Assembly: GCF_023509035.1 (NCBI RefSeq)
Contig: NZ_CP075583.1
Span: 62,001-126,000, forward strand
Source: Janthinobacterium lividum
Lineage (GTDB): Bacteria; Pseudomonadota; Gammaproteobacteria; Burkholderiales; Burkholderiaceae_D
Reading direction: 5' to 3'
DNA: 64,000 nt
Positions 1-64,000 of the stretch are shown in pieces. Both the position numbers and the translations under genes were made by a program. The notes under the pieces are model-generated. The model did no database searches. It had not been told where the DNA came from and worked only from the letters and a program-made list of their open reading frames with translations. Within the stretch, counting starts at the first letter, position 1; every line of letters begins with the position of its first letter.

Positions 1-754
1 ACCAGTTTCAAGTCATGCTGGCGCGCCAGGTGCAAGGTCACCTGATTGAACTCAAGCAGCCCCTGTTGTGCGTGCTGGAACTGGCGCAAGCCCCCATCGC
101 GGCCCTGCACTTGCTGCGCCCCCCACCACTGACGAAATTCAAGGCTGGCCCCGGCCAGTTCCGCGATCAGGCCGGCCAGCGGCGCCTGGTCCGCCTGCCG
201 ACCGATATCGGCGCGGAACTCCGCCACCAGGCGCTGCGCCCGCTCGGGCCAGCCGACGACCAGGTCGCGCGCCCCTGCGTCCAGGAACATGAAGCGCAGC
301 TGGTTCGGCGCGGCCGCGTCGCCATGCAGCCAGCCGGCAAACAAGGTGGACGCCGCTCCGTTCCACGCCACGGCGTTCCATTCCCGGTCGAGGATGTACG
401 CGGGTGCGTCGATGGCGGCGACGATGGCGGCCAGCTCGGCAGCGGCAAGCCCGCCGCCCTCGCCTGTGCCATGGCTGGGATCATGCTTGTTGGCCACCTC
501 GAACAGATAGGCGCGCTCGGCCGCGCTCAGCTGCAGCACCTGCGCCAGGCGGGCCAGCATCTTGGCCGACGCCGACACGGGCCGCCCCTGCTCCAGCCAC
601 GTCAGCCAGGTGGGGCTGACCTCGCACAGCTGCGCCAGCTCTTCGCGCCGCAATCCCGGCGTGCGGCGCCCTCTCCGCCACCGGGCAAGCCGGCCATGGC
701 GGGAGTGACGGCTTCGCGCCGGACGCGGATGAATTCAGCGAGTTTATTCGACAT
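1..754 (-). CDS. MmyB-like HTH transcriptional regulator, frameshifted and cut by the window edge
   Basis: The reading frame open to the window edge encodes an N-terminal Xre-type helix-turn-helix (RTPGLRREELAQLC, then TWLTWLEQGRPV). It continues into the MmyB-type ligand-binding domain (AYILDREWNAVAWN, FMFLDAGARDLVVGW). The natural ATG at 754 starts MSNKLAEFIRVRREAVTP, the usual N-terminus of this family, but lies in another frame; the two frames join only with a 1-base change at about 665-681. There is no start codon close upstream in the HTH frame. It diverges from a methyltransferase, with palindromes in the 104-bp gap, so it probably controls that gene and itself. The family call is firm. 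Whether the break is a mutation or a consensus error is open, but other genes in the window show the same kind of break. Confidence 0.75.
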
Positions 755-776
755 GGGATGCCTGCATGGTAGTGGA

Positions 777-788
777 TATACCAGTATA
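777..788. promoter_or_regulatory. Small palindrome between divergent regulator and methyltransferase
   Basis: TATAC-CA-GTATA is an inverted repeat with 5-bp arms in the gap between the divergent genes, just upstream of the methyltransferase promoter. It may be a second, weaker operator for the MmyB-like regulator. Only symmetry and position support it. Confidence 0.3.
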
Positions 789-798
789 AGTTATGGTC

Positions 799-827
799 TT
801 GTTACAGGATAATTTTATCCTTATTCT
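799..827 (+). promoter_or_regulatory. Sigma-70 promoter with a palindromic operator filling the spacer
   Basis: A -35 TTGTTA (799-804) and a -10 TATTCT (822-827) are separated by exactly 17 bp. Within that spacer the perfect inverted repeat AGGATAA-TT-TTATCCT occupies 806-821. An operator inside the spacer would let a bound regulator block or remodel the promoter. The neighbouring MmyB-like regulator is the obvious candidate ligand-responsive protein. The arrangement is directly visible; its function is inferred. Confidence 0.55.
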
Positions 828-858
828 GCATGAACTCACCCATCAACAGGAGAAAACC

Positions 859-1626
859 ATGCAGCAGCACGATGTCGTTACCGAACAGTTTGGCAAGACG
901 GCCAATGCCTACCTGAGCAGCGCAGTACACGCGCAAGGGGCCGACCTGGTGTTGATGCAGGAATGCGCGCGCCGCCATGGCAAGCCGGTGGTACTGGACC
1001 TGGGCTGCGGCGCCGGCCACGCCAGCTTTGCCGTCGCCCCCGTGGCGCAATCGGTGGTCGCCTACGACCTGGCACAGCCCATGCTCGACGTGGTGGACTG
1101 CGCCAGGGTGCAGCGCGGCTTGCACAATATCAGCACGCAACGGGGCGACGTGGCCCGCCTGCCGTTTGCCGACGCCAGCTTCGATATGGTCGTCACGCGT
1201 TTTTCCGCGCACCACTGGAACGATGTGGCGGGAGCCTTGGCCGAAGCCTGGCGCGTGCTGCGCCCGAACGGCACCTTGCTGGTGATCGACATCGTCGCGC
1301 CGAAGACGGCTCTGTACGACAGCACCTTGCAGACGGTGGAAATGCTGCGCGACGCCTCGCACGTGCGCGACTACCGTACCTGCGAATGGGGCGCAAAGTT
1401 CGACAACGCGGGATTCACGCACAGCTTGCGCAGCGTGTGGAAACTGACCATGCAGTTCGACGAGTGGGTGGCGCGCATGCGCACGTCGGACGAAAGAGTG
1501 GCGGCCATCCGCAACCTGTTCGATGGCGCGCCCGAGGAAGCGCGCAATTATTTCGCGCTGCAGGACGATTATTCATTCAGCATCGATGCGGCCATGTTCG
1601 AGGCAACGAAACCCTCAGTACAGTAA
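859..1626 (+). CDS. Class I SAM-dependent methyltransferase
   Basis: A 255-residue soluble protein with a Methyltransf_11-type fold. Motif I is VVLDLGCGAGHA at about residues 44-55, followed by an acidic strand end (AYDLAQPML) and the post-II segment RLPFADASFDMVVTRFSAHHW, typical of UbiE/small-molecule methyltransferases. The start at 859 is chosen because an AGGAGA ribosome site precedes it by about 6 bases; the frame stays open 22 codons further upstream without a good site. The substrate cannot be read from sequence. It diverges from an MmyB-like regulator, a pairing common for ligand-induced detoxification or small-molecule modification genes. A strong hairpin follows the stop. Confidence 0.85.
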   Translation: MQQHDVVTEQFGKTANAYLSSAVHAQGADLVLMQECARRHGKPVVLDLGCGAGHASFAVAPVAQSVVAYDLAQPMLDVVDCARVQRGLHNISTQRGDVARLPFADASFDMVVTRFSAHHWNDVAGALAEAWRVLRPNGTLLVIDIVAPKTALYDSTLQTVEMLRDASHVRDYRTCEWGAKFDNAGFTHSLRSVWKLTMQFDEWVARMRTSDERVAAIRNLFDGAPEEARNYFALQDDYSFSIDAAMFEATKPSVQ

Positions 1627-1633
1627 AAACGTA

Positions 1634-1658
1634 AAAACGGCGCCGATGGCGCCGTTTT
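1634..1658. terminator. Bidirectional terminator between methyltransferase and peroxiredoxin
   Basis: The perfect hairpin AAAACGGCGCC-GAT-GGCGCCGTTTT has an A-run on one side and a T-run on the other. It can therefore end transcripts of both convergent genes. Confidence 0.85.
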
Positions 1659-1676
1659 CATGCGAACAGGAAGCGC

Positions 1677-2183
1677 TTAAGCCAGTTGGCCCAGCAGCGT
1701 CTCGGCATTCGACACTTCAAACTTGCCGCCTTGCTCGACGTTCAATTGCGTCACGACGCCATTGTCGACCAGCATCGAGTAGCGCTGCGAGCGCGTGCCC
1801 ATGCCGTGCTTGGAAAAATCAGCGTCCAGGCCCAGGGCCTTGCTGTACGCAGCATTGCCGTCAGCCATCATGCGCACGACGCCGGTGGCTTTCTGGTCAC
1901 GGCCCCAGGCACCCATCACGAACGCGTCGTTGACGGAGATGCACCAGATTTCATCGACGCCCTTGGCTTTCAGGTCGGCAGCGTGCTGCACGTAGCCTGG
2001 CACGTGCTGTGCGGAGCAGGTCGGGGTGTACGCGCCTGGCAGGCCGAAGATGGCGATCTTCTTGCCCTTGACCAGGTCTTGCACGTTGAACGTGTTCGGG
2101 CCCAGTGCGCAACCTTCGGTTTCGCTTTCGATGAATTCGGCCAGGGTGCCTTCTGGCAGGGTGTCGCCGATCTTGATGGTCAT
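1677..2183 (-). CDS. Peroxiredoxin (Prx5/hybrid-Prx type)
   Basis: A 168-residue thiol peroxidase. The peroxidatic motif is PGAYTPTC (P-x3-T-x2-C), with the active cysteine at residue 56; a second cysteine near residue 81 (EIWCISVND) may be resolving or structural. Length and the tail motif FEVSNAETLL match the single-domain AhpC/TSA Prx5 group, which reduces hydroperoxides in the cytoplasm. The ATG at 2183 follows AAGGAGT; an upstream extension of the frame is unlikely. It sits directly downstream of ftsZ, where E. coli has lpxC, but the ftsZ terminator separates it, so it is probably transcribed on its own. Confidence 0.9.
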   Translation of the reverse strand: MTIKIGDTLPEGTLAEFIESETEGCALGPNTFNVQDLVKGKKIAIFGLPGAYTPTCSAQHVPGYVQHAADLKAKGVDEIWCISVNDAFVMGAWGRDQKATGVVRMMADGNAAYSKALGLDADFSKHGMGTRSQRYSMLVDNGVVTQLNVEQGGKFEVSNAETLLGQLA

Positions 2184-2353
2184 GTTGACTCCTTGTGTAC
2201 TGTCGGTTGAGGATGCTGCCCGTCTCATGGAGCGGACAGCACCCGTGATCTGGTTCGGCTAGCATGATGCTGGCTCAGCGCGATAGTATGCCTGACTTGC
2301 CGTATTTGTGCAGAAAATGGCCGGAAAGGCAAAGTCAAAAGTCAAAAACCGGC

Positions 2354-2382
2354 AAAAAAAACGGCGGCCCTCAGGCCGCCGT
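2354..2382 (-). terminator. Terminator of the dcw cluster after ftsZ
   Basis: The hairpin ACGGCGGCC-CTCA-GGCCGCCGT is followed, in the direction of ftsZ transcription, by a 7-base U-tract (A-run at 2354-2360). It is a textbook intrinsic terminator 25 bases beyond the ftsZ stop. Confidence 0.9.
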
Positions 2383-2406
2383 CATGCTTGCATACATCAA
2401 ACCACC

Positions 2407-3615
2407 TTAGTCAGCTTGTTTGCGCAGGAAGGCTGGGATATCGTACGTCTCCATGCCATTCTTTTCCATCGCGCGCACTTGCTCGGAAGCCGATTCGCGA
2501 CGCCATACTGCCGGCGCCTTCATGCCGTCGAAACCGGCTGCCGGCGTGGCCACGCCAACCGTCGTCGTCGCCGCTTGCGCGCTACCCATGGCAGCCGACG
2601 GGGTCAACGGGCTGTTGTGGGTGCCGGTGCGCAGCACTTGCTGCGGTACCAGCTGGATGTTTTTCTTCGCGCGGCCCAGGCCCGTGGCCACCACGGTAAC
2701 GCGGATGTCGTCGCCCATCGCATCGTCGTAGGCGATACCTTGCGCGATCGACGCGTCCGGCGCGGCAAACGCGCGCACGGCAGCCATGACTTCCTTGATC
2801 TCTTTACCTTTCAGGCCACGACTGGCCGTGACGTTGACCAGCACGCCGCGCGCGCCGGAGAGATCGATGCCATCCAACAGCGGCGAAGCGACAGCCTGTT
2901 CGGCGGCGATGCGCGCGCGGTCGACGCCAGAAGCAGTCGCCGTACCCATCATGGCCTTGCCCTGCTCGCCCATGATGGTTTTCACGTCGTTGAAGTCGAC
3001 GTTGATATGGCCAGGCACGTTGATGATCTCGGCAATACCGGCCACCGCGTTGTTGAGCACATCATCGGCGTGCTGCATCCATTCCAGCATGCTTTCGTCT
3101 TCGTAGATCTCTTCCAGCTTTTCGTTGAGGATGATGATCAGCGAATCGACGTGCAGGGACAGCTGCTCCAGGCCTTCGTCGGCGATGTCCATGCACTTCT
3201 GGCCTTCGTACGAGAATGGCTTGGAGACCACGGCCACCGTCAGCGCGCCCAGTTCCTTGGCCACTTCGGCCACGATAGGAGCCGCGCCCGTGCCCGTGCC
3301 GCCGCCCATGCCGGCAGCGATGAAGACCATGTGCGCGCCGCGCAGCGAGTCGGCGATGCGTGCGCGCGATTCTTCCGCCAATTGACGGCCGACGGCAGGC
3401 TTCATGCCGGCGCCCAGACCCGTATCGCCGATCTGGATGATGTTGTGGGCCTTCGATGTCGACAGGGCCTGTGCGTCGGTGTTGGCGGCAATGAACTCCA
3501 CACCCGACATGCCTTTGTTGATCATGTGTTGGACTGCATTGCCACCCGCACCGCCGACGCCGACGACCTTGATGACGGTACCTAAAGCTGTGTTATCGAC
3601 CATATCGAACTCCAT
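2407..3615 (-). CDS. ftsZ: Cell division GTPase FtsZ
   Basis: The tubulin homologue that forms the cytokinetic Z-ring. At 402 residues it has the N-terminal GTPase domain with [11 protein letters not shown] and the tubulin signature GGGTGTG at residues 104-110. A C-terminal polymerisation domain and a variable linker lead to the conserved tail [11 protein letters not shown], which binds FtsA and ZipA. The ATG at 3615 follows TAGGAG; a second in-frame ATG lies four codons downstream. It is the last gene of the dcw cluster. The 154-bp gap from ftsA is AT-rich and probably holds an ftsZ promoter. Confidence 0.98.
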
Positions 3616-3769
3616 GATGTGCTCCTATCAGATGCGGTTTCCAAGCGCCAGGCCTCATATTGGTAGGAGAACTGGAGATTGAAAACTGCGGTTAAATATA
3701 AAATAAAGTTATGTGTGTGTACCTGCGATGCTGCCAAAAAACTTGTGCTGCCGGGCGAAAATCATGCCC
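3616..3769 (-). promoter_or_regulatory. ftsA-ftsZ intergenic region with probable ftsZ promoter
   Basis: These 154 bp contain no ORF and an A/T-rich tract on the ftsZ-coding strand (TTTATTTTATATTTAACC). That is unusual for this GC-rich cluster, where genes otherwise abut. A TATATT-like -10 is present but no convincing -35, so promoter boundaries are not assigned. Confidence 0.35.
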
Positions 3770-5003
3770 TTAAAAATTCCCTAAAAACCATTCCTTCATG
3801 CGCTGCCAGACTGCCTTCACCGAGCCGTCCTGACGCGTCACGATGTGGCCGCGCAGGTATTGCTTCTTCGCTTCGAGCAGCAGGCCCAGTACCGTGGCAT
3901 AGCGCGGACTGCGCACCACGTCGGCCAGCTGTCCCCGATACTCTGGCGTGCCCAGGCGCGCCGGTTTCAGGAAAATGTCTTCCGCCATTTCCACCATGCC
4001 GGGCATGATGGAGGTGCCGCCCGTGAGCACGATGCCCGACGACAGCACGCCTTCGTAACCGGATTCGCGCACCACCTGGTGCACCATCGCGAACAGCTCC
4101 TCGACGCGCGGCTCGATCACTGCGGCCAGCGCCTGGCGCGACAGGTTGCGCGGGCCGCGGTCGCCCAGGCCAGGCACTTCCAGCGATTCGCCGGGGTCGG
4201 CCAGGACCTGCTTGGCCACGCCATAGCGGATCTTGATTTCTTCCGCTTCCGCGGTCGGGGTACGCAAGGCCATGGCGATGTCGTTGGTGATCTGGTCGCC
4301 GGCGATGGGAATGACTGCCGTATGGCGGATCGCGCCATCGGAGAATACCGCCACATCGGTCGTGCCGCCGCCGATGTCGATCAGCACCACGCCCAGTTCC
4401 TTCTCGTCGGGCGTGAGCACCGCATCGGCGGACGCCATGGGCTGCAGGATCAGGTCCGACACTTCCAGCCCGCAGCGTCGCACGCACTTGACGATGTTCT
4501 GCACCGCCGACACGGCGCCGGTGACGATATGCACCTTCACCTCCAGGCGGATGCCGCTCATGCCGATAGGCTCGCGCACATCTTCCTGGCTGTCGACGAT
4601 GAACTCTTGCGGCACCGTGTGCAGCAATTGCTGATCGGTCGGAATGTTAACCGCTTTTGCCGTCTCGATGACGCGCGCCACGTCAGTCGCCGTCACTTCC
4701 TTGTCCTTGATGGCCACCATGCCGCTGGAATTGAAGCTGCGGATATGGCTGCCCGCAATGCCCGCGTACACATTGCGGATCTTGCAGTCGGCCATCAGCT
4801 CGGCCTCTTCCAGCGCGCGCTGGATGGACTCCACCGTGGCCTCGATATTGACCACCACGCCCTTTTTCAGGCCCTTCGATTCGTGCTGGCCCAGCCCGAT
4901 CACTTCGTGGCGCCCATCGGACATCACTTCGGCTACCACCGCCACCACTTTCGAGGTGCCGATGTCGAGGCCGACGATCAGGTTTTTTCGCGTCTTTTGT
5001 CAT
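3770..5003 (-). CDS. ftsA: Cell division protein FtsA (apparent 1-base insertion at codon 7)
   Basis: The actin-like membrane anchor of FtsZ, about 410 residues when read through. The body of the gene shows the phosphate-2 and adenosine motifs (VLIDIGGGTTDVAVF, VLTGGTSIMPGM) and ends in the amphipathic membrane-targeting helix (WQRMKEWFLGNF). The ATG at 5003 encodes MTKDAK, then a run of six A (4983-4988) puts translation out of frame. Removing one A gives NLIVGLDIGTSKVVAVVAE, the family's universal first strand. The only in-frame late start (GTG at 4948) would delete that nucleotide-binding strand. Since FtsA is normally required for division, a consensus error is the likeliest explanation. 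Confidence 0.93.
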
Positions 5004-5045
5004 TTCTGTCGCCTACTGTATGGGCTATAAATTAAAATTATTGGG

Positions 5046-5867
5046 TTAAGTCGGTTTTTTAATCGGACTACTGTTTTTCTTCTTCATGACTGGCTTTCCT
5101 GGCTTTCCATCCTTGCCTTCGGCCGGTATCACCAGGCCGGCGGAACTGAGCGCCAGGCCATTCTGGTAGCGCATATCGATCGTGTCGATATTTTCCAGCC
5201 GGCTTGCCAGCTGCGGGTAGATGCCCACCAGCCGGTCCACCCGCGCCTTCAGGGTCGTATGATTCTGTTCGCGTCCCAGCGCCACGCTCATGCCGTTATC
5301 CAGCTTCACGGTCCATGCATAGCGGCTCGACAGCGACAGGCTTTCCGGCACCATCTTCAGCGGCGAAAACCACTTTGCCAGCTGCACGTAGGTGGCCAGC
5401 ACTTCCTTCTCACTGCCATCGGGACCGGCGAAGGCGGGCAATTCATGGTCGTCTTCGGCTTCGGCCACATTGGCCGTAAACACGTCGCCCTTGACCGACA
5501 GCAGGCGCCCGTCCTCGCCCCAGGTGCCCAGCGCTTCGTGCTCTTCCAGTGCCACGATCAGCTGGTTCGGCCACTCGCGCCGCACACTGGCACGGCGCAC
5601 CCAGGGCACCGATTCGAACACGCCGCGCACACTTTCCAGGTTGGTCGTGAAGAAATTGCCCTTGATGCGGCCCAAGGTGCCGCTACGCAGGGTCAGGTAA
5701 TTCACGTGGCGCAGCCCCTTGTCGTCCGCGCTTTCCACCTTGATGGTGCGCAGGTCGAACATGGGACGCTGCGACACCCACCAGACGCCGGCCGCCACGC
5801 ACACGACCAGAACCGCGGCCAGCAAGCCGTTGGCAGTCGTATTGAGGCTTTTAGCGTCATGCCACAT
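5046..5867 (-). CDS. ftsQ: Cell division protein FtsQ
   Basis: A 273-residue bitopic divisome protein linking FtsA/FtsZ assembly to the periplasmic FtsL/FtsB complex. It has a short cytoplasmic tail and one membrane helix at about residues 14-31 (LLAAVLVVCVAAGVWWV). A POTRA domain begins FDLRTIKVES, followed by the beta domain (WPNQLIVALEEHEALGTW). The C-terminus is basic and lysine-rich. It lies between ddlB (1-bp gap) and ftsA, the canonical dcw position. Confidence 0.95.
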   Translation of the reverse strand: MWHDAKSLNTTANGLLAAVLVVCVAAGVWWVSQRPMFDLRTIKVESADDKGLRHVNYLTLRSGTLGRIKGNFFTTNLESVRGVFESVPWVRRASVRREWPNQLIVALEEHEALGTWGEDGRLLSVKGDVFTANVAEAEDDHELPAFAGPDGSEKEVLATYVQLAKWFSPLKMVPESLSLSSRYAWTVKLDNGMSVALGREQNHTTLKARVDRLVGIYPQLASRLENIDTIDMRYQNGLALSSAGLVIPAEGKDGKPGKPVMKKKNSSPIKKPT

Positions 5868-5868
5868 A

Positions 5869-6837
5869 TCAGCGCTGTCCCTTGTGCATTTTCAGGCTTG
5901 CGCCGGCGACGATTTCCAGACACAGGTCTTCATAGCTGGTGCCTTCCGCGCGCGCCGCCATCGGCACCAGCGAGTGGCTGGTCATGCCCGGCGAAGTATT
6001 CACCTCCAGCAAAAACAGCTTGTTGTCGGAAGCGCGCAGCAGCACGTCGACCCGGCCCCAGCCTTCGCAACCCAGGGTGCGGTAGGCAGCCAGGGCGATG
6101 CGCTCCATCTCGGCCAGGGTCGCCTGGTCCAGCTGCGGCGGGCAGAAATACTTGGTGTCATCCGTGAAGTACTTGTTCTGGTAATCGTAATTGCCTTGCG
6201 GCGCGACGATTTCCACGGCAGGCAGCGCGCGCGCCGTGGCGCCCTGGCCCAGCACGGCCACGGTAAATTCGCGGCCCGTGATGAATTCCTCGGCCAGCAC
6301 CGAGTCATCGAGGCCGGCGGCGATATCGTACGCGGCCTGGAAGGCGCCCGCCTCGCTGACCTTGGTGATGCCGATGGTCGAGCCTTCGTGCGGCGGCTTG
6401 ACGATCAGCGGCAAGCCCAGTTGCGCCGCCACCTTGGCCAGGTCGGAGCCGGCGTCGAGCACCGCGTATTGCGGCGTCGGCAGGTCGTGCATCAGCCAGA
6501 TCATCTTGGTGTAGACCTTGTCCATGCCCACCGAGCACGCCATCACGCCGCTGCCCGTGTAGGGAATGCCCAGCTGTTCCAGCGCGCCCTGCATGCTGCC
6601 GTCTTCGCCGAAGCGGCCATGCAGCGCGATGAAGACGCGGTCAAATTTTTCAGCGACCAGTTCGGCCAGGCTGCGTTCGCCCGTATCGAAACCATGCGCG
6701 TCCACGCCATGGCTTTTCAGAGCGGCCAGCACGCCCGCGCCGGACATCAGCGACACTTCGCGCTCGGCCGAACGGCCGCCGAACAGGACGCCGACTTTGC
6801 CCAATTGTTTAACGTCGATAGCTGAAGCTTGGTTCAC
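5869..6837 (-). CDS. ddlB: D-alanine--D-alanine ligase
   Basis: A 322-residue ATP-grasp ligase making the D-Ala-D-Ala dipeptide used by MurF. Visible motifs are [18 protein letters not shown] at the N-terminus, [24 protein letters not shown] in the ATP-binding region, and the C-terminal metal/ATP site [18 protein letters not shown]. The length is that of DdlB rather than the longer DdlA. It sits in the tight run between murC and ftsQ and is surely co-transcribed with them. Confidence 0.97.
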
Positions 6838-6838
6838 G

Positions 6839-8242
6839 TCAGGCCTTTACAGTGTGAGATTGATACGTTGTCAGTTGTTGCGGGATGCCGCTGATCGAGC
6901 CGGCCCCCATGGTCAGCACGACGTCGCCGTCGCGCGCCACGCTCATGATGGTGTCGGCCATGTCCGTCATGAACTCGACGAAAATCGGTTCGACCTTGCC
7001 GCGCGCGCGCAGCGCATGCGCCAGTGCGCGGCCGTCGGCGGCGACGATAGGCGCTTCACCCGCCGCATACACTTCGGACAAGAGCAGCACGTCTGGCGCG
7101 CCCAGCACCTTGACGAAATCCTCGAACAGGTCGCGCGTGCGGCTGTAGCGGTGCGGCTGGAAAGCCAGCACCAGGCGGCGGCCAGGATACGCGGCGCGCG
7201 CGGCGGCCAGCGTCACTTCCGTTTCCACCGGATGGTGGCCGAAATCGTCGACCAGCGCGAAGCTGCCCCCGTCCGGCAGCGCCACGTCGCCATAGCGCGT
7301 GAAGCGGCGGCCCACGCCGGAAAATTCGGCCAGGCCCTGCTGCGTGGCGCTGTCGGCGATGCCGATTTCGCGCGCGATGGCAATCGCCGAGCAGGCATTC
7401 TGCACATTGTGCATGCCGGGCTGGTTCAGCACCACGTCCAGGTCGGGATAGCCTTCCTGCAGCACGGTGAAATGCATTTCCAGGCCCACGGCGCGCGCGT
7501 TGATGGCGCGCACTTGCGCGTCTTCCGCGAAACCGTAGGTGGTGACCGGCTTGGTGACGGACGGGATGATGGCGCGCACGTGCGGATCATCGATGCACAG
7601 CATGGCGCGGCCATAAAATGGCAAGCGGTGCGTGAACTGCACGAACGCCTGCTTGAGCTTTTCAAAATCGTGCTCGTAGGTATCCATGTGATCGGCGTCG
7701 ATATTCGTGATCACTTCGATCATCGGCGTCAGGTTCAGGAACGAGGCGTCCGATTCATCGGCTTCGGCCACCAGGTAGTCGCCGGAGCCCAGCTTGGCGT
7801 TCGCGCCGGCGCTGGTCAGGCGGCCGCCGATGACGAACGTGGGATCGAGACCGCCCTGTGCCAGCACGGATGCGACCAGACTGGTGGTCGTCGTCTTGCC
7901 GTGCGTGCCGGCGATGGCGATGCCGCGCTTCAAACGCATCAATTCACCGAGCATCACGGCGCGCGGCACCAGCGGAATCTTGCGCGCGCGCGCGGCCGCC
8001 ACTTCCGGATTGTCTTGCGGGACGGCGCCCGATGTCACCACCGCATCGGCGTCGCCGATGTTTTCGGCCGTGTGGCCGAGCATGACGGTCGCGCCCAGGC
8101 TCGCCAGGCGCTGCGTCGCCGCATTGCTGCCCAGGTCGGAGCCCGACACCTTGTAGCCGAGGTTGACCAGCACTTCGGCGATGCCGCTCATGCCGCTGCC
8201 GCCAATGCCGACAAAGTGGATATTGTTTACTTTATGCTTCAC
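6839..8242 (-). CDS. murC: UDP-N-acetylmuramate--L-alanine ligase
   Basis: A Mur ligase adding L-Ala to UDP-MurNAc, 467 residues from the chosen start. The Rossmann start is [18 protein letters not shown], the ATP loop [12 protein letters not shown], and the C-terminal domain contains [11 protein letters not shown] and [13 protein letters not shown] place the start at the GTG of 8242 because a GAGG box lies 8 bases upstream and this leaves a 10-bp gap to murG; the next upstream start (8290) would overlap murG and adds no conserved sequence. Part of the dcw operon. Confidence 0.95.
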
Positions 8243-8252
8243 AGAGCTAACC

Positions 8253-9347
8253 TCATGCCAGTTTTTCCAATACGTGTGCGATCGCCTCATTGGCGTCGCG
8301 CTTGCCTGCTGCCAGTGCCGCTTGCGCCATCTGCTGGCAGCTGTCGCGCGTCAAGGACGCCAGCATCGCGCTCAGCGACGCCGCACTCATTTCCGTCTGC
8401 GGCAGATGAATCGCCGCGCCTTGTTTTGCCATCCATTGCGCGTTGTCGCGCTGGTGGCTGGTGGTCGACGCTACCAGCGGCACGAGCACGCTGGCCACGC
8501 CGGCCGCCGTCAATTCCGACAAGGTGATCGCGCCTGCGCGGCAAATCACCAGATCGGCCTCGGTGTACGCCTTGGCCATGTCGTCGATGAAATCAACCAC
8601 ATTGGCTTGCACGCCCGCCTGCGCATATGCGGCATGCAGGGCGTCGATATTCTTCTTGCCCGACTGGTGCGTCACCAGCGGACGTTCGCCCTCCGGCATC
8701 AGCGCCAGCGCGGCAGGCAGATTGTCGTTCAGCGCTTTCGCGCCCAGGCTGCCGCCCACCACCAGGATGCGCAGCGGCCCGCTGCGGCCCGCGAAACGGG
8801 ATGCCGGCGGCGCCATGGCGAGGATCTCGGCGCGCACGGGATTGCCCGTGACGACGGCCTTGCCGGCGGCGCTGCCGAAATCGGCGGGAAAGCCGAAACA
8901 CACTTGCTGCGCCAGCAGCACCAGGGTCTTGTTCGACAACAGCAGCGCCGCGTCGGCATTCACCAGCACCAGCGGTACGCCCTTCAGGCGCGCCATCAGG
9001 CCGCCCGGCACGGTAACGTAGCCGCCCATGCCCATCACCACGTCCGGCTTGCGGCTGGCGATGAAACGGCGGATGGCAAAAAAGCTGGCCAGCATCCTGA
9101 AACCGCCCTGGATGGTGTGCGCCAGGCCCTTGCCGCGCATGCCCGAGAACGCGATGGCGTCCATGGGAATGCCGCTTTTCGGCACCAGTTCCTGTTCCAT
9201 GCCGTGGGTCGTGCCCAGCCAGCTCACTTCCCAGCCGCGCGCGCGCATCGTCTGCGCAATCGCCAGGCCCGGGAAAATATGGCCGCCGGTACCGGCCGCC
9301 ATGATCATCAGTCTTTTCGTCGTTTTCAAGTTCGTCACGTTGTTCAT
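8253..9347 (-). CDS. murG: Undecaprenyldiphospho-muramoylpentapeptide beta-N-acetylglucosaminyltransferase
   Basis: A GT-B glycosyltransferase (364 residues) that adds GlcNAc to lipid I to make lipid II on the inner membrane face. The glycine-rich loop is [18 protein letters not shown], the membrane-association region [15 protein letters not shown], and the UDP-GlcNAc site includes [10 protein letters not shown]. One variation: the usual L-NEQNA motif region reads [14 protein letters not shown], so glutamate and glutamine of that loop are replaced. The stop of ftsW overlaps its start. Confidence 0.95.
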
Positions 9348-10555
9348 AGCCGGCCTCCGCGCATCAGGATCCGGTTTTCGTAATCGATGCGCAGCAAGAT
9401 CGCCAGGCCGATACAGTTAATCAGTACGCCCGTGCCGCCATAACTCATCAGGGGCAAGGTCAGCCCTTTTGTCGGCAGCAGGCCCAGGTTCACGCCCATG
9501 TTGATGAAGGTCTGCACGCCGATCCAGATGGCGATGCCTTTCGCCGTCAGTCCCGCGAAGGTCTGGTCGATGGCGATCGCCTGGCGGCCGATATCGAAGG
9601 CGCGCTTGATAATCCAGTAGAACATGCCGATCACGACCAGCACGCCCACCAGGCCCAGTTCCTCGCCGATCACGGCCAGCAAAAAGTCCGTATGCGCCTC
9701 GGGCAGGTAGTGCAGTTTTTCCACGCTGCCGCCCAGGCCCACGCCAAACAGTTCGCCGCGCCCGAAGGCGATCAGCGAGTGCGTCAGCTGGTAAGCCTTG
9801 TTCAGCGCATTGTCTTCCTGCCACGGATCGAGATACGCAAAAAACCGCTCGCGGCGGAATTTCGACAAGGCGATGATGGTGACGAAGATCGCCGTCAGCA
9901 TGGCGCCGATGCCGCCGAACCAGATGGCGTTGACGCCGCCCAGGAACAAGATGCCCATGGCGATGCAGACGATCACGCCGAAAGCGCCCAGGTCGGGTTC
10001 CATCAGCAGCAGCAGGCCGACGAAGCTGACGGCCAACGCCATCGGCATGAAGCCCTTGGTCAGCTTGTGCATGTATTCCTGCTTGCGCACCGTATAGTCG
10101 GCCGCGTACAGCACCATCACCACCTTCATCAGCTCGGACGGCTGCGGCCGCAAGCCCGGCAGGTTCAGCCAGCGGCGCCCGCCGTTGACCGACACGCCCA
10201 GGCCCGGTATCAGCACCATCACCAGCAGCACCAGGGTGCCGATGAAGAGCCAGGGCGCCATTTTTTGCCAGGTGGCCACGGGGATGCGGAACACCATCGC
10301 GCCGACGATGATCGACACGCCGATGAACAGCGCCTGGCGCACGACAAAATAATTGTTCGTGTAGGCGGCAAACTTGCGCGCGTCCGACAGCGAAATCGAC
10401 GCCGAATACACCATCACCATACCCAGCAACATGAGCAGCAGGACGACCCACACCAGCGGCTTGTCATAGTCCATCATCTTCGACTGCCGCGCGCGGCTAT
10501 CCAGCGGCTTGGCAGCCGAGCCGGAACCAAAGCTGAAGGGCAGTTGGAAAGCCAT
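9344..10555 (-). CDS. ftsW: Peptidoglycan glycosyltransferase FtsW
   Basis: A 403-residue SEDS-family polymerase of septal peptidoglycan, partner of FtsI. About ten membrane helices are visible, starting [19 protein letters not shown]. Family signatures include [18 protein letters not shown], the catalytic-side loop [18 protein letters not shown], and [13 protein letters not shown] near the C-terminus. The start at 10555 shares one base with the murD stop (TGATG), indicating translational coupling. It overlaps murG by 4 bases. Confidence 0.96.
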
Positions 10556-12111
10556 CAGATATCCTGTCCATTTTCCAGGGCGATGTCGCGCACGGCGTCG
10601 ACAAACACCTGCGCGCGGTGCGCATAATTCTTGAACATGTCCAGGCTGGCGCATGCGGGAGACAGCAGCACGGCATCGCCGGCCAGCGCCAGGCTGCTGG
10701 CGCGCTTGACGGCTTCCGGCAAGGTGGCGCAGTCGACGATGTCCACGCCGGCCGGCTCAAGGGCCATGCGCAAGGCCGGCGCATCGCGGCCAATCAGCAC
10801 CACGGCGCGCACATAGCGCGACACAGGTTCAGCCAGCGGCGAGAAATCCTGCCCCTTGCCGTCGCCGCCGGCGATCAGCACCAGACGCTGTTCCGCGCCG
10901 CCAAACGCCTTGCCCAGACCGAACAGGGCCGCCACTGTCGCGCCCACATTCGTACCCTTGCTGTCGTCGTAGTATTCGACTTCATTGACGGCCGTGATCA
11001 GCTCCACCCGGTGCGGCTCGCCCTGGTATTCGCGCAAGCCATGCAACAGTGGCGCGAATGGCAGGCCGATGGCGCGGCACAGGGCCAGCGCCGCCAGCGC
11101 ATTCGAGGCATTGTGCTGGCCGCGGATTTTCAGCGCGTCGGCCGGCATCAGCTTCTTGGCCATCGTCGGCACCGGTTCCGGCGCAGGATCGTTCTTCTTG
11201 CGTTTTTTCTCGATGACTTCTTCGCTGGGCACGACTTGCGCCAGCCAGAAGATACCCCGTTCATTGACCAGGCCAAAGCTGTCCACCTCCGCTGGCTCGC
11301 CCGTGCCGAAGGTGACGGTCTCGGTCAGCGGATCGGCCATGTGCATCACGGCGGCATCGTCGCGGTTCAGGATGCGCACGGTCTGGTCGCCGAAAATGCG
11401 CGCCTTGTCCTTGGCATACGCAGCCATGTCGCCATGCCAGTCCAGGTGGTCCTGCGACAGATTCAGGACCGTAGCCGCATCGGCCTGCAGGCTGAAGGTC
11501 GTGTGCAACTGGAAGCTGGACAACTCCAAAATCCACGCCTGCGGCAAGGTGCTGGCGACAGCTTCCGCCACGTCAGCTTCCGCATCCACCGGCTGCGGCG
11601 CAGGCTCGGCATCGAGCACTTCGCGCAGCACATCCAGCGCGGCCGGGCTGATATTGCCGGCCACGCGCGTGGCCAGGCCCGCGCGTTCGCACAGCAAGCC
11701 TACCAGGCTGGTCACCGTCGTCTTGCCATTCGTCCCCGTGATGGCGATGACTTTCGGCGCATAGCCGCGTTCCGCCTTGAGCGCGGCCAGCGCTTGCGCG
11801 AACAGTTCGATCTCGCCCCACACAGGGATATTTTTTTCCAAAGCGGCCGGCGCGATTCCAGCCAGTTCGCGCTGCGGCGCCAGGCCAGGACTGACGGCGA
11901 CGAAATCAACGCCGTCGAGCAGGTCGGCCGTGAAGGCGCCGGCGATGAATTGCGCCTGCGGCACGGCGGCCTGCAACGCGGCCAGGCGCTCCGGGGCTTC
12001 CCTTGTATCGGCCACGCGCACGGCCGCACCGCTGCGGGCCAGCCACAGGGCCATCGCCAGCCCCGATTCGCCGAGGCCCAGTACCAGTGCGGTTTTAGCG
12101 TCGTACATCAT
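10555..12111 (-). CDS. murD: UDP-N-acetylmuramoyl-L-alanine--D-glutamate ligase
   Basis: A Mur ligase adding D-Glu. At 518 residues it is longer than the roughly 440-residue E. coli enzyme. It has the N-terminal Rossmann motif [13 protein letters not shown], the ATP loop [25 protein letters not shown] and [13 protein letters not shown]. Extra length comes from an acidic insert near residue 170 ([13 protein letters not shown]) and a lysine-rich insert ([16 protein letters not shown]) before [11 protein letters not shown]. These look like lineage-specific surface loops. It begins at a double ATG on the mraY stop. Confidence 0.96.
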
Positions 12112-13286
12112 CAGCGCAGCTTCAAGGTGGTCAGGCCGAGCAGCACCAGCATCATGGTGATGATCCAGAAACGCACGACAACCTGCGTCTCCTTCCAGCC
12201 TTTTTGTTCAAAATGGTGATGCAACGGCGCCATCAGGAAGACGCGGCGGCCCGTGCCATAGCGCTTCTTGGTGTACTTGAACCAGACCACCTGGATGATC
12301 ACGGACAGTGTTTCGACGACGAAGATGCCGCCCATGATGAACAGGACGATTTCCTGACGCACGATGACGGCGACGGTGCCCAGTGCGCCGCCCAGTGCCA
12401 GTGCGCCCACGTCGCCCATGAACACTTTCGCGGGGTGCGTGTTATACCAGAGGAAGGCCAGACCGGAACCGGCCAGCGCGCCGCAGAAAATAACCAGTTC
12501 GCCGGCGCCCGGGATGTGCGGGATGAACAGGTAGCGCGCATACGTGGCGTTACCCGTCAGGTAGGCGAACAGGCCCAGGGCCGTGCCCACCATCACGGTC
12601 GGCATGATGGCCAAACCATCGAGACCGTCCGTGAAATTGACGGCGTTGCTGGTGCCGACGATGACGCAATAGGTCAGTGCAATGAAGCCCCACACGCCCA
12701 GCGGATAGCTGATGGTCTTGAAGAACGGGACGATCAGGTCGGCCTTCGGCGGCAAGTCCATGGCGAAGCCCGATTGCACCCAGGCGTAGATCAGATTCCA
12801 CACCTGGCCGGCATTGGGCTCGGAAATGGAGACGGAAAACGCCAGGTAAAACGCGGCGGCGATGCCGATCAGCGACTGCCAGAAGTATTTTTCGCGCGAG
12901 CGCATGCCTTCCGGGTCCTGGTGCACCACCTTGCGGTAGTCATCGGCCCAGCCGACGGCGCCAAAGCCCAGCGTGACGATCAGCACGGGCCAGATGAAAC
13001 GGTTCGACAGGTCGGCCCACAGCAAGGTGGAAATGCCGATGGCGATGAGGATCAGAACACCGCCCATGGTCGGGGTGCCGTGTTTTTTCAGATGCGTTTG
13101 CGGACCGTCCGTACGCACGGCCTGGCCGACCTTCATGCGCGTGAGCATGCGGATCACGGCGGGACCGGCGCACAGGCCGATCAGGATCGCCGTCAGGGTG
13201 GCGAAGACGGCGCGGAATGTGATGAAGTTAAAGACCCGCAGTGGGCCAATGTCGTCCTGGAAATAATGAGCGAGCCAGAGCAGCAT
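12111..13286 (-). CDS. mraY: Phospho-N-acetylmuramoyl-pentapeptide-transferase
   Basis: A polytopic membrane enzyme (391 residues) that transfers phospho-MurNAc-pentapeptide to undecaprenyl phosphate, giving lipid I. Signatures are [19 protein letters not shown] with the catalytic aspartates, [13 protein letters not shown], and [14 protein letters not shown]. The C-terminal [14 protein letters not shown] motif is intact. The start is 2 bp from the murF stop and the end overlaps murD. Confidence 0.97.
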
Positions 13287-13288
13287 GA

Positions 13289-14731
13289 TTAGTGAGCTTC
13301 CTTGTTATTGTTGTTTGAACCAATCAAATGCTGCACGGCCCGTTCCATCTTCATGAAGCGGGAGCCCTTGATTAATACTGTTGCATCCGAACGGCCGGAC
13401 AAATGCGCATCGAGCGCCGCCAGCAAACCGTCGAACTGTTCGAAATACTCCACGACCGTGCCTGATTCCTGGCTGGCGGCTTCCTGCGCCGGATTGACCA
13501 GATGGCGCGCCAGGCCGCCCGTCGCCAGCACGTGTTCGATGCCTTTGGTGGCGGCGTAGGCGCCGATCTCTTCGTGGAACTGCTGCCCCTGCGTGCCGAC
13601 TTCGCCCATCTCGCCCAGCACCAGGATGCGCGGTGCCGCGGCCTGCGCCAGTACATCGATGGCCGCGCGCGCCGAATCCGGATTGGCGTTATAGGTGTCG
13701 TCGATGATGGTGGCGCCATTGGCGGCACGTTTTTTCTGCAGGCGTCCATTCACGGGAGAAAACGCCTCCAGGCCCTGCTTGATATATTCGATGGCAATGC
13801 CGGCGCCAATCGCGCATGCCACGGCCGCCAGCGCATTGCGCACATTGTGGTCGCCTGCCGCCTGCAAGCCGACGAAGAACTGACGCAGGCCGCCGTCCTG
13901 CGCGCGCACGCTGACGAACAGGTCGCTGCCAAAATCCTCGGCCGCGCGATGCGTGCAGCTGACATCCGCTTCCTTTGACAGGCCGAAGGTGATGACGGCG
14001 CGCGCGCCGGCCAGTTCGCGCCACAGGGGCGTGAATTCATCGCCATGCGGGAAGACGGCCACGCCATCGTCGGCCAATGCCGCCAGCGCGGCGCCGTTTT
14101 CGCGCGCCACCGCTTCCACGGTATGCATGAATTCCTGGTGCTCGCGCTGCGCGTTGTTGACCATCGCCAGAGTCGGCGCGGCGATCGCCGCCAGGCGCGC
14201 GATTTCGCCCGGATGGTTCATGCCCATCTCGATGACGGCCGCCTTGTGTTCTTCATTCAGGCGGAACAGGGTCAGGGGCACGCCGATCTCGTTATTCAGG
14301 TTGCCGCGCGTGGCCAGCCGGCCTTCTTCGCCAAAGGCCGCCGCCAGGATGGATGAAATCATTTCCTTGACGGTGGTCTTGCCGTTGCTGCCGGTGACGC
14401 CGATGACGGGCAAGCTGAAACGGCCGCGCCAGAGGTTGGCGATGCGGCCCAGTGCGACCAGGGTATCGGCGACCACGATGGCCGGTACCTTGCTGTTATC
14501 CCAGCCTGCCGGCAGGCGCTCGACTACCACGGCGGCGACGCCGCGCGCGGCCACCTGGTCGAGGAAATCGTGGGCGTCGAAACTCTCGCCGCGCAGGGCG
14601 ACGAAGAGCGAACCGGCTTGGGCGCTGCGGCTGTCGGTGGAAACGCCGTCAAAAACGGCGTCGCCCGTCAGCTGTGCGCCATCCAGTGACGGCATCAGTT
14701 CGGCCAGGCTGGCGTGCATGAGGCGGTCCAT
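13289..14731 (-). CDS. murF: UDP-N-acetylmuramoyl-tripeptide--D-alanyl-D-alanine ligase
   Basis: A Mur ligase adding the D-Ala-D-Ala dipeptide to UDP-MurNAc-tripeptide (480 residues). The N-terminal domain contains [17 protein letters not shown], the ATP loop [13 protein letters not shown], and the C-terminal domain [16 protein letters not shown] and [10 protein letters not shown]. Its first base is the last base of the murE stop, so the two are coupled. Confidence 0.97.
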
Positions 14732-16251
14732 CAGTTCGTCCTCATCATCGTCAGGCGCGCGGACAGGGCCAGCTGCGCATGGTCTGCATCGGAGAACGGC
14801 AGTTTCTTGCCCTTGATTTCCTGGTACGGCTCATGGCCCTTGCCTGCCAACAGGATCACGTCCGGCTTGGCCGCGTGCTTGATGGCCGACAAAATGGCTC
14901 CGGCGCGGTCTTCGATGGCTTGCGGCTGCGGACCGTCGGCACGCATGCCGGCGACGATCTGCGCGATGATGACGTGCGGATCTTCGCTGCGCGGATTGTC
15001 GCTGGTGACCAGCACGTGATCAGCCAGCTGCGCGATGGCGCCCATCTGCGGACGCTTGCCCGGATCGCGGTCGCCGCCGCAGCCGAACACGCACCACAGC
15101 TGGCCGCCCCGCTCCTGCGCCACCTGGCGCAAGGCAGCCAGGGTTTTTTCCAGCGCGTCCGGCGTATGCGCATAATCGATGACGACCATTGGCGCTTCCT
15201 GGCCGCCCACCTGCTGCATGCGGCCCGGGGCCGGCTGCAGGGATTCGATACCATCGATGGCCGCGCGCAGGCCGGTGCCATGCGCCAGCAAGGTGCCCAG
15301 CACGGCCAGCGCGTTGCTGATATTGAAATGGCCCACCAGCTGTGTCTTGACCAGCGCCACGCCCAGCGCGCATTCCAGGTGGAAGTCGGTGCCGGCATGG
15401 CGGCTGCGGAACTGGCTGGCGCGCAGCATCAGCACGTTCGGCAAGTCGGGCAAGGCTGCCGCATCCTGCAAGGTGTAGCCAATCACCGGATACTCACCGG
15501 CCAGCTTGCCTTCCACGTGACGCACCAGGCGCAGGCCCATGGCGTCATCCAGATTGATGACAGCCGTTTTCAGGCCGGGCCAGTCGAACAGCTTGACCTT
15601 GGCCGCTTCGTAGGCCGCCATGTCGCCATGGTAGTCGAGGTGGTCGCGCGTCAAATTGGTGAACATGGCGACATCGAAATGCATGCCGGCCGCGCGGTCC
15701 TGGTCCAGGCCGATCGACGACACTTCGATGGCGACGGCTTTGGCGCCGGCGTCGCGCATGACGGCCAGTTTACGCGCCAGCAGCACGGCGTCGGGGGTGG
15801 TGTAACCGGTGACGTCGAATTCGATGGCGCCGCGCGGCTTGCACAGGCCCACGCCCAAAGTCCCAATGACGGACGAGGTGTCACCGAGGCGCGCCAGGGC
15901 CTGCGCCAGCCATAGCGCGCACGAGGTCTTGCCATTCGTTCCCGTCACGCCGGCGCTGAACATGGCGCTGTCGGGCATGTCGTAAAAAGCATGCGCCACG
16001 GGGCCGGCCAGGCGTTTCAGGTCGCTGACCAGCAGATGCGGCACGCTCCATGCGGCGTTCCATTCGACGGCGTCATGCACGATGGCGGCGGCGCCCTGCT
16101 CGATGGCGGCGGCGATGAAATGCGTGGCGCCCGCGTAGGCGAAAAACACGTCGCCGCGCTGCACGCGGCGCGAATCGGACGTCAGCTGCCCGGACGGGGC
16201 GGCCGTTTTGATCCACAAACTGATGTCTTGTATGGTCATGAGTGACTTCAC
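14731..16251 (-). CDS. murE: UDP-N-acetylmuramoyl-L-alanyl-D-glutamate--2,6-diaminopimelate ligase
   Basis: Adds meso-diaminopimelate to the nucleotide precursor (506 residues). Seen are SDSRRVQRGDVFFAY, the ATP loop VTGTNGKTSCALW, TRDHLDYHGDM, and the DAP-recognition motif DNPRSEDP, which marks a DAP- rather than lysine-adding enzyme. I use the GTG at 16251 because GGAGG lies 4 bases upstream and the gene then overlaps ftsI by 4 bp; an ATG at 16239 is the alternative. Confidence 0.95.
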   Translation of the reverse strand: MKSLMTIQDISLWIKTAAPSGQLTSDSRRVQRGDVFFAYAGATHFIAAAIEQGAAAIVHDAVEWNAAWSVPHLLVSDLKRLAGPVAHAFYDMPDSAMFSAGVTGTNGKTSCALWLAQALARLGDTSSVIGTLGVGLCKPRGAIEFDVTGYTTPDAVLLARKLAVMRDAGAKAVAIEVSSIGLDQDRAAGMHFDVAMFTNLTRDHLDYHGDMAAYEAAKVKLFDWPGLKTAVINLDDAMGLRLVRHVEGKLAGEYPVIGYTLQDAAALPDLPNVLMLRASQFRSRHAGTDFHLECALGVALVKTQLVGHFNISNALAVLGTLLAHGTGLRAAIDGIESLQPAPGRMQQVGGQEAPMVVIDYAHTPDALEKTLAALRQVAQERGGQLWCVFGCGGDRDPGKRPQMGAIAQLADHVLVTSDNPRSEDPHVIIAQIVAGMRADGPQPQAIEDRAGAILSAIKHAAKPDVILLAGKGHEPYQEIKGKKLPFSDADHAQLALSARLTMMRTN

Positions 16252-18026
16252 ATGGCCTCCGGGCCGGCATTGGCCGGGACCACGATTTCGGTAACGGAGG
16301 AATCGGGCGGTACGTTCATCGCGCGCAGCGCGTTGGTCGCAATCGCCGCAAAAGCGGGAGCGGCAACCTGGCCACCATAGTGGGCGGCGCCGGTCGGTTC
16401 ATCGATCATCACGGCAATGATGAAGCGCGGCGCCGACATCGGCACCATGCCCACGAAAGAGCCGATATATTTGCGCGGCATCGCATAGCGGCCGTTTTCA
16501 ACTTTATAGGCGGTACCCGTTTTTCCGCCCACGCGGTAGCCGGCGACCTGGGCGCGCTTGGCCGAGCCGTGCGCGCCGGAGACCACCAGTTCCAGCATGG
16601 CGCGCATTTCGGCGGCCGTCTTCGGCTTGATCACTTGCTGGCCCACGGGCAGTTCATTGACCTTCTGGAACGACAGGGGAATCGTGTCGCCGTCGCGCGC
16701 GAACATCATATAAGAGCGCGCCAGCTGGATCAGCGACACGGAAATGCCGTTACCGTAGCTCATGGTCGCCTGTTCCACCGGGCGCCACGATTTATACGGG
16801 CGCACGCGACCGGCCACGGCGCCGGGGAAGCCCCATTTCGGCTGCTGGCCGAAGCCCACCTTGGTAAACATTTCCCACATTTCCTGCGACGGCATGCCAA
16901 GCGCGATTTTCGAGGTGCCGATGTTCGACGACATTTCGATGATTTCGGAGACATTGATCACGCCGTGCGGCTTGGTATCGGTGATCGTGCGGTCGGCGAT
17001 GGTGTAGCGGCCAGGGCCCGTGTCGATCAGGGTGGTCGGTTTGACCCGGCCCGTGTCGAGCGCCAGCGAGACCGTGATCGGCTTCAGGGTCGAGCCGGGT
17101 TCGAAGGTATCGGTCATGACGCGGTTGCGCAGCTGCTGGCCCGTGAGCTTGCGGCGGTCGTTCGGGTCGTAGCTGGGGTAATTGGCCAGGGCCAGCACTT
17201 CGCCCGTATGCACGTCGAGCACCACGGCGCCGCCAGCCTTGGCGTTGAATTTCTCCACCGCTTCCTTCAACTGCGTGAAGGCGATGTACTGGATTTTGCT
17301 GTCGACGGACAAGGTCAGGTCCTTGCCGTCATGCGGTTCATGAATGAAACCGATGTCTTCGACGATGTGGCCCAGGCGGTCCTTGATCACGCGGCGGCTG
17401 CCGGTGGTGCCGACGAGGCTTTTCTGCTGCGCCAGTTCCATGCTTTCCTGGCCCACGTCTTCCACGTTGGTAAAGCCCACCACGTGGGTCATCACTTCGC
17501 CCTGTGGATAAAAGCGCTTGTACTCCTTGCGCTCGTCGATGCCGTCGATGCCCAGCTTGGAGATCTTGTCGGCCACGTCCATCTCGACCTGGCGTTTCAG
17601 GTAAACGAAGCTGCGGTCCGAATCGAGCTTCTTGCGCAATTCGTTGACATTCATTTCCAGCAGACCGGCCAGCGCATTGATTTTTTCGGGCGACGCCTGC
17701 AGCACGTCGTCGGGAATGGCCCAGATGGCCTTTACGGGCACGGACGACGCGAGCACTTGGCCATTGCGGTCGGTGATCTTGCCGCGCGTGGCCGGCAACT
17801 CCAGGGTGCGCTCATAGCGCGCCTTGCCCTGCTTTTGCAGGAACTGCGTCGACACGCCCTGCAGCCACAGGGCGCGCGCGCCCAGGCCTGCGAAAGCGAA
17901 GAACAGCAGGAACAGCACGACGCGCGAACGCCAGACGGGCAGGCGCACCGCCAGTACGGGGTTCTTCGAGAATGGCACGCCTTTCGATGCTGCCACCCGG
18001 CCGTTGCTGTTACCACCCAACTTCAT
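16248..18026 (-). CDS. ftsI: Septal peptidoglycan transpeptidase FtsI (PBP3)
   Basis: A class B penicillin-binding protein of 592 residues. It has a cytoplasmic tail, one membrane anchor at about residues 35-55, and the non-catalytic PBP dimer domain (ATRGKITDRNGQVLA). In the transpeptidase domain the acyl-serine motif S312-T-L-K is in FEPGSTLKPIT, SSN is in EMSSNIGTSK and KTG in GGKTGTAYK. It cross-links septal peptidoglycan with FtsW. Its start overlaps the ftsL stop. Confidence 0.97.
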   Translation of the reverse strand: MKLGGNSNGRVAASKGVPFSKNPVLAVRLPVWRSRVVLFLLFFAFAGLGARALWLQGVSTQFLQKQGKARYERTLELPATRGKITDRNGQVLASSVPVKAIWAIPDDVLQASPEKINALAGLLEMNVNELRKKLDSDRSFVYLKRQVEMDVADKISKLGIDGIDERKEYKRFYPQGEVMTHVVGFTNVEDVGQESMELAQQKSLVGTTGSRRVIKDRLGHIVEDIGFIHEPHDGKDLTLSVDSKIQYIAFTQLKEAVEKFNAKAGGAVVLDVHTGEVLALANYPSYDPNDRRKLTGQQLRNRVMTDTFEPGSTLKPITVSLALDTGRVKPTTLIDTGPGRYTIADRTITDTKPHGVINVSEIIEMSSNIGTSKIALGMPSQEMWEMFTKVGFGQQPKWGFPGAVAGRVRPYKSWRPVEQATMSYGNGISVSLIQLARSYMMFARDGDTIPLSFQKVNELPVGQQVIKPKTAAEMRAMLELVVSGAHGSAKRAQVAGYRVGGKTGTAYKVENGRYAMPRKYIGSFVGMVPMSAPRFIIAVMIDEPTGAAHYGGQVAAPAFAAIATNALRAMNVPPDSSVTEIVVPANAGPEAM

Positions 18027-18295
18027 TATTCGCCCTCCGTCAGGTATTGCGTACGCGCCGCTGTCAGCGGCGTCATGCTCAGGTCGCGCCGTGCGATCGA
18101 TTCGATGCGTTCATGCTTGCCCAGGGTGGACTGGTCCAGCTGCAGCTGCGCCCAGTCGATGTCGAGCTGGCGCGACAACGCTTGCGCGCGCTCCAGGTCG
18201 ATCAGCAGGTGGCGCGACTGATACTGCGCGTTCACCAGCGACAGGCCGCAGCACACCAGCAGGGCCGACAGCACGACACATAGCTTGCCAGTCAT
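18026..18295 (-). CDS. ftsL: Cell division protein FtsL
   Basis: An 89-residue bitopic protein. One N-terminal membrane helix ([17 protein letters not shown]) is followed by a periplasmic coiled coil ([20 protein letters not shown]) that pairs with FtsB and binds FtsQ. Sequence conservation in this family is low, so the call rests on size, topology and position between rsmH (4-bp overlap) and ftsI. Confidence 0.93.
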
Positions 18296-19263
18296 CGGGG
18301 GCCGCCACTAAGTGGAATGGGCAAACGCTGCGCCACGCGCATCACGGCCGAACGCGAACGGGGATTCCCCTCGATCTCGGCGTCGGACGGCTTCATCTTC
18401 GAAATCAGCTTCATTTCCGGCTGCGGCAAGTCGACCGCGCGGATCGGCAGGCGGCGGTCAGGCTGCTCCACGTTCGCCTTCGAGGCGAAGAAGCGCTTGA
18501 CCATGCGATCTTCCAGCGAATGAAAGCTGATCACGGCCATGCGCGCGCCCGGCGCCAGGCAGGCATACGCCTGGTTCAGGCCGACCTCGAGATCCTCGAG
18601 CTCTTTGTTAATGAAAATGCGTATGGCCTGAAAGGTGCGGGTAGCGGGGTCCTTACCCTTCTCGCGGGTCTTGACGGCGCCTGCCACGATGCCGGCAAGC
18701 TGTCGTGTGCTTGAAATTGGCTGGACTGCCCGGCCAGCAACAATCGCCTTTGCAATCTGAAAAGCAAACCGTTCTTCCCCATAATCGCGTATCACTTTCT
18801 CTAAATTCTGCTCGGTTTCCACCGCCAGCCATTCGGCCGCGGAGATGCCGCGCGTGGTATCCATGCGCATGTCCAGCGGTCCGTCATTGCGGAAGCTGAA
18901 ACCGCGCGCCGCGTCGTCGACCTGCGGCGACGAGATGCCCAGGTCGAGCAAAATGCCATCGACCTGCTGCACGCCACGTTCGGCCAGGCTGGCCGTCATG
19001 GTGGCAAAGCTGTCGTGGACGATCTGGAAACGGGGGTCGCCGATCTGTTCGGCCGTGGCGATGGCCTGCAAGTCCTTGTCGAAGCCGATCAGGCGCGCGT
19101 CGGGCGCCAGGCGCGACAAAATCAATCGGCTATGGCCGCCGCGGCCAAACGTGCCGTCGACATAAATGCCGTGCGCGCGGTCGCCCGACAGGTCGAGCGC
19201 ATCGACCGCTTCATCGAGCAGCACCGTGCGATGCTGAAATTCCGGCACCGTGAGTTGTGTCAT
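18292..19263 (-). CDS. rsmH: 16S rRNA (cytosine(1402)-N(4))-methyltransferase
   Basis: A 323-residue SAM methyltransferase (MraW) that methylates C1402 in the ribosomal decoding centre. It shows the N-terminal [13 protein letters not shown], motif [34 protein letters not shown], and the C-terminal [13 protein letters not shown]. It is the second gene of the dcw operon, 9 bp after mraZ. Confidence 0.97.
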
Positions 19264-19272
19264 TACGGAGCC

Positions 19273-19701
19273 TTAGAAAGAAAAATTGGAAAGTACATCG
19301 GGGGTGCCGGCATCGATCGCCTGCTGTTCTTTGTCGGCCAACTTGGCGGCATCCCATATTTCAAAGTGGCTGCCCATGCCGATCATCATGACTTCGCGCG
19401 ACAACCCGACGGCGTTGCGCAATTCGGGAGAAATCAGCACGCGACCGGCCGAGTCCAGCTCGACGTCGACGGCGTTGCCGAGGAAGATGCGCTGCCAGGC
19501 GCGCGCCGACATGGGCCAGGCGGCGATTTGCTGGCGGTGGCTTTCCCACACGGGACGGGGGAAAAACAGCAGGCAGCCATCGGGGTGTTTGGTCAGGGTC
19601 AAGCGGCCTTCGCATTGAATCGCCAGCGCGTCACGGTGCTTGGCAGGGATAGACATCCTGCCTTTGGCATCGAGATTGATTGCGGACGCGCCTTGAAACA
19701 C
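19273..19701 (-). CDS. mraZ: Transcriptional regulator MraZ
   Basis: A 142-residue protein with two AbrB-like halves, each carrying the conserved DxxGR element ([14 protein letters not shown] near the start, [14 protein letters not shown] in the middle). MraZ represses its own operon by binding direct repeats of a TGGGN-type box. The start is a GTG at 19701 preceded by an AAAAAAGGT stretch. Four such boxes at 10-bp spacing lie just upstream. Confidence 0.96.
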
Positions 19702-19762
19702 GGAAGACCTTTTTTGAGCTTGGGTTGCGACGCTTGCGCATCACGATGAAAAGGGAAAATTT

Positions 19763-19824
19763 CCCACAAAAACACACTTTTTCACACAGTTGCCCACTTT
19801 AGAGGAAGCAAAGATAGTGGTCAA
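19763..19824 (-). promoter_or_regulatory. Pmra promoter with a four-box MraZ operator
   Basis: Read on the minus strand, a -35 TTGACC (19819-19824) and a -10 TAAAGT (19796-19801) are 17 bp apart. From the -10 onward, four pentamers lie exactly 10 bp apart: GTGGG, GTGTG, GTGTG, GTGGG (19793-19797, 19783-19787, 19773-19777, 19763-19767). This is the direct-repeat geometry known for MraZ operators, placed over the transcription start. The two central boxes are degenerate. Confidence 0.75.
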
Positions 19825-20270
19825 GCGGTTTCCGATTGGTAAAACAGGAATTTTATTAATGAAATTAAGGACTTAGCGCATATCCTTGAAGGAGTCTCAA
19901 ATAAAAATATATCGATAAATTAGATACTTATGAAAGATAGTGAATGTGCTACCTCATCTGCACACATGTGTTTTCCTACCGTAAAACATCGAAAAAAACG
20001 AAATCAGAAAATTGAATTTTTTATAGTTAGTTGACACATGACAATACTTTCGTCATCCAGGCACAACAGTAATTAGCCACAGAGAAAGAGTTGGTTTAAA
20101 GCAAAAAACAATCATCCATGGCGCGCACCGGCCCTATTTTCCGGGGCTGGGCCCACGCGGGAAAAACTATTTTTGCAATGCAGCAATTAATTTAAAACAA
20201 GAAACTTTAACCAATTGTTCATCTTATTTGTATATACAACTTTATCCTGAGTGCTATTCTTTTAGAAACA
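19825..20270. other. AT-rich non-coding spacer between dcw promoter and rnpB
   Basis: About 450 bp without a credible ORF in any frame and far richer in A/T than the flanks. It contains a perfect 10-bp palindrome ACACATGTGT (19962-19971) and runs of A and T consistent with bent DNA. I see no promoter pair or RNA fold that I can defend. It may hold upstream activating or nucleoid-protein sites for the dcw promoter. Confidence 0.5.
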
Positions 20271-20298
20271 AAAAAAGCCCCGTTGCGGGGGCTTTTTT
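20271..20298 (-). terminator. Intrinsic terminator downstream of rnpB
   Basis: The hairpin AAGCCCC-GTTG-CGGGGGCTT sits between an A-run and a T-run. It terminates the minus-strand rnpB transcript and could act in both directions. A second hairpin without a U-tract (GCTCCCTGG/CCAGGGAGC, 20333-20354) lies between it and the mature RNA end and may form part of the precursor trailer. Confidence 0.85.
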
Positions 20299-20361
20299 GG
20301 CGCGCAACAGGCAAAGCGCCTGCTGCCGAGACGCTCCCTGGCGGGCCAGGGAGCAAGAATT

Positions 20362-20704
20362 CAAGTGAAGCAGGCCGGTAGGCCGGATTTTGTTACGGCG
20401 CCTTCCCTTGCAGGTCGGCGCTATGACAGTCATTCCTCTAGGCGCCAGATTACTCGGGCGCTCAAGCTTTCTACCCGCACGCTCCGCGAGCAGCATCATC
20501 GCGTGCCTATTTGAAATTGCACCAGGTGGAGGTTACCGCGTTTCACCGTAACTTAATACGCTCGTCTCTGTGGCCCTATTCCTCGCCTTATACCTTACGG
20601 CTTTCGACGGACGGCCGTTAACCGTCACCCCGCTCTATGGAGTCCGGACCTTCCTCCCGCCAGCGCATTGCTGCGCCGGCCAGCGACTGTCTGGCCTGCT
20701 TCAC
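20362..20704 (-). ncRNA. rnpB: RNase P RNA (class A)
   Basis: The catalytic RNA of RNase P, which cleaves tRNA 5' leaders. On the minus strand the hallmark GAGGAAGGTCCGGACTCCAT (CR-I region) occurs near the 5' end, and AGAAAGCTTGAGC and AGAGGAATGACTGTCATAG lie in the centre. A 3' segment CCGGCCTACCGGCCTGCTTC pairs with the 5' GAAGCAGGCC to form helix P1. The length, about 340 nt, is right for class A. Ends are set by helix P1 and are accurate to a few bases. Confidence 0.95.
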
Positions 20705-20709
20705 CCGCC

Positions 20710-20739
20710 ATTGTACCGCGCCGCAGCATGTTTCTGCAA
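20710..20739 (-). promoter_or_regulatory. rnpB promoter
   Basis: On the minus strand TTGCAG (20734-20739) and TACAAT (20710-20715) are 18 bp apart and place the start of transcription within a few bases of the predicted 5' end of RNase P RNA. The agreement of the two makes the assignment credible. Confidence 0.75.
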
Positions 20740-20937
20740 AAAGGCCCGTGCAGGTGCGACACCGTTCGCCGGGCCCCTCGTCCGGCCCCGGCCCGGGGGA
20801 TTGTGTAATTCGGTGTCGCCATTTCAAAAGCCGGGCCAAATCGGCTCACATAGAATGAGGCAAGCTGCTTGCATGCAAGCGCATGCGCACCGCTTGCCCC
20901 ACTTCTTTGCCACCCACTAGAACATAAAGAGCCGAAC

Positions 20938-22641
20938 ATGACGCAACAATCCCGTACCGGCGGCCAGATCCTGGTCGATGCCCTGCAGATCCACGGTGTC
21001 GACACCGCCTTTGGCGTGCCTGGCGAAAGCTACCTCGACGTACTCGACGCCCTGCACGATTCGGGCATCCGCTTCATCATCAACCGCCAGGAAGGCGGCG
21101 CCGCGTTCATGGCCGAAGCCTACGGCAAACTGACGGGCAAGCCGGGCATCTGTTTCGTCACGCGCGGACCGGGCGCCACCAACGCCTCGATCGGCGTGCA
21201 CACGGCCTACCAGGATTCCACCCCGATGATCCTGTTCATCGGCCAGGTGGGCAATGATTTCGTCGACCGCGAAGCGTTCCAGGAAATCGACTACCGCCGC
21301 ATGTACGGCCAGATGGCCAAGTGGGTGGCGCAGATCGACCGCGCCGAGCGCATTCCCGAATACCTGGCGCGCGCCTTCCAGGTGGCCACCAGCGGGCGCC
21401 CCGGCCCTGTCGTGCTGGCCCTGCCGGAAGACATGCTCATTTCCATGGCGACTGTCGCCGACACGCGCGCCTACCAGCCGGTGCAGGCGGCGCCATCGGA
21501 CGCGCAGCTGCAACAGCTGCGCAGCATGCTGGCCGGTGCAAAGCAGCCGCTGGTCTTGCTGGGCGGCACCACCTGGACGCCGCAGGCATGCGCCGACCTG
21601 CAACAGTTCGCGGTAGCGAATCACCTGCCCGTCGCCTGCGCATTCCGCTTCCAGGACTTGCTCGACAATGCCCACCCGAACTACATCGGCGACGTCGGCA
21701 TCGGCATCAACCCAAAGCTGGCCGCGCGTGTGAAAAATGCCGATCTGGTCATCGCCATCGGCCCGCGCCTGGGCGAAATGACGACGGGCGGTTACACCCT
21801 GTTCGACTCGCCCGTGCCACGCCAGCGCCTGGTCCACATCCATACGGATGCCGAGGAACTGGGCAGCGTCTACCAGGCCGAACTGATGATCAACAGCGGC
21901 ATGCCGCAAGCCTGCGCCATGCTGGCCGCCATGGCGCCCGTCGACGCTTCCGTATGGAAACATACGCCTGCCGAAGCCAGGGCCGAGCTGGCCGCCTACC
22001 AAGAGCAGCCGCCCATCTTCCAGGATGGCCAGGCGCCGCTGGACCTGTGGCAAGTGACGCAAGAGATCATGGCGCAAGCGCCCCGTGACACCATCCTGAC
22101 GAACGGCGCCGGCAATTATGCATCGTGGGCACACCGTTTTTATCGCTACGGCGGCATGCGCACGCAACTGGCGCCAACCAACGGCGCCATGGGCTACGGC
22201 GTGCCGTCCGGCGTGGCGGCGAAGATCGTGCACCCCGAGCGCACCGTGATCACCTTTGCCGGCGATGGCGAATACATGATGAATGGCCAGGAACTGGCCA
22301 CCGCCGTGCAATACCAGGCAGGCGTGGTCATCATCGTCTTCAATAACCAGATGTTCGGCACCATCCGCATGCACCAGGAACGCGATTACCCGGGCCGCGT
22401 GTCGGGCACGACCCTGCACAACCCGGATTTTGCGGCCCTGGCGCAAGCGTATGGCGCGCATGGCGAAGTGGTGAATACGACAGAAGAGTTCGCTCCCGCC
22501 CTACGGCGCGCGCTGGCGCACGCCAAGGCCAACAACTTGCCGGCCCTGATCGAACTGCGCTACGACGGCAACCTGATCACGCCGAACGCCACTCTGGCCA
22601 CCATCCGCGCCACGGCGGAAAAGGCGCAGGCGGCCAAATAA
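20938..22641 (+). CDS. Thiamine pyrophosphate-dependent enzyme, acetolactate-synthase-like
   Basis: A 567-residue three-domain ThDP enzyme. The N-terminal PYR domain contains FGVPGESYLDVLDAL and the catalytic glutamate in NRQEGGAAFMAEAYG. The central domain binds FAD or nucleotide in relatives. The C-terminal PP domain has the metal/ThDP motif GDGEYMMNGQELATAVQ followed by NNQMFGTIRMHQER. Family members include acetolactate synthase, oxalyl-CoA decarboxylase and benzoylformate decarboxylase. No regulatory-subunit gene is adjacent, so a biosynthetic AHAS is doubtful and the substrate is unknown. The start is at 20938, after AAAGAG. Confidence 0.85.
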   Translation: MTQQSRTGGQILVDALQIHGVDTAFGVPGESYLDVLDALHDSGIRFIINRQEGGAAFMAEAYGKLTGKPGICFVTRGPGATNASIGVHTAYQDSTPMILFIGQVGNDFVDREAFQEIDYRRMYGQMAKWVAQIDRAERIPEYLARAFQVATSGRPGPVVLALPEDMLISMATVADTRAYQPVQAAPSDAQLQQLRSMLAGAKQPLVLLGGTTWTPQACADLQQFAVANHLPVACAFRFQDLLDNAHPNYIGDVGIGINPKLAARVKNADLVIAIGPRLGEMTTGGYTLFDSPVPRQRLVHIHTDAEELGSVYQAELMINSGMPQACAMLAAMAPVDASVWKHTPAEARAELAAYQEQPPIFQDGQAPLDLWQVTQEIMAQAPRDTILTNGAGNYASWAHRFYRYGGMRTQLAPTNGAMGYGVPSGVAAKIVHPERTVITFAGDGEYMMNGQELATAVQYQAGVVIIVFNNQMFGTIRMHQERDYPGRVSGTTLHNPDFAALAQAYGAHGEVVNTTEEFAPALRRALAHAKANNLPALIELRYDGNLITPNATLATIRATAEKAQAAK

Positions 22642-22665
22642 GCCCCTTGCAAGGCTGAAAATAAC

Positions 22666-22695
22666 AAAGGCCCGGTCGATACCGGGCCTTTTTCT
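22666..22695 (+). terminator. Terminator after the ThDP enzyme gene
   Basis: The hairpin AAAGGCCCGGT-CGAT-ACCGGGCCTTT is followed by TTTCTTTT on the plus strand. It also has an A-rich flank on the other side and may serve the convergent small gene. Confidence 0.88.
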
Positions 22696-22713
22696 TTTGA
22701 CAGCAGCAATCGC

Positions 22714-23256
22714 TCAGGCAGCGGGCACTGGCGCGCTTTCCTCGGCAGGCACTGCCTCGGCGGGCGCCTCCGGCATCGGCGGGCATGGGGTGCAGTTTTT
22801 CAGGGGACGGCCGAAATCGCGCACGCGGCTCAGTTTCATGGGCATGCGCACGTTGCCGCCGCAGTAATCGCCTTCCAGGGTCAGGGTCTGTCCATCCTTC
22901 GAAAACTTGCCGACGATGGTGCGCTCTTCGCTGTCGGCGCCGGCGATGGTGAAGTCGAAGGCGCCCGTGGCGGCGTCCAGGTTGACGTCGTTGGCCACGA
23001 TGGGCCAGCTCAGGGCGCCTGCCGTGAATTCATAGATGACGGAATCGGCCTCGGCAAAGCGGTGCAGGGTCACGCGCTGGCCGCCGATTTCACCGCTATC
23101 CTTTTGCAGGCACAGGTCGGAGTAGACGGCCACGCCGTAGCGCTCCAGTCCGGCCGGCTTCTTGCCCTTGACGGCAGCGACAGCGGCGCCCGTGGCGCCA
23201 GCGAGCAACAGCGCGGCCAGCATGGCGGCCAGGCGCGGCGATGGGTATGGATACAT
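22714..23256 (-). CDS. Hypothetical exported protein
   Basis: A 180-residue protein of unknown family. The N-terminus looks like a Sec signal peptide (LAAMLAALLLAGATGAAVAA), so the product is probably periplasmic. The mature part is predicted mostly beta (YEFTAGALSWPIV, FDFTIAGADSEERTIVGKF) and has four or more cysteines (DLCLQ, GDYCGG, KNCTPCPP), suggesting disulfides. The tail is rich in Pro, Ala and Glu. It is convergent with the ThDP enzyme and shares no operon with the porin. No function is proposed. Confidence 0.65.
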   Translation of the reverse strand: MYPYPSPRLAAMLAALLLAGATGAAVAAVKGKKPAGLERYGVAVYSDLCLQKDSGEIGGQRVTLHRFAEADSVIYEFTAGALSWPIVANDVNLDAATGAFDFTIAGADSEERTIVGKFSKDGQTLTLEGDYCGGNVRMPMKLSRVRDFGRPLKNCTPCPPMPEAPAEAVPAEESAPVPAA

Positions 23257-23305
23257 GGCATTCCTTTACTTGAGTAACGGCGCCATTATAACTGGCGCCG
23301 CACAT

Positions 23306-23376
23306 GCAAAAACGCGCCGCCAGGACTAGCCTGGAGACGCGTTTCCTTGCTTATCAGCATCCCCGAAGGGATGCTG
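23306..23376 (-). terminator. Tandem hairpins downstream of the porin gene
   Basis: The first hairpin, CAGCATCCC-CGAA-GGGATGCTG (23355-23376), lacks a U-tract. The second, an imperfect AAACGCG...CGCGTTT stem (23309-23343), is followed on the minus strand by TTTTT. Together they should end the abundant porin transcript. Confidence 0.7.
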
Positions 23377-23407
23377 GCAGCGGTACTAAGCTTCGCTTGC
23401 GCGAATA

Positions 23408-24487
23408 TTAGAACGAGTGACGAACACCAACGTTGAAGGCTTTGTCGCCCGTACCGACGTTGCTGTTGTTGCCAACAGTGTAGCCAGCGTTGTTTTTGTT
23501 CGAGATCTTAGCGTACGAAGCGTAGGTGCTGGTGCGCTTCGACAGAGCGTACGAGTAGCCCACTGCGAACTGGTTAGCATCGGCGTTCAGGCCCGATTTG
23601 TCGTTCACGTGGATAACCGAAGCCATCACGGTGCCGGCTGGACCAACTGGTACCGTTGCGCCGATCAGGGCGGTGGTGCTGTCGTCGCTGGTTGCGGCCG
23701 AGGTGTAGTTGAATGCATTCAGGTTGCCGTTGTTACGCAGCGAGCTGTTTGCACCTTTGTTGACGCCGTAGGCAGCATACGCTTTCACAACTGCGAAGTC
23801 GTAGTTAGCAGCAACCAGCCAGTTACGTGCGCTGCCAGCATCGCTGATAGCGGTTTCGTTGCTGGTGGTGTTGTAAGCCACACGTGCATTCAAAGGACCG
23901 TTAGCGTAGCCAACCGACGCGCCCATTTGGCGACCGATTTTGCTGGATACCAGGCTCTCTTGGCCGTTGTTGGCGGTGCTGTAAGCAACGTCAGCATCGA
24001 AGCCGTTGAAGTTTGGCGAGGTGTACAGCACGGTGTTGCTGGTGCGGGTCGTGTTCGCTGGGAACAAGTTCTTAGCGGAACCAGCGTAGCCAACTGCGAA
24101 TGGATCAGCAACTTTCGACAGGGTGTTGTACCAAGGGGTGTATTGACGACCCAGGGTTACGGTACCAGCCGTTTTGCTGCTCAGGCCAACGTAGGCTTGA
24201 CGACCGAACAGGCCTTCGTTATTACCTTGCGCGCCGGTGTCAACGTTGAAACCCGATTCCAGAACGAACAGTGCCGACAGGCCGCTGCCCAGATCTTCGG
24301 TGCCTTTGAAGCCCAGACGGGAAGCCGAAGCAACGCCGCTATCGATTTTGTTAACGTTGCCGTTAACACCACCGCGCTCGCTGACGAAACCAGCGTCAAC
24401 GGTACCGTAGATAACAACGCTCGATTGAGCTTGGGCTACGCCAGTGGCTGCTGCCAGAACTGCCAGGGTGATCAGAGTTTTTTTCAT
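23408..24487 (-). CDS. Gram-negative outer-membrane porin
   Basis: A 359-residue general porin of the beta-proteobacterial Omp32-like family. A 20-residue signal peptide (MKKTLITLAVLAAATGVAQA) precedes a first strand SSVVIYGTVDAGF and about sixteen alternating beta strands. The constriction-loop region contains FGRQAYVGLSSKTAGTVTLG and the C-terminus ends in the aromatic BAM signal (FNVGVRHSF). AAAGGAAAT precedes the ATG. Codon use is less GC-rich than its neighbours, as expected for a highly expressed gene. Confidence 0.95.
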   Translation of the reverse strand: MKKTLITLAVLAAATGVAQAQSSVVIYGTVDAGFVSERGGVNGNVNKIDSGVASASRLGFKGTEDLGSGLSALFVLESGFNVDTGAQGNNEGLFGRQAYVGLSSKTAGTVTLGRQYTPWYNTLSKVADPFAVGYAGSAKNLFPANTTRTSNTVLYTSPNFNGFDADVAYSTANNGQESLVSSKIGRQMGASVGYANGPLNARVAYNTTSNETAISDAGSARNWLVAANYDFAVVKAYAAYGVNKGANSSLRNNGNLNAFNYTSAATSDDSTTALIGATVPVGPAGTVMASVIHVNDKSGLNADANQFAVGYSYALSKRTSTYASYAKISNKNNAGYTVGNNSNVGTGDKAFNVGVRHSF

Positions 24488-25462
24488 TGCGATTTCCTTT
24501 AATTTTGAAGCAAAAAGTAATACAGCCTATGCATCTCGAGCTGCGCTCTAACAGAGCGCTTTTTATGAGTGAGGGCAAGGTCTCCACCTGCCACATTGCT
24601 GTTCCGGTCAGGGGAACAATTCATATCGGTATCGGCACGCTATTGCACCGATAAGCTTGATGGCTGCAGAGCGACCGTATTTTCATGCGCCGGTTCGGTG
24701 CTCAAAGGGCACCGGAAGCGGCACTATAACGACCGTTTCACATTCCATCAAGTTCCGACATGTTACTTCCGGTACCAGGCCGGTTGCTTTTTCAGGCATC
24801 CCGGCCATCGCCAACCGTACTACGCGATAGAGCCAGTGCCCCTTGCCAACCAATGCATTGGCCTGATTGACCATTCCATCATAGCGCATGCCTTGTCGAT
24901 ACCCGTTGTATTAGTGCAACAGTATCAGGCGTATGATTAAAACATCAACATGCTTTACCCATCATTTGCCCTCCATGATTTACGCGACAAAGCGCACAAT
25001 TTGTCAGGCGATAATGGAGAAACGGGACGAAGCATACACGGCATCGCCAATGTTTGCTGCCGGATGCCCGAAAACGGGAAATACGGCGCCCTGTTTTGGT
25101 GCGTTGCCGCATTATTCAGGGGCGTAGGCGCGATTTTCGACGTCGTCGCACGCATCGAAAAACTAGGCAGAGTGTCAATATAATTACTGACTTTGCGGTA
25201 ATTTAAATTGCTCACATAGAAATGTTTTCCATGTTTTCCAGCACGCGCGCCGGGTGCCGGCTTGGAACGGATGAGGACGACTCTTGCTTGCAAATTCCGC
25301 ATCAGTTGAAACAATTTCTTACAATGTTGCCTTCTCAATATTTTGACATTTTTGTCTCTAAAAAACGACACATTGACCGAAATCAAGTTTTCGCCAGCCC
25401 AATTCCACACAATTTACTTTTTCTTTTTCGCATTTTTTGCTTAAAAGCATCAAGAAACACGC
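24488..25462. other. Long non-coding stretch upstream of the porin gene
   Basis: About 975 bp with no ORF I would accept. The porin leader occupies the left part. It contains a hairpin (GCGCTCT/AGAGCGC, 24543-24559) followed on the plus strand by TTTTT, so it resembles a terminator pointing away from the porin. The right part (24900-25460) is AT-rich. A 151-codon minus-strand ORF there lacks a ribosome site and recognisable sequence. The region could hold porin regulatory sites or a small RNA. Confidence 0.4.
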
Positions 25463-25900
25463 TTAGCGCTGGCTTGCGCGCCGGAGCATGCGCATGAAAC
25501 CACCGAGCAGCGGCAGCTTTTCATACAATTCTTCCGCCGCATCCCAATAATCGCGGTGCAATACCACCCGCCCCTGCGCATCGAAACGCAGATGTGTTGC
25601 GCCACGGATACATTGTTCGCCAGATACCAGGCGTTTCATGCGAAAGCGAAACTCCCACGTCAGGAACGCTTGCTCCCCCTGCCCCAGGCTTTCCAGCACG
25701 GCAAACCGGGGCGCATCGACTTGCACGAACATGTGCTCGAAGATGGCCAGGATGGCGGCATGGCCCTGCACCTCGTTGAACGGGTCCTTGAAGCGGGCGT
25801 CTGGCGCATACACGGCGCCCAGCTGTGCCAGGCCCTCCAGGCTCAGGTGCTCGTAAAACGCCACCAAGCGCGCCAGCGGAGCCTCCACGGTTGCACTCAT
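25463..25900 (-). CDS. NTF2-like (SnoaL-fold) protein, last gene of the light-type lipid operon
   Basis: A 145-residue protein of the nuclear-transport-factor-2/SnoaL fold. It contains LVAFYEHLSLEGLAQLGAVY, YAPDARFKDPFNEVQGHAAI, and the closing strands of a cone-shaped beta sheet (RGATHLRFDAQGRVVLHRDYWDAAEELYE, given here as two adjoining strands). Such folds serve as small enzymes or ligand binders. The ATG at 25900 overlaps the SDR stop in an ATGA tetranucleotide, so it is translationally coupled to the SDR. Similar NTF2-like genes accompany SDR and cfa-like genes in light- or singlet-oxygen-induced clusters of other proteobacteria (known context). Its own activity is unknown. Confidence 0.85.
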   Translation of the reverse strand: MSATVEAPLARLVAFYEHLSLEGLAQLGAVYAPDARFKDPFNEVQGHAAILAIFEHMFVQVDAPRFAVLESLGQGEQAFLTWEFRFRMKRLVSGEQCIRGATHLRFDAQGRVVLHRDYWDAAEELYEKLPLLGGFMRMLRRASQR

Positions 25901-26665
25901 AGGCCCGTCACCTTGCGGATCAGCCAAAAATAGGCGCGATACGGCAACAGCCGTGCCAGGCGCATGGCATTCGTGAAGCGCTTCGGAAAGTGGATGTGGA
26001 ACTGGCCCCGCTCGATGCCGTCGAGCATGGCGGCGCGCCGCGTCCTTCGCCGTCATCAAGGCCGGCATGGTGAAATCATTGTCCGCCGTCAGGGGCGTGG
26101 CGACAAAACCAGGATTGATTTGATACACATCAATCCCGCGTGGATGAAGGTCCATGTACAGCGACTCCGTCAGGTTGATCAGCGCCGCCTTGCTGGCGCC
26201 ATACGCGAGCGCCTTGGGCAAGCCGCCATAGCCGGCTACCGAAGCGACGATGCCGATGCCGCCGCTGCCCTGACGCAACAGCCACGGCAAGGCCTGTTCC
26301 AGGCAATTGAAGACGCCGCCCACATTCAGGGCCAGCAAGCCCTGGGCTGCCTCGAGATCGAAGCTATCGGCGCGCATGGCCTGATAGCCGCCAGCGACCA
26401 CCAGTATCAGGTCAATATGCGTCCACTGCTGCTGCAATTCTACGCAGACGGCCCGCAGCTGCGCATGCTGGGTGATATCGAGCGGCAAGGCCTGCGCCAG
26501 CGGCTGTCCCTCGCACAACTGTTCCAGGCTGGCGCGGTGGCGGGCTGACAAGGCCACGCTGGCGCCCTGCTCCAGCAGCAAGGTGGCACAGGCGGCGCCG
26601 ATGCCGCTGGAAGCACCGATGATCCACACGCGCTTGCCAGCCCAATTGGTGATCTTGCGATTCAT
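25897..26665 (-). CDS. Short-chain dehydrogenase/reductase (apparent 1-base insertion)
   Basis: About 255 residues when read through. The NAD(P) loop is IIGASSGIGAACATLL, the NAG-equivalent LNVGGVFN, the catalytic serine lies in VASVAGYGG and the YxxxK pair in AYGASKAAL. At 26029-26041 an extra base in a GC repeat throws the frame; correcting it gives AMLDGIERGQFHIHFPKRF and an end LIRKVTGL, typical of this SDR subgroup. Uncorrected, the ORF runs falsely into the NTF2-like gene. Its start overlaps the stop of the DUF3833 gene by 4 bp. It probably oxidises or reduces a lipid carbonyl/alcohol, by operon context. Confidence 0.88.
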
Positions 26666-27222
26666 GGGGCCGCCTGTGGACGCTTGCTGAACGATAAAGT
26701 AACGGCGCCCAGGCTGAAACCGAACTTGCTCATGGCGGCGCGGTTGAGCATGACCTTGTCATCCATCAGAAACATCCAGTCCTCGAAGTCGACGTGGTAG
26801 ACCGTGCCATCGACGGGCAGCGCCAGCACGTATTGCCAGCGCAGCGCATTGCCAGCCACTTCGCCGACGGCTTCCCCGATCACGTCGGGCGCCGTGCCGA
26901 TGAAGCGTCCGGGCGCCGTCTTGCGCAAAGTCCACACGCGCCGTTGGCGGCTGCCGTCCGAGTACGTGAAATCCTCGTCCAGAATGCCCGAATCGCCCTG
27001 CCAGCTGGCGCGCATCACTACAGTGAAACGCTTGACCACCTTGCCAGAGCGGTCCTGGAAGATGCCGTGGGCATCGAGCGTGCCGTTGAAGTACTGTTGC
27101 AGATCCAGTAAGGGTAACTCCTGCGCGTAGGTGGCCGGCGTGGGCGGCGTGGAACAGCCGGCCAGCGCCAGCAACAGGGCCGCCAGCGGCAGGCGACGTT
27201 TGCAATAGTTCATGAAGCGCAT
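26662..27222 (-). CDS. DUF3833 family lipoprotein
   Basis: A 186-residue protein with a lipobox (LLLALAGCSTPP, Cys at about residue 23), so it is a probable outer-membrane or periplasmic lipoprotein. The mature domain matches DUF3833: LDLQQYFNGTLDAHGIFQD, FTYSDGSRQRRVWTL, and YHVDFEDWMFLMDDKVMLNR. Its beta-rich pattern resembles a lipid-binding calyx, but this is inference. The ATG at 27222 has GGAG 8 bases upstream; an ATG at 27213 overlapping the MFS stop is the alternative. Confidence 0.88.
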   Translation of the reverse strand: MRFMNYCKRRLPLAALLLALAGCSTPPTPATYAQELPLLDLQQYFNGTLDAHGIFQDRSGKVVKRFTVVMRASWQGDSGILDEDFTYSDGSRQRRVWTLRKTAPGRFIGTAPDVIGEAVGEVAGNALRWQYVLALPVDGTVYHVDFEDWMFLMDDKVMLNRAAMSKFGFSLGAVTLSFSKRPQAAP

Positions 27223-28491
27223 GCGCGATTCTCCAGGTGGTCACTATATATATGTTGTAGGGGCGCGCGCCACAGCAGGAGCGCCGCCAGCAGTTTCAAG
27301 GCGCAGGGCAGCAAGGCGTAGCTTGCCGACAGGGCCGGCAAGCCGCCGCTGCTGCCCGGCACATAGCCGAGCCAGGCCAGCAGGGGCAAGGCGATGCCGG
27401 CCGCCAGCGCCAGGCTCATCTGCACGCCCCAGTTCCACCAGCCGAAATACGCCGCTTCGTGCCGGCCCGCATGACCGGCCGCACCAATCAGCCCTGCCAG
27501 CAGGGCCGGCGGCAAGGCCAGGTCGGCGCCCAGCGCCAGGCCCGACAGCAGACAGATGGCGGCAAAGCCCCAGGCGGCGCCCGCGCCCAGGCCGTAGGCC
27601 CAGACAAACACGCTGGCGGCCAGCAGCATAGCGCCGCCCCAGGCGCGCGCTTCGCCAAAGCGGCGTGCCAGGGCCACCCACACGGGCATCGAGGCGGCCG
27701 CCGCGCAAAAATAGACGATCAGGAATGGTCCTGCGTAATGGCCCAGGCGCAAGTAGTCGGTGGCAAAGAACAGGAACAGGGTGGCGGGAATGGCGGCGGC
27801 CACGCCATTGACGAGCAGGACGGCAAACAACCAGCGAAACGCGCGCTGGCGCAATGGCACGCGCCAGGCGCCAGCGGGCAGCGCCTCCATGCCTTGGCGC
27901 AAAACCGGACGCGGCGCGCGCGCCAGCAGCAGCGCGCCCGCCGCCAGCAGGCAGACGCCAAAGGCCAGCGACAAGCCCTCATAGCCGAGCACGGAAGTCA
28001 GCCCCGCCGCCAGGATCACGCCGAGTAAAACCGCAGCCTTCGCGCACGGCCGCTACCCGCGCCCGCTGCGCGCGCGCCTGACTCAAGGCCGCGCCCCAGC
28101 TCTGGTGCGCGATGCCGGCCAGGCCATAGGCAGTATAGACGAGCAGCAAGGCGGCCAGGAACCAGGCCAGGGTCGCTACTTGCGGCATGGCCGGCGGATG
28201 AAACAGCGCGCCAAAGCCCAGCAGCAGCAACGGTAGCGCAGCGCCGACATAGACGGCATAGCTGAGCCCGCCCCGCGCCATCCAGGCACCGAGGGCAGGA
28301 TCGATGAAGGCGGCGGCGATGCGGGCCGCCAGCAGTACGGCGCCGATTTGCGCCAAGTCAAGACTGCTGCGCTGCGCATAAAACGGCGCCACATATATAT
28401 AGATGGGCAGCGCCAGCATGGCCAGCGGCAAGCCGAACAGGCCATAGCTGAACAAGGCCGGCAAAGTCAAAGCGCTGGCCCCGGCAGTCAT
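27210..28491 (-). CDS. MFS transporter (apparent 1-base insertion)
   Basis: About 426 residues and twelve membrane helices when the two frames are joined. The N-half begins LPALFSYGLFGLPLAMLALP and contains the GxxxD-like loop ALGAWMARGG. The C-half begins ILAAGLTSVLGYEGL. An extra base in the A4 run at 28027-28030 separates them; with three bases the sequence reads REGCGLLGVIL across the join. Helix pattern resembles the GPH/sugar-cation symporter branch. It starts in an ATGA overlap with the chalcone-isomerase-like gene. The substrate is unknown; a lipid-precursor or flippase-like role is possible from context. Confidence 0.82.
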
Positions 28492-29036
28492 GGCAGCGGC
28501 GCGGCACTCTGCAACAGCGCGCCGCGCAGCTTGGGCGCCGTGGTCGATGGAGAGAGCCAGATGGCGAAGAAGGCGCGCGCAAAGTCGCCATCGCTCACGT
28601 CGGCCAGCACCTTGCCGTCGAGGTAAAAGCGCACGCCCGGTGCGATGCCGGCCCGGTAGGCGCCCGCGATGCGCTGATCTTCCTTGACGTCAGGAAAGAT
28701 ACGTTGCATGGTGGCCAGCCACGCCAGGCGCTGCGCTTCCGTGCCGGCGCCTATCTTCTGCATTTGTTCATAGCTGGCCTCGGCGATCTTCCTGCCATCG
28801 AGCGCACGCGCGTAGCGCAATTCCAGCACGAAGGGCGCCGTGGCCGACGCCGTGCCCTGATAGCCATTCGCGCCCACCCACAGTTGCGCGCGATAAATAC
28901 GCATGCCAAACCACGTATAGTCGCCCTCGCCCGCCAGGCGGGCCTCGGGCACGTCGGCAGCGATAAAGGCAGGCGGCGCGGCCACGGCAGCGGACATGCT
29001 CAACGACAGCACAACAGCGGCAAGCAGGCGGCGCAT
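28488..29036 (-). CDS. Chalcone-isomerase-like exported protein
   Basis: A 182-residue protein with a signal peptide (LLAAVVLSLSMSAAVAAPP). The domain pattern matches the Chalcone_3 family: YTWFGMRIYRAQLWV, FVLELRYARALDGRKIAE, SYEQMQKIG, and GVRFYLDGKVLADVSDGDFARAF. In plants and eukaryotes this fold binds fatty acids or flavonoids. The bacterial version is periplasmic and uncharacterised, but fatty-acid binding would fit the operon. It starts 2 bp after the methyltransferase stop. Confidence 0.85.
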   Translation of the reverse strand: MRRLLAAVVLSLSMSAAVAAPPAFIAADVPEARLAGEGDYTWFGMRIYRAQLWVGANGYQGTASATAPFVLELRYARALDGRKIAEASYEQMQKIGAGTEAQRLAWLATMQRIFPDVKEDQRIAGAYRAGIAPGVRFYLDGKVLADVSDGDFARAFFAIWLSPSTTAPKLRGALLQSAAPLP

Positions 29037-29038
29037 GG

Positions 29039-30291
29039 TCAGTCCTTGATCAGGGTAAATTGCATCACATCCGTGTTATGCGCCTGGAAGGCAGCCTCGC
29101 AATACGCGAGGTAAAACTCCCAGGTCAGCAGGAAACGGCCATCGAATCCCTGCCTTTCCAACGCCGTGCGCTGGGCCAGGAAGCTGGCGCGCCACTGGCG
29201 CAAGGTTTCCGCGTAATCGAGGCCAAAGCTGAAGGCGTCTTCCACGCGCAAGCCCTGCGCCTCGGCGGCGCGGCGAAACTCGGCCGGCGAAGGCAGCATG
29301 CCGCCCGGGAAAATGTACTGTTGAATAAAGTCCGTGCTCTTGCTGTAGCGCTCGAACAAGGCATCGGCGATGACGATGGTCTGGATGCAGGCCCGTCCGC
29401 CTGGCTTCAGGTTGCGCGCCACGCAGGCGAAATAGCCGGACCAGTAGCTTTGCCCCACGGCTTCGAACATCTCGATCGAGGCGATGGCGTCGTACTGGCC
29501 GTGGCTGTCGCGGTAGTCGCACAGCTGCAAATCGGCCTGCTCCGCCAGCCCCGCATCCTGCAGGCGCTGGCGCGCATAGGCGAGCTGCTCGGTCGACAGG
29601 GTCAGGCCCGTCACGTGGGCGCCATAGCTGTGCGCCGCCGTTTCCGCGAAACCGCCCCAGCCGCAACCGATTTCCAGCACGCGCTGGCCCAGCTGCGGCT
29701 GCAGTTGCAACTGCTCCGCAATGCGCCGGTACTTCGCGCCCTGCGCCGCTTCCAGGCTGGCGCCTTCGGAAAACAGGGCGCTCGAATACGTCATCGACGG
29801 GTCCAGCCACAGCTGATAAAAGGCGTTGCCGATGTCGTAATGGGCGTGAATATTCTTCTTGCTGCCGGCACGTGAATTGCGGTGCAGCAAATGGCGCACC
29901 TTATAGATCAGGTTACCCCACCAGTTGCCGTAGATCAGCGATTCAATCTGCGCGCGGTTGCGTATCATCAATTCGATCAAGCCCGGCAAATTGTCCGTGC
30001 GCCAGTCGCCGGCGATAAACGTTTCCGCAAAGCCGATGTCGCCCGAGCGCAGGACGGCCGAACACAAACGCCAGTTATGCAAGTCCAGGGTGACGGGGTG
30101 GCTGCCGTCGCCGTACTGCAGGACGCTGCCGTCAGGCGTGCGCAGGCGCAGGGCGCCATGCTGCAATTTTGCAGCAGGCGCAGAATCATGCGCCCGGCAG
30201 CGGGCAGGTCCAGGTGCGCGTGGTCGTGCAAGTGCGCGGGGCAAGCGCTGCTGCGCGCGTGCAGGCCGGTCGGCAGGGAATCGGAGCTCAT
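29039..30291 (-). CDS. Cyclopropane-fatty-acyl-phospholipid-synthase-like methyltransferase (apparent 1-base deletion)
   Basis: A SAM-dependent enzyme that acts on the double bond of membrane acyl chains, about 417 residues when repaired. The N-terminal lipid-binding region has FAETFIAGDWRTDNLPGL. The core has NIHAHYDIGNAFYQLWLDPS, motif I VLEIGCGWGGFAE, SIEMFEAVG and FPGGMLPS. The ATG at 30291 (MSSDSLPTGLHA) overlaps the DUF1365 stop in ATGA, but a T4 run at 30167-30170 lacks one base; restoring it joins RLLQ to KLQHGALRLRT. Homologues include CFA synthase and the furan-fatty-acid methylase UfaM, and the operon favours the latter type. Confidence 0.9.
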
Positions 30292-31085
30292 CGGGACACC
30301 TTTTCTTGTGGAGGGTGGGGTTTGCTGAAAAACGGCACGCGGCGCAGCCACAGGCGCAAGGCTTGCCAATGGATGCGCGCCATCACGCCAAACGTCATCA
30401 GGGGGTAGCGCAGCAAGGCCCAGGCGATGGCCCCATCACGCAGCGGCTGCGCCGTGCCGGACAAGCTCGTCTGCAGCAGCGGGCCAGCGAGGTCGTCGTA
30501 ATCGACCCGGGCCAGGTGGCGCTCGCCGTCTTGTTCGCTATTGCGCAGGAAACGGAAGCGGTACCGGCCTTCCACCTTGCAAAACGGCGACACATGGAAA
30601 ATTTTCTTGGCGACCAGTTCGCTGCCATACGCGATGGCGCCGCCCTGCTCGAGCAAGTACAGATGGCGCTCGCCAAAGGTATTGCGCACATCGCAGACCA
30701 CGGCCCGCAGCGCGCCATCCGGGCGGTGGCAAAACCAGAAGCTGATGGGATTGAAGACATAGCCGAACATGCGCGGCATGGTTTGCAGCCAGATTTCGCC
30801 ACCCGCGTCCAACACGCCATGCTGGCGCAGCAAGCCATTGATCCAGTCCAGCAGCGGCGTCGCGCCATCGCCGTGGTCGCTGTCGCGGAAGGACAGCAGA
30901 TTAGCGCCGTTGCGCGAAATCAAGCGTGCCGGGAAATCCTGCATCCCCATGCTGCGCAGGGGCAGGCGCAGATAAAACATGCCATAACTAAAAGCATGGG
31001 CGCGCGGACGCAGCCGCGCATGGCGCACCCGCCCCAGGCACAGCTGGGGCTGCGTCGGGGAAGGCTGCGTGGGATCACGCGGCAT
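30288..31085 (-). CDS. DUF1365 domain protein
   Basis: A 265-residue protein of the DUF1365 family, which is nearly always encoded beside an FAD oxidoreductase and a CFA-synthase-like gene. Signatures are GRVRHARLRPRAHAFSYGMF, MPRMFGYVFNPISFWFCH and the central HVSPFCKVEGRYRFRF. The reaction is not firmly known; participation in methylated or furan fatty-acid formation is suggested by context. I chose the ATG at 31085 over a TTG at 31091. It overlaps the oxidoreductase stop by 11 bp. Confidence 0.92.
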   Translation of the reverse strand: MPRDPTQPSPTQPQLCLGRVRHARLRPRAHAFSYGMFYLRLPLRSMGMQDFPARLISRNGANLLSFRDSDHGDGATPLLDWINGLLRQHGVLDAGGEIWLQTMPRMFGYVFNPISFWFCHRPDGALRAVVCDVRNTFGERHLYLLEQGGAIAYGSELVAKKIFHVSPFCKVEGRYRFRFLRNSEQDGERHLARVDYDDLAGPLLQTSLSGTAQPLRDGAIAWALLRYPLMTFGVMARIHWQALRLWLRRVPFFSKPHPPQEKVSR

Positions 31086-32388
31086 TGCCAAGCTCCGCGG
31101 ATGCCAGGCCCAGCAGGCTTTGCGCCACGGCCAAGCCCGACTTCAAGCCGTCTTCATGGAAACCGTAGCCCGTCCAGGCGCCCGCAAACCACGTGTGCTG
31201 CGCGCCCTGGAAACCGGCCAGGCGCGCCTGGGCGGCAATGGCCGCGCCATCGAACACGGGATGGGCATACGAAAACTCGTCGATGATGGTCGCCGGATCG
31301 GGCTCGTCGAGCGGATTGAGCGAGACGATGACGGGGGTGCTGAATGGCAAAGGCTGCAGCTGGTTCAGCAAATAATGCACGCACACTTGCGGCGCCTCGC
31401 CTTCCGCCACTGCCGGCCGGCCCTGGTAATTCCAGGCCGACCAGGCACGGCGGCGCTGCGGCAGGCAAGACGCATCCGTATGCAGCACAGCGCGATTGGG
31501 CTGGTAGCGCACGGCTTCGAGCACGGAACGCTCGTCGTCGCGGATATCCGCCAGCAGGGCCAGCGACTGGTCGCTGTGGCAAGCCAGTACGACGTGATCG
31601 ACATGCTCGACGCCGGCGGCCGTATGCAGCTCGACCATGCGCGCACCGCCGTGCGGCTGGCGGCGCACGGCCAGCACGGGGCACGCCAGGCGCTGCTGCG
31701 GGATGGCCGCCAGCAGTTTTTCCACGTACACGCGCGAGCCGCCCCGCACCGTGCGCCATTGCGGCCGGTCGCTCACTTGCAGCAAGCCATGGTTGTGGCA
31801 AAAACGAATGAAAGTAGCCAAGGGAAAGGCCAGCATCTGGCGCGCCGGGCACGACCAGATGCAAGCGGCCATCGGCAGCAGATACCAGTGGCGGAACTCA
31901 TCGCCATAGCCGTGCAGGTCGAGAAACTCGCCCAGCGACAGGACCGGCGCCGGCAAGCTTCCCGTGGCAAGGGCGCTGGCCTGGCGGTTGAAGCGCAGAA
32001 TATCGCGCAACATGCGCAGGAAAGCGGGGCGCAGCAGATTGCTACGCTGGGTAAACACGGTATCGAAATTGGCGCCCGCCCATTCAAGCACGCGGGCATC
32101 GGACGAGGCGCCCAGCGGCATCTTCACGGAAAACGACATATCGCTGTCTGCCGCCTCGACGCCCAGTTCCTGAAACAGCTGCACCAGGTTCGGATAGGTG
32201 GCGTGATTGAACACGAGAAAACCCGTATCGACGCCATGCGTGACGCCATCGAGCGTGACATCCACCGTGTGGCTGTGACCGCCAAAGTAGTCGCCCGCTT
32301 CATACAAGGTGACGTCCTGGCCCGCCTGCGCCAGGCGATACGCACACGACAAACCGGCAATTCCTGCACCGACGACGGCAATTTTCAT
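31075..32388 (-). CDS. FAD-dependent oxidoreductase (amine-oxidase family), first gene of the operon
   Basis: A 437-residue flavoprotein. The dinucleotide-binding motif is MKIAVVGAGIAGLSCAYRLA with YEAGDYFGGHSHTVDV after it. A late FAD motif, WFAGAWTGYGFHEDGLKSG, closes the fold. The nearest families are the NAD/FAD proteins paired with DUF1365 and cfa-like genes, which desaturate or otherwise oxidise acyl chains. The ATG at 32388 is preceded by AGGTG and fits the GxGxxG start. A consensus-like promoter and a 15-bp palindrome lie just upstream, in the gap to the divergent B12-type regulator. Confidence 0.92.
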   Translation of the reverse strand: MKIAVVGAGIAGLSCAYRLAQAGQDVTLYEAGDYFGGHSHTVDVTLDGVTHGVDTGFLVFNHATYPNLVQLFQELGVEAADSDMSFSVKMPLGASSDARVLEWAGANFDTVFTQRSNLLRPAFLRMLRDILRFNRQASALATGSLPAPVLSLGEFLDLHGYGDEFRHWYLLPMAACIWSCPARQMLAFPLATFIRFCHNHGLLQVSDRPQWRTVRGGSRVYVEKLLAAIPQQRLACPVLAVRRQPHGGARMVELHTAAGVEHVDHVVLACHSDQSLALLADIRDDERSVLEAVRYQPNRAVLHTDASCLPQRRRAWSAWNYQGRPAVAEGEAPQVCVHYLLNQLQPLPFSTPVIVSLNPLDEPDPATIIDEFSYAHPVFDGAAIAAQARLAGFQGAQHTWFAGAWTGYGFHEDGLKSGLAVAQSLLGLASAELGNAA

Positions 32389-32406
32389 GAGTACACCTGT
32401 ATTGAG

Positions 32407-32463
32407 TTTGTCCTGGACAAAACGAGCCTCATGGATAATCGATGAAATATTGATTCGTGTCAA
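32407..32463 (-). promoter_or_regulatory. Promoter and palindromic operator of the lipid operon
   Basis: On the minus strand TTGACA (32458-32463) and GATTAT (32435-32440) are 17 bp apart; the -35 is perfect. Downstream of the -10, near the likely start of transcription, lies the perfect palindrome TTTGTCC-A-GGACAAA (32407-32421, minus-strand reading). A near-consensus -35 with a symmetrical operator over the start suits a repressed promoter. The divergent MerR/B12 regulator is the obvious repressor, but binding is inferred. Confidence 0.6.
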
Positions 32464-32523
32464 TGAGTGCTCTCAGCCATTCACAAACTTATACGCCGGC
32501 CATTTGCAATCGGATTCAGTTAT

Positions 32524-32552
32524 TTGGTCCGGGGCGGCGGAAGGCGTAAAAT
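32524..32552 (+). promoter_or_regulatory. Promoter of the MerR/B12 regulator gene
   Basis: TTGGTC (32524-32529) and TAAAAT (32547-32552) are separated by 17 bp and lie about 40 bp before the ATG at 32594. The position supports that start over upstream in-frame ones, which would begin inside or ahead of the promoter. Confidence 0.5.
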
Positions 32553-32593
32553 GCATGCCACGTTCTTCCGCAAGCGAGCAAAGCCACCCTGGT

Positions 32594-33535
32594 ATGGATA
32601 CAGACCTGCAACCTACTTCCGCCTTCAGCATCGGTGATGTCGAACGCGACACCGGGCTGGCCAAGGAAACCTTGCGTGTGTGGGAGCGCCGCTACGCCTT
32701 CCCCCAGCCCCGGCGCGACGCCTTTGGCGAGCGCAGCTACCCTGCCGAGCAAGTACAAAAACTGCGCATGGTCAAGCGCCTGCTGGACCTCGGATTTCGT
32801 CCGGGAAAAATCATGCAGCACAGCACCGCGCAGCTGCAGCAGCTGGCCAGCGCCGGCAGCGCGGCGCAGCCCTTGCCGCAACCGCAACTGGCGCATTACC
32901 TGGCCCTGTGCCGCGGTCACCAGATGGCGGAACTGGGCGACGCCCTGCGCCAGGCGCTGGCCGTACTGGGTCTGAAAGCGTTCACCATCGACGTCATCGC
33001 CCCCCTCACCAGCATGGTGGGCGAAGCGTGGGCTTGCGGCGAACTGGCTGTATACGAAGAGCATCTATATAGCGAAACCTTGCAGACGGTGATGCGCCAT
33101 GCCATTTTTTCGCTGCCGCAAGCAAGCAGCCCGTCCACGCGCTCGCCGCGCATCGTCCTCAGTACCTTCCCGCAGGAGCGCCATGGCCTGGGGCTGCTGA
33201 TGGCCGAGGCGCTGTGTGCGGCGGCCGGCGCCCATTGCATGTCGCTGGGGGTGGAAACACCGCTGACGGACATCGTCGCGGCCGCCCGCGCGCAGCGGGC
33301 CGATATCGTGGCGCTGTCGTTTTCCAGTGCCAGCAAGCAACGGCAAACGCGCGACAGCCTGCAGCAGTTGCACGCGAGCTTGCCGCCAGACATGGAATTG
33401 TGGGCAGGCGGACGCAGTCCCGTCCTGTACAAGCACCCGCCGCCCTTTTTGCATGTGCTGGACTTGCGGCAAGTCGAGGAAAGCATCGCCGACTGGCGCC
33501 GCCGCCACCAGGCGCTCGCCCTGCAAACCCACTGA
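32594..33535 (+). CDS. MerR-family regulator with B12-binding domain, CarH/LitR-type photoreceptor
   Basis: A 313-residue protein. Residues 11-75 form a MerR winged helix (FSIGDVERDTGLAKETLRVW, then ERRY). Residues about 95-180 form the four-helix cap and 185-305 the cobalamin-binding Rossmann domain. The photochemical residues are present: W146-x9-E156-H157 in the cap (upper axial ligand side) and E195-x-H197-x-x-G200 in the Rossmann domain (lower axial histidine). Proteins of this type bind adenosylcobalamin, tetramerise on DNA in the dark and fall apart in light. It diverges from the lipid operon, its presumed target. The start is chosen from the promoter position. Confidence 0.92.
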   Translation: MDTDLQPTSAFSIGDVERDTGLAKETLRVWERRYAFPQPRRDAFGERSYPAEQVQKLRMVKRLLDLGFRPGKIMQHSTAQLQQLASAGSAAQPLPQPQLAHYLALCRGHQMAELGDALRQALAVLGLKAFTIDVIAPLTSMVGEAWACGELAVYEEHLYSETLQTVMRHAIFSLPQASSPSTRSPRIVLSTFPQERHGLGLLMAEALCAAAGAHCMSLGVETPLTDIVAAARAQRADIVALSFSSASKQRQTRDSLQQLHASLPPDMELWAGGRSPVLYKHPPPFLHVLDLRQVEESIADWRRRHQALALQTH

Positions 33536-33632
33536 ACCGGCTGGAAAGCGCGGCAACTGCGGCGATCTCCGTGGATAGCCGGGCAATGTTGCCAATCGAA
33601 CAGTAAAACATGAAGGGCCGGGCCCGCTCTGG

Positions 33633-33638
33633 TAGAAT
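33633..33638 (+). promoter_or_regulatory. Probable -10 element upstream of ftsY
   Basis: TAGAAT at 33633-33638 in GGTAGAATAGCCCG is a good -10 about 60 bp before ftsY. The matching -35 is poor (ATGAAG region), so the promoter is tentative. Confidence 0.35.
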
Positions 33639-33700
33639 AGCCCGTAACAACAGTGTCCGGCGCCGCCGGGCCTTAGGTCAGCACCCGCCACCACACATCC

Positions 33701-34759
33701 ATGTTTAGTTTCTTCAAGAAAAAACCCATCGCTCCCGAGGCTGCACCAGCCGAGCCCCTCGTCCTTCCCGCCGCCACGCCGCCTGCACCACAGCCTGCCG
33801 CTGCGCCCCTGAGCGGCGCGCCGGCCGAGCTCGTGCCTGTGATCGTGGCCGCCGAACCCGAGAAAAAATCGTGGATGACGCGCCTGAAAGCGGGCCTGTC
33901 GAAAACCTCGAACACTTTATCCGTGCTGTTCGTCGGCGCGAAGATCGACGACGCCCTGTACGAAGAGCTGGAAGCGGCGCTGCTGATGTCCGACGCCGGC
34001 ATCGACGCCACGGAATTCCTGCTCACGGAATTGAAGAAAAAGGTCAAGGAAGACAAGCTGCTCGACGCCGCCGCCGTCAAGGCTGCGCTGAAAGTGCTGC
34101 TGATCGACCTGCTCTCGCCGCTGGAAAAGCGTTTCGAGCTGGGCCGCCACAAGCCGCTGGTGATGATGATTTCCGGCGTGAATGGCGCCGGCAAGACCAC
34201 CACCATCGGCAAGCTGGCCAAGCACATGCAGTCGAACAACCAATCGGTGCTGCTGGCTGCGGGCGACACCTTCCGCGCCGCCGCGCGCGAGCAGCTGATG
34301 GTCTGGGGCGAGCGCAACAACGTCACCGTCATCTCGCAGGAATCGGGCGATCCGGCCGCCGTGGCCTACGACTCGGTGCAATCGGCGAAAGCGCGCGGCA
34401 TCGACGTGGTGATGGTCGACACGGCGGGCCGCTTGCCGACGCAGTTGCACCTGATGGAAGAATTGAAGAAAATCAAGCGCGTGATCGGCAAGGGCATGGA
34501 GGGCGCGCCGCATGAAACCCTGCTCGTCATCGACGGCAACACGGGCCAGAATGCCTTGACGCAAGTGAAAGCGTTTGACGATGCCCTGCAGTTGAGCGGC
34601 CTGGTGATCACCAAGCTGGACGGTACCGCCAAGGGCGGCGTGCTGGCGGCAATTGCCCGCGTACGTCCCGTGCCCGTGTATTTCATCGGCATCGGTGAGA
34701 AAATTGAAGACTTGCAGCCTTTCGTGGCTGCCGAATTTGTCGAAGCGCTGCTCGGATAA
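33701..34759 (+). CDS. ftsY: Signal recognition particle receptor FtsY
   Basis: The SRP receptor GTPase, 352 residues. It has a short lysine-rich start (MFSFFKKKP), a Pro/Ala-rich acidic A domain, then the helical N domain (WMTRLKAGLSKTSNTL). The G domain has P-loop GVNGAGKTTTIGKLA, the insertion-box DTFRAAAREQL, DTAGRLPTQ, TKLDGTAKGG and the closing GIGEKIEDLQPF. It docks ribosome-SRP complexes at the inner membrane. It heads the ftsY-ftsE-ftsX unit, with 8 bp to ftsE. Confidence 0.97.
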   Translation: MFSFFKKKPIAPEAAPAEPLVLPAATPPAPQPAAAPLSGAPAELVPVIVAAEPEKKSWMTRLKAGLSKTSNTLSVLFVGAKIDDALYEELEAALLMSDAGIDATEFLLTELKKKVKEDKLLDAAAVKAALKVLLIDLLSPLEKRFELGRHKPLVMMISGVNGAGKTTTIGKLAKHMQSNNQSVLLAAGDTFRAAAREQLMVWGERNNVTVISQESGDPAAVAYDSVQSAKARGIDVVMVDTAGRLPTQLHLMEELKKIKRVIGKGMEGAPHETLLVIDGNTGQNALTQVKAFDDALQLSGLVITKLDGTAKGGVLAAIARVRPVPVYFIGIGEKIEDLQPFVAAEFVEALLG

Positions 34760-34767
34760 GCCTATAC

Positions 34768-35509
34768 ATGATTGAATTTCAGCACGTCTCCAAGCAATAC
34801 TCCGCCGACGCCGTGGCGCTCAGCGACATTTCGCTGAGCATTGCCAAAGGCGAGCTGGTCTTTCTGGCGGGCCCGTCCGGCGCCGGCAAATCCACCTTGC
34901 TGAAAATGATCGCCGCCATGGAACGCCCCACGTCGGGCAAGCTGATCGTCAATGGCCAGGACATGGCGAAGATCAAGCCGGCCGGCGTGCCGTTTTTGCG
35001 CCGTAACATGGGCCTGATCTTCCAGCAGCAAAAATTATTGAACGACCGCTCCATCCTGGCCAACGTCATGCTGCCGCTGCTCGTCGTCGGCGCCCACAAG
35101 GCGGCCGCCGAACAGCGCGCGCGCGCCGCGCTCGACAAGGTGGGCCTGCTCGACCGCGCCATGGCGCGTCCGCTATCGCTGTCGGGCGGCGAACAGCAGC
35201 GCGTGTCGATCGCGCGCGCCATCGTCAACCGGCCGCAGATCATCCTGGCCGATGAACCGACGGCCAACCTGGACCGCGCCAGCGCCGACAAGGTGCTCGA
35301 CGCCTTGAAAGCGTTTCATTCGGTGGGCGTGACCTGCCTCATTTCCAGCCATGACGAACAGATGCTCGATGCCGCCGCCCGCGTGATCCACCTGAAAAAC
35401 GGCCAGCTGGTCGCCATCGACAAGGCCACGCAAGCGCCCGTCTTCGCCCCCCGATCCCGATTTTGCGCCCGCCCCCGGCCCGGACGACGCACAGGGAGAA
35501 CAGCCATGA
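34768..35509 (+). CDS. ftsE: Cell division ATP-binding protein FtsE (apparent 1-base insertion near the 3' end)
   Basis: The ABC ATPase of the FtsEX complex, which activates septal amidases; about 246 residues. It has Walker A GPSGAGKST (35-43), the signature LSGGEQQRVSIARAI and Walker B IILADEPTANLD. A C6 run at 35447-35452 carries one base too many: with five C the frame ends FAPAPGPDDAQGEQP and stops at 35509, overlapping the ftsX ATG in ATGA. As written, ftsE runs into ftsX and gives a false 552-residue fusion. Confidence 0.93.
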
Positions 35510-36426
35510 GAGGCTGGTTCCGTCAACACCGCTTCGCCCTCGGTTCGGCGCTGATTCATTTGCGCAAGTCGCCGGGCGGCTTTTTATTGAACGTGCTCGT
35601 CGTCGCCATCGCCCTGTCGCTGCCGTTCGCCGGCTTGACCATGCTCGACAATGTGCGCCCCATGTCGGAACAGATGTCGGTCGACCCGGAAATCAGCGTC
35701 TTCCTGAAGATCGACACGCCACGCGAGCAAGCCGTGGCCCTGGCCAGCGCCATGCGCAAGATCGTCGGCGAGCAAAAGGCGAAGATCGTCTTTATCCCGC
35801 GCGAACAGGCGCTGGACTCGCTGAAAAACAAGAACGGCCTGGCCGACGTGCTCAGCACCCTGGGCGACAATCCCCTGCCCGACAGTTATGTGCTGAAACT
35901 CGATGCCTTCAGCAGCGCCAGCGAGGCGCAGGACGTCGATGCGGTGGCGGAACAGTTGCGCCACCTGCCAGGCGTGGAATCGGCGCAAGTCGATTCAGCC
36001 TGGGTCAAGCGCCTGGCGGCCCTGCTGGGCGTGCTGCGCCTGGTGCTGCTGCTGCTGGCGATCACCTTGGGCGTGGCCGTAATCGCCGTGGTCTTCAATA
36101 CCATCCGCCTGCAAGTGATGCAGCAGCGCGATGAAATCAGCATCTCGAAACTGATCGGCGCCACCGACACCTTCATCCACCGCCCCTTCTATTACACGGG
36201 CGCCCTGCTGGGCCTGTGCGCCGGTGCGCTGGCCCTGGGCGCCGTGGCGCTGGCCTTGCAGCCGCTGAATACGGCGATTGCCGAGTTTGCGCGCCTGTAC
36301 GCGTCCGAATTCCAGTTGGTGCCGCTGGCGCCGCTGCCGATGGCTGGCTTGCTGGCCGTCAGCGCCGGCCTGGGCCTGATCGGCGCCTTCCTCTGCGTGC
36401 AGCGCCACCTGGCGCGCCTGAACTGA
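35506..36426 (+). CDS. ftsX: Cell division protein FtsX
   Basis: The membrane partner of FtsE, 306 residues. A cytoplasmic start (MRGWFRQHRFALGSALIHL) is followed by helix 1 (LLNVLVVAIALSLPFAGLTM), an extracellular domain that recruits murein-hydrolase activators, and three C-terminal helices (LLLLAITLGVAVIAVVF; YYTGALLGLCAGALALGAV; AGLLAVSAGLGLIGAFL). AGGGAGAA precedes the ATG. A hairpin without U-tract (36437-36463) follows. Confidence 0.95.
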   Translation: MRGWFRQHRFALGSALIHLRKSPGGFLLNVLVVAIALSLPFAGLTMLDNVRPMSEQMSVDPEISVFLKIDTPREQAVALASAMRKIVGEQKAKIVFIPREQALDSLKNKNGLADVLSTLGDNPLPDSYVLKLDAFSSASEAQDVDAVAEQLRHLPGVESAQVDSAWVKRLAALLGVLRLVLLLLAITLGVAVIAVVFNTIRLQVMQQRDEISISKLIGATDTFIHRPFYYTGALLGLCAGALALGAVALALQPLNTAIAEFARLYASEFQLVPLAPLPMAGLLAVSAGLGLIGAFLCVQRHLARLN

Positions 36427-36436
36427 CCTTCGCTTC

Positions 36437-36463
36437 CATGGCGGCGCCTGCGGTGCCGCCATG
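36437..36463 (+). terminator. Hairpin after ftsX
   Basis: The stem CATGGCGGC/GCCGCCATG has a 9-base loop and starts 11 bases after the ftsX stop. It lacks a clear U-tract, so it may be a weak terminator or an RNA-stabilising hairpin. The next 190 bp to the rpoH promoter show nothing I can name. Confidence 0.45.
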
Positions 36464-36656
36464 CGCCTCGTCATCCTTATACTGCTGTTGTCTTGATATT
36501 AAGCAAGTATTCTTAAGGTTCGCTTCAGCCAGAGGCCGTAGACTAGCTACGTTGTCATGAAGCGGCCTGCAGCGCTGTCAGATCGCTGTTCATACACATT
36601 TATCAAGCATTGAATCGCCATAGCATTTAGGCTATCGGGACGATTAAATGTGCTGA

Positions 36657-36686
36657 TTGGCACTCTCAAGCAGAGAGTGCTAATAT
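36657..36686 (+). promoter_or_regulatory. CIRCE element overlapping the rpoH promoter
   Basis: TTGGCACTC-N9-GAGTGCTAA (36657-36683) matches the HrcA operator CIRCE (TTAGCACTC-N9-GAGTGCTAA) with a single mismatch and correct 9-base spacing. The same bases provide a -35 TTGGCA (36657-36662) and a -10 TAATAT (36681-36686) 18 bp apart. Bound HrcA would therefore block the promoter. The start of transcription would lie about 150 bp before rpoH, leaving a long leader. Confidence 0.85.
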
Positions 36687-36842
36687 AGGGACATACCAAT
36701 AGCAGAACCGCCATGGACGCCAGATGAAGATGGTGCCGCGATCTGCAAAGTGCAAGACCGAATACGCAAAAACGAACAGACAAGCGGACCACGTCGCGTG
36801 ACGTGGCCAACTGGAACAAAGCAAGACTACGAGGGAGAAAAC

Positions 36843-37742
<900 letters not shown>

Positions 37743-37763
37743 GCACAGCAATGCCGCAATGCA

Positions 37764-37793
37764 AAAGGCGCCGCAAGGCGCCTTTTAGTTTTA
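37764..37793 (+). terminator. rpoH terminator
   Basis: The hairpin AAAAGGCGCC-GCAA-GGCGCCTTTT is followed by AGTTTT, 21 bases after the rpoH stop. Confidence 0.88.
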
Positions 37794-37831
37794 CAGTTTG
37801 ATGTTTATCAACAGATAAACATTGTCAGCCG

Positions 37832-38098
37832 TTACGCTGCAGCCAAGCCTTTGGTGATCAGCTCGGCGACCAATTCATTCAGATCCGCGCCGCGTTCCTT
37901 GGCCAGGGTCTGCAATTGCAACACCAGATCGCTGTTCAGCTTGACGGCGAATGGCACCAGGCCCAGGGCCTGATCGCGCTTGCGCTGCTCGCGGCGGTCG
38001 ACGACTACCGCTTCCTTACCGAATGCACCGGCGCCGGGAACATTCATCTTTCCCATCAGTTTCTTGGCATCGCTTTTCGCCAGGGCAGTTTTTTTCAT
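37832..38098 (-). CDS. Hypothetical small protein, possible DNA-binding tail
   Basis: An 88-residue, lysine- and arginine-rich protein. The first half is basic and probably disordered (KKTALAKSDAKKLMGKM, VVVDRREQRKRDQALG). The second half (VPFAVKLNSDLVLQLQTLAK, then NELVAELITKGL) resembles a ribbon-helix-helix or coiled module: a strand followed by two helices. This suggests a small DNA-binding or toxin-antitoxin-like regulator, but no partner toxin gene is adjacent. The product is otherwise unrecognised. Confidence 0.65.
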   Translation of the reverse strand: MKKTALAKSDAKKLMGKMNVPGAGAFGKEAVVVDRREQRKRDQALGLVPFAVKLNSDLVLQLQTLAKERGADLNELVAELITKGLAAA

Positions 38099-38276
38099 GG
38101 TTGTTTCCTGATTTTCAAAACAGCCATTTTACGCAGTAATCGGCGCGCCGCGTGGCCGGCGCATCAATTCACCCGCAGCGCGCCAATGGTGCGCCGGAAA
38201 AATATCATTTTGTTACTATCATTTTATCCCACGCGTGAACAAGCACGCCAGGGACGCTCCACCTGAAAGGAAAAAC

Positions 38277-38729
38277 ATGCCTTACCTGACCCGCTCTTAT
38301 CGTACCGTGCTACTTCCCCTGTTCTTCGCCTGCCTGGCCGTGCTGGCGGGCTGCGGCGCGGCCGGCAGCGCCGGCGACGCGGAAAACACGCCGCGCACCG
38401 TCACCCACGTGCTCTCGCCGGGCGAACAGGTCGCCATCACGGCCACCGACACCCTGAAACTGGAGCGCGTCAACGACAGCCGCTGCCGCAAGGGCGCCGT
38501 GTGCGTGTGGAAAGGCTACGTCAGCTACAGTTTCAGTCTGCTCAACAGCGCAGGCGCCACGGACATCGTCTTGTCCGACTCCATGCCGGGCGCCGCCAGC
38601 TCCGTCACCGTCAACCACCTGACGTTCACCCTGCTCGACGTCGACCCGGCCACGCCGCCCGCCCTGAACGCGGCCGAGCCCACGTATCGGGTCAAGGTGA
38701 AAATCACGCAGGGCGCGCTGCCCCGCTAA
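38277..38729 (+). CDS. Hypothetical lipoprotein
   Basis: A 150-residue protein with a lipoprotein signal (LPLFFACLAVLAGCGAAG, lipobox Cys at about residue 25). The mature part is beta-rich with two cysteines (DSRCRKGAVCVWKGYVSYSF) that could form a disulfide. No family is recognised. The ATG at 38277 is preceded by AAAGGA; an upstream in-frame ATG lacks a signal-like start. Its 3' end overlaps the convergent monooxygenase gene by 26 bp. Confidence 0.7.
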   Translation: MPYLTRSYRTVLLPLFFACLAVLAGCGAAGSAGDAENTPRTVTHVLSPGEQVAITATDTLKLERVNDSRCRKGAVCVWKGYVSYSFSLLNSAGATDIVLSDSMPGAASSVTVNHLTFTLLDVDPATPPALNAAEPTYRVKVKITQGALPR

Positions 38730-39072
38730 CTTCGTGGCGCTGGCGGCTGTCAGCTGGCGCCTGTTGCCGGTCCAGCATGCCGTAATCGCGCACCACGGAG
38801 GCGATGCGCAGCCGGTAGTCGTCGAATACGCCCTGCCGGCCGGCCGATTGCGCCGCCCGGTGCGCTTCCAGCTGCCGCCACTGCGCCAGCGCCGCCTCGT
38901 CGCGAAAAAACGAGAGCGACAATAATTTACCCGGCTCGCTCAGGCTGCTGAAGCGCTCGATGGAAATGAAACCATCGACTTCATCTAGCAGGGGCCGCAG
39001 CGCAGCGGCCAGGTCCAGGTACTGCTGGCGCCCTTCCGCGCTAGGCCAGACTTCAAATATCACGGCAATCAT
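38704..39072 (-). CDS. Antibiotic biosynthesis monooxygenase (ABM) domain protein
   Basis: A 122-residue ferredoxin-like alpha-beta barrel of the ABM family. It contains IAVIFEVWPSAEGRQQYLDL, EVDGFISIERFSSLSEPGK and LLSLSFFRDEAALAQWRQL with the family's HxxAQ (EAHRAAQSAGR). Members include cofactor-free quinone or haem oxygenases and stress-linked proteins. Its start overlaps the P450 stop in ATGA, so the two are co-translated. The C-terminal 20 residues (SRQRHEVSGAARPA) look like an unstructured tail. Confidence 0.88.
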   Translation of the reverse strand: MIAVIFEVWPSAEGRQQYLDLAAALRPLLDEVDGFISIERFSSLSEPGKLLSLSFFRDEAALAQWRQLEAHRAAQSAGRQGVFDDYRLRIASVVRDYGMLDRQQAPADSRQRHEVSGAARPA

Positions 39073-40190
39073 TTCATTTCTCGTGGGCTAAAGACAGGGA
39101 TGCGCGCGTTCAGTGACGGCAAATAACTCCACGCCAGCGGCATGTCTTCCAGCCCATCGGCCCACGCTTGCAGGCATGCCGTGGCGATGGCGTGCGCGAT
39201 GGCCTGGCCCGGACAGACGTGGCGGCCATGGCCAAAACCTGACTCCGCATGGCCGACGCTGGCCAGCACCACGACGATCATTTGCCCGGCCGGCACGCGC
39301 ACGCCATTGAACTCCACGTCTTCCTCCGTATAGCGGCGCGTGTTGTGGATGGCTGGATCATGCCGGCTGACTTCGCGCAGCATGGCTGGCCACAGCTGCG
39401 GTGCTGCGCGCAGTTGCGGCAGTAAATCCGCTTGGGTGCGCAGGGCCACGACAGCATTGCCCAGCAAGCCAGCCGTGGCGTCGCAGGTCTGCGACAGCAG
39501 CCCCACGAGGTTGGCCAGCACGCCGCCCGAGGCTCGCCAGCCCAGGGCATCCGCCTCTGCCACGACCTTGGCCAGCAAGCTGCCGGACCGCGCATCGCCC
39601 TCACGCAGCAATCGGCTAAAGCTTTGCAGCAAGGCATCGGCAGCCACCTGCGCGCCGGCCAGTTGTACGGCATTGCTCAGCGGCGACAGGCAAGCGACAA
39701 AAGCGCGCGTCCAGGCAGCCAGCGCCGGCCATTGCGCTGGCGCGAAGCCCAGCAAATCCGCCATGGCGAACAGGGGCAATTCGAACATCGCATCGTTCAG
39801 TTGCGCGGCGCTGTCGGGTAGGCAGTCGCCGGCAAGATGCATCGCCCGCCCCTGCAGGCGCGCCAGGTCCACCTGGCCCAGCGCGTGCGCCAGCACCTGT
39901 TTCGGCACGGCATGCCGTTCGCCCTCATTCATGCGTACCAGTTCCGCAAAAATCGCGCCGCATGGCGTGCCCGCCAGGTTATGCGGCACGGCCAGTCCTG
40001 CTGGCCGCACGCGGCAAGCGGGATGCTCCAGCACGGCCCGCACACCGGCCGCGCCCGTCGCAAGCCAGCAATCGAGTGCCGCATCGAAACGCAGCGGCGG
40101 GCCGTCCGCCAGGCGGCGATAGTAGTCATATGGCGCAGCGTGGGTGACGGCGAAAAAAGGGTCGGCGGGATAGTCGAGCGGCATGCGCAT
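39069..40190 (-). CDS. Cytochrome P450
   Basis: A 373-residue, soluble-type P450, slightly shorter than the usual 390-420. The haem-cysteine loop is FGHGRHVCPGQAIA, ExxR-region sequence includes LREVSRHDPAIHNTRRYTEE, and the I-helix region is SGGVLANLVGLLSQTCDATAGLL. The I-helix lacks the usual A-G-x-D/E-T and reads LSQTCD instead, so proton delivery may differ. No ferredoxin or reductase gene is adjacent. It diverges from an ArsR-type regulator and overlaps the ABM gene. Confidence 0.88.
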   Translation of the reverse strand: MRMPLDYPADPFFAVTHAAPYDYYRRLADGPPLRFDAALDCWLATGAAGVRAVLEHPACRVRPAGLAVPHNLAGTPCGAIFAELVRMNEGERHAVPKQVLAHALGQVDLARLQGRAMHLAGDCLPDSAAQLNDAMFELPLFAMADLLGFAPAQWPALAAWTRAFVACLSPLSNAVQLAGAQVAADALLQSFSRLLREGDARSGSLLAKVVAEADALGWRASGGVLANLVGLLSQTCDATAGLLGNAVVALRTQADLLPQLRAAPQLWPAMLREVSRHDPAIHNTRRYTEEDVEFNGVRVPAGQMIVVVLASVGHAESGFGHGRHVCPGQAIAHAIATACLQAWADGLEDMPLAWSYLPSLNARIPVFSPREMK

Positions 40191-40260
40191 TCCATTGCGG
40201 TGAAGTGGGGACACGAGTATGCTGCCCCTTCCACCACAACACTTCGCCCACAGACGAATC

Positions 40261-40959
40261 ATGGATGACAAACTTCCCTCGGCCGACATGGGACTGGCGC
40301 AACTGGCCGGCGCCATCGCCGAACCGGCCCGTGCGCGCATGCTGTGCAGCCTGCTCGATGGGCATGCGCGCACGGCCACGGAACTGGCGGCGCTGGCCGA
40401 GGTAGGCGCCTCGACGGCCAGCGCGCATCTGAGCCGGCTGCGCGAGGATGGCTTGTTGTCCATGCTGGCGCAGGGCAAGCACCGCTATTACCGCCTGGCC
40501 AATGCCGATGTAGGCCTGGCCCTCGAAGCGCTGCTGGTGGTGGCCGGCGTGGCGGCGACGCCCTTTACGCCCACCACGCCCGACCGCCTGCGCCATGCGC
40601 GCACTTGTTACGACCACATGGCCGGCAGCGTCGCCGTCGCCCTGCACGACCAGTTGCACGCGCAAGGCTGGCTGCTGGACGATGGCGGCGAAGGCGAGTA
40701 TTGCCTGTCGGAAGCGGGCGCGGCTGGCATGGCGGCCCTGGGCATCGACGTGCCGCAATTGCAGCGCCAGCGCCGCCGCTTTGCCTGCGCCTGCCTGGAC
40801 TGGAGCGAACGACGCGCCCACCTGGGCGGTGCGCTGGGGGCCGCCCTGTTGCAACTGGCGCTGCGCCAGCGCTGGGCCGAGCGCGAACTCGACAGCCGGG
40901 CCCTGCACCTTACGCCGGACGGTGAACGGCGCCTGCTGGCCGCCTTCGGTGGTAGCTGA
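40261..40959 (+). CDS. ArsR-family transcriptional regulator
   Basis: A 232-residue winged-helix repressor. The N-terminal HTH_20/ArsR domain contains AEPARARMLCSLLDGHARTA, TELAALAEVGASTASAHLSR and LREDGLLSMLAQGKHRYYRL. The long C-terminal part (CYDHMAGSVAVALHDQL) extends well beyond the 100-residue core and contains cysteines that might sense a metal or redox change. It diverges from the P450 and is followed 10 bp later by an ABC ATPase, so it could control both. The ATG at 40261 is used; an upstream in-frame ATG has no ribosome site. Confidence 0.87.
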   Translation: MDDKLPSADMGLAQLAGAIAEPARARMLCSLLDGHARTATELAALAEVGASTASAHLSRLREDGLLSMLAQGKHRYYRLANADVGLALEALLVVAGVAATPFTPTTPDRLRHARTCYDHMAGSVAVALHDQLHAQGWLLDDGGEGEYCLSEAGAAGMAALGIDVPQLQRQRRRFACACLDWSERRAHLGGALGAALLQLALRQRWAERELDSRALHLTPDGERRLLAAFGGS

Positions 40960-40969
40960 AGGGCGCACG

Positions 40970-41701
40970 ATGATCAAATTCCAGGACCTGGCCAAACAGT
41001 ACGGCACGTTCGAGGCCGTCAAGCCGCTGACCTTGCAGGTAGGAAAAGGAGAGGTCTTCGGCTTCCTGGGCCCGAACGGGGCCGGCAAGACCACCACCAT
41101 CCGCATGCTGATGGGCATTCTTGTGTCCAGCGCCGGCCGCGTGCTGGTCGATGGCCTCGATTGCCACCGCGACGGTGCCGCCGTCAAGCGCAAGGTGGGC
41201 TACCTGCCCGACAATCCCGTCTTTTACGATTATTTGCGCGGCCGTGAAATCCTGCAGTTCGTGGCTGAAATGCATGGTTTTTCGCACACGGAAGCGGCCG
41301 CCCGCGCGGCGCGCCTGCTGACGGAATTTGGCCTCGACGAAGCGAGCGAGGATTTTGCCGTCAATTACTCGCTGGGCATGAAGAAAAAACTGGGCCTGGC
41401 CTGCGCGCTGATCCACGATCCGGCCGTGCTGATCCTCGACGAACCGATCAACGGCCTCGACCCGCGTGCTTCGCGCGACGTGCAGGAACGCTTGCTGCGC
41501 CGCGCCGCCGCCGGCACCACGATCTTCGTTTCCACGCATCTATTGGATATGGCGCAAAAGCTGTGCAGCCGGGTGGCCATCATCCACCGTGGCGCCCTGG
41601 TCGCCACGGGCAGCCTGGACGATATCCGCCAGCAGTTGTCCAGCGATGGCAGCCTGGAAGACCTCTTCTTGCAACTCACCGATGAAACGTCCACGGCATG
41701 A
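40970..41701 (+). CDS. ABC transporter ATP-binding protein
   Basis: A 243-residue ATPase of the NatA/CcmA-type exporter family. It has Walker A GPNGAGKTTTIRML, the signature YSLGMKKKLGLACALIHDP and Walker B VLILDEPINGLDP with a switch histidine in VSTHLLD. It overlaps the permease-protease gene by 4 bp (ATGA), so the two make one complex at the inner membrane, probably an efflux system. Confidence 0.94.
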   Translation: MIKFQDLAKQYGTFEAVKPLTLQVGKGEVFGFLGPNGAGKTTTIRMLMGILVSSAGRVLVDGLDCHRDGAAVKRKVGYLPDNPVFYDYLRGREILQFVAEMHGFSHTEAAARAARLLTEFGLDEASEDFAVNYSLGMKKKLGLACALIHDPAVLILDEPINGLDPRASRDVQERLLRRAAAGTTIFVSTHLLDMAQKLCSRVAIIHRGALVATGSLDDIRQQLSSDGSLEDLFLQLTDETSTA

Positions 41702-44026
41702 CACCGGCGCCGCCCACCGCCTGGCGCGCCGTCTGGCTGTTGACCCGCTTGCGCCTGCAGCGCCTGCTCAACGTCAGCGGCCGTGGCTTTTCCTTCAAGA
41801 AAAACAATAAAAGCCGCCCCGCCACGCCAGGCAAGCGTGGCGGACGCTGGCTGCTGACCGCGCTGCTGTTGCTGCCCATGCTGTTTTCCTTCGGCAGCAT
41901 TGCCCGCCACAGCGTGCTGAACATGCATTGTTTGCTGGACCAGGTCGCCGCCTGCCAGGCGCGCGGCAGCCTGCACACGGGCAGCCACCTGCTCGAGCCC
42001 GTCATCGCGCATTTGATGGCCACGCCCTTCAGCGCGGCACTGGCGGGCGGCCTGACCCTGCAGCTGGCACTGCTGTGGCTGGTCAGCGTCTTGCTGCCGC
42101 TGGGCATGGGAGAACTGGCCAAGCCGGACTGGGACCTGGAATGGCTGGTCACCCTGCCCATCGCGAAAAGCACCTTGCTGTGGGCGCGCGTGCTCGAACG
42201 CACGCTCGTCAATCCGGCCGGCTTGCTGGCCCTGTGGCCCAGCACGACCGTCATCGCCTGGTATTCGGACCAGGGCTGGTTTTCACCACTGTCCGGCCTG
42301 CTCGCCAGCCTGGTCCTGCTGGCCATGGCAGCCATGCTGCGCACCCTGGTCGACACGGGTTTGCGCCTGTCGCTCAATCCGTCCCAACTGGGCAACCTGC
42401 AGGCAGTGATCTCGCTGGCGGGCCTGTTGCCCATGTATATGGGCATGTCCTTCGGCATGGGCACGGGCGGCTTCGCGTATGCCTGGGCGGCCGCCATGCC
42501 CGCCTGGAGCAGCTGGACGCCGCCGGGCTTGCTGCTGCGCCTGCTTAATGCACCTGACGTGGCGGCCCTGCTGATGCCAGCCGTCCTGCTGCTGGCGCAA
42601 ACCGTGTTGCTGATGCTGCTGGGCATGGCCATCCTGCGCCGCCAGCTGCGCCACGGCGTGGTGGGCGCGGGCCAGCGTGTAGGCGCGCGCAAGCCGTCAC
42701 CAGCGCCCCTGCCGGCACGCCGGTGGCGCCCGCGCATCGGCACGGCGATCCAGCGGCGCGAACTGACGTTACTCTTACGCGATCGCAATTTTCTCGTGCA
42801 GACCCTGCTGATGCCCTTGCTGATCCTCGGTGGCCAGGCCCTGTTCACGGGCCAGACGCGCGACGTGCATGCGCTGCTGGATCATCCCGTCCTGCTGGCC
42901 TCCACCGGCTTTTTCCTCGGCACCTATGTGCTGATGATGTCGGCCTTCCAGACCCTGAACAAGGAAGGCGGCGCGCTGTGGCTGCTGTACACGTTTCCCA
43001 TCTCCGTCGAGCAGGCGCTGCGGCAAAGGGGCGCAGCTGTGGGCCGTACTGGCCCTGCTGTATCCTTTGACCCTGTTCGGCGTGGCGCTGGCCTGGCTGC
43101 CCGCCTGGTCGTGGCAGACGGCGGGCCTGATGCTGCTGGCCCTGGCAGGCATCCCTTTGTATTCGCTGATCGCCGTGGCGCTGGGCGTGTTTGCCAGCGA
43201 CCCGCTGGCCACCGAGGCAACGGCAAAGGTGCGCCCCACCTATATGTACCTGTATTTGCTGCTCACCGGCCTGTACCTCGCCGCGCTGGCCGCCGGCAGC
43301 TTGGTGCAGCAACTGGTCTTTGTCGTGCTCACGGGCGCGCTGGCCGTGGCCCTGTGGCAAAAGGCACGCGACTCGCTGCCCTACCTGCTCGATCCCGCCG
43401 CCTCGCCGCCGGCCACGGTAGCGGCGGCCGACGGCCTGATCGCCGCCATGCTGTTTTTTAGTCTGCAAACACTGGCCTTGATCCTGCTCAAAAGTACAAG
43501 TGCAACGCCGCTGGCGCAGCTGGCCATCGCCTTAGGCGCGTCCGGCGCGCTCACGTATGCGCTGCTGCGCCTGGTCTATTGGCGCGCCAGGACGACCGGT
43601 GTGCCGCGCATCGGACAGGGCCGCCAGCCGTGGCGCCGGGGAGGCGCGGGCGCCTGTGTCGCGGTCCTGTTCGGCATCGGCTACGCGGCCCTGTTGCCGC
43701 CGCCTGCCGCGCCCCTGCAGGGTGTTCTATCCTGGAACGGGCTGTGGCTGCTGGCCGTGAGCGTGCTGGCCGCGCCCCTGTGCGAGGAATTCATCTTCCG
43801 CGGCTTGCTGCAGGACGGCTTGCGCCGTTCTCTGCCGGCCTGGCAGGCGATCGGCATCGCCGCCGCGCTGTTTGCCATCGTGCAACCGCCCGCCGCCATG
43901 CTACCCGTCTTCGTACTGGGCCTGTGCACGGGCATCGCGTACGAGCGCAGCGGCGCGCTGCTGGCGCCCATGCTCACGCACGCGCTCTACAACGCTGCCA
44001 TGCTCGGCTATCAGATGAATAGGTGA
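41698..44026 (+). CDS. ABC-2 permease fused to CPBP intramembrane protease (apparent 1-base insertion)
   Basis: About 775 residues when repaired. The N-terminal two thirds form a multi-helix ABC-2 permease, beginning LLTRLRLQRLLNVSGRGFSF. The C-terminal 200 residues form a CPBP/CAAX-type domain: EExxxR in CEEFIFRGLL and HxxxN in THALYNA. The middle FxxxH motif reads FAIVQ, with glutamine for histidine, so protease activity is doubtful. A G4 run at 43028-43031 contains one extra base; with three G the sequence reads ALRQRAQLWAVLALLYPLTL. Fusions of this layout are known, and immunity or lipopeptide export has been suggested for relatives. Confidence 0.85.
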
Positions 44027-44077
44027 TTGTTGCCGGGTTTGCTAGAATCGCACACGTTTCCGTCCGTATCCCAAGCA

Positions 44078-45751
44078 ATGACTACGCACAGATCACGCAT
44101 GCATCCACGCTTATTCGCCCCATTTATCCTCGTTGCGCTGCTGAGCGGCTGCACGGTACTCGCCCTGCGCCCCAACAGCGGCGTCGAAAACCGCACGTTT
44201 ACCGTGCAGGAAAGCCCGCGCCTGCGCATCGACGCGCCCAAGGCGCGCATCCAGAATCCCATGCCCAATGACCATTTCATCGGCATCGCCTTGTCCGGCG
44301 GGGGCAGCCGCGCGGCCAATTTCTCGGCCGCGTCGCTGGAGCAGCTGGAGCAGTTCGGCCTCGTCAGCGGCGCCTCGGCCATCTCCGGCGTCTCGGGCGG
44401 CGCCATCGCGGGCGGCTACTATGCGCTGCATGGCAAACAGACGGATTGGCCCTTGCTGCGCAGCAAACTAAAAACGGATTTCTTTGGCCAGACCATATTG
44501 AAACCGGCCAACCTGACGACGATGTTGTTGACGAACAAGACGCGCACCTCGTTCCTTTCCGACGTGCTGGACGATGTGCTGTACGACAAAAAAACCTATC
44601 AGGACTTGCCGCACGACGGCCCCATCTTCCTGGCCAACGCGACGGACGCCACCGATGGCGGCAAGCGCGTGGTGTTTTCTTACGAGTATTTCTACAGCAC
44701 CCTGCATTCGCCGATCCAGGATATCCGCCTGGCCACGGCCGTGGCCACCTCGGCCGCCTTTCCCGGCGTGTTCGATTCCGTCACCTTTGAACGTTTCCGC
44801 CCGAAAAACAGTTTCGTGCCGGAACTCGGTTCCGAATCGCGCGAATCGCCGTCCTACGTGCACCTGTTCGACGGTGGCGCGGCCGACAACCTGGGCGTGG
44901 AAACCCTGTGGGACGTGGCGCTGACGCAGTTGTATGGCAACGACATGGCCTTCGTGCCGCCGCGCCTGAACAGCAAGCCCTTCATCCTCATTTCCATCGA
45001 TGCCAACGCACCCAATTCCAGCGCCGTGTTTGAAAAGATGTCGGATGAGCGCCAGCCGCTGGACCGCATCTTCAACAAGAATATCTACGACGCCGTCGAC
45101 GCCCTGTTTTCGCGCCAGCGCAAGGAAAACCTCGTCAAGATGGGCTTTGGGCAAGCCCGCTTCGATACCATCACGCATGAAAACTTTGGCGACCTGAGCC
45201 AGAAATTCGTCAAGGGCAAGCGCACTTCGGCTTTTGCCATTCCCGTGCTGTGCCGCCCCCACCTGGGCCAGTTCCGCTGTGAAGTCGATGCGGCCGATCC
45301 CTTGCCAGGCCAGATCCGCACGCGGCTGGAAGGCTTTGCCTGGCATATTTCCATCGACCAGATCGCCTCGCTGGCGCTGCGCCTGGCCAGCGAGGACGTG
45401 CAAATCGACGGTGCCCGCAAGGAAGAGCGCGCCGCCCTCGTCAAGCTGCAGCGCCTGGCCACGCAAACGAAAACCCATTTGAAGCTGACGGGCCCGGAAA
45501 ATTGCAGCCCGGAAGTATTGCAATCGGCCCTGTACAGCGCGGCGCGCGTGCTGATCCTCGACGACGAAGAATCGCGCTTTGCCCTGTGCGACTACATGCT
45601 GGCAGGCCGGCTGATCAATGACGACACCGTCTGCAAGCAGCGCTATATCCACGCCGTGCCCCGCTTTGCCATCGAAAGTGAAGATTTACAGTACCGCAAC
45701 CTGAGTTCGGACGGCAATTCCGTGAACGTGCCTATACGCTGCAAGAAGTGA
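44078..45751 (+). CDS. Patatin-like phospholipase lipoprotein
   Basis: A 557-residue protein. A signal with lipobox (FILVALLSGCTVLA) predicts a lipid-anchored envelope protein. The patatin core has the oxyanion loop ALSGGGSRAA, nucleophile elbow GVSGGAIAGG and dyad aspartate in LFDGGAADNLG. Two thirds of the length lies outside the classical 200-residue domain, with a large C-terminal region of unknown fold (from about residue 330). It is probably a lipase or phospholipase acting in the periplasm. The start could instead be the ATG at 44099. It has its own promoter region (44027-44077). Confidence 0.85.
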   Translation: MTTHRSRMHPRLFAPFILVALLSGCTVLALRPNSGVENRTFTVQESPRLRIDAPKARIQNPMPNDHFIGIALSGGGSRAANFSAASLEQLEQFGLVSGASAISGVSGGAIAGGYYALHGKQTDWPLLRSKLKTDFFGQTILKPANLTTMLLTNKTRTSFLSDVLDDVLYDKKTYQDLPHDGPIFLANATDATDGGKRVVFSYEYFYSTLHSPIQDIRLATAVATSAAFPGVFDSVTFERFRPKNSFVPELGSESRESPSYVHLFDGGAADNLGVETLWDVALTQLYGNDMAFVPPRLNSKPFILISIDANAPNSSAVFEKMSDERQPLDRIFNKNIYDAVDALFSRQRKENLVKMGFGQARFDTITHENFGDLSQKFVKGKRTSAFAIPVLCRPHLGQFRCEVDAADPLPGQIRTRLEGFAWHISIDQIASLALRLASEDVQIDGARKEERAALVKLQRLATQTKTHLKLTGPENCSPEVLQSALYSAARVLILDDEESRFALCDYMLAGRLINDDTVCKQRYIHAVPRFAIESEDLQYRNLSSDGNSVNVPIRCKK

Positions 45752-45789
45752 ACGCCCTGGCACGGCCTAATTGGCAGTTGGCAAGGCAG

Positions 45790-46676
45790 CTATAACGCCA
45801 GCACGCGTTTGCCGTGCACCCACTCCATGCTGCCATAAGGCGCTATCAGGTTCAGTTGTTGCAAAGAATTGAGTGCCAAGGCAGGATCGCGTTTGACATA
45901 TTTTGTATAAGCACCGATATAAAACAAGCTTTCAGCAAATGCATCCTGCTGATCCTCAACGTCCTTGAGTGCGATTAACCGGGATAACTCCGTCAGATTA
46001 TTCGCGCCCTGCCACATTCTTAACAGGGCACCATAATGCGACTTGCTATTCTTTTCAATATAGGCAGCCTGTTTTTCAATATTCGCATTGGCAAGCGAAG
46101 CATCGTTTGCACGCGCCATGATATAGCGATAGACCAAGGCCCGATATTCCGGGAATTCAGGTTCATCGGACGTATATTCCGTATCAGCCAGATATGCTAA
46201 CGCGTTTTTCCAGTCTCCCAATTCAACGCTGGAAAAAGCGGCAAGAATGAAACCGGATTGATGCACTGCCAGCCTGCTGGCCCGCTCATCCGGTTTGGCG
46301 GCCGCGGCTGCCCGGCGCTCAATGTCGAGTAGCGGCGCCAGCAGGGTCAATGCATCGGCTACACGTCCCTGGGTAAAAAAATCGTTGCTTTGGTAACAGT
46401 GAACGACGCTTGCTGCTCCGGCGTGGCAATCCGCAATGCCTGCTCGACCAACGGCAAGGCTTCCTGCGAACGCTCCAGAGAGTCCAGCGCGGCCGCTTGC
46501 ATTATCAGCATGTCCGCCTTATTTTTGTCACTCAGCTCCTTATCTCCCAAAATCTGCGCCAGCTTCAACTGTCGCTCGTGCGTTTCTTTAAGAGAGTTTT
46601 CTCCAGCTTGCGACACATTACTAGCCAGCACCAGCGCGCCAGCCAGCACGCAAGAAATTACTTTAGATAAGCGCAT
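45790..46676 (-). CDS. Exported helical-repeat protein of unknown function (apparent 1-base deletion)
   Basis: About 295 residues if joined. The first frame starts with a signal peptide (VISCVLAGALVLASNVSQA) and runs to VTKATIF. The second begins QGRVADALTLLAPLLDIERR and has paired helices typical of TPR-like repeats (DWKNALAYLADTEYTSDEPE, DPALALNSLQQLN). A T7 run at 46375-46381 (plus strand A7) lacks one base; adding it gives IFFTQGRVADAL across the join. The gene is convergent with the patatin. Partners and role are unknown. Confidence 0.68.
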
Positions 46677-46763
46677 AAATTATTCGGACATGGAAAATTA
46701 AATAGCGAGTATATCAATCAAGATTAACCAATGGAAACTTTTCCAAAGCATCGACATTTTCCA

Positions 46764-46803
46764 GCCAAAAAAATGACACGCACGATTACTCGTGAGTGTC
46801 ATT
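46764..46803 (-). terminator. Terminator after the YqaE-like gene
   Basis: A 12-bp-plus stem (AATGACAC...GTGTCATT with an inner CACG/CGTG) is followed on the minus strand by TTTTTTT. It closes the ter-type cluster. Confidence 0.8.
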
Positions 46804-46832
46804 AGCGCAAGGATTCCAAGCGCCCGGCTGAT

Positions 46833-47051
46833 TTAGATCAACCGACTACGCCTGCGCATGTAGCTGCGGCTTAACGCACCTTCCAGTTCCTGCTCCGTTT
46901 TATGCTGGTTCACCGTGTACAGGGCCCACAGGGCCGCCGGCGCCCAGCCGATCACAGTGCACTGCAAGATCAAGGCGGCGGCACCGGCCAACGGGCGCCC
47001 CAGCATGAAAAACGTGAGACACGGAAGTAGCAAGGCTATCAGCAATCGCAT
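46833..47051 (-). CDS. YqaE/Pmp3-family small membrane protein
   Basis: A 72-residue protein with two membrane helices: LLIALLLPCLTFFMLGRP and AALILQCTVIGWAPAALWAL, separated by a short GAA turn. The tail is charged (NQHKTEQELEGAL) and ends in arginines (MRRRSRLI). The pattern is that of the Pmp3/UPF0057 group, whose members affect membrane potential or salt stress. It is the last gene of the TerD/AIM24 group. A GTG at 47054 could be the start; AAGGAG is upstream. Confidence 0.8.
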   Translation of the reverse strand: MRLLIALLLPCLTFFMLGRPLAGAAALILQCTVIGWAPAALWALYTVNQHKTEQELEGALSRSYMRRRSRLI

Positions 47052-47078
47052 CACGACATACTCTCCTTCAATATAGAG

Positions 47079-47121
47079 CAGCGGGCAAGGGCCGGTATCC
47101 GGTCCGTCCCCCGCCCGCTGC
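47079..47121. repeat. Large inverted repeat between TerD and YqaE-like genes
   Basis: GCAGCGGGC near 47081 pairs with GCCCGCTGC near 47112-47120, with a further CGG-rich stem inside. In RNA it would form a large hairpin between the terD stop and the next gene. There is no U-tract on the minus strand, so it may attenuate or protect the message. Confidence 0.4.
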
Positions 47122-47131
47122 GTACTGCTCC

Positions 47132-47713
47132 TTATAGATGCACGGCAATCTGCGGCATAAGGTCGTCAAAAGTGCGACCGTTGCCGTTTTCTCCGATGGC
47201 GTGCATCTTCCATTCGCCGTTATGGCGGTACAGCTTAGCCATGATCTGTGCCGTGTGGGAACCTTGCACAGACAGGTTGAAACGCGCGACTTCCTGGTTA
47301 TTGCTGGCATTCAAGATGCGGCAATAGGCGTTTTCCACCTGCGAGAAGTTCTGGCCAGTAAAGCTGTTGACGGTGAAGACCAGGCTTTTCACGTTCGCCG
47401 GCACTGTCGACAGATCGACATTGATCTGTTCGTCGTCGCCATCGCCCGCGCCCGTGCGGTTGTCGCCCGTGTGGACAATGCTGCCGTCCTTGCTTTTCAG
47501 CTGGCGGAACCAGACGATGTCGGACGTGCCCTTGTTTTCATCGAACATGACGCACGAGGCGTCCAGGTCGACGGCTTCGGTCTTCGAGCCGAAACCGAGG
47601 AAACCCTTGGTCTTGACCGCATCCCAGCCCAGGCCCATGGTGATACGGGTCAGGGTGGCACCAGCTTCTTTGTCCAGAGAAATCTTCTGGCCCTTGCTCA
47701 AATTGACAGACAT
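47132..47713 (-). CDS. TerD family tellurium-resistance/stress protein
   Basis: A 193-residue TerD-domain protein with the calcium-binding layout: MSVNLSKGQKISLDKEAG, MGLGWDAVKTK, DLDASCVMFDENK and HTGDNRTGAGDGDDEQINVD, where aspartates coordinate Ca2+. TerD proteins act in tellurite, phage and colicin resistance and general stress, exact role unknown. The ATG at 47713 is used rather than the upstream start, since the domain begins there. An insertion (LGFGSKTEA) is seen in some TerD relatives. Confidence 0.9.
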   Translation of the reverse strand: MSVNLSKGQKISLDKEAGATLTRITMGLGWDAVKTKGFLGFGSKTEAVDLDASCVMFDENKGTSDIVWFRQLKSKDGSIVHTGDNRTGAGDGDDEQINVDLSTVPANVKSLVFTVNSFTGQNFSQVENAYCRILNASNNQEVARFNLSVQGSHTAQIMAKLYRHNGEWKMHAIGENGNGRTFDDLMPQIAVHL

Positions 47714-47751
47714 ACGCTTAGCTCCTGTTTGGTTAGTTGCATTCACTGCTT

Positions 47752-48447
47752 TTACGCCGGCTTGCTTTGGGTCCAGGCGAGGAAGGCCGCGCGGTTGCGC
47801 GAACACACGAGGATTTTTCCCGTGCCTGAAAACTTCAGTACCATGCCCTCGCCGCTGGTCTGGCTATTGATCAGGTTCCCCAGAAAGCCGCCACTGCTGC
47901 CGGTCGTCATGGAAATTTCGTATTGCAGGCGGTTGTCCCAGCACACGACGTGCGAGTTATCGATCACCACGTCCTTGCCAGGCGTCACTTCCAGTATCGA
48001 CATCGCGCCAAAACCGGACACCGCCAACTGGCCGCTGCCTGCCGTCTCGGTGATGAAAAAACCACCGCTCTGGGCAAACAGCGCATTGCCAAGGCTTTGC
48101 GTGCGCACCTTCAATTCCACGCCAGCACTGGCCGCCACGAAAGCGCCGTCACTGATCATGTATTGCTGGGCGCCAACCTCGAGCACCCGCATCGCGCCGG
48201 GCAAGGTGGGCGACAGCAAACAATCGCCGTCGCCCCGCATGGCCTCGATATGCTGCTGAAAGAACGATTCCCCGTTGGCAAAGGTGCGCATCAGCGCAGC
48301 GCCTATGCCGCCAGTCATCTTGCCTTTCAGCTCAAGATTGGTTTCCATCATCACCATCGCGTTGGATTCGCAATAAATCTTCTCGCCCTTGGCAAGCGAC
48401 ACATGCAGGAACGGGTCGACATCCCCGGTAATATTGAAAACTGGCAT
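47752..48447 (-). CDS. AIM24/TIGR00266-family protein
   Basis: A 231-residue beta-helical protein of the TIGR00266/AIM24 family, a glycine-rich fold of beta pairs: VSLAKGEKIYCESNAMVMME, GGIGAALMRTFANGESFF, GAMRVLEVGAQQYMISDGAF and VSGFGAMSILEVTPGKDVV. Bacterial members usually sit beside TerD genes or in cold-shock/membrane-stress clusters. Biochemical function is not established. The start at 48447 is chosen because the family begins MPVFNITG-like; the preceding histidine-rich stretch is not coding. Confidence 0.85.
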   Translation of the reverse strand: MPVFNITGDVDPFLHVSLAKGEKIYCESNAMVMMETNLELKGKMTGGIGAALMRTFANGESFFQQHIEAMRGDGDCLLSPTLPGAMRVLEVGAQQYMISDGAFVAASAGVELKVRTQSLGNALFAQSGGFFITETAGSGQLAVSGFGAMSILEVTPGKDVVIDNSHVVCWDNRLQYEISMTTGSSGGFLGNLINSQTSGEGMVLKFSGTGKILVCSRNRAAFLAWTQSKPA

Positions 48448-48520
48448 ACAACTGTTCCTTCCTTGACGATGATGGTGATGGTGGCGGCCCGCACCGCGGA
48501 CCGCCTTTACTATTGACGAC

Positions 48521-49096
48521 TTATACGCCGACGCCGAAAGACGCGGCGAGCGGGCCCAGGCCGCCTTTATATCCCTGGCCGATGGCCTTGAATTTCCAAT
48601 CGGCGCCATTGCGGTAGATTTCACCGAAGACCATGGCCGTTTCCGCCGAACCGTCTTCCGACAGGTCGAAGCGGGCGATTTCCGTGTTGCCGTTGGCATT
48701 TACACAGCGTACATACGCCTTCGATACCATACCAAAGTTTTGCTTGCGCGCTTCGGCATCGTGAATCGTCACGCAGACGGCGATCTTGTCGATCTCGGCT
48801 GGCACCGTGGCCAGGTCGACGATGACGGTTTCATCATCGCCATCGCCAGCGCCGGTGGTGTTGTCGCCCGAGTGGGTGACGGAACCGTCGCTCGACTTCA
48901 GGTTGTTGTAGAAAATCATGTCGACGTCGGCGCGTACCTTGCCGTCGGCCTTCAACAGGAACACGGAACCGTCGATGTCGAACGCGGCGCCATCGGTGGC
49001 GCGGGCATCCCAGCCCAGGCCGATGATCATCTTCGAAATGCCAGGGGCTTCCTTGCTCAGGTTGACGTTGCCGCCTTTTTGCAGACTGATTGCCAT
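48521..49096 (-). CDS. TerD family protein (TerE/TerD-like)
   Basis: A 191-residue TerD-domain protein, second in the cluster. It has MAISLQKGGNVNLSKEAPGI, IIGLGWDARATDG, FDIDGSVFLLKADGK and HSGDNTTGAGDGDDETVIVD, the repeated calcium-coordinating GDGDD motif. Close similarity to classical TerD/TerE suggests Ca2+ binding. About 40% of positions look shared with its neighbour by eye. The cluster order TerC-like, TerD, AIM24, TerD, small membrane protein suggests a membrane-associated stress complex. Confidence 0.92.
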   Translation of the reverse strand: MAISLQKGGNVNLSKEAPGISKMIIGLGWDARATDGAAFDIDGSVFLLKADGKVRADVDMIFYNNLKSSDGSVTHSGDNTTGAGDGDDETVIVDLATVPAEIDKIAVCVTIHDAEARKQNFGMVSKAYVRCVNANGNTEIARFDLSEDGSAETAMVFGEIYRNGADWKFKAIGQGYKGGLGPLAASFGVGV

Positions 49097-49227
49097 AATG
49101 TATTAATCCTATGTGGGTTGTGTATGACCAAACACCTGGCGTCCTCCACCGGCCTGACTCCCCAGGCCGGCGGCGACGCTTGCTACAACTTGCCGACAAA
49201 CCGGTGTAGTCGTTTGCCGCGCATTCT

Positions 49228-50307
49228 TTACACTGCTGTTGCCTTGACTGGTTCCAGCGCTTCCATCTTGCCTTCTTCGAGGGCCATCCTGCGCTTGTAG
49301 CGGATCGACGACCACAGCGAGGCGAGAATGAAGGCTACCCCGATCAGACCCGTGAAAATCTCGGGAATGTGGAACTTCATGCTGACCAACATGATCACGG
49401 CCAGGATACCGATCGCATAGTGCGCGCCGTGCTCCAGATAAACGAACTCGTCGAGCGTACCCTTGCGCACCAGGAACACTGTCATCGAACGCACGAACAT
49501 CGCGCCGATCGCCAGACCCAGCATGATGATCACGACATCCTTGGTGATGGCAAACGCGCCGATCACGCCGTCAAAGCTGAACGAGGCGTCGAGCACTTCC
49601 AGGTACAGGAAGCCGCCAATACCGCCGCGCTTGATGATGTCGCCCATGTTGCCGTCGCCGTTATCGCCTTCCAGCAAGCCACTGATTACATCGACGCCCA
49701 CGTAGGTCAAGATACCCCACAGGCCGGCCGTCAGGACCACCAGCTTCTGACCTTCTTCGATCATCGACAGGCTGACCATCAGGGTACCCAGCGCGATCAT
49801 CACGGAAATCGACGAGATCTTGCCCAGCGCACCCAGTTTTTCTTCAATACGGCCCAGCCAATGCGTTTCTTTTTCCGAGTCCAGCAGGAAATTCAGGAAC
49901 ACCAGCAGCAGGAAAATGCCGCCGAAAGCCGCCACTTCCGCATGGTGATTCGTCAGGTGCATCGAATACTGTTCCGGATTGCTCAGGGCCAGATTCCACA
50001 CTTCCATCAGGCCCAGGTCCGCTGCTTGCGCGACGATGACCAACGGGAACAGCAGACGCATGCCGAAGACGGCGATGATGATACCCACGCCCAGGAACAG
50101 GTTCTGCCAGAACTTGTCCCAGTTCTTCAGCACCGAGGCGTTGACCACCGCGTTGTCAAACGACAGCGAGACTTCCATTACGCCCAGAATCACCGCAATG
50201 CCCAATGCCGACAGCATGGTCGACACGCCACCGTGCGTGTAACCCCACCAGGCGGAAATGCCCAGGCAGATAAATGTCACTAGAAATGACACTCTGAAAT
50301 GTTTCAT
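49228..50307 (-). CDS. DUF475/TerC-like integral membrane protein
   Basis: A 359-residue protein with about nine membrane helices. The TerC/DUF475 motif (VMEVSLSFDNAVVNASVL) is repeated later as LEVLDASFSFDGVIGAFAI, where FDNA-like aspartates probably bind metal. Members are thought to handle metal ions, such as Mn2+ or tellurite, at the inner membrane. ATG at 50307 follows AAGGGGAA; longer frames upstream lack a ribosome site. It is the first gene of the minus-strand ter-type unit. Confidence 0.88.
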   Translation of the reverse strand: MKHFRVSFLVTFICLGISAWWGYTHGGVSTMLSALGIAVILGVMEVSLSFDNAVVNASVLKNWDKFWQNLFLGVGIIIAVFGMRLLFPLVIVAQAADLGLMEVWNLALSNPEQYSMHLTNHHAEVAAFGGIFLLLVFLNFLLDSEKETHWLGRIEEKLGALGKISSISVMIALGTLMVSLSMIEEGQKLVVLTAGLWGILTYVGVDVISGLLEGDNGDGNMGDIIKRGGIGGFLYLEVLDASFSFDGVIGAFAITKDVVIIMLGLAIGAMFVRSMTVFLVRKGTLDEFVYLEHGAHYAIGILAVIMLVSMKFHIPEIFTGLIGVAFILASLWSSIRYKRRMALEEGKMEALEPVKATAV

Positions 50308-50422
50308 CGATAGTTCCCCTTTATCCAAATTCAATGGAACGTAGTATAAGGACATGTGACACATTTAAAAATGGAAGATAATGGAAGTATTACTTCGTAA
50401 AAACAGAAGATAGGTGCATGCG

Positions 50423-51337
50423 ATGAAAACGACCGGTTTCAATTACCGCCATTTGTACTTCTTTTGGGTCGTCGCCAAGGAAGGCGGCGTGACGCGTGCG
50501 GCGGAACGGCTGGGACTGGCCGTGCAAACCATCAGCACCCAGCTCGCCCTGCTGGAAAAGGAACTGGGCAAGTCCCTGCTGCAGCCGCAGGGACGGCGTC
50601 TGGTACCGACGGAAGCGGGCCGGCTGGCGCTCGGCTACGCGGACCAGATTTTTTTGCTGGGCGAACAGATGCAGGAAGCGCTGGCCGACACCGACGCGGA
50701 AAAGATGCGCCTGACGGTGGGCATTTCCGACTCGCTGCCGAAACTGATGGCGTATCGGATGCTCGACGCCACGCGCAGCCTGGACAAGCCCGTCAAGCTC
50801 GTGTGCCTGGAAGACGAATTCGAGTCCCTGCTGGCCGACCTGGCCCTGCACAAGCTGGACCTGGTCTTGACGGACCGTGCCGTACCGGCCGGCGCCAGCC
50901 TGCGCGTGTCCAGCCACCTGTGGGGAGAGAGCGCCATGAAGCTGTTCGGCATCCCCGCGCTGGCCGGACAATACCGCGACAATTTCCCGCATAGCCTGCA
51001 CGGCGCGCCATTTCTGCTGCCCGCGCGCAATAACGCCTTGCGCGGGCGCATCGACGAATGGATGGTGCAGCAGGGCGTGCGCCCCGACGTGGTCGGTGAA
51101 TTCGAGGACAACGCCATGCTCAACGCGTTTGGCCGCAAGGGACTGGGCCTGTTCTTCGCGTCCGCCAGCCTGGCGGCCGATATCGAGGAGCAATTCGGCG
51201 CCGTGCTGGTCGGTGACGCTTCGTCCCTGCGCGAGCAGTTTTATGTCATCTCGAACGAGCGCAAGATCATGCACCCGGCACTCGATGTGATCCTGGCGGC
51301 CATTCAGGGCCACCCGAAGATTCACAAGGAAACCTGA
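50423..51337 (+). CDS. LysR-family regulator, NhaR-like
   Basis: A 304-residue LTTR. The N-terminal HTH reads NYRHLYFFWVVAKEGGVTRA, AERLGLAVQTISTQLALLE, and the effector domain begins LTVGISDSLPKLMAYRML. The NYRHLYYFW start and short effector domain are characteristic of the NhaR branch, which activates Na+/H+ antiporters and stress genes. It diverges from the TerC-like gene and is tandem with an MFS carrier, either of which may be a target. The ATG at 50423 is chosen over a GTG 9 bases earlier. Confidence 0.88.
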   Translation: MKTTGFNYRHLYFFWVVAKEGGVTRAAERLGLAVQTISTQLALLEKELGKSLLQPQGRRLVPTEAGRLALGYADQIFLLGEQMQEALADTDAEKMRLTVGISDSLPKLMAYRMLDATRSLDKPVKLVCLEDEFESLLADLALHKLDLVLTDRAVPAGASLRVSSHLWGESAMKLFGIPALAGQYRDNFPHSLHGAPFLLPARNNALRGRIDEWMVQQGVRPDVVGEFEDNAMLNAFGRKGLGLFFASASLAADIEEQFGAVLVGDASSLREQFYVISNERKIMHPALDVILAAIQGHPKIHKET

Positions 51338-51359
51338 TAAATCCATTCGAAAATAACGT

Positions 51360-51388
51360 TTGAATAATCAATCAAAAGCGATTGTAAT
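51360..51388 (+). promoter_or_regulatory. Promoter of the aromatic-acid MFS gene
   Basis: TTGAAT (51360-51365) and TGTAAT (51383-51388) are 17 bp apart, about 75 bp before the MFS start and just after the LysR stop. The MFS gene therefore has its own start site. Confidence 0.55.
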
Positions 51389-51462
51389 GAAGCCTGAGAC
51401 AAACACGCGCCTGTCCCTCGCCGGAAGGGCGCGATCACCATAAAAAAAACAGGAGCGGCACC

Positions 51463-52797
51463 ATGTCCACGGCAGGCAAGACGATCGATATTCCCGATCT
51501 CATCAATAACAACAAGATCGGCTCCTTCCAGATCGGCATGCTGATCCTGTGCGGGCTGTGCGTCATCATGGATGGCTTCGACGTGCAAGCGATGGGTTAT
51601 GTGGCGCCCGCCATCATCGCCGACTGGCATGTCAGCAAGGCCAACCTGGGCCCCGTGTTTGGCGCGGGCTTGCTGGGCATGCTGGTCGGCTCGCTCGTCT
51701 TCAGCATCACGGCCGACAAGTTCGGCCGCCGACCCGTGCTGATCGGCTCGACCATCTTCTTCTCGCTGTGCATGCTGGTCACGCCGCTGGCGACGAACAT
51801 CGAGCAATTGCAGCTGATTCGTTTTATCACGGGACTGGGCCTGGGCGCCGTGATGCCGAACGCCATGGCGCTGGCCGGCGAATACAGCCCGCTGCGCAAG
51901 AAAGTCACGCTGATGATGCTGGTCTCGTGCGGCTTTACCCTGGGCGCCGTGCTCGGCGGCTTGCTGTCGGCCGCGCTGATTCCCGCATTCGGCTGGCAAT
52001 CCGTGTTTTACGTGGGCGGCGTGGTGCCGCTGGTCATCGGTGTGCTGATGTTCTTCCTGCTGCCGGAATCGATGCAATTCCTGGTGCTCAAGAAGCGCAA
52101 GCTGGACAAGGTGGCGCAGTGGTTGAAGCGTATCGACCCGACGGTGACCATCACGGCCGACACGCAATACGTCGTGCATGAGAAGGAGCACAAGGGCGCG
52201 CCCGTGCTGCAATTGTTTACGGGCGGCCGCGCGAAGATGACGATCTTGCTGTGGGTCATCAACTTCATGAACTTGCTGAACTTGTATTTCCTGTCGAACT
52301 GGCTGCCGACGATCGCCAAGGAAGCGGGCCTGTCGACGGCCAACGCCGTGCTGGCCGGCACGGCCCTGCAAGTGGGCGGCACCATCGGCACCCTGGTCAT
52401 GGGCCAGCTGATCGACCGCTCCAGCTTCCGCCGCATCCTGCTGCCGTGCTTTTTGGTTGCCGCCGTGGCCATTGCTTTGATCGGCCGTCCGGACGTGTCG
52501 CTGGCCTTCCTGTTCATCACGATCTTCATCGCCGGCTTTTGCGTGGTGGGCGGCCAGCCAGCCGTCAATGCCCTGGCTGCCAGCTACTATCCAACCACCC
52601 TGCGCTCGACGGGTATCGGCTGGAGCCTGGGTATCGGACGCATCGGCTCCATCATCGGCCCCGTGCTCGGTGGCGAGCTGATCCGCCTGAACTGGCCCAA
52701 CAGCACGATTTTCCTCGTCGTCGCCATCCCCGCCATCGTCTCGGCCATCATGGTCTTTGCCATGCGCGGCGGCCCGCAAACAGCGGCCAAAGCATAA
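51463..52797 (+). CDS. MFS transporter, aromatic acid:H+ symporter (AAHS) type
   Basis: A 444-residue, twelve-helix carrier. The AAHS signature near helix 1 is CVIMDGFDVQAMGYVAPAI. The loop 2-3 motif is DKFGRRPVLIGS and later motifs include RFITGLGLGAVMPNAMALAG and YPTTLRSTGIGWSLGIGRIG. Members import protocatechuate, 4-hydroxybenzoate or similar aromatic acids. No aromatic-degradation gene is next to it. The start follows AGGAGCGG. A strong hairpin without U-tract (52813-52836) lies after the stop. Confidence 0.9.
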   Translation: MSTAGKTIDIPDLINNNKIGSFQIGMLILCGLCVIMDGFDVQAMGYVAPAIIADWHVSKANLGPVFGAGLLGMLVGSLVFSITADKFGRRPVLIGSTIFFSLCMLVTPLATNIEQLQLIRFITGLGLGAVMPNAMALAGEYSPLRKKVTLMMLVSCGFTLGAVLGGLLSAALIPAFGWQSVFYVGGVVPLVIGVLMFFLLPESMQFLVLKKRKLDKVAQWLKRIDPTVTITADTQYVVHEKEHKGAPVLQLFTGGRAKMTILLWVINFMNLLNLYFLSNWLPTIAKEAGLSTANAVLAGTALQVGGTIGTLVMGQLIDRSSFRRILLPCFLVAAVAIALIGRPDVSLAFLFITIFIAGFCVVGGQPAVNALAASYYPTTLRSTGIGWSLGIGRIGSIIGPVLGGELIRLNWPNSTIFLVVAIPAIVSAIMVFAMRGGPQTAAKA

Positions 52798-52812
52798 GGC
52801 CACCGGCCGCAT

Positions 52813-52836
52813 GCCCGCCGCTACCAGGCGGCGGGC
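52813..52836 (+). terminator. Hairpin downstream of the MFS gene
   Basis: GCCCGCCGC-TACCAG-GCGGCGGGC is a perfect 9-bp GC stem starting 16 bases after the stop. No U-tract follows, so it is only a probable terminator. Confidence 0.5.
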
Positions 52837-52874
52837 GCGGCCAAATTAGGCTATGGCACCCTTCGTCGTTTAAG

Positions 52875-54248
52875 ATGACGTTTTTACAGTCCATCTTCCG
52901 CGCCCCCATGCACAATGTCTTGCTAGTCCTGCTCGCCCTCTTCCTGGTCGCGCTGAACGGTTTTTTTGTTGCCGCCGAATTTGGCATCGTCACCTTGCGG
53001 CGCACACGCATCCGCGCCATCGCCAAGACACAGGGATTGCGGGGCCGCATCCTGGCCAAGGTGCATGGCCAACTGGACGCTTACCTGTCCGCCTGCCAGC
53101 TGGGCATCACCCTGGCGTCGCTGGGCCTGGGCTGGGTCGGTGAACCGGCGTTTGCCGGCTTGCTGGAGCCGCTGTTCGGCGCCATCGGCGTCACGTCGCA
53201 AGAGCTGATCCACGGCGTCTCGTTTGTCGTCGCCTTCAGCGTGATTTCCTTCCTGCATATCGTCGTGGGCGAACTGGCGCCCAAATCGATGGCCATCCGC
53301 AATCCGGAAGCCGTCGGCCTGTGGAGCGCGATTCCCCTGTATGGCTTTTACTGGGCCATGTATCCGGCCATTTACCTGCTCAATGCCAGCGCCAACTGGG
53401 TGCTGCGCATGGCGGGCCTGTCCGGCAAGGGCGGCCACGATGCCCATTATTCGTCCGAAGAATTGAAACTGATCCTGCGCACCAGCCAGCCCGGCGAGAA
53501 GTTTACGCGCGACGAACGCAACATCCTGGCGCAGTCGCTCGATTTCGAACAGATGACGGTATCGGACCTGATGCGCCCGATCAATGAAGTGATCGCCCTG
53601 CACGCTTCAAACACTCTGGAAGAAAACCTCGACACGGTGCTGCGCAACCGCTTCAGCCGCTACCCGTATTTCGACATGAATGAAGACGACGTGCTGGGCG
53701 TGGTGCACTTGAAGGATCTGTTCTTTGCCCAGCAGGCGGGCAAACCGATTACCTCGCTCACGCCGTTTCTGCGCCCCGTGGACATCATTTCCGCGCGCAC
53801 GCCGGCACTCGAGCTGTTCCGCCGCTTCCGCGACGGCGCGCCCCACTTCGCCCTGATCGGCGAAAAGGGCAAGCGTCCGCTGGGTTTCATTACTTTGGAC
53901 AACTTGCTCGGCGCCATGGTCGGCGAAATCCGCGATGAATTCCGCCGCAATGAAAACGACTGGCTCAAGCAAAGCGACGGCACCCTGATCGGCAAGGCCA
54001 GCCTGCCCATCTTTTCGCTCGAACGCATCCTCGGCATCGATATCGAAAACGAGGAACTGGGGCTCGACGACGTGGAATCGGTGGGTGGCTTGATCATGGT
54101 CAAGCTGGGTGACATTCCGAAGCAGGGCCAGCGCATCACCTTTGTCGACTTCGACATCGTCGTCAAGAAAATGAACGGACCCCGCATCGTGCTGATCAAG
54201 GTGATCCCGAAACAGGAACGCGACCTCGATGCGGACTTACGCGATTAA
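52875..54248 (+). CDS. CNNM/CorC-type hemolysin family protein
   Basis: A 457-residue protein. The N-terminal DUF21/CNNM membrane domain has helices from LLVLLALFLVALNGFFVAAE and contains ACQLGITLASLGLGWVGEPA. A CBS pair follows (MTVSDLMRPINEVIAL, GVVHLKDLFFAQ), then the CorC/HlyC domain near the C-terminus (VESVGGLIMVKLGDIPKQG). These proteins move or sense Mg2+ or Co2+. No ribosome site precedes the ATG at 52875; a later ATG at 52908 is possible. The 3' end overlaps the convergent AI-2E gene by 53 bp. Confidence 0.92.
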   Translation: MTFLQSIFRAPMHNVLLVLLALFLVALNGFFVAAEFGIVTLRRTRIRAIAKTQGLRGRILAKVHGQLDAYLSACQLGITLASLGLGWVGEPAFAGLLEPLFGAIGVTSQELIHGVSFVVAFSVISFLHIVVGELAPKSMAIRNPEAVGLWSAIPLYGFYWAMYPAIYLLNASANWVLRMAGLSGKGGHDAHYSSEELKLILRTSQPGEKFTRDERNILAQSLDFEQMTVSDLMRPINEVIALHASNTLEENLDTVLRNRFSRYPYFDMNEDDVLGVVHLKDLFFAQQAGKPITSLTPFLRPVDIISARTPALELFRRFRDGAPHFALIGEKGKRPLGFITLDNLLGAMVGEIRDEFRRNENDWLKQSDGTLIGKASLPIFSLERILGIDIENEELGLDDVESVGGLIMVKLGDIPKQGQRITFVDFDIVVKKMNGPRIVLIKVIPKQERDLDADLRD

Positions 54249-55323
54249 TCTTTTTCAAGGTAATCGTATCTTTTCCCTGCGGCACGGTGGTTTCCCCCAC
54301 CGTCCACGTTTGCAACAAACTGTACAGCACCGCCAGCAGGGTCGGCCCGATGAAGATGCCGACGAAACCGAAGGCCAGCACGCCGCCCAGCACGCCCAGC
54401 AGCACCAGCAAAAACGGCAGGCTGCTGCCGCGGCTGATCAACATGGGTTTGACCACGTTGTCCACGCCGCTGATCAGCAGCGCGCCCCACACCAGCATGA
54501 AGATGCCCCAGCCTGTCTGCCCATCCGTAAACAGCCAGATGGCGGCGCCGCCCCAGATCAGCGGCGGCCCCACGGGAATCAGCGAAAAGATGAAGGTGGC
54601 CACGCCCAGCAACGCCACGGCTGGCACGCCAGCGATCAGAAAGCCGATCACCGCCACCAGGGCCTGCGCCAGCGCCGTGCCCAGCAAGCCGTACATGACG
54701 CCGCGCACGGTGCGGCTGATCGTCAGGCCTACGCCGGGCGCGCTGTCGCCGATGATGCGGCCAGCGCCCGTCATCAAGGCGCGGCTCAGCTGCTGACCGT
54801 CGCGGTAGAGGAAGAAGCTGACAAACACGGCCAGGCTGGTCTGCGCCAAACCCGTGCCCAGCAGGATGCCGCCCGAGGCGAGGAAATGGCGCGCCGGTTC
54901 CAGCATCGTCTTGCCCAAATTCAGTAATTCCTCACGGTCAGCGAGCAGGCGCTCCACGTAGCCAGCGATGGTTTCGCCCACCACGGGTATGCTGGCCAGC
55001 CACGCCGGTGGATGCAGGCCACCCGATTCCAGCGCCGTGCGCAACTGTTCATAGATGCGCGACACATTGTCGGCCAGGTTGTAGGTGACGAGGGCAAGCG
55101 GCAGCACGATGACCAGGATCAATGACAGGGTCATGATGGCGGCTGCCCAATTGCGGCGGCCTTTCAGGCGGTCGAGCAGGAGGATATACAGGGGCCAGCT
55201 GGAAATGCCCACGCAGGCGGCAAACAGCATGGCGGCGAGGAAGGGCCGCAAGACGAAAAAGCAGCCGATCAACAAGAAGATGATGGCTGCCAGGCGGGCA
55301 TGGGGTTCGAAACGTTTATCCAT
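54196..55323 (-). CDS. AI-2E family transporter (PerM/TqsA-like)
   Basis: A 375-residue membrane protein of the AI-2E/PerM family. Helices include AAIIFLLIGCFFVLRPFLAA and AAIMTLSLILVIVLPLALV. The conserved C-terminal part has FIFSLIPVGPPLIWGGAAIW and GFVGIFIGPTLLAVLYSLL. Members are thought to export autoinducer-2 or act as Na+/H+ antiporters; which applies here is unknown. The ATG at 55323 has a weak upstream site. The tail extends past the more usual end, into the convergent gene. Confidence 0.88.
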   Translation of the reverse strand: MDKRFEPHARLAAIIFLLIGCFFVLRPFLAAMLFAACVGISSWPLYILLLDRLKGRRNWAAAIMTLSLILVIVLPLALVTYNLADNVSRIYEQLRTALESGGLHPPAWLASIPVVGETIAGYVERLLADREELLNLGKTMLEPARHFLASGGILLGTGLAQTSLAVFVSFFLYRDGQQLSRALMTGAGRIIGDSAPGVGLTISRTVRGVMYGLLGTALAQALVAVIGFLIAGVPAVALLGVATFIFSLIPVGPPLIWGGAAIWLFTDGQTGWGIFMLVWGALLISGVDNVVKPMLISRGSSLPFLLVLLGVLGGVLAFGFVGIFIGPTLLAVLYSLLQTWTVGETTVPQGKDTITLKKINRVSPHRGRVPVSGSP

Positions 55324-55366
55324 GTACTGCGTATCCTGAAGATGGCGCCCCGGGGGCGCGACCGGG

Positions 55367-55960
55367 TCAGGATAGCAGAAGTTTAAGATCGTGCGCGATG
55401 GCGGCAGGCTTTTCGCCGTGGCGCACGAACAGGCGGATCTTGCCTTCGCGGTCGAAGACATAGGTGCCGGCCGTGTGGTCGACCGTGTAGCTCTCGTCCG
55501 TCTCGCCCTCGACCTTGGCGTAATACACCTTGAATTCCTTGGCCACCTTGGCCGTCGCTGCCGCATCGCCATACAGTCCCATGAAGCGCTTGTCGAAGGC
55601 CGGTACATATTCGGCCAGCAACGCTTGCGTGTCGCGCTCGGGGTCGACGGTGACGAACAGCACTTGCACCTGCTCCGCCTGGGGCCCCATTTCCTGCATC
55701 ACCTGTGCCATGTCGGCCATGGTGGTGGGGCAGACGTCCGGGCATTGCGTGTAGCCAAAGAACACCAGCACCAGCTTGCCCTTGTAGTCGGCCAGGGTGC
55801 GCGGGTGGCCCGTATGGTCCGTCAGCGCGAACTCGCGCGCATAGCCGAGGCCCGTCACGTCCGTATTCTTGAATTCCAGCTTCGGTGCGGCAGGCTTGCC
55901 GCAGCCGGCCAGGACTGCGACCAGGGAGGCCGCCAACAACAGCGTCAGGTATTTTTTCAT
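55367..55960 (-). CDS. SCO1/SenC family copper chaperone
   Basis: A 197-residue lipoprotein (lipobox AVLAGCGKP) with a thioredoxin-like domain. The copper-binding CxxxC is in [15 protein letters not shown] and the conserved histidine near the C-terminus is in [11 protein letters not shown]. It delivers copper to the CuA site of cytochrome c oxidase. It overlaps ctaB by 4 bp, and is the distal gene of the oxidase-assembly unit. Confidence 0.95.
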
Positions 55961-56856
55961 GTTCCGAGGGGTATGTAGTGATCGACCAGCAAGGCCGCGA
56001 ACAGCAATGCCAGGTAAATGATGGAATACGTAAAGGCTTTGCGCGCGATCAAGTCCGTGTAGTGGCGGTACATCTTCCACGCGTAATACAGGAAACCGGC
56101 ATTGAGCAGCACGGCCGACACCAGGTAGATCAGGCCGCTCATGCGCACGGCAAAGGGTAGCAAGGTGGTGGCGGCCAGCGCGATCGAGTACAGCCAGACG
56201 TGGAATTGCGTGAATTTCAAGCCGTGCGTGACGGGCAGCATGGGCAAGCCCGAGCGCGCGTAATCGTCGCGGCGGTACATGGCCAGCGCCCAGAAGTGCG
56301 GCGGCGTCCAGACAAAAATGATCAAGACCAGCAGCCAGGCCTGCATCGGCACGTCGTTGGCGACGGCCGCCCAGCCCAGCGCGGGCGGCATGGCGCCGGA
56401 CAGGCCGCCGATGACGATGTTTTGTGGCGTGGCCGGTTTCAGCACCATGGTGTAGATCAGGGCGTAGCCGACAAAGGTGACAAAGGTCAGCCACATGGTC
56501 AGCGGATTGACGAGGTGGTACAAGATCGCCATGCCCAGGCCGCCGATTACCAGCGCGAATACCACCGTTTGTTTCACCGTGATATCGCCCATGGCCATCG
56601 GGCGGCGCGCCGTGCGGGCCATGCGTGCATCGATTTCGCGCTCGGCCAGGCAGTTGACGGCAAACGCGGCGCCGGCCAGCAGCCAGATGCCGAGGGTGCC
56701 GAACACCACCGCGTGCCAGTCGGGCAACTCCTCGCTGGCCAGGAACATGCCGATGACGGCGCAAAACACGGCCAGCTGCGTCACGCGTGGCTTGGTCAGC
56801 GCCCAGTACTGGGCGATGCGAGGGGATGGTTTACGGCTGATGGTCTGAGTAGTCAT
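55957..56856 (-). CDS. ctaB: Protoheme IX farnesyltransferase (heme O synthase)
   Basis: A 299-residue UbiA-family prenyltransferase that makes haem O from protohaem. The first aspartate motif is [19 protein letters not shown] (equivalent to NDxxDxxxDxxxxRT) and the second region includes [16 protein letters not shown]. About nine helices are present. It is one base from the ctaA stop and overlaps the SCO start. CyoE is a synonym. Confidence 0.95.
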
Positions 56857-58035
56857 TTATGCGATACGGGAAGGACTGGCTGGTGCCGAGGGCACTGGCG
56901 CGGAGGCGGAAGCAGATTTCCGCGCTACATCGAGTTGGAATTTAGCCTTGTAGTTTAACATGGTCAGCAACAACACGAGCAGCGCCGCGCCACCGTTATG
57001 CAGGACGGCAATCGACAATGGCCAGCTCAGGTAAATCGTCGCCAGGCCCGTGGCAGCCTGCAGGGCCAGCACCAGCGCCACCCAGCGCGCCGTGCCGCGC
57101 AGGGACGGCAGTTTCCACGCGCGCAACACCGTATAGCCGATGCCGGCCAGCACGACGAAGGCGAAATTGCGGTGCACCCAGTGGATGGCTGTCAGCGCGG
57201 AAAACGGCAGATAGTGGCCGGCGGCCGTCTTGCCCAGTTCGCGCCACAAATGGAAACCATGCTCGAAATCCATCTCTGGAATCACCTTGCCGCCGCACAG
57301 GGGGAAATCCGTGCAGGCCAGGGTGGCATAGTTGGTGCTCACCCAGCCGCCCAGCGCAATCTGCACCGTCAACAACACGAGCGACATGACGGCCAGCGCG
57401 CGCACGGGGCGCAGCACGGCAGCGTCCGCATCGGCGCGCAGCAAGGGTTTGACGGCACGATCCTGGCGCCCACCCAGCCATGTCAGCATGGCCAGCAAGC
57501 CCATGCCCAGCAACAAGTGGATGGTGACGATCACCGGTTGCAGCTTCAAGGTGACGGTCCAGGCGCCGAATGCGCCCTGCAGGCAGACGAACAAAAACAG
57601 CGCCGTCGGCAGGGTCGGGGCGAATTCTTCGCGTTTGTTTTTCCTCCACTGGCGCCACGCCTGCACCATCATCGCCACGATCAGCACGCCAATGGCCATG
57701 GCCAGGTAACGGTGCGTCATTTCAATCCACGCTTTTACCACCGTGACGGGGCCCGTCGGCATCAGGGTTTCCGCCGCCACGATATGCTCGTGCGCGAGGA
57801 AAGGATTGGCCGAGCCATAGCAGCCGGGCCAGTCCGGGCAACCGAGGCCGGAATCGGACAGGCGCGTAAAGCCGCCAAACATGATCAGGTCGACCGTCAG
57901 GAAGACGGCGATCCACACGAGCTTGCGGTATTTGTTGGCGTCCGCGGACACCCAGACCATGGTCAACGGCAGCAGCGCCACCAGCAGACCCGTCAAGCCC
58001 AGCTGGGCCAGCGCGGAAAGATGCATCGTCGGCAT
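56857..58035 (-). CDS. ctaA: Heme A synthase (COX15/CtaA)
   Basis: A 392-residue, eight-helix enzyme that oxidises haem O to haem A for aa3-type oxidase. Conserved histidines appear in GSANPFLAHEHIVAAE, EMTHRYLAMAIGVL, IHLLLGMGLLAML and HWVHRNFAFVVLAG. The cysteine pair seen in Bacillus-type CtaA is replaced by a CPDWPGCYG loop, as in proteobacterial COX15. The tail is Ser/Pro/Ala-rich. It lies between the assembly-protein gene and ctaB. Confidence 0.95.
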   Translation of the reverse strand: MPTMHLSALAQLGLTGLLVALLPLTMVWVSADANKYRKLVWIAVFLTVDLIMFGGFTRLSDSGLGCPDWPGCYGSANPFLAHEHIVAAETLMPTGPVTVVKAWIEMTHRYLAMAIGVLIVAMMVQAWRQWRKNKREEFAPTLPTALFLFVCLQGAFGAWTVTLKLQPVIVTIHLLLGMGLLAMLTWLGGRQDRAVKPLLRADADAAVLRPVRALAVMSLVLLTVQIALGGWVSTNYATLACTDFPLCGGKVIPEMDFEHGFHLWRELGKTAAGHYLPFSALTAIHWVHRNFAFVVLAGIGYTVLRAWKLPSLRGTARWVALVLALQAATGLATIYLSWPLSIAVLHNGGAALLVLLLTMLNYKAKFQLDVARKSASASAPVPSAPASPSRIA

Positions 58036-58044
58036 GCAGACTCC

Positions 58045-58695
58045 TCAACCGATCGCCGAAGCTTTGAGCAGCTTGGCGATGTCTTTCTTGATCTTGTTCG
58101 GGTCCGCGTCCTTCGGGAAGCGCATCATCAGATTGCCCAGCGGATCGATCAAATACAAATGGTCGCTGGTCTTGCCGCCCGGCTCCACTGGCAGCCAAGC
58201 TTTCAAGGCGTCACTATTGACGCGCAGCATGCTGGTGCCATCGAATTCGCGCATCACCAGGGTGTCGAGCGGCTGGGCATCCGTCACCAGCCAGACCCGT
58301 TCCAGGCGTTCGCGTTCCTTGCCCTGCATGAGGCGAAGTTGTTGCATATCAAACAATTGCTTCTTGCACGCTTCCTGGCAATCGGACGGCCCCGTTTGCA
58401 GCAGCACCCACTTGCCCTTGAATTGCGCCAGCGGCGCCGCCTTGCCATCGAGTTCCGTCACCTGCAGCTGCGCCTCGGGAATCGGATGCAAACGCGGGTC
58501 GATCAGGGCGCCGTAGTTGTTGCGGCCCGTGGGCTTGATGATGTAATACGTGAAATACGAGGCGATGATGGGAAAGGCGCACACGGCCACCACGGCCAGC
58601 AGTTTCCAGCGTCCCGTGTTCTGTGCCTGCTTGCCGCTGCTGTCTTGCGTTGCTTCAGGGTTGTTTGTTTGCACGTCGAAATCCTGTAAAGACAA
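58045..58695 (-). CDS. Cytochrome c oxidase assembly transmembrane protein
   Basis: A 216-residue protein with one N-terminal helix (WKLLAVVAVCAFPIIASYFT) and a periplasmic thioredoxin-like domain. The CxxxC motif reads TGPSDCQEACKKQL. Such proteins are conserved between SURF1 and ctaA in beta-proteobacteria and are thought to act as thiol or copper chaperones in oxidase assembly. It overlaps the SURF1 gene by 41 bp. Confidence 0.85.
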   Translation of the reverse strand: MSLQDFDVQTNNPEATQDSSGKQAQNTGRWKLLAVVAVCAFPIIASYFTYYIIKPTGRNNYGALIDPRLHPIPEAQLQVTELDGKAAPLAQFKGKWVLLQTGPSDCQEACKKQLFDMQQLRLMQGKERERLERVWLVTDAQPLDTLVMREFDGTSMLRVNSDALKAWLPVEPGGKTSDHLYLIDPLGNLMMRFPKDADPNKIKKDIAKLLKASAIG

Positions 58696-59413
58696 AAAAT
58701 AAAAAAGCCATCAGTGCCAGTGCGTACCACTGGAATGCATAGCCGCGGTGCTTGTCGGCGCCCAGGTCGGGCGCCGGCCAGTCGCGCACGGGAAGCTGGC
58801 TGGACGCTGGCGCCGTTGCAGTCCGATCAACTGCGGCGACTGTTTGTTCGAGAATGAAGGGTTGCAAGGCCAGGCCGCTGGCGTGTGCCAGCTGGCCGAT
58901 GTCGGCATTTTGCACGATGGCGTGCGGCGCCAGGGCCGGCGCCGTGCCCAGCTCCATCACATGGCCCGCGTTCAGGCGCGCGATGCCGGCAATCGTGACC
59001 GTGCCGGCCGGCGTGGCGTAATCGGGAATGCGCGTGCGCTCGGTATTATTGCGCGGCAACCAGCCCTGCGCCACCAGCAGGTGCATGGCGGACCCGTCAA
59101 TCTGGAATGGCGTGAGCACGTGGAAACCGGCCTGGCCCTTGTAAGGGCGGTTGTCCAGGTACACCGTCCAGGCGGGCACAAAATGGCCCGTGACGGTCAC
59201 GCGGCGATATTCGATCGCTTGCGCATCGGCCGGCAGCAGGGGCGCGGCCGTCAACGCCAGGGGCGCGGCCAGGTTGCCCGCTTCCAGCCGGGCGGCGCGG
59301 GCGATTTTCTCGTCGCCACGGCGCTGCTGCCATTGCGCCAGCGACACGCCCAGGGCTACCAGTAGCAGCGTTACAACAAATGGAATCCATCTAAAATGGA
59401 AGCGGATACGCAT
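58655..59413 (-). CDS. SURF1-family cytochrome oxidase assembly protein
   Basis: A 252-residue protein with the typical two-helix topology: an N-terminal helix (WIPFVVTLLLVALGVSLAQW) followed by QQRRGDEK and a C-terminal helix (WYALALMAFLFFVFTGFRR). Internal motifs are YLDNRPYKGQAGFHVLTPF and LPRNNTERTRIPDY. SURF1 helps insert haem A into subunit I. It diverges from the small twin-helix gene to its right, with a 36-bp gap. Confidence 0.93.
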   Translation of the reverse strand: MRIRFHFRWIPFVVTLLLVALGVSLAQWQQRRGDEKIARAARLEAGNLAAPLALTAAPLLPADAQAIEYRRVTVTGHFVPAWTVYLDNRPYKGQAGFHVLTPFQIDGSAMHLLVAQGWLPRNNTERTRIPDYATPAGTVTIAGIARLNAGHVMELGTAPALAPHAIVQNADIGQLAHASGLALQPFILEQTVAAVDRTATAPASSQLPVRDWPAPDLGADKHRGYAFQWYALALMAFLFFVFTGFRRANKQP

Positions 59414-59449
59414 TACAATGAAACCTCCTCAAGCCTGGCGCTACCATCC

Positions 59450-59650
59450 ATGAAAATCCTCGTTGCCATTGCCTTCATCCTGATTCTGGGCAGCCTGGGC
59501 TCGGCCCTGTTTTTCCTCATGCGCGACAAGGGCAAGAGCAACCGCACCGTGCAGGCGCTGGCCCTGCGCGTGGGCTTGTCGATCACCCTGTTTTTGCTGA
59601 TCCTGCTGGCGCACAAGCTGGGCTATATCCAGCCGACCGGCATCCATTAA
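59450..59650 (+). CDS. Twin transmembrane protein (DUF2909)
   Basis: A 66-residue protein with two helices: ILVAIAFILILGSLGSALFF and VQALALRVGLSITLFLLILL, separated by the polar loop MRDKGKSNRT. The layout and HKLGYIQPTGIH tail match DUF2909, a family commonly found beside oxidase-assembly genes. It is transcribed on the opposite strand to the surrounding cox genes. Role unknown, probably in oxidase biogenesis. Confidence 0.88.
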   Translation: MKILVAIAFILILGSLGSALFFLMRDKGKSNRTVQALALRVGLSITLFLLILLAHKLGYIQPTGIH

Positions 59651-59690
59651 CGCCCGACATTGCCTGATTGGCAAATTCTTTACACTAAGA

Positions 59691-59728
59691 AAAAAGCCGT
59701 ACCCGGGATGTCCCGGTACGGCTTTTTT
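59691..59728. terminator. Strong hairpin between the twin-membrane gene and ctaE
   Basis: A 15-bp stem AAAGCCGTACCCGGGA/TCCCGGTACGGCTTT around a short loop, flanked by A5 and T7. It is a bidirectional terminator for the two convergent transcripts. Confidence 0.92.
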
Positions 59729-59773
59729 TATGGTGCCGGCGCGCCCCTCAACAACGCGCGCCCTGCCCCGCCA

Positions 59774-60634
59774 TTATAACCAATACACGACCACGTACAG
59801 GCCCAGCCAGACGACGTCGACAAAGTGCCAGTACCAGGCGGCGCCTTCGAAGCCGAAGTGGTGCTCGGGCGTGAAGTGGCCTTTCAGCACGCGGTACAGG
59901 ATGACGGACAGCATGATGGCGCCCAGAGTCACGTGGAAGCCGTGGAAACCCGTCAGCATGAAGAAAGTGGCGCCATAGATGCCCGACGTCAATTTCAAGT
60001 TCAGTTCGCTGTAAGCGTGGATGTACTCGTAGACCTGGAAGCCCATGAAGATGGCGCCCAGCACGATGGTGGCGAACAGGAACAGGGCCGTCATGGCGCG
60101 GTGGCCCGTGCGCAGCGCGTGGTGCGAGATGGTCAGGGTGACGCCCGACGTCAGCAGCAGGGCCGTATTGATGGTCGGAATCCAGAACGGCGTCATGGTG
60201 GTAAATTCCTGCACCGTGCCGGCCGGGCCCGTATTGCCCCAGTGGGCGGCGAAATCGGGCCAGATCACCTTGTGGTCGAGGTCGGCCAGCCATGGCATGG
60301 AAATGCTGCGCGCATAGAACAGGGCGCCGAAGAAGGCGGCGAAGAACATGACTTCCGAAAAGATGAACCAGCTCATGCTCCAGCGGAAAGAGTGATCGAT
60401 GCGCTCGCTGTACAGGCCCTGCTCCGATTCGCTGATGGCGTCGCCAAACCAGAAATACAGCACCAGCAGGATGCCGGCGATGCCCAGGTAGTTCACGTAC
60501 GGGCCCCAGGAGACGTCGTTGACCCAGGCCGAGGCGCCGATCATGGTCAGCAGCAGGCTGGCGCCGCCCAGCATGGGCCAGCGCGACGGGCCGGGCACGA
60601 AATAATAAGGTACGGCGGCGTGGTTGGAACTCAT
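59774..60634 (-). CDS. ctaE: Cytochrome c oxidase subunit III
   Basis: A 286-residue, seven-helix subunit of the aa3 oxidase. It contains YYFVPGPSRWPMLGGASLLL, FFAAFFGALFYARSIS, TSGVTLTISHHALRTGHRAM and GFHGFHVTLGAIML. Three ATG codons start the gene; GAGGAG directly precedes the first, so I place initiation at the third (60634), where spacing is normal. A fourth-helix glutamate (FSEVMFFAAF) is preserved. Confidence 0.95.
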   Translation of the reverse strand: MSSNHAAVPYYFVPGPSRWPMLGGASLLLTMIGASAWVNDVSWGPYVNYLGIAGILLVLYFWFGDAISESEQGLYSERIDHSFRWSMSWFIFSEVMFFAAFFGALFYARSISMPWLADLDHKVIWPDFAAHWGNTGPAGTVQEFTTMTPFWIPTINTALLLTSGVTLTISHHALRTGHRAMTALFLFATIVLGAIFMGFQVYEYIHAYSELNLKLTSGIYGATFFMLTGFHGFHVTLGAIMLSVILYRVLKGHFTPEHHFGFEGAAWYWHFVDVVWLGLYVVVYWL

Positions 60635-60674
60635 CATCATCTCCTCAAAAACTTATAGGGTGGTTTTTTATAAT

Positions 60675-60881
60675 TTATAAAACGACGAATTTAACAATCG
60701 AAATCAAGATGCCGATCAGGCAAGCCACTACCAGGAAGCCGGCGATGACGATGTGCACGGGATTGAGCTTGGCCGAATCCGTGTCGAAATCGCTCTTGCG
60801 GCGCAAGCCCGTGAATGACCACACGACGGCCCGCAGCGAATACAGGAACGACGCTTTTTCAGGCTGCTTGGATTCGCCCAT
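60675..60881 (-). CDS. DUF2970 family membrane protein
   Basis: A 68-residue protein with one C-terminal membrane helix (HIVIAGFLVVACLIGILISI). The upstream part (FLYSLRAVVWSFTGLRRKSD) is amphipathic and matches DUF2970. Such genes sit between ctaG and ctaE in many beta- and gamma-proteobacteria. Role is unknown but tied to the oxidase. Confidence 0.88.
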   Translation of the reverse strand: MGESKQPEKASFLYSLRAVVWSFTGLRRKSDFDTDSAKLNPVHIVIAGFLVVACLIGILISIVKFVVL

Positions 60882-60890
60882 GGCACTCTC

Positions 60891-61463
60891 CTATTGGACA
60901 GCCGGCGTCTGAGCCTGGCTCAGACCGGCAATCTCGAAAAACGTGTACGACAGGGTGATGGTCTTCACCTCTTTCGGCAGGGCCGGATCGAGGAAGAACA
61001 CCACCGGCATCTGCCGCGCTTCGTGGGGCTTCAAGGTTTGCTGCTTGAAGCAGAAGCACTCGACCTTCTTGAAATGCGGCGTGGCGCTCTGCGGCGCGTA
61101 ACTGGGGATGGCTTGCGCATTGACGACGCGGTTTTGCGTATTGACCACTTCATACATGACGGTCACCAGTTCACCCGGATGCACTTGCATGCTCGAGACG
61201 GTCGGGCGGAAGCGCCATGGTCCCTGCGCATTGCCATCGAACTCGACGGTGATACTGCGCGTCGTATCGACCTGCGTATTGTTGTCGTAAGCCACCGTGC
61301 CATCTTTTTGCGTCAGCACGTTGATACCCATCACTTCGCAAATCTGCTTGTAGACGGGAATCAGGGCATAGCCAAAGCCAAACATCAAGACGGCAATGAT
61401 GATCAGCTTGCCCAGCATCTTGCGGTTCAGGCCGCGTGTTTCCTGTTGGATCGGCGTCGTCAC
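60891..61463 (-). CDS. ctaG: Cytochrome c oxidase assembly protein CtaG/Cox11
   Basis: A 190-residue protein with one N-terminal helix (LIIIAVLMFGFGYALIPVYK) and a periplasmic immunoglobulin-like domain. The copper-binding motif is CFCFKQQ; PVVFFLDPALP follows. It inserts CuB into subunit I. The start is a GTG at 61463 with no ribosome site, 1 base beyond the stop of the small upstream ORF, so it is likely translated by coupling. Confidence 0.94.
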   Translation of the reverse strand: MTTPIQQETRGLNRKMLGKLIIIAVLMFGFGYALIPVYKQICEVMGINVLTQKDGTVAYDNNTQVDTTRSITVEFDGNAQGPWRFRPTVSSMQVHPGELVTVMYEVVNTQNRVVNAQAIPSYAPQSATPHFKKVECFCFKQQTLKPHEARQMPVVFFLDPALPKEVKTITLSYTFFEIAGLSQAQTPAVQ

Positions 61464-61464
61464 G

Positions 61465-61569
61465 TCAGAGCCACATGCGCTTGACGAACACGGACAGGAA
61501 GAAGAAGGCTGCCAGGGCGGCCAAGATCAGCCCGGTACGCAGGTTGTTCGGTTTTTTACGTTCGGTCAT
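61465..61569 (-). CDS. Cytochrome oxidase small assembly protein
   Basis: A 34-residue ORF between ctaD and ctaG. It has a basic start (MTERKKPNN), one membrane helix (GLILAALAAFFFLSVFV) and a KRMWL end. Proteins of this size and topology occupy the same place in related beta-proteobacterial cox operons. The ATG at 61569 lies 54 bp after the ctaD stop, and its stop is 1 bp before the ctaG GTG. Size makes it easy to miss in gene calling. Confidence 0.8.
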   Translation of the reverse strand: MTERKKPNNLRTGLILAALAAFFFLSVFVKRMWL

Positions 61570-61622
61570 GACAGGCACTTTATTCAAGACGGGCCGCGGA
61601 ACACGCCGGCCCGGGATACCTA

Positions 61623-63222
61623 TTACTTCACTGTTGGCGGCGTTTCAAACGTGTGGAACGGCGCCGGGCTCGGCACGGTCCATTCCAGGCCTTCCGCGCC
61701 TTCCCATGGTTTCGCCGGCGCAGCCTTGCCGCCGCGAATGGTCGGCAAGACCACGAAGAACAGGAAGTACACTTGCATCAGGCCAAAACCGAAACCGCCG
61801 ATCGAGGCGATCATGTTGAAGTCCGTGAACTGCGCCGGATAGTCGGCGTAGCGGCGCGGCATGCCGGCCAGGCCCAGGAAGTGCATCGGGAAGAAGGTCA
61901 CGTTGAAGGTGATCAGCGACAGCCAGAAGTGGATCTTGCCGCGCGTCTCGTTGTACATATGGCCCGTCCATTTCGGCGACCAGTAGTAGAAGCCGGCGAA
62001 CAGGGCAAACAGCGAACCGGCCACCAGCACATAGTGGAAATGCGCCACCACGTAATAGGTATCCTGCAGCTGGATGTCGATCGGCGTCACCGCCAGGATC
62101 AGGCCCGTGAAGCCGCCCATGGTAAAGACGAAGATGAAGCCCACCGAGAACAGCATCGGCGTCTCGAACGTCATGGAACCCTTCCACATCGTGGCGATCC
62201 AGTTGAACACTTTCACGCCCGTCGGCACGGCGATCAGCATGGTCGCGTACATGAAGAACAGCTGGCTCGTCACCGGCATGCCGGTGGTAAAACATGTGGT
62301 GCGCCCAGACGATGAAGGACAGAATCGCGATCGAGGCCGTGGCGTACACCATCGACGCGTAGCCGAACAAGGGTTTACGGGCAAACGCGGGCAGTATCTG
62401 CGAGACGATGCCGAAAGCCGGCAAGATCATGATGTAGACCTCGGGATGGCCGAAGAACCAGAAGATGTGCTGGTACATGACGGGGTCGCCGCCACCTGCC
62501 GCGTTAAAGAAGGAGGTGCCGAAATGGCGGTCCGTCAGGGTCATGGTGATGGCGCCGGCCAGCACGGGCATGACGGCGATCAACAGATACGCGGTAATCA
62601 GCCAGGTCCAGCAGAACATCGGCATTTTCATCAGGGTCATGCCGGGCGCGCGCATGTTCAAAATGGTGACGATGATGTTGATCGAGCCCATGATGGACGA
62701 GGCACCCATCAAATGCATGGCGAAAATGGCCATATCCATGCCAGGACCCATCTGCGTCGACAGCGGCGCATACAGGGTCCAGCCGGCAGCCGTGGCGCCG
62801 CCCGGCACGAGGAAGGACGTGGCCAGCAGCAGCGCGGCCGGCGGCAGCAGCCAGAACGAGAAATTGTTCATGCGGGCAAAGGCCATGTCGGACGCGCCCA
62901 CTTGCAGCGGGATCATCCAGTTGGCGTAGCCCACGAAGGCCGGCATGATGGCGCCAAACACCATCACCAAGCCGTGCATGGTGGTCAGCTGGTTGAAGAA
63001 TTCAGGGTGAAAGAATTGCAAGCCTGGGTGAAACAGTTCCGTACGGATCATTAGGGCCAGCACGCCGCCCGACAGCAGCATGATGAACGAGAACCACAGG
63101 TACAGGGTTCCGATATCCTTGTGATTGGTGGCAAACAGCCAGCGGCGCCAGCCATGGGGATGATCGTGGGCATGGTCGTGACCGGCGTGATCCAAGGTGC
63201 TAGTGCTCGTGCTAGTACTCAT
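61623..63222 (-). CDS. ctaD: Cytochrome c oxidase subunit I (apparent 1-base insertion)
   Basis: The catalytic haem-copper subunit, about 532 residues when repaired. It contains [18 protein letters not shown] with haem a ligand, [18 protein letters not shown] with the His-Tyr crosslink region, VWAHHMF for CuB, and [13 protein letters not shown] with haem a and a3 histidines. The N-terminus is His-rich ([15 protein letters not shown]). A run of four A at 62289-62292 (TTTT in the gene) has one base too many; with three the sequence reads [16 protein letters not shown]. As the enzyme core cannot work truncated, this is most likely a consensus error. Confidence 0.95.
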
Positions 63223-63235
63223 ATACGGCTCCTAA

Positions 63236-64000
63236 TTACTTGCGTGCAGCCACGACTTCGGCTGGTTGAACGATGTTCTCTTCGGCCTTGTTCGACCAGG
63301 AGTTGCGCGTGTAAGTGATCACTGCAGCAATTTCCGTGTCGGACAGCTGTTTCCAGGCGGGCATTTCCGCTGGATACTTGCCGCTCTTTTGCCCGTTCAG
63401 CAAGACATGCATCTGTTCCGCTTTCGGACCGTTCACCACGGCAGAGCCGTCCAGCGGCGCAAATGCACCGGGCACGCCCTTGCCTGTCGCCTGGTGGCAG
63501 ACCACGCAGTTGGCCGCATACACTTTCTCGCCCTTGACTTTCAATTCGTCGATGGTCCACACCTTGCTTGGATCATCGGCCAATGCCGCCATTTCCTTTT
63601 GTTTTACATCAACCCAGGCCTTGTAGTCATCTGCCGAGACGACCTTGACGACGATGGGCATGAACGCATGTTCCTTGCCGCACAGCTCGGCGCAATTGCC
63701 GCGGAAGGTGCCGATATGGTCGGACTTGAACCAGGTATCGCGCACGAAACCGGGAATCGCATCCTGTTTCACGCCAAAGGCGGGTACGGACCAGGCGTGG
63801 ATGACGTCATTGGCCGTCAGCACCACGCGGATCTTCTTGTTGACCGGCACGACGACTTCGTTATCGACTTCGATCAGGTAGTTTTCGCCCCGTTTTTCCG
63901 TCGGCGGCATGCCTGGCGCGCCCACTTGCGAGCGCGGCGTGGCCAGGTTGGAGAGGAAGGAAATGCCTTCGCCCTCGCCTTTCAGATAGTCATAGCCCCA
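63236..64000 (-). CDS. coxB: Cytochrome c oxidase subunit II with C-terminal cytochrome c domain (5' part cut by window edge)
   Basis: The visible part holds the CuA domain with GNCAELCGKEHAFMP (C-x3-C-x3-H), DVIHAWSVPAFGVK and WFKSDHIGTFRG. A linker leads to a cytochrome c domain with CVVCH and a distal PAEMPAWKQLSDTEI. Such caa3/aa3 fusions accept electrons through the attached haem. The N-terminal membrane helices lie beyond the window. It is 13 bp from ctaD, so they are co-transcribed. Confidence 0.95.
   Translation of the reverse strand, partial: WGYDYLKGEGEGISFLSNLATPRSQVGAPGMPPTEKRGENYLIEVDNEVVVPVNKKIRVVLTANDVIHAWSVPAFGVKQDAIPGFVRDTWFKSDHIGTFRGNCAELCGKEHAFMPIVVKVVSADDYKAWVDVKQKEMAALADDPSKVWTIDELKVKGEKVYAANCVVCHQATGKGVPGAFAPLDGSAVVNGPKAEQMHVLLNGQKSGKYPAEMPAWKQLSDTEIAAVITYTRNSWSNKAEENIVQPAEVVAARK

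Follow-up and report, generated by a model that had tools for sequence, protein, structure and literature searches.

The locus lies in a 64,000-nucleotide stretch of the Janthinobacterium lividum genome (contig NZ_CP075583.1, positions 62,001 to 126,000; hereafter the window) and consists of eight genes on the reverse strand which diverge from a regulatory gene, litR, on the forward strand. In order, the eight genes encode: a ufaD-like FAD oxidoreductase of 437 aa (31075..32388; ORF and domain search; dN/dS 0.09); a ufaO-like DUF1365 protein (30288..31085; PF07103, 275 bits); a ufaM-like methyltransferase of the CFA-synthase family (29039..30291; PF02353); a chalcone-isomerase-like protein (CHI, 28488..29036; PF16036); an MFS_2-family carrier (27210..28491; domain search); a DUF3833 lipoprotein (26662..27222; domain search); a short-chain dehydrogenase (SDR, 25897..26665; domain search); and an NTF2/SnoaL-like protein (25463..25900; PF12680). 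Families, order and strand are as described in an earlier note on this DNA, which proposed an eight-gene operon diverging from a MerR regulator. The overlap of a few bases that it reported between the genes was found in most pairs (4 to 13 bases), but the methyltransferase and chalcone-isomerase-like genes are separated by a 2-bp gap. The end of the span that it gave (25463..33535) is the end of litR, and we fix the start of this gene at 32594 (32594..33535, 313 aa). Upstream of ufaD there is a predicted promoter for the operon, on the reverse strand (-35 TTGACA, 32458..32463; -10 GATTAT, 32435..32440; 17-bp spacer), and between this promoter and the ufaD ATG sits a 15-bp palindrome, TTTGTCCWGGACAAA (32407..32421, no strand assigned; A or T at the central position), 18 bp from the start codon. 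The earlier note recognised a CarH/LitR-type regulator but gave no operator; the palindrome is probably the LitR operator, judging from the genome comparisons described below.

The operon combines CMAS, amine-oxidase-type FAD and DUF1365 domains, that is, UfaM, UfaD and UfaO by domain type. This set, in which UfaO carries DUF1365, is reported to be sufficient for furan synthesis (PMC7380195; this and all other papers are cited here from extracts), and the link to furan fatty-acid gene sets drawn previously is borne out by the presence of the three types together. Among named proteins, CFA synthases come nearest to the methyltransferase, and the tested DUF1365 proteins are limited to UfaO; both points would suit an operon making cyclopropane or methyl-branched lipids, not furan fatty acids. 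Aligned with E. coli CFA synthase, the methyltransferase nevertheless differs at two positions (cysteine to serine, histidine to glutamine), which we take to be bicarbonate ligands of the E. coli enzyme; a pattern search recovers the serine in 14 of 15 relatives. These differences and the co-occurrence of the furan-sufficient set (PMC7380195) make a cyclopropane or methyl-branched product in place of furan fatty acids unlikely. The model of the DUF3833 protein is a lipocalin/nitrobindin-like barrel with weak structural matches, which fits a lipid-binding role, and the chalcone-isomerase-like, MFS and DUF3833 proteins may bind or move the modified lipid. The MFS carrier of a relative matched no solved structure (E up to 1), and four proteins from a relative (those with DUF1365 and DUF3833, the chalcone-isomerase-like and the NTF2-like one) matched no NCBIfam family (E up to 0.001).

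The three domains of LitR score above their Pfam cut-offs (MerR_1, 52.5 bits; B12-binding_2, 34.7 bits; B12-binding, 36.0 bits). Read from the ATG at 32594, the protein carries W146-x9-E156-H157 and E195-R-H197-G-L-G200, exactly the residues listed in the earlier note, and phmmer lines up these positions with Thermus CarH. The adenosylcobalamin (AdoCbl)-binding residues of TtCarH are W131, E141, H142 and H177 (PMC11796333), and the corresponding W, EH and H are all present in LitR. In an alignment of 34 LitR proteins (the window protein and 33 from 80 named litR loci) W, E156 and H157 were conserved in 34/34 and H197 in 32/34, two proteins lacking it; among the 80 loci, W-x9-EH was present in all and E-x-H-x-x-G in 72, being absent from eight. 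When the LitR model was compared with the PDB, 48 of the 50 matches listed were Thermus CarH/LitR, including the first 40. The score against the CarH equivalog of NCBIfam (NF052513) was 128.2 bits, below the curated cut-off of 400, and consequently membership of the family is supported, not equivalence to CarH. We classify the protein as LitR/CarH-type with a full cobalamin motif, which would bind AdoCbl. The genome also encodes a cob(I)alamin adenosyltransferase, and a cobalamin riboswitch followed by an ORF named btuB-like by eye.

LitR might use the palindrome and control the operon while sensing another chromophore, redox state or the cobalamin level alone. The class III LitR of Burkholderia multivorans, which resembles the protein studied here in family, order and relation to light, differs in its reported non-B12 chromophore (PMC9758184, PMC6739363), and this precedent from the same order, like the low CarH equivalog score, speaks for such a signal. 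Class III proteins are further marked by a C-terminus without functional-domain similarity; that of the Janthinobacterium LitR matches B12-binding. Since both B12 domains of LitR pass their cut-offs and the cofactor residues are invariant (W, E156, H157) or nearly so (H197), another signal seems improbable. As for other light inputs, the absence of a sigma-E/ChrR pair and a photolyase, claimed earlier, holds within the window; outside it, at 1.95 Mb, a photolyase gene is present. The best match to the ChrR model in the genome reached 27.7 bits, far below the cut-off of 124.5, and no BLUF protein was found in the genome; B12-dependent light sensing may plausibly be the only input. By eye, the 27.7-bit match resembles an ECF sigma/zinc-finger anti-sigma pair.

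Three of the eight operon genes, overlooked as such in the earlier gene reading, shift frame with respect to their relatives: ufaM (N-terminal part in a different frame), the MFS gene (two frames) and the SDR gene (C-terminal part in a different frame; a 400-aa ORF fuses its first part with NTF2). Such shifts would be expected if the operon were a decaying pseudogene cluster in this strain, which is very doubtful: purifying selection was observed on 10 of the 10 pieces tested (dN/dS 0.04-0.22), the MFS halves share one frame in 26/26 relatives with the operon, and broken genes are in excess in the part of the genome compared. Over these 0.42 Mb, 34/261 and 31/268 reference genes were broken in this genome, versus 6/249 and 7/244 in comparison genome G001 and 8/251 and 6/233 in G009 (the gene sets are crude ORF picks, and the counts are relative, not absolute). 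Because the assembly is indel-rich wherever it was compared, the three frameshifts are probably assembly artefacts, and targeted inactivation of the operon is rejected on the same ground.

The 14 fixed positions of the palindrome are identical in the window and in 26/26 operon-bearing relatives (29 loci fetched, three without ufaD excluded). Among 40 congeneric genomes, litR is present in 31, and 29 of these have an exact site, exactly one per genome and 159-305 bp from litR in 29/29; none was found in the nine genomes lacking litR, two of which are less than 90% complete. Four genomes keep the operon but have lost litR (two of them also lack DUF3833): all four have decayed remnants in place of the exact site and an unchanged TTGACA, and litR loss with operator decay amounts to three changes on the tree. 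Conversely, genomes without the operon mostly retain the palindrome upstream of litR. In the 80 named loci the best match upstream of litR had at most two mismatches in 69, compared with 1/683 control stretches, and at least three in the other 11; where ufaD is adjacent, 30/30 loci had at most one. In 294 Oxalobacteraceae genomes the palindrome occurs in 35, in 32 of them at litR; the other sites precede photolyase, BLUF and photoactive-yellow-protein (PYP) genes, one genome each. At the order level, litR is missing from the neighbourhood of 5 of the 12 new sites. The palindrome falls within the predicted ufaD leader and LitR binding to it is a prediction, but its decay upon litR loss with operon and promoter remaining, its frequent persistence beside litR after operon loss and its presence at unlinked light genes make it very improbable that it belongs to another regulator or to a ufaD leader RNA and is linked to litR by mere neighbourhood.

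We consider it reasonably probable that TTTGTCCWGGACAAA serves AdoCbl-type LitR across Burkholderiales as a dedicated light operator not described before, usually with one site per genome and coevolving with litR, in the sense that it was lost with litR about three times in one genus and mostly kept after loss of the lipid operon. A wider LitR regulon in the window genome is unsupported: with up to two mismatches there were 11 sites versus 8 for the reversed pattern, only the litR-ufaD site being exact, and the photolyase gene has no exact site. Two other candidate sites were considered. The inverted repeat at the -35 region (TTGA-N6-TCAA) is retained in the litR-less genomes and is consequently more likely promoter, and CarH-like tandem repeats are contradicted by the variable distance between TTGACA and the palindrome among relatives. 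Neither 13-base core of the operator occurs in the best 15 of 164 open-licence papers, among which one containing the full string would be expected to rank at the top, and no paper on this locus was among the matches listed for LitR of Burkholderia or Janthinobacterium or for homologues of CarH/LitR.

A close precedent is found in Pseudomonas, where LitR is known to regulate ufa genes (PMC9758184), in agreement with the precedent cited in the earlier note. There, class II LitR proteins (PplR1/PmlR1) belong to the same MerR family and lie beside an FAD oxidoreductase, UfaM, an SDR and hypothetical genes, in a cluster that is likely a nine-gene light-induced polycistron (PMC9758184). The differences are several: class II LitR keeps one of the two B12 domains, whereas the Janthinobacterium protein has both; the class II operator is TGTACA-N12-TGTACA (PMC9758184), and here there is a different, single palindrome, the string TGTACA not being found in the ufaD-litR intergenic sequence, read by eye; a LOV protein switches PmlR2; and the Pseudomonas cluster contains PhrB, while the Janthinobacterium operon has no photolyase. 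CarH of Thermus, Bacillus and Myxococcus shares the MerR-B12-binding architecture, the W/EH/H residues and the fold, but its targets are carotenoid genes and its operators tandem 11-bp direct repeats (PMC9304148), as opposed to lipid genes and one conserved 15-bp inverted repeat. The palindrome may nonetheless be less foreign to CarH operators than it appears, because these are plastic, some Myxococcus carrying an inverted repeat, and the palindrome half TGGACA fits their TnnACA (PMC9304148). The furan pathway of Rhodobacter has the same enzyme types (UfaM, UfaD, UfaO), but is under ChrR, whose loss raises the furan product, and its ufaM (RSP2144) is separate from the RSP1087-1091 operon, unlike the single operon with LitR found here (PMC7380195). 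In Vibrio cholerae, a MerR-like regulator and ChrR act jointly from separate loci, and a putative CFA synthase gene is raised by blue light (PMC5241685).

Considering the protein family, the cofactor residues, the operon architecture and the palindrome with its dependence on litR, all read from sequence, we think it likely that the locus is a membrane-lipid operon switched by light through a repressor of its own; we infer AdoCbl binding, release by light, the direction of control, the lipid product and the accessory roles as follows. In the dark, LitR with AdoCbl would bind TTTGTCCWGGACAAA, which follows closely on the start point predicted for the sigma-70-type promoter (TTGACA-N17-GATTAT), and so keep ufaD-ufaO-ufaM-CHI-MFS-DUF3833-SDR-NTF2 off. 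Green or blue light would break the Co-C bond and LitR would let go; the derepressed operon would then yield 11-methylated and subsequently furan acyl chains on phospholipids, which would protect against singlet oxygen. Binding or transport of the modified lipid, or of a product of its breakdown, would fall to the chalcone-isomerase-like protein, the MFS_2 carrier and DUF3833, the last as an outer lipoprotein of lipocalin-like form.

With LitR-ufa control already known in Pseudomonas, the new part here is the predicted operator. Its knowledge could ease testing light control of protective lipids, the 15-bp sequence would be usable for pattern searches of B12-light regulons, and a light switch that needs a single site and a single repressor would offer optogenetics a compact part. 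If the operator reading is true, litR-less strains would make protective lipids constitutively, and what the switch is worth could be gauged against these natural strains, whose operators have decayed and which serve as a ready-made control. If the whole scheme is true, the cobalamin photoreceptor of common freshwater and soil betaproteobacteria would gain a clear non-carotenoid job, the remodelling of membrane lipids.

The regulator gene litR (32594-33535, + strand; the window covers 62001-126000 in a single-contig genome of 6.26 Mb) encodes a MerR-type protein of 313 aa with MerR_1, B12-binding_2 and B12-binding domains above cut-off, and W146-x9-E156-H157 and E195-x-H197-x-x-G200 are both read in the window protein. 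Among the matches listed, its named relatives (89-96% identity) are from Janthinobacterium throughout. Its best solved relative by sequence is Thermus CarH, which is also the best by fold (48 of the 50 matches listed for the AlphaFold2 model, pLDDT 87), with a closer fit for the C-terminal half than for the entire chain. The strand opposite litR carries genes for a UfaD-like FAD oxidoreductase, a DUF1365 protein (UfaO type) and a CFA-synthase-family methyltransferase (UfaM type), followed by chalcone-isomerase-like, MFS_2, DUF3833, SDR and NTF2-like genes. The earlier note was right in describing a MerR protein with both cobalamin residue sets divergent from eight genes. Among 29 litR regions retrieved from congeners, the divergent operon was present in 26 and absent in three; 25 of the 26 have the full set of eight genes (DUF3833 is missing from L049). 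RNase P RNA class A lies elsewhere in the window (20363-20702, - strand).

The earlier note overlooked frameshifts in three operon genes, located near 30166 (ufaM, N-terminus), 28025 (MFS) and 26036 (SDR); in relatives, a single frame covers MFS, and SDR and NTF2 occupy two. As a control, 0.42 Mb of this genome was compared with two complete congeneric genomes (G001, G009), scoring as broken or unbroken those genes intact between the two other genomes, with two query sets. Broken genes were 34/261 and 31/268 in this genome, 6/249 and 7/244 in G001, and 8/251 and 6/233 in G009. Since broken genes are far commoner here, the window frameshifts are most likely assembly errors. The dN/dS values against G001 were 0.04-0.22 for every one of the ten in-frame pieces. 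The frameshift excess extends across the window (1-64000) and up to base 486000 of the genome; other examples lie near 35445, in the ftsE-ftsX pair, and in a gene near 62290.

Alignment of the ufaD-litR intergenic region from the window and 26 relatives (L050, L051 and L054, without ufaD, were left out) revealed a predicted LitR operator, the 15-bp palindrome TTTGTCC[A/T]GGACAAA (32407-32421), whose 14 fixed positions are identical in 27/27 sequences. It lies downstream of a predicted promoter (TTGACA-N17-GATTAT) and 18 bp ahead of the ufaD ATG. Full-length litR was found in 31 of 40 congeneric genomes, and the exact palindrome in 29, in single copy and always 159-305 bp upstream of litR (29/29). 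The two genomes with litR and no exact site (G003, G008) lack ufaD, ufaO and ufaM beside litR; the nine litR-less genomes (two less than 90% complete) have no sites. The reversed pattern had no match in the same 40 genomes. Allowing up to 2 mismatches, this genome has 11 sites vs 8 for the reversed pattern, and within it the litR-ufaD site alone stands out. The genomes behind these co-occurrence counts are related, and the counts are not independent; separate litR losses and unlinked light genes are the evidence least affected by kinship.

DUF1365 is present in 33 of the 40 congeneric genomes. Four genomes (G002, G006, G026, G027) keep the operon beside ftsY and lack litR, G026 and G027 also lacking DUF3833. 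The exact palindrome was found in none of these four; remnants occupy the same place, with 3 mismatches in G002 and G026 and more decayed in G006 and G027. TTGACA is unaltered in all four, with GACTAT in the -10 region, a sequence shared with some litR-bearing genomes. The absence of litR needs three changes on a ufaD tree (35 rows; bootstrap not settled), which we read as three losses, litR being present in the outgroup rows. The converse arrangement was surveyed in 80 named litR loci (L147-L226; of 100, the best 80 were kept), taking the best palindrome match in the 400 bp that precede litR. The palindrome was matched with at most 1 mismatch in all 30 loci with ufaD adjacent, and with at most 2 in 39 of the 50 without; 11/80 had at least 3 mismatches. 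Only 1 of 683 control stretches from the same loci (800 random draws, minus 117 within 1500 bp of litR) reached 2 mismatches. Largely retained with litR in loci without the operon and decayed in litR-less operon genomes, the palindrome therefore follows the regulator rather than the operon.

The exact site occurs in 35 of 294 Oxalobacteraceae genomes (21 Janthinobacterium, 14 others). In 11 of these 14 it lies at litR, with ufaD adjacent except in G074 (ufaD about 2 kb off, past glutathione peroxidase and folE2 genes). The remaining three genomes hold five sites: one directly abuts a DNA photolyase gene at its start (G147), one is 58 bp ahead of a BLUF-domain gene (G200), and one is 29 bp upstream of a photoactive yellow protein gene whose start we chose (G133, L258/L238); in G133 a LitR-like gene follows about 1.7 kb further on, its B12-binding match below cut-off. 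Second exact palindromes in G147 (L251) and G200 (L252) precede methyl-accepting chemotaxis genes by about 570 and 140 bp, that of L251 also falling within a doubtful ORF; either phototaxis or chance could explain them. Glutathione peroxidase accompanies litR and the palindrome in L261 (named by Pfam; also with folE2), L271 and L274 (by eye). An order-wide draw of 399 genomes gave the site in 13, including this genome and G133, and the reversed pattern in 2; of 12 sites in the other 11 genomes, seven are beside a litR (45-51% identity) and five are not.

L279, L280, L281, L284 and L285 (G006, G038, G029, G034, G019) carry a second ufa cluster that has diverged (UfaD identity 55-57%), some kb from a MerR protein of 324-327 aa without cobalamin motif in its C-terminus. 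A BLUF-like stretch adjoins that MerR gene in four of the five loci, whereas L284 has its best BLUF match 12 kb off. The same chemistry may thus be under a parallel light switch based on flavin. In L282 and L283 (G008, G015) a second-type cluster lies apart from litR; in L282, as in L280, a TetR-like gene (recognised by eye) diverges from the cluster.

Aligned with E. coli CFA synthase, the operon methyltransferase differs at two bicarbonate ligands, C139 to S and H266 to Q; by pattern match, the serine is found in 14/15 relatives. Both changes fit methylation without ring closure. In Rhodobacter, the three enzymes UfaM, UfaD and UfaO are jointly sufficient to form a methyl furan fatty acid (PMC7380195). 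The DUF3833 model resembles a lipocalin/nitrobindin/CpeS-like barrel, though its matches are weak (best E 2e-4; TM about 0.3-0.6 on the query), so the protein could plausibly bind a hydrophobic ligand in the envelope.

PMC9758184 describes, in the Pseudomonas mendocina pmlR1 region, a light-induced and probably polycistronic set of nine genes that includes FAD oxidoreductase, SDR and ufaM, and a class II LitR, PmlR2, that has TGTACA-N12-TGTACA as its binding site and a LOV protein as its switch; PMC9304148 describes CarH proteins bound to tandem 11-bp repeats ahead of carotenoid genes, with a plastic operator design (an inverted repeat in some Myxococcus). The half TGGACA of our palindrome fits the TnnACA of the CarH operators. 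In Burkholderia class III LitR another chromophore is said to serve. Judged by sequence, the present system joins an AdoCbl-type LitR, the ufa operon and a different, single palindrome. The genome encodes an adenosyltransferase and a cobalamin riboswitch (neighbours btuB-like and cobS-like, recognised by eye). In the dark, AdoCbl-LitR bound between promoter and ATG would most likely repress the operon; in the light, LitR would be released and repression lifted.
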